64,000 nt of DNA from assembly GCA_025998875.1 (NCBI GenBank), contig AP024675.1, forward strand, positions 885,589 through 949,588, given 5' to 3'. Shown here one piece after another: positions 1 to 64,000 of the stretch. The number at the start of each line of letters is the position of its first letter. Within the stretch, counting starts at the first letter, position 1. Origin of the DNA: Bacteroidota bacterium (GTDB lineage Bacteria; Bacteroidota; Rhodothermia; JANXDC01). Under the pieces are notes generated by a model, which searched no databases, was not told the DNA's origin, and saw only the letters and a program-made list of their open reading frames with translations. The position numbers and the translations under genes are program-made.

Positions 1-534
1 GACCTGCAGCCTCCGGATCTGGAAACCCGCATGGCCATCCTGCGACGCAAAGCCCTGGATATAGGGCTCTCCCTGCCTGAAGAGGTGGTGGACTTCGTCG
101 CCCAGCATATAACCTCGAACATCCGCGAACTGGAGGGCGCCCTCATCCGGCTACTGGCCACCTCTTCCTCCCAGAGCCGCCCCATCGATCTGGCTCTGGC
201 GCGAGAGGCGCTCCGGGATATCATTCGCGATCAGCGTCTCAATGTGACCATCGAGGAGATCCAGCGCCAGGTATGTGCCTATTTTCAGATCCCGGAAAAT
301 CTGATTCGGGACAAAACGCGCAAGCAGGAGATCGTTCTGGCGCGGCATATCGCCATGTATCTGGCCAAGAAGCTCACCAAATCCTCCCTGAAAACCATCG
401 GCCAGCACTTCGGGGGTCGAGATCATTCGACCGTGATCCACGCCTGTGAGAGCATTGAGCAGCTGCTGGAGAAGGATGAGCGCTACCGGAAGATGATTTC
501 CGAAATACAGCGCAACATCGAGCTAAATTCCTAA
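1..534 (+). CDS. dnaA: Chromosomal replication initiator DnaA (3' part)
   Basis: DnaA binds 9-bp DnaA boxes at oriC, oligomerises and opens the duplex. The frame is open from base 1, so the N-terminal half lies outside the window; 177 residues are visible. They cover the end of the AAA+ domain (the fragment starts DLQPPDLETR, typical of DnaA domain III) and all of the DNA-binding domain IV. The DnaA signature GGRDHSTVIHA, which reads the box, is intact. dnaN follows after 15 bases, the classical dnaA-dnaN pair. The best oriC candidate in this window is 27 kb away, not next to this gene on its 3' side; the region upstream of dnaA cannot be seen. Confidence 0.98.
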   Translation, partial: DLQPPDLETRMAILRRKALDIGLSLPEEVVDFVAQHITSNIRELEGALIRLLATSSSQSRPIDLALAREALRDIIRDQRLNVTIEEIQRQVCAYFQIPENLIRDKTRKQEIVLARHIAMYLAKKLTKSSLKTIGQHFGGRDHSTVIHACESIEQLLEKDERYRKMISEIQRNIELNS

Positions 535-549
535 AGAGGGGGAAACACC

Positions 550-1737
550 ATGCAACCCGATGTCTTCGATACACCGGGCAAGCCCGACGCATCGACCGTG
601 GTGCGTATCGAACTGCGGAACGAAGACCTTCTGGAGGCCCTGGGGGTACTGGCCCCCGCTGTACCCTCCCGCTCCACGATCCCCATCCTGGAGTGTGTGC
701 TGCTGGAGTCGGATGGATCCCAGCTCGTGCTCTCCGCCACGGATCTGGAAATCTTTGTCACCCGCACGTTGCCCATCGAAACCGAGCCGTTCCGTCTGGC
801 CGTCCCCGCCCGTCGGCTCCTGGAAACCCTGCGGGCGATCGACGAGGAGATGCTCCTTGTGCAGGTAGATCCCGACGCGGTCGAGCTGCGCACCTCGCGG
901 GGTCGATACCGCATCGCCGCCCGAGGGCAGGAGGAGTTCCCCTCTCGACCCGACCTGGAAGGAGGGGTAGAACTCGAGTCGGAAACCGAGCCCCTGGCCC
1001 GGGCTATGGAAACCGTGCTCTTTGCCGCCAGCCGAGATGACCTGCGGCCCGCACTGAACGGGGTGCTCTGGGAGGTGCATCCCGAAGAGGTGCGCCTGGT
1101 GGCCACCGATAGTCACCGGCTCGTCCGGCTGGTATCCTCCGGCCTGATCCGCAACCCGCAAGGCGCCACCCTGCAGGCCATTATCCCGGAACGCGCCATG
1201 GGGTTACTGGAGAAAATGCTGCGACGTTCGGACTCGGATACAGACACCTGTCGCATCCGGCTTGGCGCCAGTCAGGCCTCCTTCCAGTGGAGCGGAACGC
1301 TCTTCACCACGCGCCTGATTCAGGAATCCTATCCCAACTATGAGGCGGTTATTCCGGTGGAATGGCAGCGCCGGGTGCGATTCGATCGGGAGGCCTTCCT
1401 CCGGGCGCTCAAGCGCGTCTCCCTCTATGCGAGCACGCAGGCCCACCAGGTGCGCCTGCATCTAGAACCCCAATGGATACGCCTGGAGGCGGAAGACATC
1501 GATCGCTCCAGCTCTGCCGAAGAGCGTCTGCCGGCCGAACTGGAGGGCGACCCCCTGGTGATCGGGTTCAACGCCCGATACCTGCAGGAGGCCCTGCAGC
1601 ATCTGGAAAGCCCCGTGGTCGTGATGGAGTGCACCCACGCCAACCGGGCCGCCGTCCTGAAACCTCAGCAAACAGAAGGCCCTCAGGAGGAGGAGGTGCT
1701 CATGCTCGTAATGCCGGTCATGCTCAGCGGCTACTAG
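550..1737 (+). CDS. dnaN: DNA polymerase III beta subunit (sliding clamp)
   Basis: This is the ring-shaped clamp that tethers the replicative polymerase to DNA. The 395 residues fit the three-domain beta-clamp fold, and the first domain carries the conserved stretch LAPAVPSRSTIPIL. The N-terminus is about 15 residues longer than in most homologues, but ATG 550 has a good ribosome site (AAAGAGGGGG) and sits 15 bases after dnaA, so it is preferred. The last residues (VMPVML) match the usual C-terminus. The stop codon overlaps the stop of the convergent htrA-like gene by two bases, leaving no room for a separate terminator. Confidence 0.97.
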   Translation: MQPDVFDTPGKPDASTVVRIELRNEDLLEALGVLAPAVPSRSTIPILECVLLESDGSQLVLSATDLEIFVTRTLPIETEPFRLAVPARRLLETLRAIDEEMLLVQVDPDAVELRTSRGRYRIAARGQEEFPSRPDLEGGVELESETEPLARAMETVLFAASRDDLRPALNGVLWEVHPEEVRLVATDSHRLVRLVSSGLIRNPQGATLQAIIPERAMGLLEKMLRRSDSDTDTCRIRLGASQASFQWSGTLFTTRLIQESYPNYEAVIPVEWQRRVRFDREAFLRALKRVSLYASTQAHQVRLHLEPQWIRLEAEDIDRSSSAEERLPAELEGDPLVIGFNARYLQEALQHLESPVVVMECTHANRAAVLKPQQTEGPQEEEVLMLVMPVMLSGY

Positions 1738-2888
1738 CGGCGGCGCGCCGCGCGCAGACGGATTGTCAGGAGCTTCCCCTGGCGCCAGATGCGCAGTTCG
1801 AGCACATCTCCGACGCGCGCATCGCGGATCGCGGCCAGGGCGTATTCCGCGCTGGGCACGGGATCTCCGTTGATGGCCAGAATCACGTCCCCGGCCCGCA
1901 CGCCGGCCTCTTCAGCCGGACTGGAGCGCTCCACGTGGGCCACCACCACCCCCTCGGCAGCGCGCAACCCGAGCGCCCGCGCCAGGGCAGGCGTCAGGTC
2001 CTGAATCTGAATGCCCGTGTAGATGTTTCGGTCCACGTAGCCTTTTTCCCTCAACTCGGCTACGATCTCCCGGACGCGATTCGAGGGGATGGCAAAACCC
2101 AGCCCGACGAACCCGCCGCTTGTGCCCCCCGTATAGATGAACGTGTTGACCCCGATCACCTGACCCAGCGCGTTGACGAGCGGCCCGCCGGAGTTGCCGG
2201 GATTGATGGCCGCATCGGTCTGGATCATGTTCCTGTATACCCGACTTTCCCGGGGATCGGGGCGGAAATTGCGGCCTACGGCGCTGATGACCCCCACGGT
2301 GACCGTGGGTTGCTGGTCCACAAACAACCCGAAGGGGTTACCCAGAGCGATAGCCCACTCCCCGACGATGAGGCTGTCGGAGTTGCCGAATTCCACAAAG
2401 GGTAGCGGTTGCTCGGCATCGATCTTGAGCAAAGCCAGATCGGTAACCGGATCGGCCCCCACAAGCCGGGCCTCGTAATGCCGTCCCGAGATCGAGACGG
2501 TAATCTGCGTGGCCGACTCCCCTATCACGTGCTGGTTGGTGACGATATAGCCATCGGGGGAGATCACAAACCCGGACCCCACGCTCGTAACCGGACGTTC
2601 CAGATAGGGGCTCTGTCGGCGGCCGAAGAAAAAATCGAAAAACGGATCATAGAACGGGTTCACGTATCGCTCTACGGCCGTCACGCTAATGCTCACCACC
2701 GCGGGGCTCACCTTCTCGACCGCCAGGGTGATGGCATTGTGGCGAACCCGGGCGATCTCATCTTGCAGGATCGCGCTCCGGGACATGGAGGAAGCCGATG
2801 CGGGTTGCTCCGAGACGGGGGACTGAGCCGTGCCTCGGCAGGCCAATCCGCCCACAAGGGCCACAAGTACAATCCAGACGCTCCGCAT
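1734..2888 (-). CDS. HtrA/DegP-type trypsin-like serine protease with one PDZ domain
   Basis: Envelope protease for protein quality control. The start ATG at 2888 has a strong ribosome site (GGAGAAAGGG); the frame is open further upstream, but that part overlaps the glycosyltransferase and does not look coding. The 384 residues begin with a hydrophobic export signal ending in Cys17 (GLAC), so it may be a lipoprotein, although Gly at -3 is not ideal. The catalytic triad is complete: His120 (TNQHV), Asp150 (TDLALL) and Ser233 (GNSGGP). One PDZ domain fills about residues 285-384; DegP has two, so this is closer to DegS/HtrA with a single PDZ. It starts 10 bases after the glycosyltransferase stop and probably shares its mRNA. 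Confidence 0.93.
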   Translation of the reverse strand: MRSVWIVLVALVGGLACRGTAQSPVSEQPASASSMSRSAILQDEIARVRHNAITLAVEKVSPAVVSISVTAVERYVNPFYDPFFDFFFGRRQSPYLERPVTSVGSGFVISPDGYIVTNQHVIGESATQITVSISGRHYEARLVGADPVTDLALLKIDAEQPLPFVEFGNSDSLIVGEWAIALGNPFGLFVDQQPTVTVGVISAVGRNFRPDPRESRVYRNMIQTDAAINPGNSGGPLVNALGQVIGVNTFIYTGGTSGGFVGLGFAIPSNRVREIVAELREKGYVDRNIYTGIQIQDLTPALARALGLRAAEGVVVAHVERSSPAEEAGVRAGDVILAINGDPVPSAEYALAAIRDARVGDVLELRIWRQGKLLTIRLRAARRR

Positions 2889-2898
2889 GCCCTTTCTC

Positions 2899-3966
2899 CT
2901 ATTGCAGAATGGCTTCAAAAGCCGCCGCTGTCTTCGACCAGGAAAACTCGCCCGCCCGTCGGCGGGCGGCCTGGCCGAGATCTCGAGCCCCCTGGGGATC
3001 CCGTAACAGGCGCTCGAGCGCCTCAGCCAGGGCCCGGGCATCAGCGGGGGGTACGAGCAGGCCGGTCTGCCCGTCTGCGATCAGCTCGGGCATTGTAGCC
3101 GCGCGGGCGGCTACCACAGGCAGGCCAGCAGCCATAGCTTCCAGCACCACAAAACCAAAGGTTTCGTGCACACTGGGGTGGCAAAAAACATCCGCGCTGC
3201 GAAAATATCCCGCCAGTTGGGCTCGGTCCTCGATAGCGCCGGCCCAGGTGATCTGCTCCCCAAGCCCCAGCCGCTCGGCCAGGGCGCGGAGGGCCGCCTT
3301 CTGCTGCCCATCGCCCACAATGCTCATATGCCATCGGAGGGCACGCCGGTTGAGCTCCGCGCCGGCTTCCAGGAGATAGCGGATCCCTTTTCGAGGATAC
3401 AGACGGGCCACGGCCAGGATCTCCGGTTGGGATCGGGATCGGGGTGCGTGCTGATCCAGAAGCCTTTGCCACCGCTCATGATCCAGCCCCGGATAAATGA
3501 GTTCGATATCCGCCTCGGGGCGCCCGTATCGGAGCCGTATTCGTTCCCGGGCAAATTGACTGATGGCCACCACCCGGGGCGCGCGCCTGACGGCACGGGC
3601 CTCCAGCTGCGCCTGCCAGCGCAGCGCCCATCGGTTCAGACCGCCTTCCGTAGGGGCGATGTCGGCAAAAATGGCCAGCGGCACGACAAGCTCCGGACCA
3701 GGATCGAGGAAAACCCCTTCCCAGTCCAGCCCTACGAGCCGATCGGGCCTTCCGGTTCTGCGCAGCAGGCGGGGAAGCACATAGCGATTCCACCGCACGC
3801 GATCCAGCACCTGCAGGGCGTAGCTCTGGAAAGGGCTTACGTAATGATACAGCAGGACCTCATGGCCACGGGCCCGCATGGCCTTCAGCCAGGCTCGTAC
3901 GTAAACGGCTGTACCACTGCCTTCGGCCAGGCTCAGCGGCCAGCTGGTGATCAGCCCGATGCGCAC
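2899..3966 (-). CDS. Glycosyltransferase family 4-like protein (GT-B fold)
   Basis: Predicted retaining glycosyltransferase that moves a sugar from a nucleotide-sugar donor to a glycan or lipid acceptor; the substrate cannot be told. The N-terminal half starts with RIGLITSWP and a GSGTAVYV loop typical of GT4 acceptor domains. The C-terminal half has the donor-site signature HETFGFVVLEAMAAGLPVV, including the E-x7-E motif. I chose the GTG at 3966, five bases after the tyrS stop, giving 355 residues; a longer in-frame extension exists inside tyrS but is unlikely. It is followed closely by the HtrA-like protease, so tyrS, this gene and the protease look like one operon. Confidence 0.88.
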   Translation of the reverse strand: MRIGLITSWPLSLAEGSGTAVYVRAWLKAMRARGHEVLLYHYVSPFQSYALQVLDRVRWNRYVLPRLLRRTGRPDRLVGLDWEGVFLDPGPELVVPLAIFADIAPTEGGLNRWALRWQAQLEARAVRRAPRVVAISQFARERIRLRYGRPEADIELIYPGLDHERWQRLLDQHAPRSRSQPEILAVARLYPRKGIRYLLEAGAELNRRALRWHMSIVGDGQQKAALRALAERLGLGEQITWAGAIEDRAQLAGYFRSADVFCHPSVHETFGFVVLEAMAAGLPVVAARAATMPELIADGQTGLLVPPADARALAEALERLLRDPQGARDLGQAARRRAGEFSWSKTAAAFEAILQ

Positions 3967-3971
3967 GACCT

Positions 3972-5201
3972 TCAGCTCCGCTCCTGAGGCTGGGTAACCG
4001 GGGGCAATACGCGAAGAAAGCGCCGCTTGCCCACCCGGATGAGCAAGGGAGCGGTGAGCTCCAATATGCAATCCGGATCCCGAACCGGATGGTCCCCCAC
4101 ACGCACCCCGCCCTGCTCGATGAGCCGGCGGGCTTCAGAATTTGAGGCGCTCAGTCCAGCCTCCCGCAGCAGCCGCACCAGCCCGATCCGGCGTTCCGGA
4201 GCCCTCCATTCGGGCACTTCCTCCGGAGCCTGACGGTGCACGAACAGGCGCTCGAAGTGTGCGCGCGCCCTATCGGCCGCCTCCGAACCGTGGTACAGAC
4301 GCACGATCGTCCAGGCCAGCTGATGCTTCGCATCCCGAGGGGCGCTTTGGGCCCATTCTGCCAGTCGGGGAAGCTGCTCCTCGGGCACATCCGTGGCCAG
4401 CTCAAAATACCGATAGATGAGATGATCGGGTATGGAAAGCACCTTGCCGTACATCTCCTCCGGAGGCTCTGTGAGGCCTATGTAGTTGTCCAGCGACTTG
4501 GACATCTTCTCCCGCCCGTCGGTGCCCTCCAGGATAGGCATGAGCACGCAGACCTGGGGCTCTTGTCCCGCTTCACGCTGGATATCCCGTCCCACAAGCA
4601 GGTTGAATTTCTGATCCGTGCCCCCCAGCTCCACATCGGCCCGCAGCACTACGGAATCTTGCGCCTGAGCGAGAGGATAGAGCAATTCGTGAATCCCGAT
4701 CGGCTCCCCGGCCCGATAGCGCTGCTGAAAGTCATCCCGCTCCAGCATACGAGCCACCGTGTACTTGCTCGCCAGCCGGATCACGTCCGCGAAGGTCATC
4801 GATCCCAGCCATTCGGAATTGTACACGATCCGGGTCCGGGCCGGGTCCAGGATCTTGCTCGCCTGTTCCAGGTAGGTGCGCCCGTTACGGCGGGTCTCCT
4901 CTAAGGAAAGGGGAGGACGGGTTTTGTTGCGACCCGTAGGATCCCCAATCATGCCGGTAAAATCCCCGATCACGAGCACGGCCTCATGCCCCAGATCCTG
5001 GAACTGACGAAGCTTGCGCAGCACCACGGCATGCCCGAGGTGCAAATCCGGCCTGCTCGGATCGCAGCCGAGCTTGACCACCAAGGGTTTTCCCGTGCGC
5101 ACGGCGCGCTCCAGCTTGGCCACAAGCTCTTCTTCCGGGATGATTTCCACCACACCCCGGCGGATGATGCGCAGCTGCTCTTCGACCGGAAGAAAAGCCA
5201 T
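3972..5201 (-). CDS. tyrS: Tyrosyl-tRNA synthetase
   Basis: Class I aminoacyl-tRNA synthetase that charges tRNA-Tyr. ATG 5201 is preceded by GGAGG and gives 409 residues, the size of the TyrZ-type enzymes. The HIGH-like motif is HLGH (residues 54-57), preceded by CDPSRPDL, and KMSKS is at 232-236. GGTDQKFN around 193-200 is typical of the tyrosine pocket. An S4 RNA-binding domain occupies roughly the last 70 residues ([14 protein letters not shown]). It is the first gene of a likely tyrS-glycosyltransferase-protease operon. A Bacteroidota-like promoter is visible upstream (5238-5269). No T-box leader is seen. Confidence 0.97.
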
Positions 5202-5237
5202 ACGCTGCCTCCAGATCCCAATCCAAAGCCCAACGGC

Positions 5238-5269
5238 GCAAAATACGACCGCCGAACCCGGCCGAGAAA
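5238..5269 (-). promoter_or_regulatory. Possible Bacteroidota-type promoter for tyrS
   Basis: On the minus strand TTTC (5269-5266), 20 bases and TATTTTGC (5245-5238) resemble TTTG-N19/20-TAnnTTTG. The -7 element ends 36 bases before the tyrS start codon. It matches less well than the tRNA-Ser and ffh promoters. Confidence 0.45.
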
Positions 5270-5329
5270 CCCCCGAAAGGCGAGGCCAGAGGATACCACC
5301 AGACCCTGGAGGTTCGACGGAGACAAGCC

Positions 5330-5360
5330 TTGGGGAAAAGGGCAAGCGGGCGTAAATTTG
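5330..5360 (+). promoter_or_regulatory. Bacteroidota-type promoter for tRNA-Ser
   Basis: TTG (5330-5332), 20 bases, then TAAATTTG (5353-5360), a perfect TAnnTTTG -7 element. Transcription would begin about six bases later, essentially at the mature 5' end of the tRNA (5366). Confidence 0.7.
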
Positions 5361-5365
5361 CAGCC

Positions 5366-5456
5366 GGAGGGGTGGCAGAGCGGTTGAATGCACCGGTCTT
5401 GAAAACCGGCAGGCCCCTCGGGGGCCTCGTGGGTTCGAATCCCACCCCCTCCGCCA
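5366..5456 (+). tRNA. tRNA-Ser(UGA)
   Basis: Full cloverleaf with a 7-bp acceptor stem (GGAGGGG paired with CCCCTCC), discriminator G and an encoded CCA (5454-5456). The anticodon TGA sits in the loop of ACCGGTCTTGAAAACCGG. The long variable arm (AGGCCCCTCGGGGGCCT) and the GGTTCGAATCC T-loop are typical of class II tRNA-Ser. It decodes UCA and other UCN codons. It is the only one of the four tRNA genes here with an encoded CCA end. Confidence 0.97.
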
Positions 5457-5482
5457 GCTCGCCCGGTGGGTGGGCTTTTTTT
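5457..5482 (+). terminator. Rho-independent terminator of tRNA-Ser
   Basis: Directly after the CCA end, GCTCGCCC can pair with GGGTGGGC (8 bp, two wobbles) around a 3-base loop, followed by seven Ts. The T-run overlaps the stop codon of the convergent smpB gene. Confidence 0.75.
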
Positions 5483-5948
5483 ATTCCCCGCGATGGCGCT
5501 TGAGGACGCGCTCCAGCTGCCGTCTGGCCTCGCGCTCGGCGATTTCGGCCCGGCGATCGTAGAGTTTCTTTCCGCGCACCAGAGCGAGCTCCACCTTCGC
5601 ACGCCCTCGTTTGAAATATACCCGTAGCGGGATGAGCGTCAGCCCGCGCTCCCGCGTTTTTCCGTACAGCCGCAGAATCTCCCGCTTGTGCAGCAGCAGT
5701 TTGCGGGGCCGCAGGGGATCGTGATTGAACCGATTGCCGAACTCATAGGGGCTGATGTGCATATTGCGCAGCCACACCTCTCCGTTCTCCACCACGGCAT
5801 AGGCGTCCTGGATATTGGCTCTCCCTTGGCGGAGCGCTTTGACCTCCGTACCCAGCAGCACGATGCCCGCCTCCAGCGTTTCGAGGATCTCGTACTCGTG
5901 CCGGGCCTTGCGGTTGCTCACCACGGTATGTTCTGCCGCATCCTTCAC
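5481..5948 (-). CDS. smpB: SsrA-binding protein SmpB
   Basis: Partner of tmRNA in trans-translation, which frees stalled ribosomes. The 155 residues match the family: N-terminal NRKARHEYEI, the core LLGTEVKALRQGRANI, and the basic C-terminal tail that enters the empty mRNA channel. Its ATG overlaps the stop of the mqnA-like gene by four bases, so it is the last gene of the long ffh-rpsP operon and probably translationally coupled. No tmRNA gene (ssrA) was seen in this window. Confidence 0.97.
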   Translation of the reverse strand: MKDAAEHTVVSNRKARHEYEILETLEAGIVLLGTEVKALRQGRANIQDAYAVVENGEVWLRNMHISPYEFGNRFNHDPLRPRKLLLHKREILRLYGKTRERGLTLIPLRVYFKRGRAKVELALVRGKKLYDRRAEIAEREARRQLERVLKRHRGE

Positions 5949-6784
5949 GTTCGGGCTTCCGCGTCCGCCTTTTCCGGTGGAGGCCAGCGATAAAAGTCCA
6001 GCATGGGAACCTCTTCCAGAAGCCCATGCAGGAAGCAGTATTCCAGGAAATCCTCCAGGCCCGCCTTGAGGTGGGCATCCAGATCGATGCGCAGCTGGTC
6101 AAAATAGTCTCGATACACCTCGAAGGGTTCAAGGCCGCGCACATACCGGGAACGATGGGACTCGGCCCACCGGGCAAGCTCCAGAAAGGCCGAGACCGTG
6201 GCATCGTCGAGCGTCTCCGGTGGGGCCGCCCACAACCCCCAGACCATGGGCATGGTGGTGAGCTCAAACCACTCCTGTCCCAGGTCAAGGACAACCCCCT
6301 GGTAAGGGGTCAACAGGGCCTCTTCGCCGACGAGTAGCACGGCGTCGGCCCGATGCAGCCCTTCCTGCAGGTCGGGCTTCCGCAACGGTACGAAAGCGGG
6401 CTTTTCCTGATAGTGCTCCAAAAGCACCAGATAGGCGACCACCGCCTCCAGGACGGCCCGGGGATCGAGGGCAATGGTGCGTATCGCATCCAGAGGCTTT
6501 CCCAGAAACAGCCGTGCGGTCGGGTTGGCGCTTCGGGTGCTGACAGAGACCTGAGGCAGCAGCTCGTAGTGCTCATGGTAGCGGGCATACTCCAGGGGGG
6601 AGATCAGCGCCAGATCCACCTCGCCCCCGCGCAGCCAGGCTGCGCATTCAGCGGGACTGCCCAGGCGCACCTGAAAGCGCAACGCCCCTCCCGGATGCCG
6701 AAAGTGTTCCGCGGCCCAGGCCCAGAAACGCCCCGCGGGCAGATCCCAGATCCCCAGGCGACGCGTATGCACCCCCGTTGTCAC
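5945..6784 (-). CDS. MqnA-like protein (chorismate dehydratase family, futalosine menaquinone pathway)
   Basis: Periplasmic-binding-protein fold enzyme of the MqnA/MqnD family. MqnA turns chorismate into 3-enolpyruvyl-benzoate, the first step of futalosine-dependent menaquinone synthesis. Family features: [17 protein letters not shown] near residues 53-69, [22 protein letters not shown] and [10 protein letters not shown]. It is divergent: the usual N-terminal YLN segment with its conserved Asn is replaced by DLPAGRF, and the T-S-x-x-L stretch is not preserved. It overlaps rplS and smpB by four bases each. The family call is solid; enzymatic identity is less certain. Confidence 0.75.
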
Positions 6785-7164
6785 GCGGTGTGGCTACTTT
6801 CGGTGTTGCCGCTCGAGGTGGGACGCTTCTCCCGGATACGAGCCGCCTTGCCCTGCAGATTGCGCAGGTAATAGAGCTTGGCTCGCCGGACACGGCCCTG
6901 GCGAACGAGCTCGATCTTGGCGATGCGGGGGGAATACAGGGGGAAAATACGCTCTACGCCCACGCCATCAGAGACCTTGCGCACAGTGAAGGTTTTCTTC
7001 GCTCCCTCACCGCGAATGGCGATCACCACCCCTTGAAATTGTTGAATGCGCTCCTTATCCCCCTCCACAACACGAACATGTACATTGACCGTGTCGCCTG
7101 GATTAAAGACCGGGATATCATCCCGCAGCTGGGTGGCCTCGACCACTTTCAAGAGATGTTCCAT
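6781..7164 (-). CDS. rplS: 50S ribosomal protein L19
   Basis: bL19 lies at the 30S-50S interface. The 127 residues show the family core: [37 protein letters not shown]-type strand (here [12 protein letters not shown]) and [11 protein letters not shown] short hydrophilic tail (about 12 residues) extends beyond the usual C-terminus. It starts 18 bases after trmD and its stop overlaps the mqnA-like start by four bases, placing a quinone-pathway gene under the translation operon. Confidence 0.98.
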
Positions 7165-7182
7165 ATGGCTGACTCCTTGCGC

Positions 7183-7869
7183 TTACACGTTTTCCGCGTC
7201 TAACAGATCGGGCCGACGCTGTCGGGTGCGCTCCAGTGCCTGCACCTCACGCCAGCGCCGAATCGCTTCGTGATCTCCGGAGCGCAACACCTCCGGCACC
7301 CGCATACCACGAAATTCCGCCGGCCTGGTATACCAGGGCGCATCCAACAGGCCCGCTTGAAACGAATCCGTAAGGGCCGACTCTGCATCCCCGAGCACAC
7401 CGGGTATGAGCCGGGCCACGGCGTCCAGGACCACGAGCGCGGCCAGCTCGCCCCCAGAGAGCACATAATCCCCAATGGAAAGCTCGCGGCTCACCAGACT
7501 CTGCCGAACCCGTTCGTCAACCCCCTTGTAGTGCCCGCAGAGCAAGATCAGGTTTTCCTTCAGGGAGAGCTCGTTGGCCACGGCCTGCGTAAAACGCTCC
7601 CCGTCCGGGGTGAGGTAGATCACCTCGTCGTAGTTGCGCTCCGCCTGCAGGCGTTCCACGCAGGCGAAAATGGGTTCGGGCCGGAGCACCATACCCGCCC
7701 CACCTCCATAGGGATAATCATCTATCTGTCGATACCGGCCGATACCGTAATCTCGAAGATTGTGCACGACAACCTGCAGTTTTCCCCGTTCCTGGGCCCG
7801 CCGGAGCAGACCATGCCGCAACGGGCTTTCCAGCACGCCGGGCACGACGCTGATGATATCGACCCGCAT
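7183..7869 (-). CDS. trmD: tRNA (guanine37-N1)-methyltransferase TrmD
   Basis: Adds the m1G37 methyl group next to the anticodon and so prevents frameshifting. The 228 residues show the SPOUT knot: [17 protein letters not shown] near residues 43-59, [12 protein letters not shown] near 108-119, and the knot loop [14 protein letters not shown] near 127-140. The start ATG shares one base with the rimM stop (TGATG), a sign of coupled translation. It sits in the conserved order rpsP-(khpA)-rimM-trmD-rplS. Confidence 0.98.
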
Positions 7870-8402
7870 CAGAGATCCAACAACCCCTCTGGTGGACGAA
7901 TCACAAGCCGTCGCGCCTGAAGATCCAGATCCACCACAAAGGCCTCGACCGCCGGCAACAGCACCCGACGTCCGTCGGGACGCCGGATTTGATACAGATC
8001 CTGGGCCGGCATACGCAGCATATCCTCTACATATCCCCAGTCCTCGCCGTCTTCGGTCCGCACCTGCACGCCAATCACGTCATGGACATAGACCATATTT
8101 TCTGGCAGGGGCCAGAGCTCTTCCTCGGGGATGTAGAGGGAAAGCCCCACCAGCGCATCCGACTGGGTGCGATCGGATATGCCGGCCAGCTTGAGCACGA
8201 TCGGCAGTCGGTGGGCGCTCTCCACGCGCACTCGCTCGATGCGCACGGCCCGCACATGGGCCGGATCCGGGCCCACGTAGATCACATCCAGCTTGCGAAA
8301 GCGCTCCGGAAAGTCCGTCTCCGGAGATACGCGCACCTCACCGCGCAGACCGTGGCTGCGACGAATGCGCCCGATCAGGCACAGCTTCTCCGGAGAGATC
8401 AT
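7869..8402 (-). CDS. rimM: Ribosome maturation factor RimM
   Basis: Assists 16S rRNA processing and assembly of the 30S head by binding uS19. The 177 residues have the RimM N-domain ([14 protein letters not shown] near 12-25) followed by a PRC-barrel domain (residues about 100-175, with [11 protein letters not shown] and the C-terminal [13 protein letters not shown] strand). Its ATG overlaps the end of khpA by four bases and its stop overlaps the trmD start by one. Confidence 0.96.
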
Positions 8403-8659
8403 GCATGTTCGCTCTGGTCGGATCGCTCTTCGACGATCACCAGCCGAGCCCGCTGTCCGCGCCGAGCAGCGGCCGCCACGAGCAGCACCCGCAGGGCCTG
8501 CGCCGTCTTGCCCGCCTTGCCGATGACCTTGCCCACGTCCCGCGGATCGACCCGCAACCGGTAAAGCACCCGCCCATCCTCGGCGCGCTCATCGGTCACC
8601 TCCACCGCCGCGGGGTGATCGACCAGATGCTGTACGATGTAGGCTACAAATTCCCTCAT
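8399..8659 (-). CDS. khpA: KH-domain RNA-binding protein KhpA (YlqC family)
   Basis: Small single-KH RNA-binding protein, 86 residues. The GxxG loop is in VGKVIGKAGKTAQALR (about residues 42-57). KhpA proteins often pair with KhpB/EloR and bind many RNAs; in several phyla the gene sits between rpsP and rimM exactly as here. It begins 37 bases after the rpsP stop and overlaps rimM by four bases. Confidence 0.92.
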   Translation of the reverse strand: MREFVAYIVQHLVDHPAAVEVTDERAEDGRVLYRLRVDPRDVGKVIGKAGKTAQALRVLLVAAAARRGQRARLVIVEERSDQSEHA

Positions 8660-8696
8660 GCCCGGCCCTTTCCTCTACCCGAGCCCGGAGAAGATA

Positions 8697-9158
8697 TCAT
8701 TCAGCTACTGCGCTCTGAGAGGAGGGCTCGGAAGCGGCCTGTTGGGCAGCAGCCCGCTGCTGGGCCAGACGACGCTCCTGCTCCAGCCGCTCCTGCTTGC
8801 GCGCAGCCACCTGCTGGCGAATCGCCTCCCGCTTCGCCTCCCGACGGGCCTTCCACTCCTCATAGGCAGCCTGGATTTCCTCAGGGCTTTTGCCCCATTT
8901 CTCCAGATGCCACCGGAGCAGAATGCCCGCCTGCCGCAACAGGCTACGGGCCGTTTCGGTAGGGATTGCGCCGTTGCGGAGCCAGTACAGCACCCGGTCT
9001 TCCTTGAGGCGAATCTCAGGCGGTTCGCTCAACGGGTCGTACTGTCCCAGCGATTCAATAAAACGCCCATCCCGGGGCGCGCGCGCATCAGCAGCTACCA
9101 GTTCGTATACGGGACGTTTCTTACGCCCCAGACGCCGCAAACGCAGTTTAACGGCCAA
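8697..9158 (-). CDS. rpsP: 30S ribosomal protein S16 with a long C-terminal extension
   Basis: bS16 is an early-binding 30S protein. The best start is the TTG at 9158, eight bases after AAGGAG, giving the standard N-terminus (M)AVKLRLRRLGRKKRP. The S16 core ends near residue 85; the remaining residues of the 153-residue protein form a charged, alanine- and glutamate-rich tail (helical or coiled-coil in character), as seen in several Bacteroidota S16 proteins. It follows ffh by 36 bases and opens the rpsP-khpA-rimM-trmD-rplS run. Confidence 0.95.
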   Translation of the reverse strand: MAVKLRLRRLGRKKRPVYELVAADARAPRDGRFIESLGQYDPLSEPPEIRLKEDRVLYWLRNGAIPTETARSLLRQAGILLRWHLEKWGKSPEEIQAAYEEWKARREAKREAIRQQVAARKQERLEQERRLAQQRAAAQQAASEPSSQSAVAE

Positions 9159-9194
9159 GGTTGCGACTCCTTTTCTTTGGTCGTAATACAAAAG

Positions 9195-10526
9195 TTAGCG
9201 CAGAAACGGAAAGCCTCGCAAGGAACGCCCCTGTTTGCCCAGCTTCTGAGCCGTTTTCATCCAGCGCCGCATCTCCTCGAACTGGCGTAGCAGCTGATTG
9301 ACCTCTCGCAGATCCACCCCACTGCCCTGCGCGATCCGACGTCGGCGGCTCGCGTTCAGGATATCCGGATTGCGGCGCTCTTCGGGGGTCATGGACTGAA
9401 TGATGGCCTCGACACGGCGCAATGCGCGTTCGTCCCACTCCAGCTCGGCGGGCAACATTTTCTGGGCGCCCGGGATCATGCTCAGCAGTTCCCGCAGCGA
9501 ACCCATCTTCTTGAGCTGCTGCAACTGCTCGTAGAAATCTTCCAGATCGAACTCCGCCCTGCGCAGTTTGCGCTCCAGCCTGGCGGCCTGTTCCCGGTTA
9601 TACTGCTCCTGCGCCCGCTCCACGAGCGTGAGCACATCTCCGAAGCCCAGAATGCGCTGGGCCATGCGATCCGGATGGAACGGGATGAGCTGATCGAGCT
9701 TTTCTCCCGTGGAGGCGAACTTGATGGGTTTTTGCACCACGTACCGGATCGAGAGCGCCGCTCCGCCACGGGCATCCCCATCGAGCTTGGTCAGCACCAC
9801 GCCATCAAAGGCCAGCCGGTCATGAAAGGCGCGGGCGGCATTGACGGCGTCCTGTCCGGTCATGCTGTCCACGACAAAAAGGGTTTCATGCGGGGCAACC
9901 GTGCGCTTGATCGCCTCAACCTCGGCCATCATCTCTTCGTCCACGTGCAACCGGCCAGCCGTGTCGATGATGACCACATCGCGCGCCGTACGGCGTGCCT
10001 CTCGGACCCCTTCCTGCGCGGCGCGCACGGCCTCGGGCTCCGGGATCCGGAAAACAGGAACCCCGATCTGCCCCCCCAACCGGGTTAGCTGCTCGGCCGC
10101 TGCGGGTCGGTACACGTCGGCAGCCACCAGAAGCGGCGCGCGCCCCCTGCGCTTCAGGTACGCGGCCAGCTTGGCGGCGAAAGTCGTCTTGCCCGAACCC
10201 TGCAAGCCGGCCAGCAGGATCACCGTCGGCGGATGCGGACTGAACCGGATGTCCTCGTGCTCTCCTCCCAGAAGGGCGACCAGTTCGTCGTAGACGATCT
10301 TGATCAGCTGCTGCCCCGGCGAAACCTGGGCAAATACGCGCTGTCCCAGCGCGCGCTCCTTGACGCGTTCGGTGAAATCCCGCGCTACCTCATAGTGCAC
10401 ATCGGCCTCCAGCAGCGCGCGCCGCACCTGACGCATCGCCTCGGCGATATTGAGCTCCGTAATACGCCCCTCGCCGCGCAGCGCTTTAAGAGCGGCCTCC
10501 AGTTTCTGAGATAGCTCTTCGAACAT
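9195..10526 (-). CDS. ffh: Signal recognition particle GTPase Ffh
   Basis: Protein part of SRP, which targets nascent membrane proteins to FtsY and the Sec translocon. ATG 10526 follows AAGAAGGG and gives 443 residues. Domains: N-terminal helical bundle (1-85), the NG GTPase with LAGLQGSGKTTFAAKLA (G1), DTAGRLHVDEEMM (G3) and LTKLDGDARGG (G4), then the methionine-containing M domain (about 300-430) with the RRRIAQGSGVDLREVNQLLRQF-type RNA-binding segment. First gene of the operon, with a near-perfect promoter 26 bases upstream. Confidence 0.98.
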   Translation of the reverse strand: MFEELSQKLEAALKALRGEGRITELNIAEAMRQVRRALLEADVHYEVARDFTERVKERALGQRVFAQVSPGQQLIKIVYDELVALLGGEHEDIRFSPHPPTVILLAGLQGSGKTTFAAKLAAYLKRRGRAPLLVAADVYRPAAAEQLTRLGGQIGVPVFRIPEPEAVRAAQEGVREARRTARDVVIIDTAGRLHVDEEMMAEVEAIKRTVAPHETLFVVDSMTGQDAVNAARAFHDRLAFDGVVLTKLDGDARGGAALSIRYVVQKPIKFASTGEKLDQLIPFHPDRMAQRILGFGDVLTLVERAQEQYNREQAARLERKLRRAEFDLEDFYEQLQQLKKMGSLRELLSMIPGAQKMLPAELEWDERALRRVEAIIQSMTPEERRNPDILNASRRRRIAQGSGVDLREVNQLLRQFEEMRRWMKTAQKLGKQGRSLRGFPFLR

Positions 10527-10552
10527 GCCCTTCTTGCCCCGTTTGATATGCA

Positions 10553-10584
10553 CAAAGGTACGTAAGGTCGCTGAGCTCACCAAA
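10553..10584 (-). promoter_or_regulatory. Bacteroidota-type promoter of the ffh-rpsP-smpB operon
   Basis: On the minus strand TTTG (10584-10581), 20 bases, then TACCTTTG (10560-10553): both elements match TTTG-N19/20-TAnnTTTG exactly. The -7 box is 26 bases before the ffh start codon. Confidence 0.8.
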
Positions 10585-10669
10585 CTGGATGGTTACGAGC
10601 TTTTCACGGTTGAACCGAGGGAAGGCAGCCGCTTAGCTTGCCCTGCGGCTAGAAGGGAGGCACACCCTT

Positions 10670-12043
10670 ATGCGATGGCTGCGCTTGTTGCTCATGATGC
10701 TGTTTCTGGCTCCGGGCTTGTCCTTAAGGGCCCAACCGATTGCGATTCATCGCGATCCCCGCATCGAGGAGATGCTCCGGGACGTCTCCCCGGCAGAGAT
10801 CGAGCGCCACATCCGCACGCTGGCCGGCTTCCACACCCGCCATAGCCTGAGCACCCAGCAAGATCCCCGCAGGGGGATCGGCGCCGCAGCCCGGTGGCTT
10901 GAGGCGCAGATGCGCCGTTACAGCGAAGCCTCCGGAGGACGGTTGCGCGTGGAGCTGGATACCTTCTGGGTCGAGCCCGATGGTCGGCGGATCAACCGGC
11001 GGGTACGCCTGACCAATATCCTGGGCATTCTTCCCGGCCGCGATCCGGCAAACAAACAGGTCATCCTCATCGGCGCCCATTACGACAGCCGCGCCTCCAA
11101 TCCCATGGACAGCATCTCCTATGCGCCGGGGGCCAACGACGATGGATCCGGCACCGCCGTGGTGCTGGAACTGGCCCGCATCATGAGCCGCTATGACTAC
11201 GATGCCACGATCGTACTGGTGCTCTTTGCCGGAGAGGAACAGGGGCTACTTGGATCCGAGCATCTGGCCCGGCGCGCCAGAGAAGAGGGCTGGCAGATCG
11301 TGGCCATGATCACCAACGACATCGTGGGCAACACAGAAGGGGAAAACGGCATCCGAGATAACCGGCGCCTGCGCGTTTTCTCCGAAGGCGTGCCCGCCAC
11401 GGAAACAGCCGAGCAGGCCCAGCTGCGGCAAAGCATCGGGGGAGAAAACGACAGCCCCGCTCGCCAGCTGGCCCGCTACATCAAAGAGGTCGCCGAGCGC
11501 TACCTGGACCAATTCGAAATCAAACTTATCTACCGCCGCGACCGCTTTCTGCGCGGGGGCGATCATATCCCCTTCAGCCGACAGGGCTATGCAGCCGTAC
11601 GCTTGACGGAGATGCACGAACACTACGACCGGCAACACCAGAACGTGCGCACGGAAAACGGGCGTTCCTTTGGGGATCTACCCGAATACGTGGACGTTGC
11701 CTACGTGGCCCAGGTGGCGCGCGTTAACCTGGCCGTGGCGGCCAATCTGGCCTGGGCGCCCGCCGCCCCGCAGGAAGTGGAGATTGATGTCTCCGGCCTG
11801 AGCAGCGACACGACCCTGCGCTGGAAACCGGGGTCCACCCCTCCGGACCTGGCCGGATATTACGTGCTTCTGCGGGAAACCACCTCCCCCGTCTGGGAGC
11901 GCAAGCTCTTCGTAGGCAACACGACAGAGGTCACCCTCCAGGGATATTCCAAGGACAACTACTTCTTCGCCGTACAGGCCGTCGATCAGGAAGGCCACGA
12001 AAGCCTCATGGTGTGGCCCCGACTGGCAAGCCGCAGACCCTGA
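10670..12043 (+). CDS. Secreted M28-family zinc peptidase with C-terminal fibronectin-III-like domain
   Basis: Predicted exported aminopeptidase. Residues 1-22 are a signal peptide ending LRAQ. The M28 metal-binding motifs are present: GAHYDSR (His, Asp), GANDDGSG (bridging Asp), AGEEQGLLGSEH (catalytic Glu-Glu), ITNDIVGN and the late histidine in GGDHIPFSRQGY. From about residue 365 to the end (TTLRWKPG ... YFFAVQAVDQEGHES) the sequence looks like a fibronectin type III module. ATG 10670 follows AGAAGGGAGG. It stands alone between ffh (divergent) and the HTH gene (convergent). Substrate unknown. Confidence 0.9.
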   Translation: MRWLRLLLMMLFLAPGLSLRAQPIAIHRDPRIEEMLRDVSPAEIERHIRTLAGFHTRHSLSTQQDPRRGIGAAARWLEAQMRRYSEASGGRLRVELDTFWVEPDGRRINRRVRLTNILGILPGRDPANKQVILIGAHYDSRASNPMDSISYAPGANDDGSGTAVVLELARIMSRYDYDATIVLVLFAGEEQGLLGSEHLARRAREEGWQIVAMITNDIVGNTEGENGIRDNRRLRVFSEGVPATETAEQAQLRQSIGGENDSPARQLARYIKEVAERYLDQFEIKLIYRRDRFLRGGDHIPFSRQGYAAVRLTEMHEHYDRQHQNVRTENGRSFGDLPEYVDVAYVAQVARVNLAVAANLAWAPAAPQEVEIDVSGLSSDTTLRWKPGSTPPDLAGYYVLLRETTSPVWERKLFVGNTTEVTLQGYSKDNYFFAVQAVDQEGHESLMVWPRLASRRP

Positions 12044-12062
12044 GCTTCCCCAAGAGCAGGGC

Positions 12063-12347
12063 TCAGAAGTCGTAGAACGTTTTACGCGGTCGACGGACGG
12101 CCATTGGCTCCGGCTGGCGCTGCAGGGGCCCCTCGGGGGGCTCCCCATCCCAGACCAGCAGATCCCCTACGCGGCAGCGCAAGAACCTGCAGAGCGCCTC
12201 GATGGTGCGGAAGTCGATCCGCGTGGTTTCGTTCTTGTAGAGCGCGTTAAGCGTCTGGTAGGAAACCGGCACCTGCATGGAGAGGGCGCGAACGGAACGA
12301 ATCTTCCGCTCGGCCATCAGATACCGCAGACGACACTGGATCGGCAT
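12063..12347 (-). CDS. Small helix-turn-helix transcriptional regulator (XRE/Cro type)
   Basis: A 94-residue Cro/CI-type DNA-binding protein. The helix-turn-helix covers about residues 8-62 (RKIRSVRALSMQVPVSYQTLNAL ... TIEALCRFLRCRVGDLL), followed by a short basic proline-rich tail. It resembles the single-domain YozG-like regulators. ATG 12347 has a good ribosome site (AAAAGGGTGG); an in-frame upstream extension exists but starts with low-quality sequence. Transcribed divergently from mfd, with 165 bases between them; the target is unknown. Confidence 0.82.
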   Translation of the reverse strand: MPIQCRLRYLMAERKIRSVRALSMQVPVSYQTLNALYKNETTRIDFRTIEALCRFLRCRVGDLLVWDGEPPEGPLQRQPEPMAVRRPRKTFYDF

Positions 12348-12398
12348 GATCCACCCTTTTGCAACAAAAGCTTCGTTCATTTCAAAACTTTGCACGAG

Positions 12399-12404
12399 TA
12401 TAAT
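12399..12404 (+). promoter_or_regulatory. Candidate -10 element for mfd
   Basis: A consensus TATAAT lies 108 bases before the mfd start codon in the gap shared with the divergent HTH gene. No convincing -35 (TTTG or TTGACA) is found at the right distance, so this is weak. Confidence 0.3.
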
Positions 12405-12512
12405 AGCACTTTTTGCCATGAAAGACAAACAGAAACCTCTTCTGGCTTCTTGCGCACCTCGATGCGGAACTCCCGCTGTAACTAGCCCGTTGCATGAGCC
12501 GGTTGGCCGGAT

Positions 12513-15500
12513 ATGGATGCGATCCGTCAGGCGCTACGACGCACACCCTCGGCACAGCGGGCCGTAGAGCAGCTCACGACGCTGCGGCCGGGCCGGGCGC
12601 TTCACCTGCTGGGGGCACCGGGCAGCCTGCCCATTCTGCTTCTTCAGGAAGCCTATCAACAGGAGGCACGTCCGATCTGGGTTCTGGTGCCCACCGAAGA
12701 AGAAGCCCAACGCTGGGCGACGGACGCACTCACCCTGGGCTGGGATCTGGTCCATCTGCCGGAAAGCGGGATCAAGCCCTATGATCCCGAACAGCTTCCC
12801 GACCCGACGGCCACCGCCCGGCGCTGGGAGGCCCTCCACCTGCTCAGCGGCCGACAACATCCCCTGCTTGTCAGCTCCGTATCCGCCGCCATAGAGAAAG
12901 CGCCCGATCCGGAGACTTTTCAGCAACAAGGGCTACACCTCCGCCCGGGCACCCCGCTCAAACGGGACAACCTGCTGAGCTGGCTGCGAGCACACGGGTT
13001 CGTACGCGTCGACTTTGTGCGCGAAATCGGCTCCTTCGCCGCTCGAGGCGGCATCGTGGACGTCTTTCCTCATACGAGCACGGAACCGATCCGGATCGAG
13101 TTTCTTGGAGAAGAGATCGATACGCTGCGCACCTTCGATCCGGACACCCAGCGCTCTACGGCTTTCCTACAGGAAGCCGTCCTCCTTCCCCTTCCCGAAG
13201 CGGGAACCGCCGGACAGGGGAGCCCGATATGGACCTATCTGCACGAGCCGGTGTTGGTCGTGCTCTACGGCCCGGAGCTGATCAAAAGCCTCTGGCGGGA
13301 AAGTGAGCAAACCATCTGGGAGGCCTACGAGCACGCGGTGGGAGAGGCCAACCTGCCCCCGGAAATGCGTTACGTGGGCACGGCGGAGCTGGAGCAATGG
13401 CTCCGCGCACAGGCCATAGTCTGCACCGGCCCTTTGTCCTCCGCGGGGGCAGAGGAAGAACGAATCGACCTGCAGGCCCGCCCGCATCCAGAAACCCATG
13501 GCCAGCTGAGCCTGCTACGAGCCTGGCTTAAAGAGCACCTTACAGCTGGATATGAGGTCCACATCGCAGCGGGTTCCCCCCTGGAGGTGCGCCGCATGAC
13601 CGAGCTCCTCGGGGATCACCCCCACCTGCATGTAGAGCCTTTCACGCTCAGTGGAGGATTCACCTGGCCGGAGGCCCGCCTGGCCGTTTTGACGGCGCAC
13701 GAGATCTTCCGTCGCCCCCCTCGGTTGAACGACCGAACTCGGAGCCGGATGCGCGTTGCGCTGCGGAATCTGGAAGAGTTACGGCCGGGTGATTACGTGG
13801 TGCATATCGACTACGGTATAGGCCGATTCGCCGGCCTGGACCGCATCACGGTACAGGACGCGGAATACGAGGTGGTCCGGGTTCTCTATCGGGACGGAGA
13901 CGTGCTCTATGTGCCCTTCCACAGCCTGCACAAGCTCCAGAAATACCGGGCCCGGGAGGGAGACGAGCCCCGGCTTACCCGCCTGGGCAGCCCGGAGTGG
14001 GAGCTAACCAAGCGTCGCACCAAACAGCGCCTTAAGGACCTCACCCGGGATCTGGTGCGCCTCTACGCCCAGCGGAGGGCCTCTACAGGGTACGCCTTTA
14101 GCCCCGATACGGAGTGGCAATTGGAGCTGGAAACATCCTTCCCCTTCGAAGATACCCCTGATCAGGCCCGGGCCACAGCGGAGGTAAAGGCCGACATGGA
14201 GCGGCCCATTCCCATGGATCGGCTCCTCTGCGGGGATGTAGGGTTCGGGAAGACGGAGATCGCCGTGCGCGCCGCCTTCAAGGCCGTCCAGGACGGCAAA
14301 CAGGTCGCCGTGCTTGTGCCCACCACGATCCTGGCCCATCAGCACTACCGCACCTTTTCCGAGCGCCTGGCCCGTTTCCCCGTTCGGATTGAGGTCATCT
14401 CCCGCTTCGTCCCCTCCCGGCGCCTCAAGGCGATCCTAGAGGACACCCGCCGGGGGCTGGTGGACATCCTGATCGGCACGCACCGGCTGCTTTCCCGGGA
14501 CGTGGCCTTCAAAGACCTTGGGCTGCTCATCATCGACGAGGAGCACCGGTTCGGCGTGGCGGCCAAAGAGCAACTGCGCCAGCTGCGGGTAAATGTGGAT
14601 ACGCTCCTGCTCACCGCCACGCCCATCCCCCGCACCCTGCAGCTGGCCCTGATGGGCATCCGGGATATGTCCTTGCTCACCACCCCTCCCCCCAATCGGC
14701 TCCCCGTCCACACAGAAGTACACGCCGTCGACCCCCGGCTCATCCGGAGGGGGATTGTCTTTGAACTGAATCGGGGAGGACAGGTGTTTTTCGTACACAA
14801 CCGCGTCTCGGACATCGAGTCGGTGGCCGAGATGGTACGTCGCATCGTGCCGGAGGCGCGCGTGGCGGTGGCCCATGGCCAGCTTCCCCCTCAGAAGCTG
14901 GAAGCCATCATGTACCGGTTCATGGAAGGCCACTACGATGTGCTCGTATGCACAAACATCATCGAATCCGGCCTAGACCTACCGAACGTAAACACGATCT
15001 TCATCCACAACGCCCACCGCTTCGGACTGGCCGAACTACACCAGCTCCGGGGCCGCGTAGGCCGGAGCGATCGGCAGGCGTACTGTTACCTGCTCACCCC
15101 ACCACTGGGACAGCTATCCCGCGAAGCACGCGATCGGCTGCAGGCGATCGAACTCTTCACCGATCCGGGAAGCGGACTGCAGATCGCCCTGCGTGATCTG
15201 GACATACGGGGGGCGGGCAACCTGCTGGGCGCCGAGCAAAGCGGCTTTATCGCCGAAGTGGGTCTAGAGATGTACTATCAGCTTCTGGAAGAAGCCCTTC
15301 AGGAGCTACGCCAGGAAGAGCTCCAGGAGGACCCACATATCCCCGTCGCCAAGGCGCCGGAGGCGACGATAGAGCTGGATTTGCCCACCTACCTACCCTC
15401 CTCCTACGTAGAGAACCCCAACGAGCGCTTTCGCCTCTACCGACGCCTGGCCACCGCATCGGATGAGGGGGCGCTGGAGGAGATCGAAGCGGAACTACGG

Positions 15501-15827
15501 GATCGCTTTGGCCCCCTTCCGGATCCCGCTCGCTACCTGCTCGAGGCGGTCCGGCTCAAACAAGCCGCCTCTCGAGCGGGCTTCACCCGCCTTTCCTGGA
15601 AAAAAGGCCGCCTTACCCTTGAGATCCCTCCCCCAGAACAAACCGAATTCTACCAGAGTCCCCACTTCGAGGCCTTTCTGGAGGCGCTCAGGAGACTTGA
15701 TCGCCCCTACCGATTCCGCCAGAAGGAGAAGTGTTTGCTCGTCCACATAGAACGTATCGGTAGCCTGTGCGAACTCTGGGAGGCCCTACATACCCTCACA
15801 AACAACCCCACACCCACCCCTCCATAA
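12513..15827 (+). CDS. mfd: Transcription-repair coupling factor Mfd
   Basis: ATP-driven translocase that removes RNA polymerase stalled at DNA lesions and recruits UvrA. The 1104 residues show the full family layout: UvrB-homology region in the first 330, the RNA polymerase interaction domain starting LRPGDYVVHIDYGIGRF (about 425-441), helicase motifs GDVGFGKTEIA (Walker A), IIDEEHRFG (DEEH) and TATPIPRT, and the C-terminal TRCF domain. The ribosome site before ATG 12513 is poor, which is common in this window. uvrA, its partner, is at 58.9 kb. Confidence 0.97.
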   Translation: MDAIRQALRRTPSAQRAVEQLTTLRPGRALHLLGAPGSLPILLLQEAYQQEARPIWVLVPTEEEAQRWATDALTLGWDLVHLPESGIKPYDPEQLPDPTATARRWEALHLLSGRQHPLLVSSVSAAIEKAPDPETFQQQGLHLRPGTPLKRDNLLSWLRAHGFVRVDFVREIGSFAARGGIVDVFPHTSTEPIRIEFLGEEIDTLRTFDPDTQRSTAFLQEAVLLPLPEAGTAGQGSPIWTYLHEPVLVVLYGPELIKSLWRESEQTIWEAYEHAVGEANLPPEMRYVGTAELEQWLRAQAIVCTGPLSSAGAEEERIDLQARPHPETHGQLSLLRAWLKEHLTAGYEVHIAAGSPLEVRRMTELLGDHPHLHVEPFTLSGGFTWPEARLAVLTAHEIFRRPPRLNDRTRSRMRVALRNLEELRPGDYVVHIDYGIGRFAGLDRITVQDAEYEVVRVLYRDGDVLYVPFHSLHKLQKYRAREGDEPRLTRLGSPEWELTKRRTKQRLKDLTRDLVRLYAQRRASTGYAFSPDTEWQLELETSFPFEDTPDQARATAEVKADMERPIPMDRLLCGDVGFGKTEIAVRAAFKAVQDGKQVAVLVPTTILAHQHYRTFSERLARFPVRIEVISRFVPSRRLKAILEDTRRGLVDILIGTHRLLSRDVAFKDLGLLIIDEEHRFGVAAKEQLRQLRVNVDTLLLTATPIPRTLQLALMGIRDMSLLTTPPPNRLPVHTEVHAVDPRLIRRGIVFELNRGGQVFFVHNRVSDIESVAEMVRRIVPEARVAVAHGQLPPQKLEAIMYRFMEGHYDVLVCTNIIESGLDLPNVNTIFIHNAHRFGLAELHQLRGRVGRSDRQAYCYLLTPPLGQLSREARDRLQAIELFTDPGSGLQIALRDLDIRGAGNLLGAEQSGFIAEVGLEMYYQLLEEALQELRQEELQEDPHIPVAKAPEATIELDLPTYLPSSYVENPNERFRLYRRLATASDEGALEEIEAELRDRFGPLPDPARYLLEAVRLKQAASRAGFTRLSWKKGRLTLEIPPPEQTEFYQSPHFEAFLEALRRLDRPYRFRQKEKCLLVHIERIGSLCELWEALHTLTNNPTPTPP

Positions 15828-15849
15828 CCTCCCACAACCAGAATCTCAT

Positions 15850-16512
15850 TCATTCCCCCGAGACACATGCGGGCCTTGGGGAAAGATGGAGCAAAAACTT
15901 CCCCTCCATCTCCGCAACGGGCCAAAACTCCATAATAGACTCCGCACGCACGCGCACCCCAGAAAGCCCCCCAACTTCCCGCACCCAGTCGTCCCCCTTG
16001 AGCACAATCAACCCCCCTTCCCACCGATCCGGGCAAGGAGCCGGAGCATCCCGAAGCAGAGGACCAACCCACCTCCAGAGCTGGCCCAGGGGGGCCACAG
16101 CCCGACTTACCGCGTGCGTAAAACGCTCACGAAGCCTCTCCACACGGCCATGACGCACTTCCACATTCTCCAACCCAAGCCGATAGACCATGGCCCGCAC
16201 GGCGGCCACTTTTTTGGCCACGGCGTCCACCAGCACAAAACGTACCTCTGGAAAAGCGATCGCCAGCGGAATCCCCGGCAACCCCCCTCCCGTGCCCACA
16301 TCCAGCACCCAATCCCCCACCCCGAATTTCCGCCGCGCAATCACCAGGCTATGAAGAAGATGGCGCTCCCAGATCCGGTCCTCATCGCGCCGGGAAAGGA
16401 GGTTAAGGCGTCGGTTCCAGAAGCGCAACAACTCCTCGTAGCGCCGCAGGAGCTCCCACTGCTCCTGGCTCAGACTCAGATGTGCCACCCAAGAATGTTC
16501 CACGTGAAACAT
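15850..16512 (-). CDS. rsmG: 16S rRNA (guanine527-N7)-methyltransferase RsmG (GidB)
   Basis: Methylates G527 in the streptomycin-sensitive region of 16S rRNA. The 220 residues contain the SAM-binding motif VLDVGTGGGLPGIPLAI (about 69-85) and VDAVAKKVAAVR. The N-terminus is MFHVEH, the well-known start shared by RsmG proteins whose first codons are a parS site. The start codon immediately follows the mnmG stop (TGAATG), giving the classical mnmG-rsmG pair found near bacterial origins. Confidence 0.97.
   Translation of the reverse strand: MFHVEHSWVAHLSLSQEQWELLRRYEELLRFWNRRLNLLSRRDEDRIWERHLLHSLVIARRKFGVGDWVLDVGTGGGLPGIPLAIAFPEVRFVLVDAVAKKVAAVRAMVYRLGLENVEVRHGRVERLRERFTHAVSRAVAPLGQLWRWVGPLLRDAPAPCPDRWEGGLIVLKGDDWVREVGGLSGVRVRAESIMEFWPVAEMEGKFLLHLSPRPACVSGE
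16496..16511. other. parS centromere-like site
   Basis: TGTTCCACGTGAAACA is a one-base variant of the ParB-binding consensus TGTTTCACGTGAAACA. It lies in the first codons of rsmG (ATG TTT CAC GTG GAA CAT) and is 11 kb from the predicted oriC. ParB loaded here with ParA would segregate the origin region. The parA and parB genes are not in the window. Confidence 0.85.
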
Positions 16513-18375
16513 TCACCGGCCCAGGTACACCAACAGCACGGAAATATCTGCCGGGCTCACCCCGCTGATGCGAGAGGCCTGCCCGATCGACCGAGGACGG
16601 ATGCGCTTGAGCTTTTCCCGCGCCTCGGCCGAGAGGGCCGGAAGCCGATCGAAATCGAAATCCGGGGGAATGCGCACATCCTCCAACCGGCGCATCTTCT
16701 CGGCCAACTCCCGCTCCTTTTCGATGTATCCGGCGTACTTGAGCTCGATCTCCACCTCCTCGAGCACCTCCCGGGGGGTTTCGGCTATCGCCCGCTCCAG
16801 ACCGTCGACGACCCCGATCAGATCCCCCAGCGCCACCTCCGGACGGGCCAGAAGCGCCCGAAGGGGAATCGGTTGCCGAATCGGCGAAGAACCCCTCCCC
16901 TCCAACCAGGAGTTCACCTCTTCTGGACGTACGCGGGTCGCCTCCAGGATGCGGGTCAGACGCTCAATAGCCCGCCGCTTCTCCTCAAACCGACCCCATC
17001 GCACCCCATCGACCAGTCCGATCTGCCGTCCGATCGGGGTCAGCCGCAGATCCGCATTATCCTGACGCAGGAGCGTGCGAAACTCGGCCCGAGAGGTGAA
17101 CATGCGATATGGTTCATCGGTGCCTTTGTTGACCAGATCGTCGATGAGCACCCCGATGTAGGCCTGATCCCGGCGCAGAATCAGGGGATCAAGCCCCTGA
17201 ACGCGACGGGCCGCATTGATCCCCGCCATAAGCCCCTGCGCGGCCGCCTCTTCGTAGCCCGTCGTGCCGTTGATCTGCCCGGCGAAGAAGAGCCCCTCTA
17301 TGCGCTTTGTCTCCAGGCTGGGAGCCAGTTGATGCGGAGGAAAGTAGTCATACTCGATGGCATAACCCGGCCGCAACAGGATCGCCTCTTCCAGGCCGGG
17401 AATCAGCCGCAGGGCGCGAAGCTGAACCTCCTCCGGCAGGCTGGTGGAAAACCCATTGAGATACATCTCCGTCGTTTCCCAGCCCTCCGGCTCCAGAAAG
17501 AGCTGATGCCGCTCCCGATCCGCGAAGCGCTCGATCTTGTCCTCAATGGAGGGACAGTACCGAGGGCCCCTGCCCTGAATGCGGCCCGCAAAGAGCGGAG
17601 AACGATCGAAGCCCTCGCGCAGCACCTCGTGCACCTCGGGCGAGGTATACGTGATCCAACAGGAAAGCTGCCGCTCGATCAGCACCCGATCATGAAGAAA
17701 GGAGAAAGGACGGGGATCGGGATCTCCTGGTTGTTCTTGCATGCGCCCGAAATTCACGGTGCGCCCATCGATACGGGGTGGGGTACCTGTCTTGAAGCGA
17801 CCCGCCTCGAACCCCAGCCGGACCAGGCACTCCGTCAGCCCGGTGGATGCCGGCTCCCCGGCCCGGCCACCCCGGAGCTGCCGCTCGCCGATGTGGAGCA
17901 CGCCATTGAGGAACGTGCCCGTGGTGAGCACCACGGCGCGGGCGCGGAACTCGGCGCCGGTCAGGGTGCGCACCCCCTCTACCCTATCCCCGCTGATGAG
18001 GAGCTCCAGCACCGTATCCTGACGAAAGTGCAATCCCGGAATGCGCTCGAGCTCCTTTCTGGCCTCCCAAGCATACCGCATCCGATCGCACTGGGCGCGG
18101 GGAGACCACATAGCTGGCCCCTTGGAGCGATTGAGCATCCGATACTGAACCGCCGCCCGGTCCGTGATAAGCCCCATCACCCCGCCCAGCGCGTCGATCT
18201 CCCGAACAATCTGTCCCTTGGCGATCCCCCCGATGGCCGGATTGCAGGACATCTGCCCGATGGTCTGCAGATTCATCGTGATCAGGAGCGTGCGCATGCC
18301 CATCCGGGCTGAAGCGGCGGCGGCCTCCACGCCCGCATGTCCTCCACCCACCACGATCACGTCGTAGAAACCCAT
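16513..18375 (-). CDS. mnmG: tRNA uridine-5-carboxymethylaminomethyl modification enzyme MnmG (GidA)
   Basis: FAD enzyme that with MnmE builds the cmnm5 group on wobble U34. ATG 18375 starts the standard N-terminus [19 protein letters not shown] with the FAD GxGxxG motif; the total is 620 residues, the usual size. Other signatures: [22 protein letters not shown] near residues 48-69, the [10 protein letters not shown] motif and the C-terminal helical MnmE/tRNA-binding domain ending in a GVSPADI segment. rsmG follows without a gap. An 808-codon open frame on the opposite strand is only a shadow. Confidence 0.98.
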
Positions 18376-18436
18376 AATCCCGATCCCCGATTCCGCTGAC
18401 CCATGTACGTACACGTCTGGTAAAAGATCCCACCCC

Positions 18437-18468
18437 TTGCGAAAGGCCGCATTTCCACCATAACTTAT
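18437..18468 (+). promoter_or_regulatory. Possible promoter of tRNA-Gln
   Basis: TTG (18437-18439), 21 bases and TAACTTAT (18461-18468, six of eight positions against TAnnTTTG counting the free ones), ending nine bases before the tRNA. Its position is right, the match is moderate. Confidence 0.35.
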
Positions 18469-18477
18469 GCCGTCCAC

Positions 18478-18550
18478 TGCCCGGTAGCTCAACTGGCAGA
18501 GCACCTGACTCTGGATCAGGGGGTTAGAGGTTCGAATCCTCTCCGGGCAG
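18478..18550 (+). tRNA. tRNA-Gln(CUG)
   Basis: Acceptor stem TGCCCGG/CCGGGCA, D-arm GCTCAACTGGCAGAGC, anticodon CTG in the loop of CCTGACTCTGGATCAGG, T-loop GTTCGAATC and discriminator G. CCA is not encoded (CCG follows). Decodes CAG. Confidence 0.96.
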
Positions 18551-18557
18551 CCGCAGG

Positions 18558-18581
18558 CCGGGTCTAAAAGCCCGGTTTTTT
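18558..18581 (+). terminator. Terminator of tRNA-Gln
   Basis: CCGGG and CCCGG form a 5-bp stem around an 8-base loop, followed by six Ts. The T-run ends just before the yqgE stop codon on the other strand. Confidence 0.75.
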
Positions 18582-18582
18582 G

Positions 18583-19143
18583 TTAATTCAGGCTGGGATG
18601 TTCGGGGAAATTGGCCATCAGGCGATATTCCCCACCCAGCTCATGGAGGAGGGTCCGCCACAGCCGTTCGGGTTCGGTGTCGAACACAAAGCGCGCCTCA
18701 GCCGGCATGACGATCCAGTCGCTGCGTGCACACTCCCCTTCCAGCTGGCCGGGCGACCAGCCCGCGTAACCGATACAGAATCGGAATCCATCGGGATCGG
18801 CCCCTTCGCGCAACAGCTCCTGCACGGCTTGGAGTGATCCTCCCCAATATACCCCCTCAACCAGGAGGTGGGCGTCCGGGATATATGCCCCATAGCGGTG
18901 CACGTAATGCAGCGTGTTCGGCTGCACAGGTCCCCCGTAGAAAAGGGGAAGATCGGCGGCAAAATACTCCGGAGCGGCCTCGCGGAGCGTAACCGGAAGG
19001 GGACGGTTGATCACCAGCCCGTATGATCCCTGCACCCCATGCTCACAGAGCAAAACCACGGTGCGCCGAAAGTGGGGGTCCTGCAGCAGGGGCTGAGCGA
19101 TGAGCAATAGCCCCGCTCTTAGCTCACGCGCGGATCCCAGCAT
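18583..19143 (-). CDS. yqgE: YqgE/AlgH family protein (UPF0301)
   Basis: Conserved protein of unknown biochemical role. The 186 residues match the family: LLIAQPLLQDPHFRRTVVLLCEH (split over 12-34), GSYGLVINRP, FYGGPVQPNTLHYVH and the C-terminal IGYAGWSPGQLEGE motif. In some Gram-negative bacteria the gene sits with ruvX; here it is alone, convergent with tRNA-Gln. Confidence 0.94.
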   Translation of the reverse strand: MLGSARELRAGLLLIAQPLLQDPHFRRTVVLLCEHGVQGSYGLVINRPLPVTLREAAPEYFAADLPLFYGGPVQPNTLHYVHRYGAYIPDAHLLVEGVYWGGSLQAVQELLREGADPDGFRFCIGYAGWSPGQLEGECARSDWIVMPAEARFVFDTEPERLWRTLLHELGGEYRLMANFPEHPSLN

Positions 19144-19223
19144 AACCCCTCAGGGCTTGCACAACGCGTGTAAAATACAAAACTTCATCACCGGGACCGA
19201 ACAGCAAAGAGGCTGAAGGAGCG

Positions 19224-19940
19224 ATGCGCCTATTGGTCAATATCGATCATGTGGCCACGTTGCGCAACGTACGAGCCGCGCGCTATCCGGATCCCGTACA
19301 GGCAGCCGTGCTCTGCGAACTGGCGGGAGCCGACGGAATCGTCTTCCACCTCCGCGAGGATCGGCGTCATATCACGGAGCGAGATGTACGCCTGCTCCGC
19401 GAGGTCGTGGTGGGCAAGCTGGACTTCGAAATGGCACCTACCGAGGAAATGGTACGTATCTGCCTGGAGACGCGTCCCCAGCTGGCCACCCTAGTTCCGG
19501 AACGGCGACAGGAGCTCACCACCGAAGGAGGGCTCGATGTGCAGGGCCAGGCCCGGCAGCTGGAGCCCATAGTCAAACGGCTTCAGGATGCGGGCATTGA
19601 GGTGAGCCTCTTCGTGGACCCTGACCTGGTCCAGATTGAGTGGGCCCGGGCTATCGGGGCGACAACTATAGAGCTGCATACGGGCGACTACGCCAACGCG
19701 CGCACGGAGTCCGAGCGAGAACATGAGCTCATCTTGCTCCGCGAGGCGGCTCAGCTTGCCCACGAGCTGGGGTTGCGCGTACACGCCGGGCATGGACTGG
19801 ATTACTGGAATTTTTCCGCCTTCAAGCGCACCGTGCCTCATGTAGAGGAGGTCAGCATCGGACACGCCATCATAGCCCGGGCGGTGCTCGTGGGGCTGGA
19901 TCGGGCGGTGCGGGACATGCTGGCGCTCGTACGCGGCTAG
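19224..19940 (+). CDS. pdxJ: Pyridoxine 5'-phosphate synthase PdxJ
   Basis: Joins 1-deoxyxylulose 5-phosphate and 3-amino-2-oxopropyl phosphate in the DXP-dependent vitamin B6 pathway. The 238 residues start [15 protein letters not shown], the PdxJ hallmark, with the catalytic regions [21 protein letters not shown]-like (here [10 protein letters not shown]) and [10 protein letters not shown] near residue 188. Its stop overlaps the stop of the convergent plsY-like gene. PLP made here would serve the decarboxylase and tryptophanase further right. Confidence 0.97.
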
Positions 19941-20530
19941 GCGCGCGTCCGGTACCACCGCCTGGCGTCAGCTACATGTTTGCCCAATATGAGCACCGCC
20001 AACAGCACAAGCGCCCAGTCCACCTCCCCTCTGTAGAAGATCCCTCCCAGCGGGACCGAAGCCAGGGTGGCCACGATATTGGCCCGGTTGATGTCCCGCA
20101 ACCACAACCGATAACTCACCCACCAGAGCAGGCACCAGAGGAACACAAGCCCGGGGGCCAATAAAAGCAAGGCCGCCCCGGCCGTGGCCAACCCCTTTCC
20201 CCCCGAAAGCCGCCCAAGGGATAGGGAAAGCCAGAGGTTGTAGTTGTGCCCCGCCACGGCTCCCAGAAGCGCCCCCCAGTACACCGAAACCTGCCAGCCC
20301 AACAGAAGACCCGCAAGCACTATGGCCACAAGCCCCTTTAGTCCATCGATGATGCCCACCAGGATCCCGATCGCCCTGCTGCCTGTGACCTCGTAGGCGT
20401 TACGTCCCCCCACATTCCCTGAGCCCATGAGCCGGATGTCCAGCCCCGTGCGCCACCGGACCAGGAGGTAGGCGGTGGGAAAGGAACCGACCAGATAGCC
20501 CAGCAGCGCGGCTGCCGCCCAGATCTTCAT
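19937..20530 (-). CDS. Divergent PlsY-like glycerol-3-phosphate acyltransferase
   Basis: Integral membrane protein of 197 residues with about five transmembrane helices. It has two of the PlsY motifs: [13 protein letters not shown] (residues about 38-50; GSGNxGxTN in standard PlsY) and [10 protein letters not shown] (about 109-118). The third motif (AHRxNI) is not recognisable near the C-terminus. A canonical PlsY lies at 46.6-47.2 kb beside gpsA, so this copy is a paralogue that may use another acyl donor or acceptor. ATG 20530 begins the membrane domain; upstream in-frame residues look unrelated. Confidence 0.8.
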
Positions 20531-20646
20531 AGCCCACTCCACCCCGCAGAGGGAGAAGAAGATATGGGGTCCATGCGGCCGCATACAATAAACCGGCCTC
20601 TGCGGACGTTTATATTTCTGGACTTGAGGCACCTTCCCGGGGCGCG

Positions 20647-21210
20647 ATGCGCGATGCGGTATTGATCCGAGCCTACCTGGAGCGCGGCGATGAGCGCGCC
20701 TTCGCCGAGCTCCTGGAGCGCTACGGAGCGCGCGTATACAGTTTTCTGCGTTGGCGGGCCGGAACAGAGGAGCTGGCCCGGGATCTGTTTCAGGAGACGT
20801 TTCTGCGCGTGCTGGAGGCCTTGCCGCGAACGTACCGCCATGAGGAACGCTTTCTGGCCTGGGTGATGCGTATCGCTTACCGGGTCTGGCTCGACCATCT
20901 GCGGCGAACGCCCCCCACAGAACCTCTTCCGGAAGAAGAGGATCTGGAGGTTGCCCCAGAAAACGATCTGGCCTCCGAGGAACCCGATCCGCTGGAGGCG
21001 CTCGAGGCCCGGGAACAGGAGGCGCTGCTGCGGGGCTGGATCGCCAGCCTACCGGAACCCCAGAAAGAGGTCGTTCTGCTTCGCCTCTACGGGGGGCTAT
21101 CGTTCCGGCAGATCGCTGAACTGCTCCAGATCCCCCTGAACACAGCGCTGGGCAGAATGCATTACGCCATCAACAAGCTACGAAAGCAGGTGCAGCATTA
21201 TGTCTCGTGA
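20647..21210 (+). CDS. ECF-type RNA polymerase sigma factor
   Basis: Alternative sigma factor of 187 residues. Region 2 includes ARDLFQETFLRVLEALPRTY (about 44-63) and the -10-reading segment FLAWVMRIAYRVWLDHLRR; region 4 is the HTH LSFRQIAELLQIPLNTALGRMHYAINKLR near the C-terminus. An acidic linker (PLPEEEDLEV ... SEEPDP) separates them. The next gene overlaps it by 11 bases and encodes a single-pass membrane protein, the usual place of an anti-sigma factor, and four further envelope genes follow. It likely controls its own locus. Confidence 0.93.
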   Translation: MRDAVLIRAYLERGDERAFAELLERYGARVYSFLRWRAGTEELARDLFQETFLRVLEALPRTYRHEERFLAWVMRIAYRVWLDHLRRTPPTEPLPEEEDLEVAPENDLASEEPDPLEALEAREQEALLRGWIASLPEPQKEVVLLRLYGGLSFRQIAELLQIPLNTALGRMHYAINKLRKQVQHYVS

Positions 21211-21556
21211 ACCTTTTGCCTGGACGGACCGGTGGCCTCTGCCCACCTGGTATCCCCCTGCAGAAGCCCTCACCTCCCTCATGGAGGAGGCCCGACGTCG
21301 AGCCCGTCTGCGCCGGCTCCGACGTCGAATAAGACCCCTTGCCGGGGCCCTCCTGCTTCTGATACTCGGACTGGGAATAGCCTGGTGGGCCCGACCGGGC
21401 CCGGAGCAGGCGCCCACCCCCGACGACTTTTCCACGCTGGAATGGGAATTTCCACGCCAACAGCTGCAACCCCGCCTGGAAGAAATCCAGAACCATATCG
21501 TGTGGATACGCCAGAGCTTGGATTACGAACTCCGATTCGCACAACAGGAGGAGTGA
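21200..21556 (+). CDS. Single-pass membrane protein, possible anti-sigma factor
   Basis: A 118-residue protein that overlaps the sigma-factor gene by 11 bases. A basic arginine-rich cytoplasmic part (residues about 30-46, RRRARLRRLRRRIR) precedes one transmembrane helix (about 47-65, AGALLLLILGLGIAWW), then an outer part with a short predicted coiled coil. There is no zinc-finger HxxxCxxC motif of classical anti-sigma factors. Position suggests it restrains the ECF sigma; sequence alone does not prove this. Confidence 0.7.
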   Translation: MSREPFAWTDRWPLPTWYPPAEALTSLMEEARRRARLRRLRRRIRPLAGALLLLILGLGIAWWARPGPEQAPTPDDFSTLEWEFPRQQLQPRLEEIQNHIVWIRQSLDYELRFAQQEE

Positions 21557-21561
21557 GCACC

Positions 21562-22227
21562 ATGAAGGGCTGGATGGGGCTGGTTCTGCTCATCACCTGT
21601 ACCGGTTCACTCTGGGCGCAGAGCGCAAACCTGGAAATCCGTGGTGGGAGGGTCTTCATTAACGGTCGGGAACTTTCCCAACAGGACCTACCCCAGGGTT
21701 TTGACCCGAGCCGACTAGACGGGCTGCGCATCCAGGTAAGGGGACGGGACACCTACGGGGTCCTGGTCGATCCTTCCGGGAAGCAGTGGATCTTTACCCC
21801 CGAGGGCCAGCTGCGCCCTTCCCGGGAAGCAGGGGTTCGCGCTCAACTTATCCCCCTGCCCTGGCCGGGCATTCCGGACGCTGAAGAAGAGATAGGGCTG
21901 GCCGCACAACGTGCTCGCCTGCAGGCCTGGGAAGCCCAGATGCAGGCCCTCGAGGTCCAGCTCGAAAATCTTCTGGCCAGATACCGCAACGTGCTCGGCC
22001 AGCCGTATACACCGCGGATCACCCCCGAACAACGCCAGGCCCTCGAGGCCAGGCTGCGCTCCTATCTGGAGGAGCTCTTTGAGCTACAACAGCGCATGTA
22101 CGAACAGCAGATCCAGACTCTGCGTCAGGAACTGGAGCGAGTTAGCCGTTCGCTCGAGGAGCGAAAGCAACGACGTCAGCAAATCATCGAGCGCCGCCTG
22201 CGCGACATACTAGGGAAAAACGAATAA
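21562..22227 (+). CDS. Secreted coiled-coil protein with a GGRVFINGR motif
   Basis: Unrecognised exported protein of 221 residues. Residues 1-20 are a signal peptide ending WAQ. A small beta-rich domain follows (LEIRGGRVFINGREL, then GLRIQVRGRDTYGVLVDPSGKQW); from about residue 105 the rest is a long coiled coil rich in Gln, Glu, Arg and Leu. The start ATG 21562 lies five bases after the previous stop, with GGAGGAG before it. The motif and layout recur in the gene at 23549, so the two flank the barrel gene as relatives. The role is probably envelope-related. Confidence 0.75.
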   Translation: MKGWMGLVLLITCTGSLWAQSANLEIRGGRVFINGRELSQQDLPQGFDPSRLDGLRIQVRGRDTYGVLVDPSGKQWIFTPEGQLRPSREAGVRAQLIPLPWPGIPDAEEEIGLAAQRARLQAWEAQMQALEVQLENLLARYRNVLGQPYTPRITPEQRQALEARLRSYLEELFELQQRMYEQQIQTLRQELERVSRSLEERKQRRQQIIERRLRDILGKNE

Positions 22228-22237
22228 TGAGGGAAAA

Positions 22238-23533
22238 ATGAAATGCCTCTGGGTATACTGCGTGCTATTTCTGGGCGGCATGGCCCTGGCATATCCCCTT
22301 CGGGCTCAGATACCGGACAGCCTGCACCAGCATGCCCCCCGCGTTTTCCTGGACTGCCCGACCAGCTTCTGCGACCTTGACTACATCCGCACGGAGGTGG
22401 CCTTCGTGAACTACGTACGGGACCCGGCGCAGGCCGAAGTCTATGTGCTTCTGACCACGCAGAGCACGGGCAGCGGAGGTACGGAGTATACCCTTACCTT
22501 TCAGGGACGGCGCCGCTTTGCCGGCCTGTACGATACCCTGCGATTCTCTACCCCACCGCAAGCCCCCGTAGAGGTCCGCAGACGGGAGCTGGCACATCGG
22601 CTCCGGCTGGGTCTTGTCCGCTATGCGGCCCGCACCCCGGTGGCCGATCAGCTACGACTCACCTACACGGTACCCTCCGCCCATCTGGCTGCAGCGCGGG
22701 TGCGGGATCGATGGAACAACTGGGTCTTTAGGGTCTCCCTCAACGGATACCTGAACGCCGAACAGCAAACCCGGACGAACAACTACTCTGCCTCTTTATC
22801 CGCACAACGCATTACCCCGGATTGGAAAATCACCTTCCAACTCTCCTACAGCCAGGGGGAAAGCCGTTTCAACCTGGGGGAACGCCAGGTACGCTCCGTT
22901 TCCTGGAATCAGAACGTCAACGCGCTCCTGGTCAGCAGTCTGGGTGCACACTGGTCTGCGGGAGGCTTTCTGAACCTGACCCGATCTACGTACCGGAACC
23001 TGAACGCGAACCTGAGCGCCCAGCCTGCGATCGAGTATAATCTGTTTCCCTACGCCGAGGCCACACGCCGCCAGCTACGCATCCTCTATCGCACGGGACC
23101 GATCTGGAATCGGTATCGGGAAGAAACCCTTTTCGGCAAGACAGAGGAGGGGCTCTGGGCCCAGAGCCTCACCATAGCCACCCAGGCCCGTGAACCCTGG
23201 GGCTCGATCAACGCCTCCATAGAAGGCGGACATTATTTTCACGACCTGAGCAAACGACGCCTGACCCTTTTCGGCTCCATGGATCTGCGTCTGCGCGAAG
23301 GGCTCTCGCTGACCCTGGCGGGAAACTTCTCCTGGATCCGAGATCAGATCACCCTTCCCCGACGAGGAGCCACTGCGGAGGAGATCCTGCTGCGCCAGCG
23401 GCAATTGGCCACGAACTACTCTTACTGGATCAGTGTGGGGCTCACGTACACCTTTGGCGCGATCTACAACAACGTGGTCAACCCCCGATTCGGTTCTTCA
23501 GGCGGCGGGGGCGTTATGATCATCGTGCAATAA
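22238..23533 (+). CDS. Predicted outer-membrane beta-barrel protein
   Basis: A 431-residue exported protein: signal peptide 1-23 (ending LRAQ), a soluble domain of about 130 residues with FLDCPTSFCDLDYIRTEV and VLLTTQSTGSGGTEYTLTF, and a C-terminal region of alternating amphipathic strands rich in Tyr, Asn and Ser (from about residue 165 to the end) typical of an outer-membrane barrel. From memory, similar conserved hypotheticals exist in Gemmatimonadota and Bacteroidota; no function is known to me. Two cysteines in the first domain could form a disulfide. Position between two GRV-motif proteins suggests a joint envelope function. Confidence 0.75.
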   Translation: MKCLWVYCVLFLGGMALAYPLRAQIPDSLHQHAPRVFLDCPTSFCDLDYIRTEVAFVNYVRDPAQAEVYVLLTTQSTGSGGTEYTLTFQGRRRFAGLYDTLRFSTPPQAPVEVRRRELAHRLRLGLVRYAARTPVADQLRLTYTVPSAHLAAARVRDRWNNWVFRVSLNGYLNAEQQTRTNNYSASLSAQRITPDWKITFQLSYSQGESRFNLGERQVRSVSWNQNVNALLVSSLGAHWSAGGFLNLTRSTYRNLNANLSAQPAIEYNLFPYAEATRRQLRILYRTGPIWNRYREETLFGKTEEGLWAQSLTIATQAREPWGSINASIEGGHYFHDLSKRRLTLFGSMDLRLREGLSLTLAGNFSWIRDQITLPRRGATAEEILLRQRQLATNYSYWISVGLTYTFGAIYNNVVNPRFGSSGGGGVMIIVQ

Positions 23534-23548
23534 AAAGGAGGATACCCG

Positions 23549-23980
23549 ATGTCCGTATCTGCGCTATGGCTCGGCATCGTATTGCTGGCCCTCGGGCCAG
23601 CCCGGGAGGATACTACCCGAGCGGAACCGCTGACAATCCGCATCGAAAACGGTCGGGTCTACATCGGAAACCAGGCCGTACACCCGGACTCCAGCGGGGT
23701 TGTGGAGATACGGCTCTCCGGAGGAGAACGGATCTTCGTTCTGCCTTCCACAACCCGACCCGCACGACTGGCAGAGCGGTTGCTCTTTTCCCCCGCCCGG
23801 AATCTTCTCCTTTGGATTCCTCCGGGCATGAATATACTCCGGCTTGAGGAGAGGCTTCTGCGCCATCGGGATCCGGAAACCGAGCTGCGCCTTCTGGAAC
23901 GCGAGCTCCAGGAACTGGAAGCCCGACTGCGGAATTTGCGTCGACAGCTTTCCCGCCTTGCCCCCTCGGAATATCCGTAA
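23549..23980 (+). CDS. Secreted coiled-coil protein, relative of the 21562 product
   Basis: A 143-residue protein. A short hydrophobic N-terminus (about 1-17) probably exports it. Residues about 28-43 (LTIRIENGRVYIGNQAV) repeat the pattern in the protein two genes upstream, followed by a strand pair (GVVEIRLSGGERIFVLP) and a C-terminal helix of about 45 residues (ELRLLERELQELEARLRNL) with heptad character. ATG 23549 follows AAAAGGAGG. Last gene of the sigma-factor locus; a strong hairpin follows. Unrecognised family. Confidence 0.72.
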   Translation: MSVSALWLGIVLLALGPAREDTTRAEPLTIRIENGRVYIGNQAVHPDSSGVVEIRLSGGERIFVLPSTTRPARLAERLLFSPARNLLLWIPPGMNILRLEERLLRHRDPETELRLLERELQELEARLRNLRRQLSRLAPSEYP

Positions 23981-24008
23981 GGCCCTCTCCTCCCTGTTCG
24001 GCTGCCAT

Positions 24009-24039
24009 GCGGGACGGCCAGGTGAGGGAGCCGTCCCGC
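24009..24039 (+). terminator. Hairpin after the ECF-sigma locus, possible terminator
   Basis: GCGGGACGG and CCGTCCCGC form a perfect 9-bp stem around a 13-base loop, 29 bases after the last stop codon. The nearest T-run (six Ts) comes about 24 bases later, so this is either a weak terminator or an RNA-stabilising hairpin. Confidence 0.5.
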
Positions 24040-24081
24040 CAGCCGGACAGCTTGATAACGGATTTTTTGCACGCCCCCCCC

Positions 24082-24219
24082 TGTGGATGTGGATAACCTC
24101 GGAGCAGGCTCCCTTCACATGGCACAAGCCTTGACATCCGGCTTTCGCGAGGCAGTAGGGCCGAATGAGCCCGGAGGCCAAGCGTCCCACCCCCGGATCG
24201 ATCCGGAAAACTATGCACA
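24082..24219. promoter_or_regulatory. DnaA-box group upstream of nrdJa
   Basis: The 371-base gap between 23981 and 24351 holds a perfect minus-strand DnaA box (TGTGGATAA at 24088-24096, reverse of TTATCCACA), an overlapping relative (TGTGGATGT, 24082-24090) and CTATGCACA (24211-24219, one mismatch to TTATNCACA). DnaA could regulate the reductase genes, as known for nrdAB in E. coli, or this could be a secondary part of the origin. Apart from this and the hairpin at 24009 I see only short palindromes (CGGATCGATCCG near 24194) in the gap. Confidence 0.55.
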
Positions 24220-24351
24220 GGCCCCCCGATAGATCCCTTCTGGATTCCGGGTAATCCGCTCAGCAGATCGGAACAAATCCGCGCCGGGTCTTGACCGATG
24301 GGGTGCAGATTGCGTACTTGAGGGGGAATCTGAGCCGAGGAGGTCGATTTC

Positions 24352-26862
24352 ATGATCGAACGCATGTTCGCCCACCGGGGCAAAACGGCGCAGCGAATCG
24401 GTCCGAAGCGTGTACGCGCCTACGCGGAACTGCACGCATACCTCAGCCGCCGCGTGCAGCGAGGAGATCTGCCCAGCCATCCGGATTATCTGGGGGGAAA
24501 CGAACTGGCCACAAACATCTACGAGCGGAAGTACTATCTCAAAGACCTCGAAGGGCATCTGCTGGAGCGTCGCCCGGAAGATGTATTCATCCGCCTGGCT
24601 GCCTTCATGGCCACCCTGGAACCCACAAAGAGCAAACAGCGCCGGTGGGCTGAGGCCTTTTACCGGTTGCTCTACGAGGGTCGTTTTATCCCGGGAGGGC
24701 GGGTGATCGCGGGCGCGGGGGATCTATATCGCCTCAAGACGTTGGCCAACTGCTTCGTCACCCAGATCGCCGATGACTCCATCGAGTCCATCTATCAGGC
24801 CGCCTACGAATGCGCCCGTACGTACTCCTTTGGCGGGGGCATCGGTGTAGACATTTCGCCTCTGCGGCCCAAAGACTCCGTCGTGCACAACGCGGCGGAT
24901 CGCTCCACCGGAGCCGTATCGTTTATGGATCTTTTCTCCCTCACGACCGGATTGATCGGGCAATCGGGTCGCCGCGGAGCGCTCATGATCACCATCGACG
25001 TCAAACATCCCGACGTGCTCGATTTTATCCGGGTCAAGAAGATCCCCAACTGGGTCACGCGCCAGATTGTCGAGCAATGCCAGTGGACGGGCCTTTTTAC
25101 GGAGCGCCAACTGCGGGAAATCGAGCGCCAGGTTATGGAAAACACCCAGGTACGCTTTGCCAATATCAGCATCAAGGTAAGCGACGAGTTCATGCAGGCC
25201 GTCGAGGAGCAGACCCGCTACGGCCCGCACAAAGTATTGCTCTACCGCAAATACTCCCGTCCCACCGTTCGAGAAGCCTATCAGGGTCCGGGGCGGCACT
25301 ATGCCCATGGCATTCCCTCGAAGGATATCCGGCAGTACGAGCTCTGGGAGGTATTCGAAAGCCTGGAGGCCCTGAACCGCTTCCTGGCTCAGGAGGGGCT
25401 GCCCGGCCTGGGGGAGGAGGCGCTGGCCGATCCGTTCCGGCGCGACGTATTTGGTGACTACGTGCTCGAGCTACCGGATCGCTCCTATGACCTGGCGATC
25501 CGTTACGCGGGGGACTTTCTGCTCTACTTCGGCTCCGAACCCACGGGGGAAATCCGGCGTCTGATCAAGGCCCGCCAGATCTGGGATGCCTTCGTGGAGG
25601 GCAACTACCGGACGGCCGAGCCCGGCCTGATCTTCTGGTCCACCATGGCCCGCTACAGCCCATCGAATTATGTGGGCCGCCCCATCTCGTGCACCAATCC
25701 GTGTGCAGAGGTGCCCCTTGAAGACGGGGGCGCCTGCAATCTGGGCTCGCTGAACCTGAGCCGTTTTGTGCGCAATGGCTATCGACCGGAAGCGGAAATC
25801 GAATGGGACCGGCTCTGGGAGGCCACTCAGGAGGCGGTGCGCTTTCTGGATAACGTGGTCAGCTGGAACGAACTCCTCAACCCCCTGGAGAAGCAACGCC
25901 GGGCCGCTTCCGAAACACGCCGGCTCGGGCTGGGTGTGATGGGCATCGCCGACATGCTCAATCAACTGGGGCTGGCCTACGACAGCCCGGTGGCCCTGGA
26001 GCTCCTGGAACAGATCATGGCCCATATAGCCAATGCGGCCTACCAGGCCTCTGCGCATCTGGCGGCAGAAAAGGGGGCCTCCCCGATCTTCGATTTCCAG
26101 CTCTACAGCCAGTGCCCCTTCTTTGAGGAGGCGCTTTGGCCTGAAACCCGCGAGCTCATACGCCAGCATGGACTCCGCAACATCGCCCTGCTCTCCATCG
26201 CCCCTACGGGAACGATTTCCAATATCGTACTGGGCTTTGAGCACGAAGGCCGCCATTACATCGGAGTCTCCGGAGGCGTGGAACCTATCTTCGCCCTCTA
26301 CTATACCCGGCGTTCGGAGTCCTTCGGAAACCGGTTCTTCCGGATCTTCCACAGCACAGTACAGGCTTATCTGGACATGCACGGGCTTTCGGAAAAAGCC
26401 CAGGAAGGAGACCTGAGCGAGCTTCTTCCGGAGCACTTCCTCCGCACCGCACACCACATCGATCCGGCCATGCGGGTTCGCGTACAGGCCATCTGCCAGA
26501 AATACGTGGATCATTCTATCTCCTCGACGGTGAACCTGCCGGAGGATATCGAGCCCGAGGTGATTTCCTCCATTTACCTGGAGGCCTGGAAGCAGGGACT
26601 GAAAGGCATCACGGTTTATCGAGACGGAAGCCGATATCCGATCCTGAGTGTGGATGGGAAAAAGACGCGCTTTCAGGAGCTCAAAGACCGGCGATTCCGC
26701 ATCCATCTGGCAGATGGATCTATGATCGAGGCCACAGGCGACGAGGTTATCCGTCTGCCCAATGGACGCCTGAGCACGGTGTACCATCTCTTGCTGGAGC
26801 TGGAACACGGACAGAGCCAGGAAACCGAACCGCTGGTAAGGGTACCGGTTCATCAGAACTGA
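24352..26862 (+). CDS. nrdJa: Class II (adenosylcobalamin-dependent) ribonucleotide reductase, catalytic part
   Basis: Reduces ribonucleotides to deoxyribonucleotides using a cobalamin-generated thiyl radical, without oxygen. The 836 residues show the reductase barrel: first redox Cys134 (TLANCFVTQ), radical-site Asn449, Cys451 and Glu453 (NPCAE), second redox Cys462 (GGACNLGS) and the phosphate-binding APTGTISN segment, whose PTGTIS form points to class II. No C-terminal tyrosine pair of class I is seen and no nrdB is present. The cysteine-rich C-terminal part that usually ends class II enzymes is missing and is supplied by the next gene. Position beside oriC fits replication supply. Confidence 0.92.
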   Translation: MIERMFAHRGKTAQRIGPKRVRAYAELHAYLSRRVQRGDLPSHPDYLGGNELATNIYERKYYLKDLEGHLLERRPEDVFIRLAAFMATLEPTKSKQRRWAEAFYRLLYEGRFIPGGRVIAGAGDLYRLKTLANCFVTQIADDSIESIYQAAYECARTYSFGGGIGVDISPLRPKDSVVHNAADRSTGAVSFMDLFSLTTGLIGQSGRRGALMITIDVKHPDVLDFIRVKKIPNWVTRQIVEQCQWTGLFTERQLREIERQVMENTQVRFANISIKVSDEFMQAVEEQTRYGPHKVLLYRKYSRPTVREAYQGPGRHYAHGIPSKDIRQYELWEVFESLEALNRFLAQEGLPGLGEEALADPFRRDVFGDYVLELPDRSYDLAIRYAGDFLLYFGSEPTGEIRRLIKARQIWDAFVEGNYRTAEPGLIFWSTMARYSPSNYVGRPISCTNPCAEVPLEDGGACNLGSLNLSRFVRNGYRPEAEIEWDRLWEATQEAVRFLDNVVSWNELLNPLEKQRRAASETRRLGLGVMGIADMLNQLGLAYDSPVALELLEQIMAHIANAAYQASAHLAAEKGASPIFDFQLYSQCPFFEEALWPETRELIRQHGLRNIALLSIAPTGTISNIVLGFEHEGRHYIGVSGGVEPIFALYYTRRSESFGNRFFRIFHSTVQAYLDMHGLSEKAQEGDLSELLPEHFLRTAHHIDPAMRVRVQAICQKYVDHSISSTVNLPEDIEPEVISSIYLEAWKQGLKGITVYRDGSRYPILSVDGKKTRFQELKDRRFRIHLADGSMIEATGDEVIRLPNGRLSTVYHLLLELEHGQSQETEPLVRVPVHQN

Positions 26863-26882
26863 CATCCAGAGGAGGAAAACTC

Positions 26883-27491
26883 ATGATTGAGCTCTCCAGT
26901 ATTCCGGTCGCCATTGAAGAGGTAAAGGTCGAAAAACCGATTCCAAGCGCCTCCATGGACGCCGAATCTGGCGTGATCGTCACCCGGCCGGACGTGGTCG
27001 ATGCCAAGGTCTATAAACTCCGGAGCGGATTCGTCAAACATAGCGTCTACATCACGCTGGGTTATATCGAAGAGAACGGACGCAAGCGGCCCATTGAGAT
27101 CTTCATCAACTCCAAGGACCTTACGCGCGCTGCCGAATACGCCGTGCTTACCCGGCTTATTTCGGCCATTTTCCGCAAATCCACGGATGCCACCTTCATC
27201 CTCGAAGAACTCAAGGGGATCTACGATCCCAACGGGGGCTACTTCAAAAACGGGCGCTACATACACTCCTTCTACGCGGAAGTGGCCGAAATCATTGAGC
27301 GCTTCTTCCAGGATATCGGGTGCATGCCTTCAGCCGGCCAAACACCCGGAGCCAGCGCCCGGGAAGCCGAAGCCAATGCACCGACAGAGCTGAAGATCTG
27401 CCCGGAATGCGGCCGCCGAAGCGTGAAAATCGAAAACGGATGCCTGGTCTGCATCGATCCAGAGTGCGGCTACTCAAAGTGCGACCACTAA
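26883..27491 (+). CDS. nrdJb: Class II ribonucleotide reductase C-terminal subunit (NrdJb-like)
   Basis: A 202-residue protein matching the part missing from the preceding enzyme. Residues about 42-145 (VYKLRSGFVKHSVYITLGY, KRPIEIFINSKDL, ISAIFRK) form the TSCPD-like domain found at the end of full-length class II reductases, and the C-terminus (CPECG ... CLVCIDPECGYSKC) is the cysteine tail that re-reduces the active site. Pseudomonas aeruginosa is known to have an NrdJa/NrdJb split of this kind. ATG 26883 follows AGAGGAGG, 20 bases after nrdJa. The predicted oriC begins right after the stop. Confidence 0.88.
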   Translation: MIELSSIPVAIEEVKVEKPIPSASMDAESGVIVTRPDVVDAKVYKLRSGFVKHSVYITLGYIEENGRKRPIEIFINSKDLTRAAEYAVLTRLISAIFRKSTDATFILEELKGIYDPNGGYFKNGRYIHSFYAEVAEIIERFFQDIGCMPSAGQTPGASAREAEANAPTELKICPECGRRSVKIENGCLVCIDPECGYSKCDH

Positions 27492-27945
27492 GCCTCTAAT
27501 CTATCCACCCCATTTTACTCACATATTATACACAATGTGCACAACAGGCCCTACAGGGCCTGTTGTGCACACTTAAAGGGGTCGTGTCTTCTTTAAGTTG
27601 TGGACAAAAGCGGGAAAAGACGGGGGAAGAGCGGGGGGTAAATGAGGAAAACCCTTTCCCCGCTATAATCGCCAGAGCACATAACCACATCGACCTAAAC
27701 TTTTTCATATCTACCCCACCACTCTTCCACAGGCTTCCAGGTGTGAATATCTACCCTACGGGTTCAAACAAGTGTCCTGTGAATAAGTGGAAAACCCTTC
27801 CCAGGGCCTTTTTAAGCGCCAGAAAGCTATTTTTAGAATGTCCACTTTGTGGAATACATTGTGGAAAGCCTGTGTATGCGATGTGTACAAAAAAGTTTTC
27901 CCCTTATCCACATCCTCTATTACTACGACTACAGGGATTATGAAC
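27492..27945. other. Predicted chromosomal replication origin (oriC)
   Basis: A 454-base gene-free stretch that is clearly richer in A+T than the rest. It has exact TTATNCACA boxes at 27526-27534 (TTATACACA), 27778-27786 (reverse, TTATTCACA) and 27904-27912 (TTATCCACA), and one-mismatch boxes at 27563-27571, 27599-27607, 27742-27750 and 27882-27890. Weaker ones lie at 27848 and 27860. Runs such as CTTTTTTAAG-like and TATTTTTAGAATG (around 27808-27840) could be the unwinding element. By eye, base composition switches from C-rich to G-rich plus strand here. parS, dnaA-dnaN, mnmG-rsmG and rpmH-rnpA all lie within 28 kb. Confidence 0.8.
27536..27571. repeat. Perfect 16-bp inverted repeat at the edge of oriC
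   Basis: TGTGCACAACAGGCCC and its exact complement flank a 4-base loop (TACA). The outer parts of both arms (TGTGCACAA, TTGTGCACA) are one-mismatch DnaA boxes, and an exact box (TTATACACA) ends two bases before the repeat. There is no T-run, so it is not an ordinary terminator, though it lies 44 bases after the nrdJb stop. Confidence 0.9.
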
Positions 27946-28215
27946 TCATCGAATAGAAAAACCAACGACGTGTGGTATGGGAGACACAGGAGTGGTCTGA
28001 ATCCGTTCCACGCGAGCCATAGGAGGACCCTCTCTACACCAGGAAAGCATTTGCTCTACAGCCTCCGGCTCTCCTATCAGAAGCAGGCTCACAGACCCGT
28101 CGGGCTCGTTGCGTACCCATCCAGAAAGACCCAAGGAGTGTGCTCGTTTCAGAGCCCCGTATCGGAATCCCACCCCTTGGACACGTCCGAATATGCGTAC
28201 TTGAACGGCTTTCAT
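27946..28215 (-). CDS. acyP: Acylphosphatase
   Basis: Small enzyme (89 residues) that hydrolyses acyl phosphates. The signature is complete: VQVRIFGRVQGVGFRYGAL (residues about 4-22; the Arg of GVGFR binds phosphate) and LSGWVRNEPDGSV (catalytic Asn near 41). ATG 28215 overlaps the stop of the alkA-like gene by four bases, so the two are translationally coupled. Its stop codon borders the predicted origin. Confidence 0.94.
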   Translation of the reverse strand: MKAVQVRIFGRVQGVGFRYGALKRAHSLGLSGWVRNEPDGSVSLLLIGEPEAVEQMLSWCREGPPMARVERIQTTPVSPIPHVVGFSIR

Positions 28216-28829
28216 AGGCTCGGATCTCCGTCTACGCTCTTCCACAGATACCACGTAGCTATGGTTTCGTACGGTGCCCAGGGACGGGCAAGCGCATGGA
28301 GCATTTTTTCGGAGGGACGTTCCGCCAGTCCGTACTGTATCTGGACGGCTCGTTTCAATCCCAGGTCCTGAACCGGAAGGATGCGGGGATGCAGGTAAGC
28401 GAAGATGAGCACCATCTCCGCGGTCCACCGACCAACGCCAGGCAGAGCGGTGAGGTGGTGAAAAACCGTCTCCATAGGCGCCGAAGCAAGGGCTTCTAGG
28501 GACAGTCGGCCCGAACAGACCGCCTGGGCTGCACATCGAAGGGTCTGGATCTTATTTCGGGACAACCCCGCCTGGCGGAGCATCGACTCCGGGCTCCGAA
28601 GAATGGATTCTGGTTCGAGCGCGCTCCCCCCGATCAGGAAAAGAAGCTTTCGATACAGGCTCTGCGCGGCCCGCAGGGAGATTTGCTGTCCGATAATGGC
28701 ACGGCAGAGCACGTCAAAAGGGGGCCCAATGGGCTTGAGGGAACAGGGGCCCAGGGCCTCAATGAGCGCTCCCAGTACGGGATCGCATCGGCTTAGGTGT
28801 TCCTCCGCCTCCTTCCAGTTGGGCTGCAT
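28212..28829 (-). CDS. DNA-3-methyladenine glycosylase II (AlkA-type, HhH-GPD family)
   Basis: Base-excision repair enzyme that removes alkylated purines. The 205 residues have CRAIIGQQISLRAAQSLYRKL (about 46-66), the helix-hairpin-helix LTALPGVGRWTAEMVL (about 127-142) and the catalytic Asp in PVQDLGL (about 154-160). It lacks the N-terminal beta domain of E. coli AlkA, like many compact homologues. First gene of a two-gene unit with acylphosphatase. Confidence 0.9.
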   Translation of the reverse strand: MQPNWKEAEEHLSRCDPVLGALIEALGPCSLKPIGPPFDVLCRAIIGQQISLRAAQSLYRKLLFLIGGSALEPESILRSPESMLRQAGLSRNKIQTLRCAAQAVCSGRLSLEALASAPMETVFHHLTALPGVGRWTAEMVLIFAYLHPRILPVQDLGLKRAVQIQYGLAERPSEKMLHALARPWAPYETIATWYLWKSVDGDPSL

Positions 28830-28889
28830 AGTGCGCGGGAAACGCTTTCGCAGCCTATATTACGTTGGATTGCCTACTTCGGTGCCCGG

Positions 28890-29552
28890 ATGAATCCCTT
28901 CGATTCCCTGGCGGAAGCCTATGACTCCTGGTTTGAGACCCCACTGGGCGCATTTGTGGCCGAACGCGAAAGGGAGCTGTTATACCGTCGGCTTCGTCCC
29001 CTTGCCGGGGAACGGGTTCTGGAGGTGGGGGCCGGGACGGGTTTTGTGGTGCGAGAGCTTCTTCGCCTCGGATGTCGGGTTGTGGCCCTGGAACCTTCCC
29101 CTGCTATGCGTCGGGTGGGTATGGCTCGAACCGGAAGGGGAGCTGTCTCCTGGATAGGGGCGCGTGCCGAAGCCCTGCCGTTTCCGGAGGAAACGTTCGT
29201 GGGGGTGGTGTTTTTTACCACGATGGAGTTCGTCTCCGATCCAAACCAGGCCCTCCGGGAGGCATTTCGGGTCTTGCGTTCAGGTGGATGGCTGTATGTG
29301 GGTTTTCTTGAGGCCCGAAGTCCCTGGGCGGCGTTGTATCGATATGGGGCAGATAAAGGGCTACTGCCGTGGACAGCGGCCCGCTTCTTTTCCCTTCCCG
29401 ACTGGGGGGAGCTCCTCGGGCGCGCCCCCGAAGGATACGAAGGGGTTGTGTATGCCGCTCCGGGTGCAGAACCCCCGTTTGAGGAGGCCGATCGGGCCGG
29501 AAGGCGCGCCGGTAACGAACCCGCCCTCTATCTGGGCTGGTGGAGGAAATAG
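28890..29552 (+). CDS. Class I SAM-dependent methyltransferase
   Basis: A 220-residue methyltransferase of the type 11 (UbiE-like) fold. Motif I is VLEVGAGTGFVVREL (about 45-59), then VALEPSPAMRRVG, the motif-II region PFPEETFVGVVFFTTMEFV and the post-motif LREAFRVLRSGGWLYVGF. No substrate can be assigned. ATG 28890 fits the family start; the frame opens further upstream inside the divergent alkA gene. The thiamine-binding gene starts three bases after its stop. Confidence 0.85.
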   Translation: MNPFDSLAEAYDSWFETPLGAFVAERERELLYRRLRPLAGERVLEVGAGTGFVVRELLRLGCRVVALEPSPAMRRVGMARTGRGAVSWIGARAEALPFPEETFVGVVFFTTMEFVSDPNQALREAFRVLRSGGWLYVGFLEARSPWAALYRYGADKGLLPWTAARFFSLPDWGELLGRAPEGYEGVVYAAPGAEPPFEEADRAGRRAGNEPALYLGWWRK

Positions 29553-29554
29553 CC

Positions 29555-29815
29555 ATGTACCTTGCCGCTACCGTAGCCGTCTATCCCCTTGCCCAACCTG
29601 ATTATCGGGCTGTGGATCGGGCTATTGAGGCGCTTCGGAGCAAGGAGCTTGAGCTACAAGTACAGACCATGCACACGGAGGTTTACGGACCCGATGAGGC
29701 GCTTTTCTCTGCGCTGGCCCGTGCCTATCGGGCCGCCGCAGAGCTGGGTCCTGTGGTCATGGTGGTCACCATTACAAATGCCTGTTCGGCGCCCGAACCG
29801 GGATCCGGCGAATAA
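29555..29815 (+). CDS. MTH1187/YkoF-like thiamine-binding protein
   Basis: An 86-residue ferredoxin-fold protein of the MTH1187 (former DUF77) family, members of which bind thiamine. Recognisable parts: AATVAVYPLAQPDYRAVDRAIEAL at the N-terminus (split VAVYPL / YRAVDRAIEAL), LQVQTMHTEVYG and [13 protein letters not shown] 29555 has an ideal ribosome site (TGGAGGAAAT). The last 44 bases overlap the convergent tldD-like gene. Confidence 0.82.
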   Translation: MYLAATVAVYPLAQPDYRAVDRAIEALRSKELELQVQTMHTEVYGPDEALFSALARAYRAAAELGPVVMVVTITNACSAPEPGSGE

Positions 29816-31145
29816 ACACGCTGGGAGCCGCGGCGCATACCGGGACCACCTGTCCGGCCTTGACACACCAGCCATATCCGGTGGCCCATTGCAGGTCGGA
29901 ACCCACGGCCAGGACCTCGCGCAGGAGTTGGCTTGATGAGGCAATGATCCGAAACGGATGGACGGGATAGCGAGGGCGCCCTTTCTCCACCCAGTAGGCG
30001 CGCAGTACCTCAAACCACAGCCGGGCTGATCGGGGAAGCAGACCACCGGACCCCAGGCGCAAAATCCACAGTCCGGTCTCGATGCCCTCCAGGAGCGCAT
30101 TCGGTTCATGAGGACCGGGGGCAAAAACCGTATTCGTCATACGGGGCAGGGGAGGATCCCGAAACGAAGCCCGTCTCCCGTTTCCCGTGGGCCGTCTATT
30201 CAGGCGAGCCGACCAGAGACGGTCGGTGAGCAGATCGACGAGTCGGCCTCGGGTGATCAACAGGGTCCGCTGTCGGGGGGTGCCTTCATCATCGAAGAGG
30301 CCCACATCCCCTGCCCTGGCGGTTCCCTCATCCCAGATCGTGACCGCTTCGGAAGCGATCCGGCTTCCCAGCGCAGGGCGGCCTCCCCCGGCCGACCAGA
30401 CGTCCGCCTCCACCCGATGGCCCAGCGCCTCATGCCAGAGCATGCCCGTCGAGCCCGGTCCGAAAAGGGCTGGATAGGCGCCGGGACGCAGGGGATACGT
30501 TTCCCGTTCCTGTTCCAGCTCCTCGATCAAGCCCCGCAGAACGCGTTCTGGTAGATCTAGCCAGCGCGCCGGGCCTGCACCTCCGTCTAGAAACGTGCCG
30601 CGCAGAAGGCCTTTGGGGCTCCGCTGCTGGGCTTCAACGCGCACCGTCCACAGGGTAAGAGGTTCGGCTACGAAAAGGCCCTCTGTGTGGGCTATGTACT
30701 TATGCCGATGATGGAGCAGAACCGTGGCCTCCAGGCCGATCAGTCCGGGCAGGCTGTCCTGCAGGAGGAGCTGAAGCGCTTTCAGGGTATGCGGTATGTC
30801 CTGGCTGGAAAGTCCCACGGTTTCGGGGGTTTTGGCAGGAAGGGATACGCGAACGATTCGGTAGTCCGAGGGCAGGGAGCTGGATCCGGGCAGACGGTGT
30901 GTTTCGATTGCCGATCGAATCGCCTCCGGATCCGTCCCCTCGATCCAGTGGAAGCGCACTTCTTCGGGTCGGGGCCAGACCCGGAGGGCGGTTCCGGATT
31001 GTCGTTTTTCCTGCCGGAGGATGGTGCCATCCGGGCGCAGGTGCAAGCGCTGCTCGCAGGTCTCCTCCAGAAACAGATCGGCAAAGTGTCCCGATCCCCG
31101 GAGTCGATAAGCCAACCGGAGCAGTTCTTCGGGGTCAGGTTTCAT
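29772..31145 (-). CDS. TldD/PmbA-family metalloprotease
   Basis: TldD-type proteins form proteases with PmbA (TldE) that process peptides such as microcins. The zinc motif HEALGH (HExxxH, in [15 protein letters not shown]) identifies this as the TldD-like, catalytic partner. 457 residues from ATG 31145; a TTG 21 bases upstream is also possible. The rest fits the two-domain fold ([21 protein letters not shown]). It overlaps the end of ribBA by about 11 bases. No PmbA/TldE partner is seen here. Confidence 0.87.
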
Positions 31146-32370
31146 TCTTCCCTGGCGGTTCGCCAAGCAGAATAAGGTGGCCGAGCCGATCGCGCTTGGC
31201 CTCCAGATAGCGCCGGTTATGCTGATTAGGAGGGATTTCTATGGGTACGCGCTCGACGATTTCCAGCCCGTATCCCTCGATGCCGATACGTTTGACGGGG
31301 TTATTGGTGATCAGGCGCATTTTGCGCACCCCCAGGGCGCAGAGGATCTGGCAGCCGATGCCATAGTCCCGGTTATCGGCCCGGAAGCCGAGGGCCTCGT
31401 TGGCTTCGACCGTATCGAGGCCTTGTTCCTGGAGCTTATAGGCGCGCAGTTTGTTGATGAGGCCGATTCCCCGGCCCTCCTGTTTCATGTACAGGAGCAC
31501 GCCCTTTCCGGCGCGTTCGATCATCTGCAGGGCGGCCTCAAGCTGGTCGCCGCAGTCGCAGCGCAGGGAGTGGAAGATATCTCCTGTGACGCACTGGGAG
31601 TGCACGCGCACGAGCACGGGCTCTTCGGGGTTCCAGGTCCCCTTCGTGAGGGCCAGGTGTTCCTCTCCGGTAAGGATATCCCGAAAGGCCGTCAGCTCGA
31701 ACTCCCCCCACCGGGTCGGCAGGTGTACGGAGATCACCCGTTCTACCAGGGATTCCGTACGCAGGCGATAGGCGATGAGATCTTTGATGGTGATGAGCTT
31801 CAGCCCGAAACGCTGGGCCACCCGGTACAGATCCGGCACCCGGGCCATGGTGCCGTCTTCGTTCATGATCTCCACCAGCACACCGGCCGGATAGAGGCCG
31901 GCCAGCCGGGCCAGGTCCACGGCGGCCTCCGTATGGCCGGCTCTGCGCAAAACCCCCCCATCAGCCGCGCGCAGAGGGAATATATGTCCGGGTCGGGCGA
32001 AGTGTTCGGGTACTTCTCTCGGATCGGCCAGCGCGCGCACCGTTCGAGCCCGATCCGCGGCCGAGATGCCCGTGGTCGTGCCGATCGTATAGTCAACGGA
32101 AACGGTAAAAGGGGTTCCATGCAGAGAGGTGTTATCCCGAACCATGGGCTCCAGCTTGAGTTCTTCCGCTCTCTGGCGGGTGATGGCCACGCAGATAAGC
32201 CCCCGTCCATGTGTGGCCATGAAGTTGATCATTTCGGGTGTGCAAAGCTCAGCTGCCCCGATGAAATCTCCCTCATTTTCGCGGTCCTCATCGTCGACCA
32301 CGATCACGAGCTTGCCCTGGCGCAGATCTTCCAGGGCCTCCGGGATCGTATTGAAACGAATGGGTTCCAT
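31135..32370 (-). CDS. ribBA: Bifunctional 3,4-dihydroxy-2-butanone-4-phosphate synthase / GTP cyclohydrolase II
   Basis: Supplies both precursors of riboflavin: the N-terminal RibB domain makes the four-carbon unit from ribulose 5-phosphate and the C-terminal RibA domain opens GTP. 411 residues. Rib[19 protein letters not shown] near residues 20-37 and [13 protein letters not shown]. RibA: zinc ligands in [17 protein letters not shown] and the catalytic [11 protein letters not shown] segment. No FMN riboswitch could be seen upstream. It forms a minus-strand run yajC-ribBA-tldD. Confidence 0.97.
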
Positions 32371-32386
32371 GGTCTGAGGGGTGTGC

Positions 32387-32713
32387 TTATTCTTTCTTTG
32401 CCAGCACGGCCGCGATGGCGTTTTTGTCGAAGCGGATCTTTGTGTCCTCGTCGACCTCGAGCAATACGGTATCCCCATCGACGCTCACCACGCGGCCATG
32501 GATGCCGCCGATGGTGACCACCTTGTCCCCTTTCTGCAAGGCCTCGAGCATTTTTTGTTTCTCTTTCTGACGTTTCTGCTGGGGCCGTATGATGAAAAAG
32601 TAAAAGATCACAAAGATCAGGATGAGGGGAAGAAAGGTGGCCAGCGGATTGGGGGCCCCTCCGTTCGTCGGAGGTGGAGCCATAAGGAGCACAGAAGCCA
32701 GGAAGCTCGTCAT
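32387..32713 (-). CDS. yajC: Sec translocon accessory protein YajC
   Basis: Single-pass inner-membrane protein that associates with SecDF. The 108 residues have one transmembrane helix (about 26-44, [17 protein letters not shown]) followed directly by the basic [12 protein letters not shown] segment and the YajC core [19 protein letters not shown] Bacteroidota-type -7 element lies 30 bases upstream. Here it precedes ribBA, not secD/tgt. Confidence 0.95.
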
Positions 32714-32742
32714 ATGCTGTTTCCTTTCAGCTTGGGTTCAGA

Positions 32743-32750
32743 CAAAACTA
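32743..32750 (-). promoter_or_regulatory. TAnnTTTG -7 element for yajC
   Basis: TAGTTTTG on the minus strand is an exact TAnnTTTG match 29 bases before the yajC start. The expected TTTG at -33 is not clear (GCTGGAAA region). Confidence 0.5.
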
Positions 32751-32817
32751 CACGCGGACGTCCCTGGCTTTCCAGCCCGGCTTGCTTCCCGAGCCTAGGG
32801 CGCTGTATTCTGTGGGC

Positions 32818-33741
32818 ATGACCGAAGCACTCAACATAGATCCCGGGGCTCATGTTCCCCCGGACCATCGGGCCGGATACGTGGCCATCGTCGGTAGGCC
32901 CAACGTAGGGAAGTCCACCCTGCTCAACACGCTTCTGGGGCAGAAGCTCTCCATCGTCTCCCCCAAGCCCCAGACCACCCGTCACCGGGTGCTGGGTATT
33001 CTCAACGAGGAAAAGGCGCAGGTGATCTTCCTCGACACCCCGGGTGTGATCGAGCCGCAGTACCTGCTGCATCGTTCCATGATGCGTGCCGTAGAGGAGG
33101 CATTGCAAGACGCCGATGTCGTTCTGCTCCTGGTGGATGCCACGCGTTTTGATCCACAGGATCGGAGTTTGGATCACCTGAAGGGAATTTCCCGCCCCGT
33201 CCTGCTGGCGGTTAACAAGATGGACGCGGTTCGCCAGGAAGAGGCGATTCCGATCGTGGCCCATTACACCGACCGCTTTGCCTTCTCCGAGGTCATTCCC
33301 ATATCGGCTTTGACGGGCTACAATGTGCCCCTGCTCAAAGAGCGATTGCTTGAATACCTGCCCTTTGGGCCCCCGTTTTATCCCAAGGACGTGATCAGTG
33401 CACATCCGGAGCGCTTTTTTGTGGCCGAGCTGATCCGGGAGAAGATCTTTGAGCTCTTTGAAGAAGAGATCCCCTATTCCACACAGGTCAATATCGTGGC
33501 TTTTGAAGAACGACCCGGACAGAAAGACTTCATTGATGCGGAAATCGTCGTAGAGCGCCCCTCACAGAAAGCCATTCTGATCGGCAAAGGGGGACGGGCC
33601 ATAAAAACGATCGGGATGCGCGCCCGTCAGGAGATCGAAGCGTTTCTGGGGCGGTCCGTGTATCTGCAGTTGCACGTGAAGGTGCGGCCTGACTGGCGCA
33701 AAAAAGCCTCTCACCTGCGCAGTTACGGCTACCGAATTTAG
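32818..33741 (+). CDS. era: GTPase Era
   Basis: Ribosome-assembly GTPase that binds the 3' end of 16S rRNA. 307 residues from ATG 32818. GTPase motifs: IVGRPNVGKSTLLN (G1), PQTTRHRVLGI (G2), FLDTPGVIEP (G3) and VNKMDA (G4); the C-terminal KH domain has ILIGKGGRAIKTIGMRAR. About 20 residues precede the G domain, slightly more than in E. coli. mogA begins at the very next base. Confidence 0.97.
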   Translation: MTEALNIDPGAHVPPDHRAGYVAIVGRPNVGKSTLLNTLLGQKLSIVSPKPQTTRHRVLGILNEEKAQVIFLDTPGVIEPQYLLHRSMMRAVEEALQDADVVLLLVDATRFDPQDRSLDHLKGISRPVLLAVNKMDAVRQEEAIPIVAHYTDRFAFSEVIPISALTGYNVPLLKERLLEYLPFGPPFYPKDVISAHPERFFVAELIREKIFELFEEEIPYSTQVNIVAFEERPGQKDFIDAEIVVERPSQKAILIGKGGRAIKTIGMRARQEIEAFLGRSVYLQLHVKVRPDWRKKASHLRSYGYRI

Positions 33742-34227
33742 ATGGAACCGATTCGAACCGCCGTGGTGACCGTGAGCGATCGGGTCTGGCAGGGGCAATA
33801 CGCGGACCGGAGCGGGCCCCGGATACGGGAATTGCTCGATGCCCGGTATGTCGTGGTGGCCGCTGAGGTCGTGCCCGATGAGCGCGATCGCATTGAGGCC
33901 ACGCTGCGGCGATTGAGTGATGAGCTCGCCGTGGAGCTTATATTGACCACGGGCGGCACGGGTCCGGCGCTGCGGGATGTGACCCCAGAGGCCACCCTGC
34001 GTGTTTGTGATCGGCTCTTACCCGGGGTTGCGGAGTGGATGCGCGCCGAAAGTTTGCGCTATACCCGGCTGGCCGTCTTCAGCCGCGCCGTGGCCGGGAT
34101 CCGGAATCGGACGGTGATCGTGAACCTGCCGGGCAACCCGAAGGCCATCTCGGAGCTTCTTCCCGGTTTGCGAGAGCTTTTGCCTCACGCTGTCGGATTA
34201 CTGCGAGGAGGGAAACATGAGCTTTGA
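33742..34227 (+). CDS. mogA: Molybdopterin adenylyltransferase MogA/MoaB family
   Basis: Adenylylates molybdopterin before molybdenum insertion. The 161 residues have the MogA/MoaB signature: VVTVSDRVWQGQYADRSG at the N-terminus, LTTGGTGPALRDVTPEAT (about 71-88) and NLPGNPKAISE (about 133-143). Length and the ArDxTPEAT motif support MogA. It directly follows era and overlaps the next small gene by 11 bases. The partner MoeA is at 47.9 kb. Confidence 0.92.
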   Translation: MEPIRTAVVTVSDRVWQGQYADRSGPRIRELLDARYVVVAAEVVPDERDRIEATLRRLSDELAVELILTTGGTGPALRDVTPEATLRVCDRLLPGVAEWMRAESLRYTRLAVFSRAVAGIRNRTVIVNLPGNPKAISELLPGLRELLPHAVGLLRGGKHEL

Positions 34228-34684
34228 AGAGCTCTTATTCTGGCTCCTTGTGCTCTACTGGGTATGGACGTCGCTGTTCCGCAGGCGCCGTATGCCGGAC
34301 AGAGAGCCCGGCTTGCCCTCTTCCGGGGAGGCTATGCCGACCCTAGAAGAGGCGCTGCGGGAGATCCGAGAGGCTCTTGGGGGGCTCTCGGAGAGGCCCG
34401 CCCCCGCCGAGGAGGTAGCGCACAAGAGGAGCTCCTGGATGGAGGATGAGGAAGCGATTTTTCGCTCGCCACGCTTTTTTGATGAGGCCTCGCCTCCTCG
34501 GTCTGCTGGTCCTTCTCCCGTAGAGCGCAGGCCTCCCTCTGAAGCCGCTCTGCCCCGCACTCCTGCTTTACCCCTGCACAGGGACGCTCTTCGGCAGGCC
34601 ATGCTGTATCGTGAGGTGCTGGGTCCGCCGCGGGCGCTGCGCCCATGGCGCCCTCATCTGGGGCCATGGGAACCCGGATCGTAG
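34217..34684 (+). CDS. Hypothetical single-pass membrane protein
   Basis: A 155-residue protein that I do not recognise. One transmembrane helix lies at the very N-terminus (ELLFWLLVLYWVWTSLF, about 4-20), followed by RRRR and a long polar, proline- and glutamate-rich cytoplasmic part. The C-terminus has a short conserved-looking box (RQAMLYREVLGPPRAL). The start overlaps the end of mogA by 11 bases with GAGGAGG upstream, so it is probably translated. Confidence 0.68.
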   Translation: MSFEELLFWLLVLYWVWTSLFRRRRMPDREPGLPSSGEAMPTLEEALREIREALGGLSERPAPAEEVAHKRSSWMEDEEAIFRSPRFFDEASPPRSAGPSPVERRPPSEAALPRTPALPLHRDALRQAMLYREVLGPPRALRPWRPHLGPWEPGS

Positions 34685-34698
34685 AAGTCGGGTTTAGC

Positions 34699-34727
34699 TT
34701 GACACGCAAGCCCAATGGGCGTACCTT
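34699..34727 (+). promoter_or_regulatory. Promoter of the A-type Fe-S carrier gene
   Basis: TTGACA (34699-34704), 17 bases, TACCTT (34722-34727). It also reads as TTG-N20-TACCTTGC, close to the Bacteroidota pattern. The start codon is 27 bases downstream of the -10. Confidence 0.6.
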
Positions 34728-34754
34728 GCTGGCGAAGCAAAAGGAGGTCTTGCG

Positions 34755-35117
34755 ATGAGCCTGAGCACGGAAAGCCGTTCTGAGGTGCTCGCTCCTGTGG
34801 TGCTCTCCGAGCGCGCCGCCGAGGAGGTCAAGCGCATCATGGCCGAAAAGCAGGTGCCAGCCGAGTACGGACTTCGTGTGGGTGTCCAGGGAGGCGGCTG
34901 CTCGGGGCTCTCCTACGTGCTGGGTTTCGATAAGCCGCGGGAGTTTGACGACATCTTCGAGCAGAGCGGCATCCGCGTGATCGTCGATCGCCGTCATGCC
35001 CTCTATCTCATGGGCACGGTCCTGGATTACCACGATGGGCTCAACGCCCGCGGGTTTGTCTTTCACAATCCGAACGCCAAAAGCACCTGCGGCTGCGGAA
35101 GCTCCTTTACCGCCTGA
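34755..35117 (+). CDS. A-type iron-sulfur cluster carrier (IscA/ErpA/SufA family)
   Basis: Delivers Fe-S clusters to apoproteins. The 120 residues contain all three cluster-binding cysteines: GGGCSGLSY (about residue 50) and the C-terminal CGCG of STCGCGSSF. An N-terminal stretch of about 15 residues is longer than in IscA. It has its own promoter, an ideal ribosome site (AAAAGGAGG) and a strong terminator, so it is a single-gene unit. Which member (ErpA, SufA or IscA) cannot be decided from sequence. Confidence 0.94.
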   Translation: MSLSTESRSEVLAPVVLSERAAEEVKRIMAEKQVPAEYGLRVGVQGGGCSGLSYVLGFDKPREFDDIFEQSGIRVIVDRRHALYLMGTVLDYHDGLNARGFVFHNPNAKSTCGCGSSFTA

Positions 35118-35141
35118 TCTATCGCCCGCTGCGGACTGGGG

Positions 35142-35170
35142 AAAGCCCCTCGCCGAAGAGGGGCTTTTTT
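35142..35170 (+). terminator. Rho-independent terminator
   Basis: AAAGCCCCTC and GAGGGGCTTT pair over ten positions around a 6-base loop (GCCGAA), with six Ts. It ends the Fe-S carrier gene. Confidence 0.92.
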
Positions 35171-35223
35171 CTTCTGGCACGTTTTCTGTCTCTCTCCCTC
35201 CTACGAACGGGCAAGGAGGCCGT

Positions 35224-35673
35224 ATGAGGCGATTTGTGGGCTGGATCGGGGTGTTGGGTATCGGAATGGGACTCAGCGCGTGCGCGCCGTCGGGACCGAT
35301 CACGCGCGACGATCTGCTCGGGATAAGCAGTCGGCGCATTCCGGAACCTCAGGTCGCCCCGTATGAAATCTACGGTCAGGACCTGTCTCAGGAGCTCGGG
35401 GTGGGGATTCGGCTCTACTCGGTCGGCCAGTATATTCCGGCCGAGATGCGTTTTCGTCAGGTATTAGCCCGAAATCCCCGGGATTTTGCGGCCAACTACT
35501 GGCTAGCCCGGGTGCTTTACACACAGGAGCGATATCAGGAGGCCCGGGTGTATTTTCAGTATGCCCTGCGCTACCTGAGTCCGAGCACGCCCAACTACAG
35601 CCATCTGCAGTCGGAGATCACCCAGTACTTAAGCCAGATTATCGCCCGCTCCGGGCCCTGGTATCGCCGTTAG
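35224..35673 (+). CDS. Lipoprotein with a TPR-like repeat
   Basis: A 149-residue protein. The signal peptide ends in a good lipobox (GLSAC, Cys20). The body holds one clear tetratricopeptide-like helix pair (residues about 68-110: AEMRFRQVLARNPRDFAANYWLARVLYTQERYQEA). ATG 35224 follows AAGGAGG. It probably acts as an adaptor anchored at the outer membrane; no specific function is suggested. Its stop overlaps the convergent purB stop. Confidence 0.78.
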   Translation: MRRFVGWIGVLGIGMGLSACAPSGPITRDDLLGISSRRIPEPQVAPYEIYGQDLSQELGVGIRLYSVGQYIPAEMRFRQVLARNPRDFAANYWLARVLYTQERYQEARVYFQYALRYLSPSTPNYSHLQSEITQYLSQIIARSGPWYRR

Positions 35674-36965
35674 AGGCCGGCGCGTTCGAAGAGATAATCC
35701 ACATGCGCCAGATGCGGGCGCAGGTCGAAGGCCTCCTCGATATCTTGATCGCTCAAGTAGCGTCGCACGCGCTCGTCTGCTTCCAGTACCTGGCGGAAGG
35801 GGCGGCCTTCCTGCCAGGCGCGCATGGCTAAGGGCTGGACGATCTCTCGGTAGGCCTCTTCGCGGCTGAGCCCTTTTTCGATGAGTTTGAGCAACACGCG
35901 CTGGGAGAAGGCCAGTCCGAGGCTGTGCTCGAAGTTGGCCCGCATGCGCTCCGGATATACGCGTAGCTCCTCCAGAATGCGCCGAAGGCGGTGGAGCATG
36001 TAATCAAGCAGGATGGTGGCGTCGGGCAGGATGATCCGTTCTACGGAAGAATGCGAGATATCCCGTTCGTGCCAGAGCGCCACGTTTTCATAAGCGGCGA
36101 GCATGTATCCGCGCAGTAGCCGGGCGCATCCGGTCAGGTTTTCCGCCCCGATCGGGTTGCGCTTATGGGGCATGGCGGAGGAACCCGCCTGCCCCTCGTA
36201 GAAGGGTTCTTCGAGCTCGCGCACCTCGGTGCGCTGCAGGTGGCGGATTTCGATGGCGATTTTCTCGATCGAGGCCCCAATAAGGGCCAGTGTGGCTACA
36301 TAATGGGCGTGCCGGTCGCGTTGCACTACCTGGGTGGCCACGGGCTCCGGCAGAAGGCCGAGCTTTCGGCAAACGTACTGCTCCACAAACGGGGGTAGGT
36401 GGGCGAAGGTCCCCACGGCGCCGCTGAGTTTGCCCACGCGCACCGTTTCTGCCGCGGCTTCAAAGCGCTCCTGCTGACGGCCCAGCTCCACGTACCAGAC
36501 CGCCAGTTTGAGGCCGAAGCTCGTGGGTTCGGCGTGCACGCCGTGCGTACGCCCCATGATCGGGGTGTATTTGTAGCGCCGCGCCAGCTCCCCTATGGTC
36601 TGACGCAGCCGTTGCAGTCCCTCTCGAAGCAGCCGATTGGCCTGTAACAATCGGTAAGCCAGCGCCGTATCCACCACGTCCGAGGAGGTCAGTCCGTAAT
36701 GGATCCATTTGCGCTCCGGGCCAAGCCCTTCTCCGATGGCCCGCAGAAAGGCCACCACGTCGTGTCGTGTTTCCTCCTCCAGTTCCCGAATGCGGCTCGG
36801 GTTTAGGCGGACGCCCCGGCAGATGGCCTCCAGATCCTGGCGGGGTATGACCCCGAGCTCGGCCCATGCCTCGCAGGCGGCCAGTTCCACTTCAAGCCAG
36901 GAGCGAAACTGGTTTTCCTCGCTCCAGATAGCCCCCATCTCGGGGCGGGTATAGCGCGCGATCAT
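35670..36965 (-). CDS. purB: Adenylosuccinate lyase
   Basis: Acts twice in purine synthesis: releases fumarate from SAICAR and from adenylosuccinate. The 431 residues match the short bacterial PurB type: N-terminus ARYTRPEMGAIWSEENQF, catalytic His in MGRTHGVHAEPTSFG and the fumarase-superfamily signature GSSAMPHKRNP, which contains the mobile-loop serine. Single-gene unit between tRNA-Val and the TPR lipoprotein. Confidence 0.98.
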   Translation of the reverse strand: MIARYTRPEMGAIWSEENQFRSWLEVELAACEAWAELGVIPRQDLEAICRGVRLNPSRIRELEEETRHDVVAFLRAIGEGLGPERKWIHYGLTSSDVVDTALAYRLLQANRLLREGLQRLRQTIGELARRYKYTPIMGRTHGVHAEPTSFGLKLAVWYVELGRQQERFEAAAETVRVGKLSGAVGTFAHLPPFVEQYVCRKLGLLPEPVATQVVQRDRHAHYVATLALIGASIEKIAIEIRHLQRTEVRELEEPFYEGQAGSSAMPHKRNPIGAENLTGCARLLRGYMLAAYENVALWHERDISHSSVERIILPDATILLDYMLHRLRRILEELRVYPERMRANFEHSLGLAFSQRVLLKLIEKGLSREEAYREIVQPLAMRAWQEGRPFRQVLEADERVRRYLSDQDIEEAFDLRPHLAHVDYLFERAGL

Positions 36966-37047
36966 GGCGGGAATGTCGAAGCAGAACGGCTCAAGTTACA
37001 TGGCAGCGCAGGAGAGAAGGCAACCGGAACCGGCATCGGAAAAAAGC

Positions 37048-37072
37048 AAAGGCCCGCCGAGCTCGGGCCTTT
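37048..37072 (-). terminator. Terminator of the tRNA-Gly/tRNA-Val unit
   Basis: AAAGGCCCG and CGGGCCTTT pair perfectly; read on the minus strand the stem is followed by GCTTTTTT. Confidence 0.8.
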
Positions 37073-37075
37073 CCG

Positions 37076-37150
37076 TGGGCGGTGGCGGACTCGAACCGCC
37101 GACCCCCTGCTTGTAAGGCAGGTGCTCTGGACCTTCTGAGCTAACCGCCC
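37076..37150 (-). tRNA. tRNA-Val(UAC)
   Basis: Acceptor stem GGGCGGT/ACCGCCC, D-arm GCTCAGAAGGTCCAGAGC, anticodon TAC in CCTGCCTTACAAGCAGG, T-arm GGCGGTTCGAGTCCGCC, discriminator A. CCA is not encoded. Second of two minus-strand tRNA genes. Confidence 0.97.
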
Positions 37151-37162
37151 GGATAAATGCGT

Positions 37163-37191
37163 AAGGGACGGTTTTTCATAAACCGTCCCTT
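37163..37191 (-). repeat. 12-bp inverted repeat between two tRNA genes
   Basis: AAGGGACGGTTT and AAACCGTCCCTT form a perfect 12-bp hairpin with a 5-base loop in the 48-base spacer between tRNA-Gly and tRNA-Val. No T-run follows on the minus strand, so an RNA-processing signal or partial terminator is possible. Confidence 0.8.
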
Positions 37192-37198
37192 CGTCGGG

Positions 37199-37271
37199 AG
37201 CGGGCGACGGGAATCGAACCCGCGACCCTCAGCTTGGGAAGCTGATGCTCTACCAACTGAGCTACGCCCGC
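37199..37271 (-). tRNA. tRNA-Gly(CCC)
   Basis: Acceptor stem GCGGGCG/CGCCCGC, D-arm GCTCAGTTGGTAGAGC, anticodon CCC in TCAGCTTCCCAAGCTGA, T-arm CGGGTTCGATTCCCG, discriminator T. CCA is not encoded. First gene of the tRNA-Gly/tRNA-Val unit; decodes GGG. Confidence 0.97.
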
Positions 37272-37280
37272 ATGCAGGGG

Positions 37281-37312
37281 CAATATTAGCGTCCCGGAGG
37301 CGGGCTTGTCAA
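37281..37312 (-). promoter_or_regulatory. Promoter of the tRNA-Gly/tRNA-Val unit
   Basis: TTGACA (37312-37307), 18 bases and TAATATTG (37288-37281) on the minus strand, ending nine bases before the mature tRNA. Back-to-back with the rpmH promoter. Confidence 0.7.
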
Positions 37313-37313
37313 G

Positions 37314-37343
37314 TTGTTTTTTCCCGGGGTTTCCGTAACTTTG
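37314..37343 (+). promoter_or_regulatory. Bacteroidota-type promoter of rpmH-rnpA-yidD-yidC
   Basis: TTG (37314-37316), 19 bases and TAACTTTG (37336-37343), an exact -7 element. The leader before rpmH would be about 85 bases. The -33 element starts two bases from the -35 of the divergent tRNA promoter. Confidence 0.75.
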
Positions 37344-37435
37344 CGCGTTCCGCGCCCATGCCGTGGGCATATGGCGGGCCGGCGGCCTGGCCTGCGGGAA
37401 CGTCTTGAAGAGCCGAATACGAAGGGAACGAGACG

Positions 37436-37591
37436 ATGAAGCGGACCTATCAACCCAGCCGGATTCGACGTCGGCGCACCCACGGATTTCGTGCCCGTAT
37501 GGCCACCAAGCAGGGGCGGGCGGTGTTGGCGCGCCGGCGGGCAAAAGGGCGTCATAAGCTTACCGTCAGTGATGAGCCCCGGTACAAATGA
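37436..37591 (+). CDS. rpmH: 50S ribosomal protein L34
   Basis: bL34, 51 residues, highly basic: [20 protein letters not shown] then [22 protein letters not shown], the standard L34 sequence, plus a seven-residue acidic-tyrosine tail. Ribosome site GAAGGGA. Its stop overlaps the rnpA start (ATGATG) by four bases. rpmH-rnpA next to the origin is one of the most conserved arrangements in bacteria. Confidence 0.98.
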
Positions 37592-37986
37592 TGGCCGCTG
37601 GAGGCCGGCTGCGGGCCCGGTTTCCCCGGGCAGAACGGTTGCGTCGTCGCAAGCTCATCGCCCGTGTCTTCTCCGAAGGTCAGTCCTGGGCCTCCGGGCC
37701 GATCCGTGTGGTGGCTGCTCTCCTGGATAGGCAGGAAGCGCCCCTGCAGGTTGCCTTTGCGGTAAGCCGGAAGGTGGGCTCAGCCGTGCTACGCAACCGC
37801 ATTCGGCGCCGCATGCGCGAGGTGTATCGTATTCACAAGGCCCCCCTTCTGGAGACATTTCGGCAGCGTTCCCATACACTGGCCCTAGTGTTTATCTTCC
37901 GCGGGACGGCCTCGGTCTCCTTTGCGGAGCTAGAAGGGGCCATGCGGTCCTTGATAGAAACCCTGCAAGCCCATTATGGTACGTAA
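37588..37986 (+). CDS. rnpA: Ribonuclease P protein component
   Basis: Protein subunit that helps RNase P RNA bind tRNA precursors. The 132 residues hold the RNR motif region [22 protein letters not shown] (split [14 protein letters not shown] / RIRRRMRE, about 63-84). The start ATG 37588 overlaps rpmH; the following codon is also ATG. It overlaps yidD by 11 bases. The RNA partner (rnpB) was not found. Confidence 0.96.
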
Positions 37987-38188
37987 TGTTTTGCTGGGCA
38001 TCATCTGGGTATACCAGCGTGTGATCTCCCCGCATCTGGGGCCCACATGCCGGTTTTACCCCACCTGTTCCCAGTACGCCGCTGAGGCGATCCAAAAACA
38101 CGGGGCGCTCAAGGGTACTTACCTGGCCGTCCGGCGTCTGCTGCGCTGTCACCCATTCCATCCGGGCGGATTTGACCCCGTCCCGTAG
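37976..38188 (+). CDS. yidD: Membrane protein insertion efficiency factor YidD
   Basis: Small membrane-associated protein (70 residues) that helps YidC-dependent insertion. The family core is complete: [22 protein letters not shown] (split), [12 protein letters not shown] and [18 protein letters not shown] with its three conserved cysteines. It lies between rnpA and yidC, its standard place. Confidence 0.96.
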
Positions 38189-38215
38189 CCGCTTTCGTAA
38201 TCGGAGGAAGTCGCC

Positions 38216-40000
38216 GTGGATCGTAGCGCCGCCATAGGGCTCATACTCATCACGCTCATCATGATGATCTGGCTCTACTACCTGACCCCACCTCCTCCCC
38301 CGCCGCGGCCAAAGACGGCACAAGAGGAAGTGCCCGAGGCGGTATCTCCTCAGGAGGAGCCCGAAGCGCCTACCTCCGAGCGGACAGGGCAAAGTGCGGA
38401 GGATAGCCTGGATGCTTTTTCCCGGGCGGTAGCGGCCCCGGAACGGCGCCTGGTCGTGGAAACCGAGCTCTATACGGCTGAGCTCTCCAGCCGGGGGGCT
38501 ACGCTGCGTCAGCTGACCCTGAAGCACTATCGGACGTGGGACGGCAAACCCGTGCGCCTGATCGCCGATTCCCTTCGGGGCGCACTCGAGCTGGGATGGT
38601 TGACGACCACGAATCGCAACGTGGAGACGCGGCGTCTTCTGTTCTCGCTCGAACCTGGGACCCCGGATACGCTTCGTGTAGGGGCCTCCGATACGCTGCG
38701 TCTGCCCTTTACGTGGGCGCTCGACAGCCTGCGTCGTATCCGGATCGAATACGCCTTCACGAGCCGCAACTACGAAATCGGCCTGCAGGTGCGTCTTGAG
38801 GGGCTGCGATCGCTCATCGCCGGACGGCAGATCGATCTGGTGTGGGATTCCGGCGTCCCCTTTGCCGAAAAAGATCGCAGGACCGAAGCCATGGAAATGG
38901 GCGCTTTCGCCTATTCCGGGGGGGTGCTGGAGGCTGTGCGGCTCGATCGGGAGGATACAGAGCGTAAAACCCTCAGCGGTCAGGTGGACTGGGTTGCCGT
39001 GCGCAACCACTACTTCGCCTCCGTGCTCCTGCCGGGTGAGCCCACCGAAGGGGCGGAGATTCTGGGAATGCGCATCGGGCAGAAGCCCGAGGACCCGGAA
39101 TACGCCGAGCACTACCGGCTCCGATTGACGCTCCCGTTTCATCCGGACTCGGCCCGCCTGGAGAAGCGTTTCCGTCTCTACATCGGGCCGATGGAGTATT
39201 ATCGGCTGGCTGCCTACGAAAAGAACCTGTATCGGATGGTCAACCTCGGACCGGGCTGGCTGGACTGGATCGTGCGCCCCCTGACCCAGTACGTTTTCAT
39301 CCCCGTATTCACGTTTCTGGGGCGATTTATCCCGAACTATGGCCTGGTCATCATCCTTTTTTCCATCCTGGTCAAGATCGCCCTTCATCCCCTGACGGCC
39401 AGGAGCTACGAGTCTATGGCCAAGATGCGGGCCCTGCAACCGGAGCTGGAGGCCATCAAGGCCCGATATCCGGACAACCCGCAGAAGCAGCAGGAGGCCA
39501 TCATCAAGCTCTATCGGGAGGTGGGCGTCAATCCCCTCGGGGGATGTCTACCCATGCTGCTGCAACTACCCATTCTGATCGCCCTGTGGCGCTTTTTCCC
39601 GAGCGTGATCGAGATCCGCCAGAAGGGTTTCCTGTGGGCCCGGGATCTTTCGGCTCCGGACTCCATCCTGGATCTGCCTTTCAGCATACCCCTCTACGGG
39701 GATCATGTAAGTGGCTTTACCCTGCTCATGGCGCTCACGCTGATCCTGCAGACCCGCATGTCCGGTTCCGGGGCGACTCAGGGCCAGATGGCGTTTCTGA
39801 ACTACCTGTTCCCCATCATGCTCTTTCTGTTCTTTAACAACGTCGCCTCGGGGCTTTCCCTCTATTACCTGGTTTTCAACCTGCTCACGATCCTGCAGCT
39901 GAAGTTTTTCGTGCGCACGGAGATCGACCACGCCACGCTCATGGCCGAGGTGCAGGGCAAAAAGGGGCGGCGTGGGGCCAAAAAGTCAGCCCGCCGCTAA
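38216..40000 (+). CDS. yidC: Membrane protein insertase YidC
   Basis: Inserts membrane proteins alone or with SecYEG. GTG 38216 follows GGAGGA and gives 594 residues: an N-terminal transmembrane helix (about 6-24), a proline/glutamate-rich linker, a large periplasmic beta domain (about 70-340) typical of Gram-negative YidC, and the conserved five-helix insertase (from LTQYVFIPVFTFLG) including LVKIALHPLT, MLLQLPILIALWRFF and the late NYLFPIMLFLFFNNVASGL segment. The very basic tail ([13 protein letters not shown]) could contact the ribosome. Confidence 0.97.
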   Translation: MDRSAAIGLILITLIMMIWLYYLTPPPPPPRPKTAQEEVPEAVSPQEEPEAPTSERTGQSAEDSLDAFSRAVAAPERRLVVETELYTAELSSRGATLRQLTLKHYRTWDGKPVRLIADSLRGALELGWLTTTNRNVETRRLLFSLEPGTPDTLRVGASDTLRLPFTWALDSLRRIRIEYAFTSRNYEIGLQVRLEGLRSLIAGRQIDLVWDSGVPFAEKDRRTEAMEMGAFAYSGGVLEAVRLDREDTERKTLSGQVDWVAVRNHYFASVLLPGEPTEGAEILGMRIGQKPEDPEYAEHYRLRLTLPFHPDSARLEKRFRLYIGPMEYYRLAAYEKNLYRMVNLGPGWLDWIVRPLTQYVFIPVFTFLGRFIPNYGLVIILFSILVKIALHPLTARSYESMAKMRALQPELEAIKARYPDNPQKQQEAIIKLYREVGVNPLGGCLPMLLQLPILIALWRFFPSVIEIRQKGFLWARDLSAPDSILDLPFSIPLYGDHVSGFTLLMALTLILQTRMSGSGATQGQMAFLNYLFPIMLFLFFNNVASGLSLYYLVFNLLTILQLKFFVRTEIDHATLMAEVQGKKGRRGAKKSARR

Positions 40001-40207
40001 CCGGGCCTGATCGCCCAGCGGGACGTACTGGATGAGCAGGCGCACCCCACCCGGGATGTGGAGGCAGAAGCGCTCTATGAAGGCCTCTGCCTGGGGCAGG
40101 GTGGCCAGCTGCGCCAGCAGGCAGCGGGCGCCGTTTTCCAGCTGGAGGTAGACACAGTACATGGCTCTGAAAAGGGAAGCAAAAGACGTGCCCCTGCAGG
40201 AGCTCAC
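39986..40207 (-). CDS. Small hypothetical protein after ispF
   Basis: A possible 73-residue protein whose GTG start overlaps the ispF stop (GTGA) and whose last 15 bases overlap yidC. The second half ([21 protein letters not shown], then [20 protein letters not shown]) looks protein-like, but the ribosome site is weak (GGAG two bases before GTG) and I recognise no family. An ATG at 40162 would give 58 residues. Confidence 0.4.
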
Positions 40208-40689
40208 TGCTCCGTAATAGCGGCCAGCGCATAGGCCGCTATCCCCTGACCCTGGCCGATGAAGCCGAGCCCTTCGTTCGTGGTGGCCTTCACGGAAACC
40301 TCGTGTACGGAGAGCTGGAGCGCGTGGGCGATGTTCTGGCGCATGTCCGGTACGTAGGGGGCGATCCGGGGCGCCTGCAGAACCAGCATGGCATCCACAT
40401 TGACGATGCGGTAGCCATGGGCTCGAACGAGGGATCCGACTTCTTCGAGCAGCTCCAGGCTGTTGGCATCTCGGTAGCGTGGGTCCGTATCGGGAAAGTG
40501 CTGGCCGATGTCGCCTAACGCCGCAGCGCCCAGAAGGGCATCACAGATGGCGTGCACGAGCACGTCGGCATCGGAATGGCCCAGTAATCCCTGCTCATAG
40601 GGGATCTCGACCCCTCCGAGTATAAGCCGCCGTCCCGGGGTGAGCCGGTGCACATCGTACCCAAACCCGATGCGCATGGGGCGAATCAT
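40204..40689 (-). CDS. ispF: 2-C-methyl-D-erythritol 2,4-cyclodiphosphate synthase
   Basis: Fifth enzyme of the MEP isoprenoid pathway. The 161 residues contain the zinc ligands in GYDVHRL (Asp, His; about 10-16) and [21 protein letters not shown] (His near 38), plus the C-terminal [14 protein letters not shown] motif. The start overlaps the ispD stop by four bases. Confidence 0.98.
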
Positions 40690-41390
40690 ATGGATGCCCG
40701 TTCTCTAGGGTGCCGGGCAAGCCACCACTCGGCCCAGGCCCAGTCCTCAGGTGTGGTCAGCTTGCGGTTTTCCGGGGCGCCGGGCACGGTGCGCACCCGC
40801 ACGCCCAGGGCTTCCACGAGGCTGGCGTCGTCTGTGCCCTCCAGTCCCATAGATCGAGCCTGTTCGTGGGCTCTGAGCAACACGCTGCGTCGGAAAACCT
40901 GGGGGGTCTGAACGGCCTGTACCGTGCGGCGATCGATCGTTTCCAGGACCCATCCTTCCGCATCGACCCGTTTGAGCGTGTCTACCACGGGCACGACGGG
41001 CACGACCGCCTCGGCCAGGTGCCTGGCCTCCAGGACGGCGTCGATGAGCGCGGAGGGAAGGAAGGGGCGTACTGCGTCGTGCACAAGCACCCATTCGATC
41101 TCTTCGGACAGGGCGCTGAGCGCATTCCATACGGATTCCTGCCGCGTGCGTCCTCCGGGGAATAGCTTCTTGACCTTGCGCAACCCGTAGCGGTACACCC
41201 AGAGGGCGACCTCATCCATGAAGGACCGGGGTACGCTGAGGAAGATCCCCTCGATGGCCGGATGATCCTCAAAGACCTGTAGCGTGTGTATAAGAAGCGG
41301 ACGATCGCCCAGAGGGCGAAACTGCTTGGGGCGTTGGCCTCCCATGCGGGATCCGCTTCCAGCGGCGGGGATAAGAACGGCCACTTGCAT
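40686..41390 (-). CDS. ispD: 2-C-methyl-D-erythritol 4-phosphate cytidylyltransferase
   Basis: Third MEP-pathway enzyme; couples CTP to methylerythritol phosphate. The 234 residues start [22 protein letters not shown], the CTP-binding loop, and include [25 protein letters not shown] and the AVQTPQVFR segment. It lies two bases after queA and overlaps ispF, so queA-ispD-ispF form one operon. Confidence 0.98.
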
Positions 41391-41392
41391 GG

Positions 41393-42466
41393 TTAGATGA
41401 TCAACATGGCATCCCCGTAGCTGAAGAGTCGATACTCCTGTTCAATGGCCACCTTGTAGGCCTGCATGATGAGGTCGTAGCCCCCGAAGGCGCAAACGAG
41501 CATGAGCAGGGTCGATTCGGGCATGTGAAAGTTGGTAATCAGCCGCTGGGTGATTTTAAAGTCATAGGGTGGATAGATGAATTTGTCCGTCCAGGCGCTG
41601 CCGGCCTTGAGCCGGTTATCGGCCGTTACGCTCGACTCCACGGCGCGCACCGAGGAGGTGCCGCATACGAAGACATAGTTGCCTTTTCGCTCCAGGGCGC
41701 CGTTTACGATACGCGCTGCCTCTGGAGAGATGGAAAAGAACTCCGAGTCCATGCGGTGCTTGGTCAGGTCCTCTACCTCCACCGGTCTGAAGGTGCCCAG
41801 CCCGATGTGCAACGTAATGTAGGCGATTTCCACTCCCTTGGCCTTGAGCCGATCCAGAAGTCCTTCGGTAAAATGCAGGCCCGCTGTCGGGGCGGCCACC
41901 GAGCCCCGGTTGCGGGCGTAGACGGTCTGATACCACTCTTTATCCCGCGATTCGGCCTTACGCTTCAGATAGGGAGGGATGGGCGGGGTGCCGATGCGGT
42001 CGATGACCTCGTAGAGCTCTTCGTTGGTGCCGTCGAAGATGAACCGGATTGTGCGGCCCCGCGAGGTGGTGTTATCGATCACCTCGGCCACCAGGCCTTC
42101 CTCGAAATAGAGCTTGTTGCCGATCCGGATTTTCCGGGCCGGGTCTACGATCACATCCCAGAGCCGGTTTTCGGCCTGTAGCTCCCGCAGCAGCAGTACC
42201 TCGATCTTGGCGTTGGTTTTTTCCTTGCGTGCCCAGAGCCTGGCCGGGAAGACGCGGGTATCGTTGAGCACCAGCACGTCGCCCGGGTTGAAATACTCCA
42301 CAATATCCCGGAAGATGCGGTGCTCGATCTGACCCGTGTCGCGGTGCACGACCATGAGCCGGGCGCTGTCACGGGGTTCGGCCGGATATTTGGCCACCAG
42401 TTTGGGCGGATAGCTGTATCGAAAATCCGAGAGCTTGTAGGTCACCCCTTCAATGAAGCGGTTCAT
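41393..42466 (-). CDS. queA: S-adenosylmethionine:tRNA ribosyltransferase-isomerase QueA
   Basis: Transfers the ribosyl part of SAM to 7-aminomethyl-deazaguanine in tRNA, making epoxyqueuosine. The 357 residues match the family: YKLSDFRYSYPPKLVAKYPAEPRD (split YPPKLVAKYPAEPRD), NDTRVFPARL, SVAAPTAGLHFTEGLL and FHMPESTLLMLV. First gene of the queA-ispD-ispF operon; a perfect Bacteroidota-type promoter lies about 135 bases upstream, giving a long leader with no structure I can assign. No PreQ1 riboswitch was recognised. Confidence 0.97.
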   Translation of the reverse strand: MNRFIEGVTYKLSDFRYSYPPKLVAKYPAEPRDSARLMVVHRDTGQIEHRIFRDIVEYFNPGDVLVLNDTRVFPARLWARKEKTNAKIEVLLLRELQAENRLWDVIVDPARKIRIGNKLYFEEGLVAEVIDNTTSRGRTIRFIFDGTNEELYEVIDRIGTPPIPPYLKRKAESRDKEWYQTVYARNRGSVAAPTAGLHFTEGLLDRLKAKGVEIAYITLHIGLGTFRPVEVEDLTKHRMDSEFFSISPEAARIVNGALERKGNYVFVCGTSSVRAVESSVTADNRLKAGSAWTDKFIYPPYDFKITQRLITNFHMPESTLLMLVCAFGGYDLIMQAYKVAIEQEYRLFSYGDAMLII

Positions 42467-42600
42467 AGGCGTTCTGCCCCCCTGCGCCAGGCGGTTTTTT
42501 GCCGTACGAAAGCCCCAGGAAAAGGACCCTGCCGGATAGGAATATAGTTGCGGTTGCGCGCAACGCTGTATCGGGCGCCACTACTACGAAGGCTTCGCGG

Positions 42601-42631
42601 CAAATATACAATAAAATCGGGCCTGACCAAA
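42601..42631 (-). promoter_or_regulatory. Bacteroidota-type promoter of queA-ispD-ispF
   Basis: TTTG (42631-42628), 19 bases, TATATTTG (42608-42601): both elements and the spacing are exact. It begins six bases past the stop of the SDR gene that is transcribed in the same direction. Confidence 0.8.
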
Positions 42632-42636
42632 GGCCT

Positions 42637-43347
42637 TCAGGAGACCGGGTAGTCGCCGTAGATGCGGATGGTTTCGCCGGAAATGGCCTCGCTGGATTTG
42701 TCGGCCAGAAATAGGCATAGGTGCGCCACCGATTCGGCCAGAACACCCGGGCCCGACTGTCCGGGCTCCAGAATCAGGCTGGGTGCGATCGCATTGGCCG
42801 TAATACCCGAGTCCCGATATTCCAGGGCCACGGATTCCACAAGCCGGATGAGGCCCGCCTTGGAGGCGGAATAGGCTGCCTGTTGGGGACGCGCCCGATC
42901 GGCCCCTTGCATGGAGGCGATGGCGATGAGTCGTCCATATCGCCGCGGGACCATCCAGCGGAGGGCTTCCCGAAAGCAGAGAAAGGTGCTCGTAAGATTG
43001 AGCGCAAGAAGATGCTCCCACGACTCCAGCGAGGTCTCCAGGAGCGGGCTTCCGGCCCACGTGCCCACTGTGTGTACGAGCACGTCAAGCCTTCCCCACC
43101 GGGCATGGGCGCGCTCGAAGACGGCCCGCACCTCGTCTTCCAACCTGAGATCCGCCGCAAGCGCAAGGGCTCGTTCGCCTATATCCAGCGTCTCCGCCAA
43201 TGCTTCGGCTTCTTGGATCCTGTGCCCGATCAGGATCATTCCCTGCAAGGCGGTTCGGGCAAAGAGGCGCGCTACGGCGCTACCCAGGCGGCCGGTTCCG
43301 GTGATCACCACCACCTGATCGTGAAGCGCGTCGATGTGCTGGGACAT
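42637..43347 (-). CDS. Short-chain dehydrogenase/reductase
   Basis: A 236-residue Rossmann-fold oxidoreductase. The cofactor motif is ITGTGRLGSAVA (about 14-25; TGxxxGxG form), followed by a typical acidic strand (AADLRLED). The catalytic residues are Ser in AIASMQG and Tyr-x3-Lys in YSASKAG. C-terminal SGETIRIYGDYPV fits the family. No substrate is suggested by neighbours (upstream a divergent PLP decarboxylase, downstream queA). ATG 43347. Confidence 0.88.
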   Translation of the reverse strand: MSQHIDALHDQVVVITGTGRLGSAVARLFARTALQGMILIGHRIQEAEALAETLDIGERALALAADLRLEDEVRAVFERAHARWGRLDVLVHTVGTWAGSPLLETSLESWEHLLALNLTSTFLCFREALRWMVPRRYGRLIAIASMQGADRARPQQAAYSASKAGLIRLVESVALEYRDSGITANAIAPSLILEPGQSGPGVLAESVAHLCLFLADKSSEAISGETIRIYGDYPVS

Positions 43348-43419
43348 GGCCGTCTCCCGGCTCGGTTTGCTGTGAACAGGATGATATGCCGAATTTAACC
43401 CTGAAAGCGCCTGCAGTGC

Positions 43420-44871
43420 ATGTTGGATTTTGATCCCGATACGCGAACGGCGCTGTGGTCGGAGCTGGCCGAGCTGGCCGAGCGCTACTGGGCAAGCCTG
43501 CCCGGGCGCCGTGTGAGTCCGCACTGGGATCCGGCAGCCCTCCGCGGGGAGCTGGCCGCCCATGACTTTGAGCACCCCACCGCCCCTCTTGAGGCCGTCC
43601 GTTGGGCCTTCGCGCAGCTGGTGGAGCATCAGGTGCATACGGCCCACCCCCGCTATTTCGGTCTTTTCAATCCGGCCCCCACGATGATAGGCGTGGCGGC
43701 CGATTTTCTGGTCGCCCTCTTCAACCCGCAGCTGGCCGCCTGGGCGCACAGCCCCTTTGCCGTAGAGGCAGAACATCGGCTGGCCCGCTGGTTCGGCGTC
43801 CAGTTCGGATGGTCTGAGGAAGAAACCGAGGGGGTATTTACCTCAGGGGGAGCGGAAGCCAACCACACGGCACTGCTTCTGGCCCTTTTCGCGCGCTTCC
43901 CTGAGGCAGTCCAGCGGGGACTGCGGGCGCTTCCCGCCCAGCCCGTTCTGTACGTTTCCGAGGAGGCACACCACTCCCTCCTCAAAGCTGCCCGGGTGAG
44001 CGGGCTGGGAACGGAGGCCGTCCGGTCTGTGTCGGCAACCGAGGCGCTTACGCTGGATCCCGAAGCCGTACTTCGGTACATCGAAGCAGATCGGCGCCGG
44101 GGGTATATCCCCTTCATGTTGGTGGGCACAGCGGGCACCACGGCGGCGGGTGTGATCGATCCCCTTGAGGATCTGGCCGAATTGGCCCGGCGCGAGGGGC
44201 TGTGGTTTCATGTGGATGCTGCCTGGGGAGGGGCGGTTGCCCTCGTACCGGAGTACCGGCCCTGGTTGCGCGGCATCGAGCGGGCCGATTCCATTACGGT
44301 GGACGCGCATAAGTGGCTCTCCGTCCCTATGGGGGCAGGACTGAGCCTGTGCCGACATCCGGAACTGGGGAAAAGGGCTTTTCGCGTCACGGAAACCTAC
44401 ATGCCCCGGGATGCGCAGGGATGGGAGGTGCCCGATCCGTTTGCCCGCTCCCTGCAGTGGTCCCGGCGCTTTATCGGGCTTAAGGTGTGGCTTTCGCTCA
44501 TGGTCTATGGACGGGCCGGGTATGCGGCCATGATCCGGCATACGGTGGAGATGGGGGACCGCTTACGAGTAGGGCTGCGCAGCCGGGGCTGGTATGTGCG
44601 CAACGCTACGCCCCTTCCGCTCCTCTGCGTGCAGGATCCGCAGCGTTCCGGAGACGGTGCCTATCATGAGGCGATCGTACGCGAAGTGGTTCGTTCCGGG
44701 AGAGCGTGGATCTCCACAGCGCGGCTGCGGGGCCAAGAGACGGTCATACGGGCCTGCATTACCAGTTACCGGACCGGTCCGGAGGACGTTGATCTGTTGG
44801 TGGAGCTGCTCGAAGAGGCGCGCCTTCAGGTGCGAAATACCGTAGGGGAGTCGGCCCCCGGTTCATCGTAG
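43420..44871 (+). CDS. PLP-dependent group II amino-acid decarboxylase
   Basis: A 483-residue enzyme of the aromatic-L-amino-acid/glutamate decarboxylase fold. Landmarks: HPRYFGLFNPAP near residue 76, FTSGGAEANHTALLLAL (cofactor phosphate site), the HVDAAWGG aspartate and the PLP lysine in VDAHKWLSVP (about residue 294). The substrate (aspartate, tyrosine, tryptophan or other) cannot be decided. It begins 72 bases from the divergent SDR gene; its last 46 bases overlap the convergent AlbA_2 gene. Confidence 0.88.
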   Translation: MLDFDPDTRTALWSELAELAERYWASLPGRRVSPHWDPAALRGELAAHDFEHPTAPLEAVRWAFAQLVEHQVHTAHPRYFGLFNPAPTMIGVAADFLVALFNPQLAAWAHSPFAVEAEHRLARWFGVQFGWSEEETEGVFTSGGAEANHTALLLALFARFPEAVQRGLRALPAQPVLYVSEEAHHSLLKAARVSGLGTEAVRSVSATEALTLDPEAVLRYIEADRRRGYIPFMLVGTAGTTAAGVIDPLEDLAELARREGLWFHVDAAWGGAVALVPEYRPWLRGIERADSITVDAHKWLSVPMGAGLSLCRHPELGKRAFRVTETYMPRDAQGWEVPDPFARSLQWSRRFIGLKVWLSLMVYGRAGYAAMIRHTVEMGDRLRVGLRSRGWYVRNATPLPLLCVQDPQRSGDGAYHEAIVREVVRSGRAWISTARLRGQETVIRACITSYRTGPEDVDLLVELLEEARLQVRNTVGESAPGSS

Positions 44872-45497
44872 GCCAGGGTAAAGTATTCGGCCTTTTCCGT
44901 TTTGTGCAGCCGAAGCACCCCGGCGCGCACCAGCGTGACCAGGATGCGGGAGGCGCGACGGGGGGATATGTGCACCATGCGGCTGAACTCGCGCACCGTG
45001 ATGCGCTCGTATCGGTTCAGATAGCGAAAGAGCTGTTCCTCCCGAGGGCCATATTGAAACCGGATGGGTCGGTCGGCCTGCTCGTCTCGCAGCGCTCGCA
45101 CCACATCGCGGCTGGCCTCTAGGCTTTTGTCTTGTACGCGGATAAAGGCCGTACGACCGTTGGGCTCAAGCCGGAAGTGGGGCTTCTGCGTGCTTTCGGG
45201 CACGTGGATGACCAGCACCTGGCGTCCGGCGTAGGGAACGAGCTCGATTGTATAGGCAACCGGAGGATCGCAGTAGAGGCGAGCGGCGCGTTCGATTTCG
45301 AATTCTGCCTCTTCCGGGCTACGTATACCGATTACGGAACGGTTGTCGTCGACCCCGATCAGGATATGTCCGCCCCGGCTGTTGGCAAAAGCCACCAGGG
45401 CTTTGGCCAGCTTGTCCGCCGAGGGGACTTTGCGTTTGAATTCTATGCGGAAGCCCTCCCCCAGGGCGATGAGTTGTCGAAGCGCATCGACGGTCAT
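44826..45497 (-). CDS. AlbA_2 (Schlafen-type) domain protein with winged-helix C-terminus
   Basis: A 223-residue protein. Residues about 10-120 form an AlbA_2 domain (EGFRIEFKRKVPSADKLAKALVAFANSRGG, in pieces FRIEFKR and AFANSRGGHILIGVDD, which binds nucleic acid or ATP). The C-terminal part (RYERITVREFSRMVHISPRRASRILVTLVRAGVL) is a winged helix-turn-helix. It probably regulates transcription. ATG 45497 follows AAGGAGGGC. The end overlaps the PLP decarboxylase, so opposing transcription could affect both. Confidence 0.82.
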   Translation of the reverse strand: MTVDALRQLIALGEGFRIEFKRKVPSADKLAKALVAFANSRGGHILIGVDDNRSVIGIRSPEEAEFEIERAARLYCDPPVAYTIELVPYAGRQVLVIHVPESTQKPHFRLEPNGRTAFIRVQDKSLEASRDVVRALRDEQADRPIRFQYGPREEQLFRYLNRYERITVREFSRMVHISPRRASRILVTLVRAGVLRLHKTEKAEYFTLAYDEPGADSPTVFRT

Positions 45498-45544
45498 AGA
45501 AGCCCTCCTTTCCGGCAGCCATCGCCTCTGCGGGCACAAAGGGA

Positions 45545-46582
45545 TCAGGAAGAATACGCAGCCAGCGGACCGGTCCAGTATTCTTCCTTGGCCGCACGGC
45601 TCATGAGCTCTTCGAGCGCCTGCTGAGGGGATTTGCCCGCAAAGAGGATCTCGTAGACAGCCGTGGCAATGGGCATCTCCACCCCGTATCGTTGCGCCAG
45701 AGCCCGTACCGAGATCGCCGTACGGACCCCCTCGGCGACCATGGACATCTCCGAGAGGATCTCCTCTAATGTCCGTCCCTGGCCGAGCTGCTCGCCCACA
45801 TAGCGATTGCGGCTGTGTCGGCTCATGCAGGTAACGACCAGGTCTCCGATTCCGGCCAATCCGGCAAAGGTGAGCGGGCTGGCGCCCATGGCCACGCCGA
45901 GCCGGGCCATTTCTGCAAGACCCCGGGTGATGAGCGCGGCCTTGGCGTTATCGCCCAATTGCAGGCCATCGCATATACCGGCGGCGATGGCCAGCACGTT
46001 TTTTACCGCACCTGCGATTTCAACCCCCAGCAGATCGGTATTGGTGTAGACCCGAAACATGGGGGTCATGAAGCGTTCCTGTACCCGTCGGGCGGTCTCC
46101 AGCTCCGGGGAGGCGGCAACGACCGTGGTGGGCTTCTGCCGGGCCACCTCTTCGGCGTGGCTGGGACCGTGCAGCACGCAGAGCTGGGTTTCCGGTATCT
46201 GGGGCAAGTTTTCGATGAGGATTTGGGAGACGGTTTTGAGCGTGCTGGCCTCGATGCCCTTGGTGACGCTGACCAGGATCATGCCTGCCGTCACGTACGG
46301 CCGCATACGTTCGGCCAGCTGTCGAACGGCGTGCGAGGGGGTGGCAACCACGAGCATATCGGCCTCCTGCAGCGCCTCCCTCAGATCCGCCGTTATGTGC
46401 ACGGTCTCAGGCAGCTGAATGCCAGGCAGATAGGTGGGGTTGCTGCGGGTTTCCCGCATCAGCCGGGCCTGCTCAATGCGGCGGGCCCAGAGCACAACAC
46501 GACGACGCTTCTCGGCCAGCAACACAGCCAGGGCCGTTCCCCAGCTACCCGCTCCCAGAATGGTCGTGCGTTTTTCGCTCAT
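45545..46582 (-). CDS. gpsA: NAD(P)H-dependent glycerol-3-phosphate dehydrogenase
   Basis: Makes sn-glycerol 3-phosphate from dihydroxyacetone phosphate for phospholipids. The 345 residues have the nucleotide loop ILGAGSWGTALA (about 8-19), SVTKGIEAST, LHGPSHAEEVARQKPT, the catalytic lysine segment GAVKNVLAIAAGICDGLQLGDNAKAALITRGL (in parts) and GIGDLVVTCMS. It overlaps plsY by four bases: the product of GpsA is the substrate of PlsY. Confidence 0.97.
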   Translation of the reverse strand: MSEKRTTILGAGSWGTALAVLLAEKRRRVVLWARRIEQARLMRETRSNPTYLPGIQLPETVHITADLREALQEADMLVVATPSHAVRQLAERMRPYVTAGMILVSVTKGIEASTLKTVSQILIENLPQIPETQLCVLHGPSHAEEVARQKPTTVVAASPELETARRVQERFMTPMFRVYTNTDLLGVEIAGAVKNVLAIAAGICDGLQLGDNAKAALITRGLAEMARLGVAMGASPLTFAGLAGIGDLVVTCMSRHSRNRYVGEQLGQGRTLEEILSEMSMVAEGVRTAISVRALAQRYGVEMPIATAVYEILFAGKSPQQALEELMSRAAKEEYWTGPLAAYSS

Positions 46583-47235
46583 ATCAGCCGAATTGATGGG
46601 AGTTTTATTCGGTTTTCCCTGCCCGCAAGCAGGCGCTCGATGTTGCTTCGATGCGCGTACACGATGCCCAGGGCCAGCAGAATGCCAAAGACAAGCAGGC
46701 TACCGTCCAGCGGCACATGGAAGATGTATTTCCGTACGGCGAGCACGATCGGAAAGGCGATGGCGGCCGTAATCGAGCCCAGAGACACGTATCGGGACAA
46801 GAGCGTCACCACCAGAAAAACGCCCGCGCAGATCAGGGTGGTCCAGGTGGTGATCGCCAGCAGCGCTCCGGCCGATGTGTTGACCCCTTTGCCTCCCCGG
46901 AATCCAGCCCAGATGGGATACATATGCCCCAGCACGGCAGCCATGCCGGCCAGGATCCGCACCAGGGTTTCCACTTCCCAGTTCGCCAGCCCCGAGGGTA
47001 AGGAATCGACGCGCAGCGTAGCGATGAGGCCGGAGGCCAGCAGGCCTTTGCCCATGTCGACTATCCCGACCAGCAGACCCGCGCGCCATCCCAGCACGCG
47101 CCAGGCGTTGGTCATGCCCGCGTTGCCGCTCCCATGCTCCCGGATATCGATGCCGTACCGGCGGCTGATGAGCACGCTTGTGGGAATGGCACCTACCAGG
47201 TAGCTGAGCAGAAGGATGAGTAGAAGCGAAAACAT
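46579..47235 (-). CDS. plsY: Acyl-phosphate:glycerol-3-phosphate acyltransferase PlsY (canonical copy)
   Basis: First acylation step of phospholipid synthesis, from acyl phosphate. The 218-residue membrane protein has about five to seven helices and all three PlsY motifs: GSGNAGMTNAWRV (about 36-48), FRGGKGVNTSAG (about 111-122) and a C-terminal AHRSNIERLL (about 194-203). It is coupled to gpsA. A second, divergent copy is at 19.9-20.5 kb. Confidence 0.96.
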   Translation of the reverse strand: MFSLLLILLLSYLVGAIPTSVLISRRYGIDIREHGSGNAGMTNAWRVLGWRAGLLVGIVDMGKGLLASGLIATLRVDSLPSGLANWEVETLVRILAGMAAVLGHMYPIWAGFRGGKGVNTSAGALLAITTWTTLICAGVFLVVTLLSRYVSLGSITAAIAFPIVLAVRKYIFHVPLDGSLLVFGILLALGIVYAHRSNIERLLAGRENRIKLPSIRLI

Positions 47236-47296
47236 AGTTCAGGACACTTCTCGACCTCTGGGCTACAAACCTGTACCCGAACCGGGGGGTTCCCCG

Positions 47297-47776
47297 CTAT
47301 CCCTTGCGAAAATACGGTTCCGGGTCGATCGCATTGCCCCGTCGATGCAGTTCGAAGCGCAACAGATGGGTGGTGTTCCCCGTGTTCGTCCCCTCTGCAC
47401 CCACGTAGCCGATAATGGATCCCACCGAAACCCGCTGTCCGGGTTCGACCACGATCTGGGCCAGGTGGGCATATACGGTTTCGTATCCCCGTTTGTGCTC
47501 AATGACCACGTACAGCCCTCGCGTCAGGGTGCGATTGATCTCCCGCACCCTGCCTTCTGCGGCCGCATATACGGGGGTGCGCGCCTGTATGGCAAAGCTC
47601 ACCCCCAGATTCATCTGGCTTTTGCGCAGCACGGGGTGAAAATGTAGGCCAAAACCACGCCAGATAGGTGCCTTAACCGGGCGCTGGAGTTCCAGCTCCT
47701 CCGGTCCTTCTGCGCTGGCTATCGCGGCGGCACCGTATAGCAGACAGCCTATGAACAGGATCAACCAGGCTTTCAT
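47297..47776 (-). CDS. LytM/M23-like protein lacking zinc ligands
   Basis: A 159-residue exported protein (hydrophobic signal about 1-21) with a LytM fold: GFGLHFHPVLRKS, TPVYAAAEGRVREI, LYVVIEHKRGYETVYAHL and the C-terminal RFELHRRG. The zinc ligands of active M23 peptidases are replaced: the H-x-G-x-D position reads NLGVS (56-60) and the HLHFE position reads LLRFE (138-142); only the YAHL histidine (104) remains. It is likely a non-catalytic LytM protein that controls cell-wall hydrolases, as EnvC and NlpD do. ATG 47776 starts the signal peptide. Confidence 0.82.
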   Translation of the reverse strand: MKAWLILFIGCLLYGAAAIASAEGPEELELQRPVKAPIWRGFGLHFHPVLRKSQMNLGVSFAIQARTPVYAAAEGRVREINRTLTRGLYVVIEHKRGYETVYAHLAQIVVEPGQRVSVGSIIGYVGAEGTNTGNTTHLLRFELHRRGNAIDPEPYFRKG

Positions 47777-47926
47777 GGCGCTCCTTACCCCTCCAGCCGG
47801 GGATCGGCGTAGGACAAACACTCGTTTTTACAAAATTTCTGCTACTTTCGCAAGTCTCTCTGCGCACCACTCTGCTTGGTGACCGACTACAGGCGGCCAT
47901 ATTTTCGGGAAAAAAGAGAGGTTTCC

Positions 47927-49165
47927 ATGGAGCTCGTTTCCGTATCCGAGGCCCAAACCCTCATGATGAAATGCCTTGGCCGGCTGTCTGTGGTGTCGCT
48001 TCGGCTTGCAGAGGCGCTGGGACGGGCGCTGGCCGAGCCGGTTCGGGCGCGGGATCCCGTTCCCCCCTTTGATACCTCGGCGATGGATGGTTACGCGCTG
48101 CGCGCAGCCGATACGCAATCGGCCCCCGTCCTGCTGCGGGTGGTCGGGACCGTGCCGGCGGGCTCTGTATGGCCCTCTCCCCTGGGCCCGGGGGAGGCGG
48201 TTCGCATCATGACCGGAGCGCCGCTTCCGGAGGGAGCCGACGCGGTCATCGAACAGGAGAGGGTGGCCATCGAGGCAGAGGCCCTTGTGCGCATCGATGA
48301 GCCGGTAGAATCCGGTCGCCATGTCCGACGGGCTGGGGAGGACGCGCAGGCGGGATCCGTGGTGCTGCAACCCGGCACGGTGCTGTATCCCGGCGCCATC
48401 GCGCTGGCCGCCGCAGCGGGCCGGGGTCGGCTGGCGGTTTACCGGCCGGCCCGGGTGGCGGTGATCACCACAGGAGATGAGCTCTTGGAACCGGAAGAGG
48501 ACCTCGTCCCGGGCAAGATCCGCAATACGAATCGCTATCTGCTTGAGGCGCTTATCCGAAACGAAGGGGCCGAGGTGGTCGAATCCCTCGCCGCAGGCGA
48601 TGACGTGCGGGCGCTGCTTGAGGCCTTTGTGCGCGTCCTGCCCCAGGCGGATATGGTGCTTACAACCGGGGGGGTTTCCGTAGGGGCCTTCGACTGCGTT
48701 GAGAAGGCGCTCCAGAAGTGCGACTTTCAGCGCGTTTTCTGGCGGGTACGTCAGCGTCCGGGGAAGCCCCTGCTGTTCGGCCTTTTAGCCGGCAAACCCT
48801 TTTTTGGTCTGCCGGGCAATCCGGTTTCAACCGGCGTGTGTTTTGATCAATACGTGCGGCCCGCCCTGCGGTACATGATGGGCATGGAACCCCTGTATCG
48901 TCCCCGGCTACGCGCCATCTTGGAAGAGGCCTTCCCGGCCAAAAAAGTGGGATTGCACACGTTTCTTCGCGTACGGTGGTATCCGCGCCCCGATGGCCGT
49001 ATCGGGGTTCGCCCGACCGGACCTCAGGGTTCTCATATCACGCACTCTCTTGCCCGAGCAACGGCCCTGGCCCATTTGCCCGAATCCTGGGGGCCGGTAT
49101 CGGCCGGAACCGAGGTAGAGGTGGAGCTGTGGTCAGCGGCGTTTGATTCGCCTCCGGAGCGTTGA
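47927..49165 (+). CDS. moeA: Molybdopterin molybdenumtransferase MoeA
   Basis: Inserts molybdate into adenylylated molybdopterin. The 412 residues (ATG 47927, AAGAGAGG upstream) have the MoeA signatures: PPFDTSAMDGYALRA near 43-57, IMTGAPLPEGADAVI, TTGDELLEPEE, LTTGGVSVGAFD and FFGLPGNPVS. Domain IV at the C-terminus is present. MogA is 14 kb away. No molybdoenzyme gene was recognised in this window. Confidence 0.96.
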   Translation: MELVSVSEAQTLMMKCLGRLSVVSLRLAEALGRALAEPVRARDPVPPFDTSAMDGYALRAADTQSAPVLLRVVGTVPAGSVWPSPLGPGEAVRIMTGAPLPEGADAVIEQERVAIEAEALVRIDEPVESGRHVRRAGEDAQAGSVVLQPGTVLYPGAIALAAAAGRGRLAVYRPARVAVITTGDELLEPEEDLVPGKIRNTNRYLLEALIRNEGAEVVESLAAGDDVRALLEAFVRVLPQADMVLTTGGVSVGAFDCVEKALQKCDFQRVFWRVRQRPGKPLLFGLLAGKPFFGLPGNPVSTGVCFDQYVRPALRYMMGMEPLYRPRLRAILEEAFPAKKVGLHTFLRVRWYPRPDGRIGVRPTGPQGSHITHSLARATALAHLPESWGPVSAGTEVEVELWSAAFDSPPER

Positions 49166-49281
49166 GCGGGCGCTTTCCGGTGGTGGGTATCCGGAGGCGG
49201 GATACAGAAATCGGAATGGTAAGCGTCCGGAATCCATCCGGAACAGGCCAGAGGGATACAGGCGGTGTAGGGGGGGTCGAA

Positions 49282-49785
49282 ATGCGCATGTTCTATCTCA
49301 TCTCCGTTTTTCTGCACATCCTGGCTGCTGCGCTCTGGGTGGGGGGCATGCTGTTTTTGGCCGTTGTGCTCGTGCCCGCCCTCCGGGATGGGGAGTTCGA
49401 TCCTGTGCGAAGGCCTTTGCTGGAGCGAACGGCTATGCGTTTTCGCCTGGTGGGCTGGGTGGCGCTGGCTGTGGTTGTGTTTACCGGGCTTTTCAACCTG
49501 TTCTACCGCTGGGTTCCGTGGGAGGTTTTCTGGGGTGCGCGCTGGTGGAACAGTCCCCTGGGCCGCACCGTGGGATATAAACTGCTCGTGGTCGCGCTTA
49601 TGCTCCTTGTCAGTGCCGCACACGACCTCTGGATCGGCCCCCGGGCGATTCGGCTATGGCGTCTGGATCCGGAGGGCTCCTCTGCGGTACGCTATCGGTT
49701 TCTGGCTCGGTGGCTGGGTCGGGTAACACTGTTTTTGGGCCTACTGGCCATGATGCTGGGGGTGATTCTGGTGCGCGGCCTGTGA
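49282..49785 (+). CDS. CopD/DUF4149-like integral membrane protein
   Basis: A 167-residue protein with four predicted helices. The first (HILAAALWVGGMLFLAVVLVP, in pieces HILAAALWVGG) has the His plus W-x-G pattern of CopD-type and HemJ-like proteins; the third includes GYKLLVVALMLLVSAAHD with a second histidine. Such proteins are often haem- or copper-linked. ATG 49282 is preceded by GGGGGG; the frame is open upstream but overlaps the end of moeA. It starts a plus-strand block of small membrane proteins. Confidence 0.72.
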   Translation: MRMFYLISVFLHILAAALWVGGMLFLAVVLVPALRDGEFDPVRRPLLERTAMRFRLVGWVALAVVVFTGLFNLFYRWVPWEVFWGARWWNSPLGRTVGYKLLVVALMLLVSAAHDLWIGPRAIRLWRLDPEGSSAVRYRFLARWLGRVTLFLGLLAMMLGVILVRGL

Positions 49786-49901
49786 GGTGGATACGCCGCC
49801 TGATCCTGGTTTGGGGCGCGCTGAGCGCGCTTTTCTTGGGGGGACAGATAGCCGATCCCGCCTCTTCTTGCGGCTCTGTTCGGATGGTTTCGAGTTCATA
49901 A
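49782..49901 (+). CDS. Possible 39-residue membrane peptide
   Basis: A GTG overlapping the stop of the previous gene (GTGA) opens a 39-residue frame with an N-terminal RRLILVWGALSALFLGG helix and a short serine-rich end. Overlapping starts of this type are common here, but there is no other support. Confidence 0.35.
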   Translation: MRWIRRLILVWGALSALFLGGQIADPASSCGSVRMVSSS

Positions 49902-49986
49902 GCTTGGCCCGCATCCGATCTCGGCCCCGCTGCGGGCTATGAGGATTGTGGCGTATATTCTGTGTCCGTAGCGCCTCCTGCCCCGC

Positions 49987-50406
49987 ATGCCCACCCTGAG
50001 CCGATATCTCATCCGCACTGCCTTCGTCTATCTGGGGCTATCCTTGCTCGTGGGGGTATTGCTGGCGGCCCGTCATCTGGGGCTGGGGTTCTGGGCGTTT
50101 GTGGCGCTCATGCCCGTTTATCTGCACCTGTTTTTGCTAGGCTGGGTAACTCAGCTCATCTTCGGGGTGGCCTACTGGATGTTTCCCAGGCGGAGCTCCG
50201 GCTCTCCTCGGGGATCCGAGGAGGTGGGATGGGCGGCCTATGGGCTCCTGAATGCGGGGCTCCTGTTGCGTGCTCTGGCCGAGCCCATGGCTTCGGCTCG
50301 ACCGGGCTCGGCATGGTCGGTGGTGCTGGTGTTTTCCGCCCTGTTGGGATGGATCGCCGCGCTGGGGTGGGTGTACCTGCTCTGGCCACGCGTACGGGGG
50401 AAGTAA
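49987..50406 (+). CDS. Four-helix membrane protein resembling oxidase subunit I fragments (copy 1)
   Basis: A 139-residue, very hydrophobic protein with four helices. Helix 2 carries HLFLLGWVTQLIFGVAYWMFP (in pieces HLFLLGWV, FGVAYWMFP), a pattern close to the haem-binding helices of NnrS and cbb3/NO-reductase subunit I proteins. The neighbour 50413 repeats the same pattern. It is too short to be an oxidase; it may be a haem-binding or assembly protein. No strong ribosome site. Confidence 0.68.
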   Translation: MPTLSRYLIRTAFVYLGLSLLVGVLLAARHLGLGFWAFVALMPVYLHLFLLGWVTQLIFGVAYWMFPRRSSGSPRGSEEVGWAAYGLLNAGLLLRALAEPMASARPGSAWSVVLVFSALLGWIAALGWVYLLWPRVRGK

Positions 50407-50412
50407 CAAGAT

Positions 50413-50859
50413 ATGCCCGCGCTGGCCCGCTGTTTTCTTCAAGCGGCTCTCTTGCACTTCGCCTTCGGAGCCACATGGGGGGCAGCTATGCTCCTCTACA
50501 AGGCCTTCCCTCTGCATCCGGTTATGTGGACGATTTTCCCGGCCCACGTGGAGAGCATGCTTTTTGGATGGATCGTGCAGTTCGCCTTTGGGGTCGCTTA
50601 CTGGATGCTTCCACATAAAGGGGATTCCGCCGGTGGACCATCCCGATTCCGCTACGCCTGGGTGGCCTGGATCACGCTCAACGCCGGCGTGCTGCTGGCC
50701 GGCTATGGGCCGCTTTTCGGGCTTGCCGGAATCTGGGTTTTCGCCGGGCGGATGCTGGAATGGATCGCCGTACTGGCTTTCAGCGGGCATGTGATGGCCC
50801 GTCTGCGAGCCGTTCCGATCCGGCGGGGAGAGGGGAATACGCTAGGCAGGGAGAGGTGA
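50413..50859 (+). CDS. Four-helix membrane protein resembling oxidase subunit I fragments (copy 2)
   Basis: A 148-residue relative of the preceding product: helix 2 reads HVESMLFGWIVQFAFGVAYWMLP (in pieces HVESMLFGW, FGVAYWMLP), the same spacing of histidine, FGW and GVAYWMxP. An additional histidine is in helix 1 (LLHFAFG) and another near the end (FSGHVMARL). The two genes are six bases apart and probably encode a heterodimer. Tryptophanase begins three bases after this stop. Confidence 0.7.
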   Translation: MPALARCFLQAALLHFAFGATWGAAMLLYKAFPLHPVMWTIFPAHVESMLFGWIVQFAFGVAYWMLPHKGDSAGGPSRFRYAWVAWITLNAGVLLAGYGPLFGLAGIWVFAGRMLEWIAVLAFSGHVMARLRAVPIRRGEGNTLGRER

Positions 50860-50862
50860 GCC

Positions 50863-52230
50863 ATGAAAACCATTATCGAGCCCTTTCGGATCAAGACCGT
50901 TGAACCCATTTACATGAGCTCCCGGGAAGAGCGGGCTCGGTGGATCGAGGAGGCCTACTACAACCTGTTCGCGTTGGATGCAGAGCGCGTGCTCATCGAT
51001 CTGCTGACGGACTCCGGCACGGCGGCCATGAGTTCCCGGCAGTGGGCGGCCCTGATGCAGGGAGATGAATCCTACGCGGGCAGTCCCTCTTTTGACCGTT
51101 TTGAAGAAGCGGTCCGTCGGCTTATGCCCTTTCGCTTTATCATCCCGACCCATCAGGGGCGGGCGGCAGAAAAGATCCTCTTCTCCATCGCGGGCGGGCC
51201 CGGGAAGGTGATCCCGAGCAATACCCATTTCGATACCACGCGCGCCAACATCGAGTTCACCGGTGCGGAGGCGGTGGATCTGCCCATCGAGGAGGCCTCC
51301 TATCCGGAGCTGGAGCATCCGTTTAAGGGCAACATGGACGTGGGCCGGCTTGAAGAGCTCATCCGGCGTCTGGGTCCGGAGCGGGTGCCGCTGTGTATGC
51401 TCACGGTGACGAACAATTCCGGGGGTGGGCAACCGGTTTCCATGGCCAATATCCGGGCTGTCTCCGAGGTGTGCCATCGCTACGGGGTTCCGCTCTTTCT
51501 GGACGCCTGTCGGTTTGCGGAGAACGCCTATTTCATCAAGCTGCGAGAGCCGGGCTATGCGGATAGGTCCGTGCTGGAGATCGTGCGGGAGATGTTTTCC
51601 TATGCCGACGGATGCACCATGTCGGCTAAAAAAGACGGGCTGGCCAACATAGGGGGCTGGCTGGCGCTGAACGACGAGGCCTGGGCTCAGCAGGCTCGCA
51701 CGCTGCTCATTCTCACCGAGGGATTCCCGACTTATGGGGGGTTGGCCGGTCGGGATCTGGAGGCTATCGCGGTGGGGCTAGAGGAGGTTATCGACGAAGA
51801 TTATCTGCGCTATCGCATCGCCTCCACCCAGTACGTGGGGCGGCACCTGATCGAAGCCGGGGTGCCGATTGTGCGTCCTGTCGGAGGGCATGCCGTTTAT
51901 CTGGACGCGCGCGCCATGCTGCCCCATATTCCACCTCTGCAGTATCCCGGTCAGGCGCTTGCCGTGGAGCTCTACGTACACGGCGGGGTGCGGGGATGCG
52001 AAATCGGCACCGTAATGTTTGGCCGGCAGAGCGATGGATCGGAAAAACCGGCCCGTATGGATCTGGTGCGGCTGGCCATCCCCCGGCGAGTGTACACGCA
52101 GAGCCATATGGACTACGTGATTGAGGTCGTTGTTGAGGTCTATGAGCGCCGGCACCAGCTGCGGGGCATGCGCATCGTCTGGGAGCCCCCTGTGCTGCGC
52201 CATTTTACGGCGCGTTTTGCGTATCGCTAG
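50863..52230 (+). CDS. tnaA: Tryptophanase (tryptophan indole-lyase)
   Basis: PLP enzyme that splits tryptophan to indole, pyruvate and ammonia. The 455 residues align end to end with the tryptophanase / tyrosine phenol-lyase family; the PLP lysine is Lys257 in SAKKDGLANIGG. Much of the body resembles tyrosine phenol-lyase (ENAYFIK, EMFSYADGCTMS), but the two specificity positions are tryptophanase-like: Asp124 (FDTTR; Thr in phenol-lyase) and Ile381 (CEIGTV; Arg in phenol-lyase). No tnaC-type leader peptide was seen. It is convergent with serine dehydratase, overlapping by 26 bases. Confidence 0.85.
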   Translation: MKTIIEPFRIKTVEPIYMSSREERARWIEEAYYNLFALDAERVLIDLLTDSGTAAMSSRQWAALMQGDESYAGSPSFDRFEEAVRRLMPFRFIIPTHQGRAAEKILFSIAGGPGKVIPSNTHFDTTRANIEFTGAEAVDLPIEEASYPELEHPFKGNMDVGRLEELIRRLGPERVPLCMLTVTNNSGGGQPVSMANIRAVSEVCHRYGVPLFLDACRFAENAYFIKLREPGYADRSVLEIVREMFSYADGCTMSAKKDGLANIGGWLALNDEAWAQQARTLLILTEGFPTYGGLAGRDLEAIAVGLEEVIDEDYLRYRIASTQYVGRHLIEAGVPIVRPVGGHAVYLDARAMLPHIPPLQYPGQALAVELYVHGGVRGCEIGTVMFGRQSDGSEKPARMDLVRLAIPRRVYTQSHMDYVIEVVVEVYERRHQLRGMRIVWEPPVLRHFTARFAYR

Positions 52231-53128
52231 CTTCCGCCGGGGCGTCGAGCACGGGGATATCGCGCAGAAGCACCCGTTCGGCGATGGCCTTGCCTGTGGG
52301 CGTGGCCGCCAGCCCACCCATGGCGGTTTCCTTGTATCGAGGGTCCATACTCCTGCCGATTTCGCCGAGTGCTTCGACCACCTCATCTACGGGGATCACG
52401 CTCGGCACGCCCGCAAGGGCCATCTCTGCGGCAGCAAATCCCACCAGCGCGCCGGAGGCATTACGCACCACGCAGGGCACCTCCACCAGTCCGGCCACCG
52501 GATCGCAGACCAGCCCCAGCAGGCACTGCAGGGCGATGGCCACGGCGTTGCCCACCTGTTCGTGTGAGCCTCCCAGCAGGTAGGTGAGCGCGCCGGCGCC
52601 CATGGCGGCCGCTGTGCCCGTTTCGGCCTGGCAGCCGGATACGGCGCCGGCGATACCGGCTCGTCGTTCGATGAGGAGCGCTATGCCCGCCGCCACGAGC
52701 AGACCATCGCATATGCGCGGGCGTGGGATGGCGAGCTCTTCCATGGCCACCGTCAACATGGCCGGAAGGATCCCCGAAGAGCCCGCCGTCGGGGCGGCCA
52801 CGATGCGCCCCATGCAGGCGTTGACCTCCTTGGCCGCCAGCGCGCGCGCGATCAGGGTCTTGACCCGGGGGCCGAGCAGGCTGAAGGGGGATCGGGCCAC
52901 GCGTTTGCCCCAGTTGTCGAGCATGCCGCTCCGAGAACGCATGTCTTGTTCCAGGCCCGTGCGCACGGCTTCCTCCATGACCTGAAACGCCCGCTCCAGG
53001 CGCGCGTAGATCTCCTCCCTGCTGCGGCCCTTGAGCTCCATTTCGTACCGGACCATGGATTCGGCCAGGTCGATGCCCTCCTCTGCGCAGTAGGCAAACC
53101 ATTCGGAAAATCGCTCGAACACCTTCAT
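52205..53128 (-). CDS. sdaAA: L-serine dehydratase, iron-sulfur-dependent, alpha subunit
   Basis: Converts L-serine to pyruvate and ammonia with a [4Fe-4S] cluster. 307 residues from ATG 53128 (GGAGGAG upstream). Family marks: AAPTAGSSGILPAMLTV (about 132-148), GCQAETGTAAAMGAG and CDPVAGLVEVPC, which contain conserved cysteines. The beta-type domain (SdaAB) is absent and no beta gene is adjacent, so a partner must be elsewhere. Faces tryptophanase: both make pyruvate and ammonia. Confidence 0.9.
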   Translation of the reverse strand: MKVFERFSEWFAYCAEEGIDLAESMVRYEMELKGRSREEIYARLERAFQVMEEAVRTGLEQDMRSRSGMLDNWGKRVARSPFSLLGPRVKTLIARALAAKEVNACMGRIVAAPTAGSSGILPAMLTVAMEELAIPRPRICDGLLVAAGIALLIERRAGIAGAVSGCQAETGTAAAMGAGALTYLLGGSHEQVGNAVAIALQCLLGLVCDPVAGLVEVPCVVRNASGALVGFAAAEMALAGVPSVIPVDEVVEALGEIGRSMDPRYKETAMGGLAATPTGKAIAERVLLRDIPVLDAPAEASDTQNAP

Positions 53129-53184
53129 GGCTGCTCCTCCGGATTCGCTACAGGCCCGCGCGCCCTCTATGTGGGGAGGGCGGA

Positions 53185-54222
53185 TTAAAGCTGGGCCTGA
53201 AGGAGCTCCTTCTTCAGGAACTCGATTTTGCTCACAGGGGTGGGATCTACCGCATACAGCAGGGCCAGATAGTAGCTCGTCCAGTCCCCCAGGTAGATGA
53301 GGCTGAACATGCGGCTCAGACGGCTCTGCCCCTCGCTGTAGATGTCGTGTATGGAATCCGTGTAGGGTTGCAGCAGGGTGCGTGTGATGCGCATGCGGAG
53401 GTGCACGCGCGGGTGATCCTCGGCATCGTGCAGGAAAATAACGGCGGTCTGGCGAAGTAGCTCGGGCAGGTTTTCCCACCCGACAATCTCGTTATGGTTC
53501 ATCTCCGGCAACACATGGCCGTAGGCCAGGACCTTGGCATTTTCGGAAAACTGGCCGCGCCAGCGCAGGGCCACGGCCTCCATAGGGCCATGCCCGGCGT
53601 AAAGGATCGGAAGCCTTCCGTGCAGGGCCCGGGACAGGCGCAGGGCCGGGTTGTCTTCAGAGGCGTGAGGGTAACGGCCCAGGTGTTCTTCGAGAACCTG
53701 CCTGGTTTCCGCGATTTCCGCCCGGGGATCGGGGATGAGTCCGGCCTGCCAGACGGCATGCAGGAGCGGGGTAAACAAATAGGCCAGTGCCGTTCGGGGG
53801 GGTCTGCCGGCGGGAATGCACACCAGGGGATGGCCGTATCGGCGGGCCATATCTGCGGCTGTCCCCCCGGAGGTGGTCACCACCACCTGCGCCTTGCGCG
53901 CAATGGCCTCTTCATAGGCAGAAAGGGTCTCCTCTGTTTGACCGGAATAGCTGGAGATGCACACAAGGGTGTGGGGTCCGACGAAGGCGGGCAGCGTGTA
54001 ATGACGACAGACGAAAATCGGAACCGAGATGCGATCATAGAGGTAGGCCCGAAGCAGGTCCCCGCCGATGGCCGACCCCCCCATGCCCGCCACGACCACG
54101 TGCAATATGGATTCCTGAGGACGCCAGGAGGCCAGCTGCTCTGCGGCCAGGGCGTGCGCTTCGGTCCAGTCCTGAGCAAAGCGGCACAGGATGGCGTGCA
54201 TGTTGTGTGCATCTACGGACAT
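53185..54222 (-). CDS. Bifunctional phosphoglucose/phosphomannose isomerase
   Basis: Interconverts glucose 6-phosphate or mannose 6-phosphate with fructose 6-phosphate. The 345 residues match the archaeal/Bacteroidota-type Pgi/Pmi: two SIS domains with VVAGMGGSAIGGDLL (about 42-56), ISSYSGQTEETL (about 88-99) and the catalytic PEMNHNEIVGWE near residue 240. It lies 56 bases from sdaAA on the same strand and 35 bases after the TPR/HTH gene. Confidence 0.93.
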   Translation of the reverse strand: MSVDAHNMHAILCRFAQDWTEAHALAAEQLASWRPQESILHVVVAGMGGSAIGGDLLRAYLYDRISVPIFVCRHYTLPAFVGPHTLVCISSYSGQTEETLSAYEEAIARKAQVVVTTSGGTAADMARRYGHPLVCIPAGRPPRTALAYLFTPLLHAVWQAGLIPDPRAEIAETRQVLEEHLGRYPHASEDNPALRLSRALHGRLPILYAGHGPMEAVALRWRGQFSENAKVLAYGHVLPEMNHNEIVGWENLPELLRQTAVIFLHDAEDHPRVHLRMRITRTLLQPYTDSIHDIYSEGQSRLSRMFSLIYLGDWTSYYLALLYAVDPTPVSKIEFLKKELLQAQL

Positions 54223-54257
54223 AGATATGCCCTCCGGATTCGTTCCGGGGCGAGCGC

Positions 54258-55244
54258 TCAGATGTCCTCGTCTCGTTCCCGGAACTGGATGCGCCGATAC
54301 TGTCGTACGTTTTTATGGATGGCCTGTCGGGTGAGACCGATACGCCGACCGATGTCCGACTGGTTTCGGATGCCGGGCACCCCGATGAACCCGTCTACCA
54401 GCCCGGTCACATAGCGTTGGCGCAGCTCCTGTACATCCATCAGGCCCAGCACCTTGGCGATTTCCAGCCGGTCCAGCTTGTCCCGGCAGCGCCGATAGGC
54501 GGCGTATTTTTGCTCAAAATCCCGGATTGCGCCCAGTTCTCGATACAGGCGCAGGGCGGCTCGGTAGTATTCCAAGGCCAGCCCGAAATATCCCATGGTT
54601 TCGTACAGGTCGGCCAGGTTGGCCAGGGTCGTGGCCTCCATAAGCCGATCCTGAAGCTCCTGGGCCAGCTTGTAGGCTCGTTTGAGGTATTCTTCGGCTT
54701 CATCGAAGCGGTGTTCGTCCTGAAAACATACGCCCTTGTTGTTGAAGATAAATAGAAAACGGCGTCTCAGTCCGTGCCGTTTGGCCAGGTTGTAGGCACG
54801 GCTATAGGCCTCCTGGGCGCGCTCGAAGTCCTGTTCGGCCCGGTAGGTGTTGCCGATATTGGTCATCACGCGAACCATCCAGTCGTATTCATGCAGTTCG
54901 CGGAAGAGCAGATAGGCCTTTTCGAACTGTTCCCGGGCGCCTGTGCTGTCGCCGTGCAGCCGCAGCAGGGCCGATCCGTAGCGTACCAACCAGATGGCAT
55001 GTTCCAGGTCCGTCTGAATCGAAATGCGATCGAGCAACTCGAAGACTTTCGGGTCCTTGAGCCGCAGATAGGCATTGGCCATCTCCAGCTGGATGCGGGT
55101 GCGTGCTGCCCGATCCTGTTCGGGCAGTTCTTCGAGCATCTGCTGGCAGAGCAGGATGGCTTCCTGGGATTCCCCCTTCTCGATGAGCCGTTCGATCTCC
55201 CCCAGAAAGGCCGAGATGTCTTTGCGAGCTAGGCCCGTTTCCAT
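54258..55244 (-). CDS. TPR protein with C-terminal helix-turn-helix
   Basis: A 328-residue cytoplasmic protein (ATG 55244) with no signal peptide. Residues about 8-245 are a stack of five to six tetratricopeptide repeats (for example IGNTYRAEQDFERAQEAYSRAY and LADLYETMGYFGLALEYYRAAL). A linker LEIAKVLGLMDVQELRQRYV follows, and residues about 290-320 (SDIGRRIGLTRQAIHKNVRQYRR) form an HTH. It looks like a ligand- or peptide-sensing regulator. A 43-residue exported peptide and a TPR relative without the HTH lie upstream on the same strand. Confidence 0.8.
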   Translation of the reverse strand: METGLARKDISAFLGEIERLIEKGESQEAILLCQQMLEELPEQDRAARTRIQLEMANAYLRLKDPKVFELLDRISIQTDLEHAIWLVRYGSALLRLHGDSTGAREQFEKAYLLFRELHEYDWMVRVMTNIGNTYRAEQDFERAQEAYSRAYNLAKRHGLRRRFLFIFNNKGVCFQDEHRFDEAEEYLKRAYKLAQELQDRLMEATTLANLADLYETMGYFGLALEYYRAALRLYRELGAIRDFEQKYAAYRRCRDKLDRLEIAKVLGLMDVQELRQRYVTGLVDGFIGVPGIRNQSDIGRRIGLTRQAIHKNVRQYRRIQFRERDEDI

Positions 55245-55354
55245 ATAACCCTCACCCCCCACATGTCAGATTACACCCGTAATTACGCAAAGCGTTGTGT
55301 GTCGGGCAATAGGACTTCGCCTCCAACCCCGGGCCCCCACGCAGGGGATGCCGA

Positions 55355-55486
55355 TCAGGTGTCGTCTACGTCTTCTCCTCCCTGGAGCTGGTGGACTTCC
55401 TGATTCGGCCCGAAGGCCTCGGTGGCGCAACCGACGTAGCCGGCGGCCAGAACGAGTAGCAGGGCGAGGAAGAAGGCCTTACGCAT
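55355..55486 (-). CDS. 43-residue secreted peptide or small lipoprotein
   Basis: MRKAFFLALLLVLAAGYVGC is a clear export signal; the last four residues could be a lipobox (YVGC). The mature part would be 23-24 residues, acidic, ending GGEDVDDT. The start has a perfect ribosome site (AGGAGG, seven bases before ATG), which makes translation very likely despite the size. It lies between two TPR genes on the same strand, 52 bases after one and 110 before the other. I know no homologue. It could be a signalling peptide (pro-peptide length is in the Phr range) or a small lipoprotein. Confidence 0.75.
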   Translation of the reverse strand: MRKAFFLALLLVLAAGYVGCATEAFGPNQEVHQLQGGEDVDDT

Positions 55487-55538
55487 AGAACCACCTCCTG
55501 TTTGGGTTGGGGTTGGATGGGTCAGTTGTGGGTGGAAA

Positions 55539-56480
55539 TCAGAGGAAACCTGTCGAAGTCGCATACGCCTCCGGTCTGGGGGTCTCGGAGAAGTGGGCAA
55601 GCAGGCTGTTCGTATACCGGGCCTCGAGCTCTTCGATGGGCATTAGGCCCACGAGGGCGGCCACGTTGAGCGTATCGAGCGCCTGTCGGCAGCGCACCAG
55701 GCCGGAGCGCGTCCGGCTGTGCAATTCCGGCATGCCCTGCCGAAAGAAGAGGATGAGCGCGCATTCGTAATACGGGATGGCCAGGCCGTAGTAGCGGAAG
55801 CGTTCGTGGTATAGGTGGGCCAGATGAAAAAGGGCCAGAGCCTGGGCCCGCTCATCGGACCCCTCCTGGGCCAAGCTCAGGGCTTCCTGTAGATATCGCT
55901 CCGCTTCGTGCAGCCCGTCGAGGTATTGCAGAACCACCCCCACATTGTGGGTGAGCACCCGCACCCAGGGGCGGAACCCTTCGGTTCGCGCCAGGCTCAG
56001 GGCCTGCTGATAGTACATGGCCGCCGTGGCGTAATCCCGCTGCACATAGGACATGCGGCCCAGCCCATCCAGGGTGAGCAGAAGCCAGCCACCCACGCCA
56101 GGCAGGTGACGCAGGATCGTATAGGCGCGCTCATAGAGGGAGAAAGCCTCCCGCGCTTTGTGTTGTTTTTCCTGCAGGTGGCCTTCGAGCCATAACGAGA
56201 TGCCCCGGTGCCGAACCGTGCTGGTCGGGATGCGATCCAGCTGCAGAATGACCTCTTCGTGCATGTCGCGCTGCAGTAGATAGAAGGCGCGCATCAAGGC
56301 GGCCTCTGGATAGAGCGGATGCTCAGGGTCGATCCGGCTCAGCGCCTCGGTGAGCCGATCCATCGTGGGGGCTTCCTCCACATACGGGGCGAGCTCGGGC
56401 CACAGCTTCAGTACAGGGGTGCAGGAGACCGCCGAATCGACCACAAGCAGGGGGTCCGGAATGCGCTTGCGCGTATGCAT
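55539..56480 (-). CDS. TPR protein without HTH, relative of the 54258 product
   Basis: A 313-residue TPR protein (ATG 56480 chosen; the frame is open upstream without good ribosome sites). Repeats fill residues about 40-270 (GRMSYVQRDYATAAMYYQQAL, LGEAERYLQEAL-like). Its C-terminal LNVAALVGLMPIEELEARYTNSLLAHF aligns with LEIAKVLGLMDVQELRQRYVTGLVDGF of the downstream protein, but it stops where the HTH would begin. So it is a paralogue that kept the sensor and lost, or never had, the DNA-binding part. Confidence 0.78.
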   Translation of the reverse strand: MHTRKRIPDPLLVVDSAVSCTPVLKLWPELAPYVEEAPTMDRLTEALSRIDPEHPLYPEAALMRAFYLLQRDMHEEVILQLDRIPTSTVRHRGISLWLEGHLQEKQHKAREAFSLYERAYTILRHLPGVGGWLLLTLDGLGRMSYVQRDYATAAMYYQQALSLARTEGFRPWVRVLTHNVGVVLQYLDGLHEAERYLQEALSLAQEGSDERAQALALFHLAHLYHERFRYYGLAIPYYECALILFFRQGMPELHSRTRSGLVRCRQALDTLNVAALVGLMPIEELEARYTNSLLAHFSETPRPEAYATSTGFL

Positions 56481-56543
56481 CTGTACGGTGCCTTCTACGC
56501 TTACCCGGGTTGGTTTGCGGGCAAGCCCTGTACCAGTAGCCCC

Positions 56544-56577
56544 TTTTGCGCACCTCCGGTGTAGGAGCGTATATTGC
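56544..56577 (+). promoter_or_regulatory. Possible promoter of ppiD
   Basis: TTTTG (56544-56548), 21 bases and TATATTGC (56570-56577) approximate the Bacteroidota pattern; the start codon is 70 bases downstream. Confidence 0.35.
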
Positions 56578-56647
56578 TGGCTCAAAGACGGATCAAAACG
56601 TAATTGTGCCTGTGGGATTTTGGTAACAGTTTCTGGGGGATTTATCC

Positions 56648-58738
56648 ATGGGCTTGATGACCCGGCTGCGCGACAATACGCACATTATCCTGTGGATGCT
56701 CGTGATCGCCTTTGGCCTGATCTGGGTCATGACTGATGCGGGTCTGTTCGAGGCGCTGGGCACCCAGCGGATGCACGTGGGGGAGGTCAATGGCCATGCG
56801 ATCTCCTATCAGGAATACACGGAAACAGTAGATCGTTATCTGCAGGCCTATCAACAGCAGACCGGGGAGAGCGCCACCCCCCAGATGGTGGAGCTGTATC
56901 GGGATATGGCCTGGCAAAGCCTGACCAACGAAATCCTGCGCCAGGAGCTGGCTCGCCGTCTGGGGCTTCGGGTGAGCGATAGCGAGATCCTGGAGCTTGT
57001 GGTGGGAGAAAACCCGGATCCCTTTATCCAACAGCAGTTTGCCGGCCCGGATGGTCGTATTGATCGCAATGCGCTTCTGGCCGCCATCCGCGCCCCGGAA
57101 ACGCGCGAGGGCTGGCTACAGGTAGAGCAATACTTGCGACGTAAGCGGGAGGCGGAGAAGCTGGAGCAGCTCATCGCCACCATAGCCCGCGTAAGCGAGG
57201 GGGAGATCCGACAGCAGTATTATCTGGAAAACAAGGCGGTCGATATCGAGTATATCGTGCTTCCCTATGCGGACATTCCCCAATCGGAGATTAAGATCAC
57301 AGACGGCGATCTGAGGCGTTCCTATAGCGCGCAGCGGGAACGGTACCGGGTGCCGGCCTCCTACTCCATCGAATACGTGCTGTTCTCCAAAAAGCCCTCG
57401 CGCGAGGATACGCTACGCACCCTTGAAGAGCTCGCTCAGCTTAAGGAGGAGTTTGCTCGCGCGGAAAACGACTCCCTCTTTCTGGTTCAGCACGGAAGCC
57501 TGTCCCCATATTCGCGCGCGTTTTTGACGCTGGCCGATATGGCCGAGCCCATTGCCAACGCCGTATCCGGCGCTCGGGTGGGCGAGGTTCTTGGGCCCAT
57601 CAACGACGGTTTTGCCGTGCATCTGATCAAGGTTCTGGAGACCCGCCCAAGTGCAAACCCCGTCGTGCGTGCTCGGCATATTCTGATCTCGGCGGGGGCG
57701 GACAAGGCCGAGGGGCGTCGTCGGGCGGAGGAGGTGCTGCGCCGGTTGCGGGCCGGAGAGGATTTCGCCACCGTGGCTCGGGAGGTCTCGCAGGATCCCG
57801 GCTCGGCGTCCCGAGGCGGGGATCTGGGCTGGTTTGGCAAGGGGCGCATGGTCAAAGAGTTTGAAGAGGCCGCCTTTTCGGCTCGTCCCGGTCAGCTCAT
57901 CGGACCGGTGGAAACCAGCTTCGGGTTTCATATCATTCGTGTCGAAGCTCGGAGTCAGACAGAATACCGGCTGGCCGATCTGAGCCGGCGTATCGAGGCC
58001 GATCCCGTCACAACGGTGGCCCGGGTGCAGGAGGCGGCGGACGATTTTCGATACTTCGCCCAGGAATCCGGTTTCGAAAAAGAGGCCCAGCGGCGCGGGC
58101 TGACCGTGCAGAGCGCAGAGCTCAACGAGGAGACCCGCTTTGTCCCCGGGGTCGGCGTGGCCGGGCCGCTTCTGCATTTTGCCAAGGGGGCCAAGGTGGG
58201 CGAGATCAGTCCCCCTATCGAGATGGATGAGGTCTTTGTGGTGGCCCGCCTGAAGGGGCGTCGTGCCGAAGGATATCGGCCCTTCGAAGAGGTCAAGGAG
58301 GCCATTCGCGCCGAGCTAGAGCAGGAAAAGCGCCGTGAGCTCGCCGTGGAGCGCCTGCGCCAGGCCGTCAGCCAGCATCGAGATATGGCCGCCGTGGCAA
58401 GAGCGCTATCCCGCCCTGTGGAAAGGGCCGAGGGGCTGTCGTTTCGCAATACGGTCCTGCCCGGCAGGGGAGCAGAGCCCCTGATAGCGGCCGCCGCTCT
58501 AGGCCTCAAGCCCGGAGAGCACGCTCCGGTCCTGGCAGGAGGGCAGGGAGCGTACTGGATCCGGGCTGTCCGCGTGCAGGAGCCGGACCCGAACGCCATA
58601 ACGCAGGAGGAGCGACAGCGCATCCGGGAGACACTGCTTTCCCAGAAGCGCGCTCAGCTGATGGGTCAGTGGCTCCAGGAGCTGCGCAACCAGGCCAAGA
58701 TAGAGGATCGGCGTTATCTGTTCCTGCGGCCTTCCTGA
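56648..58738 (+). CDS. Peptidyl-prolyl isomerase PpiD/SurA-type periplasmic chaperone
   Basis: Membrane-anchored foldase of 696 residues. One transmembrane helix at about 12-30 (HIILWMLVIAFGLIWVM) is followed by a SurA_N-like chaperone region (GEVNGHAISYQEYTE), then a parvulin domain (about 337-435) with VRARHILISAG, the YSQDPGSASRGGDLGWF-like SQDPGSASRGGDLGWF and FGFHIIRVE. A second, degenerate parvulin-like segment (about 225-330) precedes it. ATG 56648 follows GGGGGA. A strong hairpin follows the gene. Confidence 0.9.
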   Translation: MGLMTRLRDNTHIILWMLVIAFGLIWVMTDAGLFEALGTQRMHVGEVNGHAISYQEYTETVDRYLQAYQQQTGESATPQMVELYRDMAWQSLTNEILRQELARRLGLRVSDSEILELVVGENPDPFIQQQFAGPDGRIDRNALLAAIRAPETREGWLQVEQYLRRKREAEKLEQLIATIARVSEGEIRQQYYLENKAVDIEYIVLPYADIPQSEIKITDGDLRRSYSAQRERYRVPASYSIEYVLFSKKPSREDTLRTLEELAQLKEEFARAENDSLFLVQHGSLSPYSRAFLTLADMAEPIANAVSGARVGEVLGPINDGFAVHLIKVLETRPSANPVVRARHILISAGADKAEGRRRAEEVLRRLRAGEDFATVAREVSQDPGSASRGGDLGWFGKGRMVKEFEEAAFSARPGQLIGPVETSFGFHIIRVEARSQTEYRLADLSRRIEADPVTTVARVQEAADDFRYFAQESGFEKEAQRRGLTVQSAELNEETRFVPGVGVAGPLLHFAKGAKVGEISPPIEMDEVFVVARLKGRRAEGYRPFEEVKEAIRAELEQEKRRELAVERLRQAVSQHRDMAAVARALSRPVERAEGLSFRNTVLPGRGAEPLIAAAALGLKPGEHAPVLAGGQGAYWIRAVRVQEPDPNAITQEERQRIRETLLSQKRAQLMGQWLQELRNQAKIEDRRYLFLRPS

Positions 58739-58764
58739 GCAGGGCAATAGAATCCCGCTTGCCT

Positions 58765-58799
58765 CCACAGCCCGCCCTCCCTGGCGGGCTGTGGTGTTT
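58765..58799 (+). terminator. Hairpin terminator after ppiD
   Basis: CCACAGCCCGCC and GGCGGGCTGTGG form a perfect 12-bp stem with a 6-base loop, followed by TGTTT. The U-tract is poor but the stem is very stable. Confidence 0.7.
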
Positions 58800-58858
58800 G
58801 GAACTCCCCCGTAAACGGTCTCGGTTCAAAGCGCATCATCTGGGATGGTGCACGAATT

Positions 58859-61756
58859 ATGGCTGCCCACACCCTGGAGGAGATCCGGATCTACGGAGCA
58901 CGCGAGCATAACCTGAAGAACATCTCCCTATCCCTGCCCCGGCATCGCCTGATCGTCTTTACCGGCCTTTCCGGTAGCGGGAAGAGTTCGCTGGCTTTCG
59001 ATACCCTCTATGCCGAAGGCCAGCGGCGCTACCTGGAAACGCTCAATCCGTACGCCCGCCAGTTTCTGGGCATGCTGGAGCGGCCCGACGTGGATCAGAT
59101 CGAAGGCTTAAGCCCCGTCATCGCCATCGAGCAACGCGGTGTGGGCTACGGCCCGCGCTCCACGGTCGGCACCACAACGGAGATTTACGATTTTTTGCGG
59201 CTTCTCTATGCCCGGCTCGGGGAGGTGTTCTGTTACCGATGCGGGCAGGTGATGCAAAGACAGACCGATGAGCAGATCCTGGCCCGCCTGCGCTCTCTTC
59301 CCCGGGGAACCCCGCTGGAGATCCTGGCCCCTCTTGTGCGGGGCCGTAAAGGGCACTACCGGGAGCTTTTTGAAGGGCTTGCCCGTCAGGGGTTTACCCG
59401 GGTGCGTATCGATGGGCAAGTGCGTGAACTCGTGCCGGGTTTGCAGGCGGATCGCTATCGGACGCATACCATCGAGCTTCTGGTCGACCGGCTCCGGGTG
59501 GATCCGGAAGAAAAGGTGCGCATGCGGGAGGCCGTACAGCTGGCCTTGAACCTGGGCAAAGGGTCTTTGCTGGTGCACCGACTCGATACGGGAGAAGAGC
59601 TCTTCTTCAGCCAGCACCTCAGCTGTCCTGCCTGCGGGATCGCCTATCCGGAGCTGGCGCCCCACAGCTTTTCTTTTAACTCCGCTTACGGGGCTTGTCC
59701 GGACTGTCAGGGCCTGGGCGAGCGGCTTCGGGCCGATCCGGAACGCATCATCCCGGATCCGGGCAAAAGCATCGCCAGCGGAGGTATAGCGCCCATCGGA
59801 CGTCCCGCAAAAGGGGACTGGTTCCGGCGTGCCTTCGAACTGCTGGGGGCGCAATTCGGCTTCGATCTGGATACCCCTCTGGGGGCGCTTTCTGAGGAGG
59901 CCCTCTCCGCTCTGTTGTGGGGGCGTACAGCTTCAGGCGATCCCGTTATGCTGGAGCTCGAGGAGCAGGGGCGCCCCTACAGGATTCGCTTTGAGGGTAT
60001 TGCCGCCTACATTGAGAACGTGCGGGAACGCGCTTCGAGCGAATCCCAGCGGGAATGGGCGCAATCCTTCATGAGCCCTCAGCCTTGTCCGAGCTGTAGC
60101 GGGATGCGCCTGCGCCCGGAAAGCCTGGCTGTGCGGATCGAGGGGCTTAATATCGCGGAGATGAGCCGATTTGATGTGGCCTCGCTGTACGAAAGGCTCT
60201 CCGGCCTGCCGGATACCTGGAGTGCGCGACAGCGGGCTATCGGGGAGCCCATCCTGCGGGAGATCCTCACCCGTCTGGGGTTTCTCTTGCAGGTCGGGCT
60301 GGGGTATCTGAGCCTGGATCGCCCCATGCACACGCTCTCCGGCGGAGAGGCGCAGCGGGTGCGCCTGGCCACGCAGATCGGCACAGAACTCGTGGACGTG
60401 CTCTACATCCTTGATGAGCCCTCCATTGGGCTCCATCCCCGAGACAACCGGCGGCTTATCGGTGCCCTTCAGCGGTTGCGCGATCTGGGCAACACGGTTG
60501 TGGTGGTCGAGCACGATCGGGAAACGATCGAGGCGGCCGATTTCGTCGTCGATCTGGGCCCGGGAGCCGGTGAGCTCGGGGGATGGGTCGTGGCGACCGG
60601 ACCTCCGGAGGGGCTGAACGGGGCTTCCCTGACCGGAGCGTACTTGCGTGGAGAACGGTATATTCCCATTCCCGCCGACCGTCGCCCGGGCAACGGCTGT
60701 TTTCTCGTCTTGCATGGCGCGCGGGGGCATAACCTCAAAAACCTCACCGTGCGCTTCCCGCTGGGCACGTTCATCTGCGTTACGGGGGTCAGCGGTTCGG
60801 GGAAATCCACCCTGATCAACGAAACCCTCTACCCCGCTCTGGCCCGGCACTACCATCGGGCCGCACTTCGGCCTCTGCCCTATGAGCGCATCGAAGGGCT
60901 TAGCTATCTGGACAAGGTCATCGCCATCGACCAGAGTCCCATCGGGCGCAATCCGCGCTCCAATCCGGCCACGTACACGGGGCTTTTTACCCATATCCGC
61001 GATCTATTCGCCCAGCTGCCCGAGTCGCGCGCTCGTGGCTATGGACCGGGTCGGTTTTCCTTCAACGTGCCCGGAGGCCGTTGCGAGGCTTGTGAGGGCG
61101 CCGGGGTGAGGCGCATCGAGATGGCGTTTTTGCCCGATGTGTATGTGCGCTGCGAGGTCTGCGGGGGAAGGCGTTACAATCGGGAAACACTCGAGGTGCG
61201 CTACCGGGGTCGTTCGATCGCCGATGTGCTGGAGATGAGCGTCGCGGAGGCGCTGACCTTCTTCGAGGCCGTACCCCAGATCGCGCGCCGATTGGAGGTG
61301 CTTGAGCGCGTGGGTCTGGGATACATTCGGCTTGGCCAGCCGGCGACCACGCTCTCAGGAGGGGAGGCGCAACGCGTCAAGCTGGCCACTGAACTGGCCC
61401 GTCCGGGAACGGGTCGGACGCTCTACATCCTCGATGAGCCCACGACAGGACTGCATTTTGAAGATGTGCGGCTACTGCTTCTCGTATTGCAGGCGCTGGT
61501 TGATCGGGGCAATACGGTAATCGTCATCGAGCACAACCTAGAGGTGATCAAGGTGGCTGATTGGGTCATCGATCTGGGTCCGGAGGGGGGAGAGGCGGGG
61601 GGGTATCTGGTGGCCGAGGGAACTCCGGAGGCGGTGGCCGCCTGTCCGGAAAGCCATACAGGCCGTTTTCTGCGCCAGGAGCTCGAACGCGGGATACGGG
61701 AACCCCGCGCCAGGATTACGCTGGGAACAGGGTCGGTTTCCCTGCGCGGTGCGTAA
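58859..61756 (+). CDS. uvrA: Excinuclease ABC subunit A
   Basis: Damage sensor of nucleotide-excision repair, a tandem ABC ATPase. The 965 residues include the first Walker A FTGLSGSGKSSLAFDTLYAEG (in parts GLSGSGKSS), the second GVSGSGKSTLINETL near residue 645, two signature motifs SGGEAQRV and zinc clusters CYRCG, CPACG/CPDC and CEACEG/CEVCGG. N-terminus IRIYGAREHNLKNIS is standard. It would work with Mfd (12.5 kb). The ribosome site before ATG 58859 is weak. Confidence 0.98.
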   Translation: MAAHTLEEIRIYGAREHNLKNISLSLPRHRLIVFTGLSGSGKSSLAFDTLYAEGQRRYLETLNPYARQFLGMLERPDVDQIEGLSPVIAIEQRGVGYGPRSTVGTTTEIYDFLRLLYARLGEVFCYRCGQVMQRQTDEQILARLRSLPRGTPLEILAPLVRGRKGHYRELFEGLARQGFTRVRIDGQVRELVPGLQADRYRTHTIELLVDRLRVDPEEKVRMREAVQLALNLGKGSLLVHRLDTGEELFFSQHLSCPACGIAYPELAPHSFSFNSAYGACPDCQGLGERLRADPERIIPDPGKSIASGGIAPIGRPAKGDWFRRAFELLGAQFGFDLDTPLGALSEEALSALLWGRTASGDPVMLELEEQGRPYRIRFEGIAAYIENVRERASSESQREWAQSFMSPQPCPSCSGMRLRPESLAVRIEGLNIAEMSRFDVASLYERLSGLPDTWSARQRAIGEPILREILTRLGFLLQVGLGYLSLDRPMHTLSGGEAQRVRLATQIGTELVDVLYILDEPSIGLHPRDNRRLIGALQRLRDLGNTVVVVEHDRETIEAADFVVDLGPGAGELGGWVVATGPPEGLNGASLTGAYLRGERYIPIPADRRPGNGCFLVLHGARGHNLKNLTVRFPLGTFICVTGVSGSGKSTLINETLYPALARHYHRAALRPLPYERIEGLSYLDKVIAIDQSPIGRNPRSNPATYTGLFTHIRDLFAQLPESRARGYGPGRFSFNVPGGRCEACEGAGVRRIEMAFLPDVYVRCEVCGGRRYNRETLEVRYRGRSIADVLEMSVAEALTFFEAVPQIARRLEVLERVGLGYIRLGQPATTLSGGEAQRVKLATELARPGTGRTLYILDEPTTGLHFEDVRLLLLVLQALVDRGNTVIVIEHNLEVIKVADWVIDLGPEGGEAGGYLVAEGTPEAVAACPESHTGRFLRQELERGIREPRARITLGTGSVSLRGA

Positions 61757-61801
61757 CAGGTTCCAGGTACAGGGGGTCTTCATCGTAGCGGAGGAAGCAT
61801 C

Positions 61802-62971
61802 GTGTCTGCGCTGCCTCATCTGCCCTGGGCTGAATGGCTGTCTGCCATTCGACGGCATCTGCATCAACACCCCGAGGTGGGCTTTGAGGAACATGAAACA
61901 GCCGCCTTCTTGGAGTCCGAGCTGCGGGCTCTGGGGCTTACGCCCCGCCGGGTGGCCGGCACCGGGGTGGTGGTAGACCTTACAGGCAGGGGGCCGGGTC
62001 CGATCCGGGCCTATCGGGCCGACATCGATGCGTTGCCGGTCGCCGATGCCAAACAGGTGCCCTACGCTTCTTCCAGGCCCGGCGTGGCCCATCTGTGCGG
62101 ACACGACGCCCACACCGCCATTGCGCTCGGTGTGGTGCGGTATCTGCTCGAGCACAACGACTGGACCGGCACGGTACGCGTGCTCTTCCAGCCGGCCGAG
62201 GAGCCCACGCCCAGCGGCGCCCCGGAAATGGTGCGGGCAGGAGTTATGGAGGGGGTAGAGGCGATCTATGCCGTGCATGTGGATCCCGCTCTGCCCGTGG
62301 GGGTTTTCGGCTTTCGGGCCGGTCCCCTGAGCGCGGCCACTGACAGCGTGCGTCTTCTGCTGCGCGGTCCTCGTACCGTGCATTCGGCTCGTCCCCATGA
62401 AGCACCCGATCCGGTGTGGGCGGCCGTGCAGATCGCCCAGCTCTGGTATGGGTTTTCGGGGCGTGTGCACGATGCGCGCCAGCCGGCCGTATGGGCGCTT
62501 ACGTACCTGCAGGCGGGTTCGGCCCTGAACGTGGTCCCGGATCGGGTCGAGCTTGGGGGCACCTTGCGCACCACAGATCCGGTGGCCCGAGAGCATTGGC
62601 ATACGATGATGCGGGAAAGCGCCCGGGCGCTGGCCGCCACCTTCGGACTGGACTGTGAGCTGCACGTGGCGCGTGGCGCCCCCCCTGTGTGGAATGATCC
62701 GCGGCTGATTGCACATGCCCGTCAACTGGCCCTTGCGCTCTTCGGACCGGAGGCGATAGCCGAACTGGAACAGCCCAGCATGGGAGGGGAAGATTTCTCC
62801 GTTTACCTGGAATATGCTCCGGGTGCTATGGTTCGAGTCGGAACCCGCTCCGGTCCGGAGACGGGTTTCGAGCTGCACGACAGCCGCTTCGATATCGATG
62901 AAGGCGCCCTTCCCCTGGCCGTTTGCCTGATGGGTGAGGTATTGCGCCGCTGGCCCCCTGAAGCCCCATGA
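61802..62971 (+). CDS. M20-family amidohydrolase/carboxypeptidase
   Basis: A 389-residue zinc hydrolase of the M20D (HipO/IAA-amino-acid hydrolase) type. GTG 61802 follows GGAGGA. Landmarks: LHQHPEVGFEE (about 20-30), RADIDALPV (Asp), LCGHDAHTAIALG (two histidines), FQPAEE (catalytic Glu) and the late SMGGEDFSVYL. The dimerisation-domain histidine region reads GPRTVHSARPHEAPDPV. It removes an acyl group from, or cleaves, an N-substituted amino acid; the substrate is unknown. The next gene overlaps it by four bases. Confidence 0.92.
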   Translation: MSALPHLPWAEWLSAIRRHLHQHPEVGFEEHETAAFLESELRALGLTPRRVAGTGVVVDLTGRGPGPIRAYRADIDALPVADAKQVPYASSRPGVAHLCGHDAHTAIALGVVRYLLEHNDWTGTVRVLFQPAEEPTPSGAPEMVRAGVMEGVEAIYAVHVDPALPVGVFGFRAGPLSAATDSVRLLLRGPRTVHSARPHEAPDPVWAAVQIAQLWYGFSGRVHDARQPAVWALTYLQAGSALNVVPDRVELGGTLRTTDPVAREHWHTMMRESARALAATFGLDCELHVARGAPPVWNDPRLIAHARQLALALFGPEAIAELEQPSMGGEDFSVYLEYAPGAMVRVGTRSGPETGFELHDSRFDIDEGALPLAVCLMGEVLRRWPPEAP

Positions 62972-64000
62972 GGATGGGTCTGTTGGTGAGTTTTTGGGTG
63001 GCCTGGGCTCCGGCCCTCCTCAGCGCCCAGGTTGTTGGAGACAATTTCGAGGACGGGGATTTTCTGCACAATCCCCCCTGGATGGGTTCAGTGGACCGCT
63101 TCGTCGTGGTGCGCGAGGAGGCGGGATATCGGCTCCGCACTCGGGGCCAGAATCGGGCCGATACGATACAGCTTCTGCTGCGCTCCCCGATCGCCTATGG
63201 GCGCTGGTCCTGCTGGATACGCATCTCGGGGGTAAACCTGAGCACGGCAAATGGTCTTCGATGGTATCTGCTGGCCGATCGGGCCGATCTCAAGGGCCCC
63301 GTGCGGGGGTATTACGTGCAAATCGGCACCACCAACTCCGACGATGTGCGGCTGATCCGGCAAGATGGAGATCGGCGCATCGAACTGCTGCGCACCCCAG
63401 CTCTGGGGACGGGTACAGAACACCTGTTTCTGTTCCACGTCGAGCGTCGTCTCAATGGCACCTGGTACCTGGAGGTCAACGGCATCCGCTATGGCCCGGT
63501 CCAGGATACCCTGATCGGATACAGCCGCTATCTCGGTTTCTGGGTCAAACATAGCGCCACGGCGGGATCGGCCTATGCCTTTGACGATCTGGAAGCCGTC
63601 TGGGGAGATGGGCCGGATCCAGACCGGCGCCCTTTCGCTGTGATCGGTGCTCAGGTCATGGCGCCGGATGTATTTCGCCTGCGGTACAGCCACCCGCTGG
63701 ATTCGGCCTCGGCGACGCGCAGGGGCGCCTATCGCATCGATCCGGGCTCGCTCGAGCCTCTGGAGGTGTGGCTCGAAGAAGATCCCCGAGACGTCTTGTT
63801 GCGCCTGCCCCTGCAGTTGCGCAGTGGGCTCTCTTATCGGGTGCGTATCAGCGGGGTGCGAGACTGGACCGGTCGCACCCTGGAGGAAGGGGAAGCGGAA
63901 CTACGATACTGGGATCCCAACGATGCCCATCCGGGCCTGTTGCGCATCACAGAGATCCTCTATGATCCCCTCCCGGGGGGCGCCGAATACATCGAGCTGT
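62968..64000 (+). CDS. Secreted lamin-tail-domain protein (5' part)
   Basis: The frame runs from ATG 62968, which overlaps the M20 stop (ATGA), to the window end without a stop; 344 residues are visible. A signal peptide (about 1-21, ending LLSAQ) is followed by a concanavalin-like jelly-roll region (VGDNFEDGDF, then GRWSCWIRISGV, VNGIRYG, AFDDLEAVWGDG; about 22-217), then a Big-like domain and the start of a lamin-tail domain (LRITEILYDPLPGGAEYIEL). Such proteins in Bacteroidota are usually large, repeat-rich and surface-located. The C-terminus is outside the window. Confidence 0.8.
   Translation, partial: MRMGLLVSFWVAWAPALLSAQVVGDNFEDGDFLHNPPWMGSVDRFVVVREEAGYRLRTRGQNRADTIQLLLRSPIAYGRWSCWIRISGVNLSTANGLRWYLLADRADLKGPVRGYYVQIGTTNSDDVRLIRQDGDRRIELLRTPALGTGTEHLFLFHVERRLNGTWYLEVNGIRYGPVQDTLIGYSRYLGFWVKHSATAGSAYAFDDLEAVWGDGPDPDRRPFAVIGAQVMAPDVFRLRYSHPLDSASATRRGAYRIDPGSLEPLEVWLEEDPRDVLLRLPLQLRSGLSYRVRISGVRDWTGRTLEEGEAELRYWDPNDAHPGLLRITEILYDPLPGGAEYIEL

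What the first reader, a model, noticed from the sequence alone, without database searches (positions are those of the whole stretch)
27492..27945. Predicted oriC between nrdJb and acyP, 27 kb away from dnaA-dnaN
This 454-base gap has three exact TTATNCACA boxes, at least four one-mismatch boxes and AT-rich runs in an otherwise GC-rich, tightly packed region. In many bacteria oriC touches dnaA, dnaN, rpmH or mnmG; here it borders a ribonucleotide reductase and an acylphosphatase, with those landmark genes scattered on both sides.
Basis: partly seen in the sequence, partly recalled or inferred. Interest (0 to 1): 0.75.

Follow-up and report, generated by a model that had tools for sequence, protein, structure and literature searches.

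The report
Chromosome replication origin beside nrdJ, acyP
The gap between a ribonucleotide reductase gene and an acylphosphatase gene is almost certainly where this bacterium starts copying its chromosome; it is built from ordinary origin parts and is only mildly unusual in lying 28 kb from the initiator gene dnaA.

Summary
The finding holds. The 454-bp gap 27492-27945 has 3 exact and 6 one-mismatch TTATNCACA boxes. Shuffles of the same sequence average 0.025 exact and 0.54 in all. It is the densest cluster in 864 kb examined. In the complete 2.355-Mb chromosome the GC-skew minimum falls at 28254. The skew changes sign there at third codon positions of genes on both strands, so gene orientation does not explain it. 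The opposite switch lies at 2.12-2.16 Mb, about half a chromosome away. The only parS-like site in the genome is at 16496, 11 kb away. The right edge holds a Bacillus-type unwinding element: TTATCCACA, a 4-nt spacer, then CTATTACTACGACTA (DnaA-trios). Similar box-trio elements lie in box clusters in other families of the class; in one complete relative the element is 0.2 kb from its skew minimum. The same-genus genome keeps nrdJb-gap-acyP-alkA and the 28-kb distance to dnaA. Other families have the origin in other neighbourhoods, also away from dnaA. The dnaA leader has its own smaller box cluster but no skew switch or trios. This is a correctly predicted, conventional DnaA-dependent oriC separated from dnaA: a new member of a known kind. 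No marker-frequency data could be run.

The parts
27492..27945 (.). oriC: box-rich, AT-rich intergenic region
   Evidence: 9 DnaA boxes with at most one mismatch, skew minimum at 28254, conserved gap in the same genus
27515..27523 (+). DnaA box, 1 mismatch, TTACTCACA
27526..27534 (+). DnaA box, exact, TTATACACA; aligned exact box TTATCCACA in same-genus G001
27536..27571 (.). Inverted repeat TGTGCACAACAGGCCCTACAGGGCCTGTTGTGCACA carrying one-mismatch boxes 27536-27544 (-) and 27563-27571 (+); may double as nrdJb terminator
   Evidence: self-match of 94%; boxes; not conserved in G001, which has a different hairpin there
27599..27607 (-). DnaA box, 1 mismatch, TTGTCCACA
27742..27750 (-). DnaA box, 1 mismatch, ATATTCACA
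27778..27786 (-). DnaA box, exact, TTATTCACA
27821..27920 (.). Lowest-GC 100 bp of the window (37% GC)
27882..27890 (-). DnaA box, 1 mismatch, TTGTACACA
27896..27903 (+). Degenerate upstream half of a tandem box pair (TTTTCCCC, where relatives have TTATCCAC)
   Evidence: sequence comparison with L138, L140, L258, L259
27904..27912 (+). DnaA box, exact, TTATCCACA, anchor of the unwinding element
27917..27931 (+). DnaA-trio tract CTA TTA CTA CGA CTA after a 4-nt spacer (TCCT); trios read 3'-GAT-5' on the other strand
   Evidence: homologous elements; rule from PMC8287927
28254..28254 (.). Cumulative GC-skew and keto-skew minimum
16496..16511 (.). parS-like site TGTTCCACGTGAAACA, the only match with up to 2 mismatches in the genome
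1..534 (+). 3' end of dnaA (gene starts before the window)
550..1737 (+). dnaN
   Evidence: TIGR00663
15850..18504 (-). rsmG (15850-16512) and mnmG (16513-18504)
24088..24096 (-). Exact DnaA box TTATCCACA upstream of nrdJ; same place and orientation in G001
24352..26862 (+). nrdJ, B12-dependent ribonucleotide reductase
   Evidence: TIGR02504
26883..27491 (+). nrdJb, C-terminal part of the class II reductase
   Evidence: 80% identical 100-bp end in G001
27946..28536 (-). ORF ending in the acylphosphatase gene acyP (domain at residues 103-196)
28212..28829 (-). AlkA/HhH-GPD DNA glycosylase
37436..37600 (+). rpmH (ribosomal protein L34), approximate extent

Best explanation
The nrdJb-acyP gap is the single chromosomal origin, oriC. 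DnaA binds the exact and near-exact boxes on both strands across ~400 bp and forms an oligomer. The right-hand element (degenerate TTTTCCCC, then TTATCCACA, spacer TCCT, then CTATTACTACGACTA) guides ATP-DnaA onto the trio strand and opens the duplex there. The single encoded DciA-type protein then probably helps load the replicative helicase. Two forks leave in opposite directions and meet about half a chromosome away, at 2.12-2.16 Mb. A parS-like site 11 kb to the left marks the region for ParB-based segregation. Shown here: boxes, skew switch, parS, box-trio conservation and conserved gene context. Inferred: DnaA binding, opening at the trios, helicase loading.
For: Box density far above chance. 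Genome-wide skew switch with the fine minimum at 28254, present at third codon positions of + and - genes on both sides. Opposite switch between 2.12 and 2.16 Mb, near the antipode (~2.09 Mb). Unique parS-like site 11 kb away. Same-genus G001: nrdJb, box-rich gap, acyP, alkA, with dnaA 28.4 kb off. Homologous box-trio elements in box clusters of 5-12 boxes in other genera. In complete G016 the element at 955.6 kb sits in the densest box cluster and 0.2 kb from the local skew minimum 955882. In G014 and G016 parS is 16-26 kb from this element, not near dnaA 370-390 kb away. The trio tract CTANTACTA occurs once in the window. DnaA has the canonical DHSTVIHA motif. One DciA gene is present.
Against: The skew minimum is shallow between 24 and 29 kb, so skew alone places the origin only to within 2-3 kb. 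The trio element is not clearly kept in G001: the aligned box is TTTTCCACG and the following tract is degenerate. The bare box-trio pattern is no commoner in the class than its reversed control (8 against 7 matches); only its coincidence with box clusters is informative. The sequence right of the trios is only ~60% AT and runs into acyP. No experimental data.
Confidence: 0.94

Rival explanations
1. The true origin is the dnaA leader (G000:884381-884650), and the nrdJ-acyP boxes are a DnaA-titration or regulatory cluster.
For: The leader holds the second densest cluster sampled: 6 boxes, two of them exact. Boxes upstream of dnaA are widespread in the class.
Against: The skew keeps falling for 28 kb to the right of dnaA, and third-position skew in window 1-27491 is -0.094 for genes of both strands, the left-replichore sign. 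No box-trio element is found in the leader by the published rule. In complete relatives G003 and G016 the skew switch is also away from dnaA, at a box cluster.
Confidence: 0.03
2. Two origins: oriC at nrdJ-acyP plus a weak or dormant second origin in the dnaA leader (a split or ancestral bipartite origin).
For: Conserved box clusters at both places in G000, G001 and G003.
Against: Only one skew switch is seen. Autoregulation of dnaA explains the leader boxes equally well; it is known for E. coli dnaA (PMC8203912).
Confidence: 0.05
3. The skew minimum here is a product of a recent inversion or of gene orientation, and the boxes regulate nrdJ.
For: Genes next to the gap point towards it on both sides. 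DnaA regulates reductase genes in E. coli (PMC8203912), and an exact box lies upstream of nrdJ.
Against: The skew sign change holds for third codon positions of both strands and over the whole chromosome. The cluster is downstream of nrdJb, not at its promoter. The context is conserved in the genus, and parS is close by.
Confidence: 0.01

Closest known systems
Bacillus subtilis oriC basal unwinding system (DnaA box pair + DnaA-trios; PMC8287927)
   Same: Order box - short spacer - CTA/TTA repeats on the same strand; single anchoring box TTATCCACA with a 4-nt spacer, within the published search rule
   Different: The upstream tandem box is degenerate (TTTTCCCC); the element is at the edge of an nrdJb-acyP gap, not next to dnaA/dnaN; the same-genus relative has only a degenerate form
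Escherichia coli oriC (between mnmG/gidA and mioC)
   Same: Single origin distant from dnaA, with boxes on both strands (from general knowledge)
   Different: Different neighbours; here mnmG lies 9-12 kb from the origin; GATC/SeqA and IHF sites were not examined
Origins far from dnaA, e.g. Synechococcus lividus PCC 6715 as noted in DoriC 10 (PMC6323995)
   Same: Box cluster away from dnaA and dnaN
   Different: Different phylum and box consensus (TTTTCCACA there)
Origins of other families of the same class found here (G003 uspA-pgi; G014 and G016 dtd-dinB)
   Same: Box cluster at the skew switch, separate from dnaA, with a second smaller cluster upstream of dnaA; G014 and G016 share the box-trio core
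   Different: Each family has different neighbours and a different distance to dnaA (31 kb in G003, about 350-410 kb in G016 and G014)

Membership tests
DnaA-dependent bacterial oriC | Cluster of DnaA boxes well above chance in an intergenic region | tested here: met
   3 exact and 9 in all, against shuffle means 0.025 and 0.54
DnaA-dependent bacterial oriC | Located at the replichore skew switch | tested here: met
   Minimum at 28254; genome-wide sign pattern; codon-position-3 control
DnaA-dependent bacterial oriC | AT-rich DNA unwinding region next to boxes | tested here: met
   Gap 55% AT; the window's lowest-GC 100 bp at 27821-27920
DnaA-dependent bacterial oriC | Initiator DnaA encoded, with box-binding motif | tested here: met
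   Single dnaA, canonical DHSTVIHA motif
DnaA-dependent bacterial oriC | Replication initiates there in cells | not testable with these tools
   No read-coverage data available
Basal unwinding system (DnaA box + DnaA-trios) | Box with at most 2 mismatches, spacer of at most 16 nt, at least 3 trios with conserved middle base | tested here: met
   TTATCCACA|tcct|CTATTACTA, top-scoring in the gap; 0 of 5000 shuffles have a comparable element
Basal unwinding system (DnaA box + DnaA-trios) | Element conserved in relatives' origins | tested here: inconclusive
   Present in box clusters of other genera but degenerate in same-genus G001 and not found in G003
Basal unwinding system (DnaA box + DnaA-trios) | ATP-DnaA opens the duplex at the trios | not testable with these tools
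   Needs purified protein
dnaA-adjacent oriC (typical arrangement) | oriC touches dnaA or dnaN | tested here: not met
   28.4 kb from the dnaA leader; the skew switch is not at dnaA

The most novel reading that the evidence does not exclude
Within one bacterial class the origin has repeatedly changed gene neighbourhood (nrdJb-acyP, uspA-pgi, dtd-dinB) while a ~40-bp box-trio core and a nearby parS stay together and dnaA keeps its own box cluster. Such a core would act as a relocatable origin module, with the dnaA leader perhaps the relic of a former origin.
Probability: 0.2. Interest if true: 0.5.

Novelty: new member of a known kind. Interest (0 to 1): 0.3.

Why it matters
It gives a well-supported origin coordinate for a poorly sampled lineage (two genomes of this genus in the set searched, none else from its family), so the chromosome can be rotated correctly and growth rate can be estimated from read coverage. 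The comparison also suggests a class-wide rule: look for the box-trio core and parS, not for dnaA. The close similarity of a 43-bp core between families with different origin neighbours makes origin relocation open to study.

Tried and rejected
The whole gap as a DNA query found only the nrdJb end in G001 and the core in G014. The idea that nrdJb marks origins more widely failed: in 27 nrdJb loci, mostly from Calditrichota, Ignavibacteriae and related groups, no box cluster follows the gene (0-3 one-mismatch boxes, none exact). The box-trio pattern alone is not enriched over its reversed control; two of eight and one of four hits lie outside box clusters (L139, L141, L260) and were discarded. 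For G009 no origin could be placed: the skew switches near 2.49 Mb without a box cluster, while parS and dnaA are at 2.28-2.32 Mb. A first guess for the G016 origin (3337 kb box pair) was wrong; its skew switch is at 956 kb. The literature search found no paper on origins of this group.

Full report
WHAT WAS CLAIMED. A 454-bp gap between nrdJb and acyP was predicted to be oriC, 27 kb from dnaA-dnaN.

THE OBSERVATION. The gap is exactly 27492-27945. It has three exact TTATNCACA boxes and six more with one mismatch, on both strands. In 2000 dinucleotide-preserving shuffles of the gap the mean was 0.025 exact boxes (max 2) and 0.54 with up to one mismatch (max 4). The genome of 2,354,932 bp in one contig has 23 exact boxes. 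Among the window and 800 kb of sampled genome this is the densest 460-bp cluster; the second is the dnaA leader (6 boxes, two exact). The gap is 55% AT, and the lowest-GC 100 bp of the window lie in it. An inverted repeat at 27536-27571 carries a one-mismatch box in each arm; it is not conserved in the same-genus genome.

THE SKEW TEST. GC skew is negative in all 19 samples from 2.16 Mb through zero to 0.89 Mb, and positive in 20 of 21 from 0.95 to 2.12 Mb. In the window both the GC and the keto cumulative minimum fall at 28254, 0.3 kb from the gap; the curve is flat over 24-29 kb, so the precision is 2-3 kb. As a control for gene orientation, third-codon-position skew expressed on the + strand was computed for + and - ORFs separately. 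Left of the gap it is -0.094/-0.094 in the window and -0.080/-0.041 in the genome samples; right of it +0.063/+0.086 and +0.043/+0.067. The sign changes for both strands, so the switch is a replication signature. The opposite switch, 2.12-2.16 Mb, is close to the antipode (~2.09 Mb). The 27 kb between dnaA and the gap have the left-replichore sign, which rules against an origin at dnaA.

INDEPENDENT LANDMARKS. The only parS-like site in the genome with up to two mismatches is TGTTCCACGTGAAACA at window 16496-16511, at the mnmG/rsmG junction. In G014 and G016 the parS sites are 16 and 26 kb from the box-trio element and about 390 and 370 kb from dnaA, so there parS follows the origin, not dnaA.

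THE CORE. At the right edge, 27896-27931 reads TTTTCCCC-TTATCCACA-TCCT-CTATTACTACGACTA. By the published rule (box with at most 2 mismatches, spacer up to 16 nt, at least three trios; PMC8287927) this is the best element in the gap. The match to G014, in another family, is 88% over 43 bp although nothing else in the gap aligns. In G014 the sequence is TTATCCAC-TTATCCACA-CGCT-CTATTACTACTACTA, between dtd and a dinB-family gene. Pattern searches over 146 genomes of the class gave 8 and 4 hits. The reversed control patterns gave similar numbers, so the pattern alone proves nothing; but 6 of the 8 and 3 of the 4 lie in clusters of 5-12 boxes, while the other three lie outside such clusters. In complete genome G016 the element is at 955.6 kb, in the densest box cluster of the switch region, 0.2 kb from the local skew minimum 955882 and 346 kb from dnaA. 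In G003, another family, the skew switch (31161 in the stretches sampled) and a cluster of nine boxes (31328-31830) lie 31 kb from dnaA, between uspA and pgi; no trio element was found there.

THE CLOSEST RELATIVE. G001 (same genus) has nrdJb, a box-rich gap, acyP and an alkA-like gene in the same order, with dnaA 28.4 kb away and the parS-like site between them. The gap is about 60% identical in alignment (310 of 519 columns, nrdJb and acyP edges included) and keeps an exact box aligned to 27526, but its trio tract is degenerate. So the position is conserved in the genus while the sequence drifts.

MECHANISM. Shown: boxes, skew switch, parS, context, DnaA with a canonical box-binding motif, one DciA gene. 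Inferred: DnaA fills the boxes, is guided by 27904-27912 onto the trios, opens the duplex around 27917-27970, and DciA helps load the helicase.

RIVALS. An origin at the dnaA leader is contradicted by the skew. The leader boxes are more simply dnaA autoregulation, since boxes upstream of dnaA are widespread in the class. A dormant second origin cannot be excluded.

NOVELTY. An oriC away from dnaA is established knowledge (PMC6323995, PMC10225481). The neighbours nrdJb and acyP are specific to this genus among the genomes examined, and nrdJb loci of other phyla show no box cluster. This is a new, well-supported member of a known kind. The most interesting by-product is the apparent relocation of a conserved box-trio core between gene neighbourhoods within one class.

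Noticed in passing
window 24088-24096 (nrdJ starts 24352); G001:C15:108696-108704: An exact DnaA box lies ~260 bp upstream of nrdJ, and at a matching place and orientation in the same-genus genome. DnaA control of reductase genes is known for E. coli nrdAB (PMC8203912); here it would be a class II enzyme.
   Followed up: partly
G000:884381-884650, just upstream of the window: The dnaA leader has six boxes (two exact TTATCCACA, at 884450 and 884638). Pairs of exact boxes upstream of dnaA, often ~99 bp apart, recur across many genomes of the class.
   Followed up: partly
window 27946-28536: The ORF called acyP is 196 aa, but the acylphosphatase domain covers only residues ~103-196, so the true start is probably internal.
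   Followed up: no
G000:1080001-1100000: One 20-kb stretch of the right replichore has the opposite GC skew and higher GC (0.656), possibly an inversion or acquired island.
   Followed up: no
G000:1795647-1795919: The only ParB-domain gene found lies ~0.88 Mb from the parS-like site and oriC, not beside mnmG-rsmG.
   Followed up: no
G009:C1:2284006-2494744: In this complete relative parS and dnaA are at 2.28-2.32 Mb, but the skew switches near 2.49 Mb with no box cluster there; its origin is unresolved.
   Followed up: partly
window 26883-27491: The closest nrdJb relatives in the collection (up to 66% identity) are from Ignavibacteriae and Calditrichota, which may point to horizontal transfer of this reductase.
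   Followed up: no
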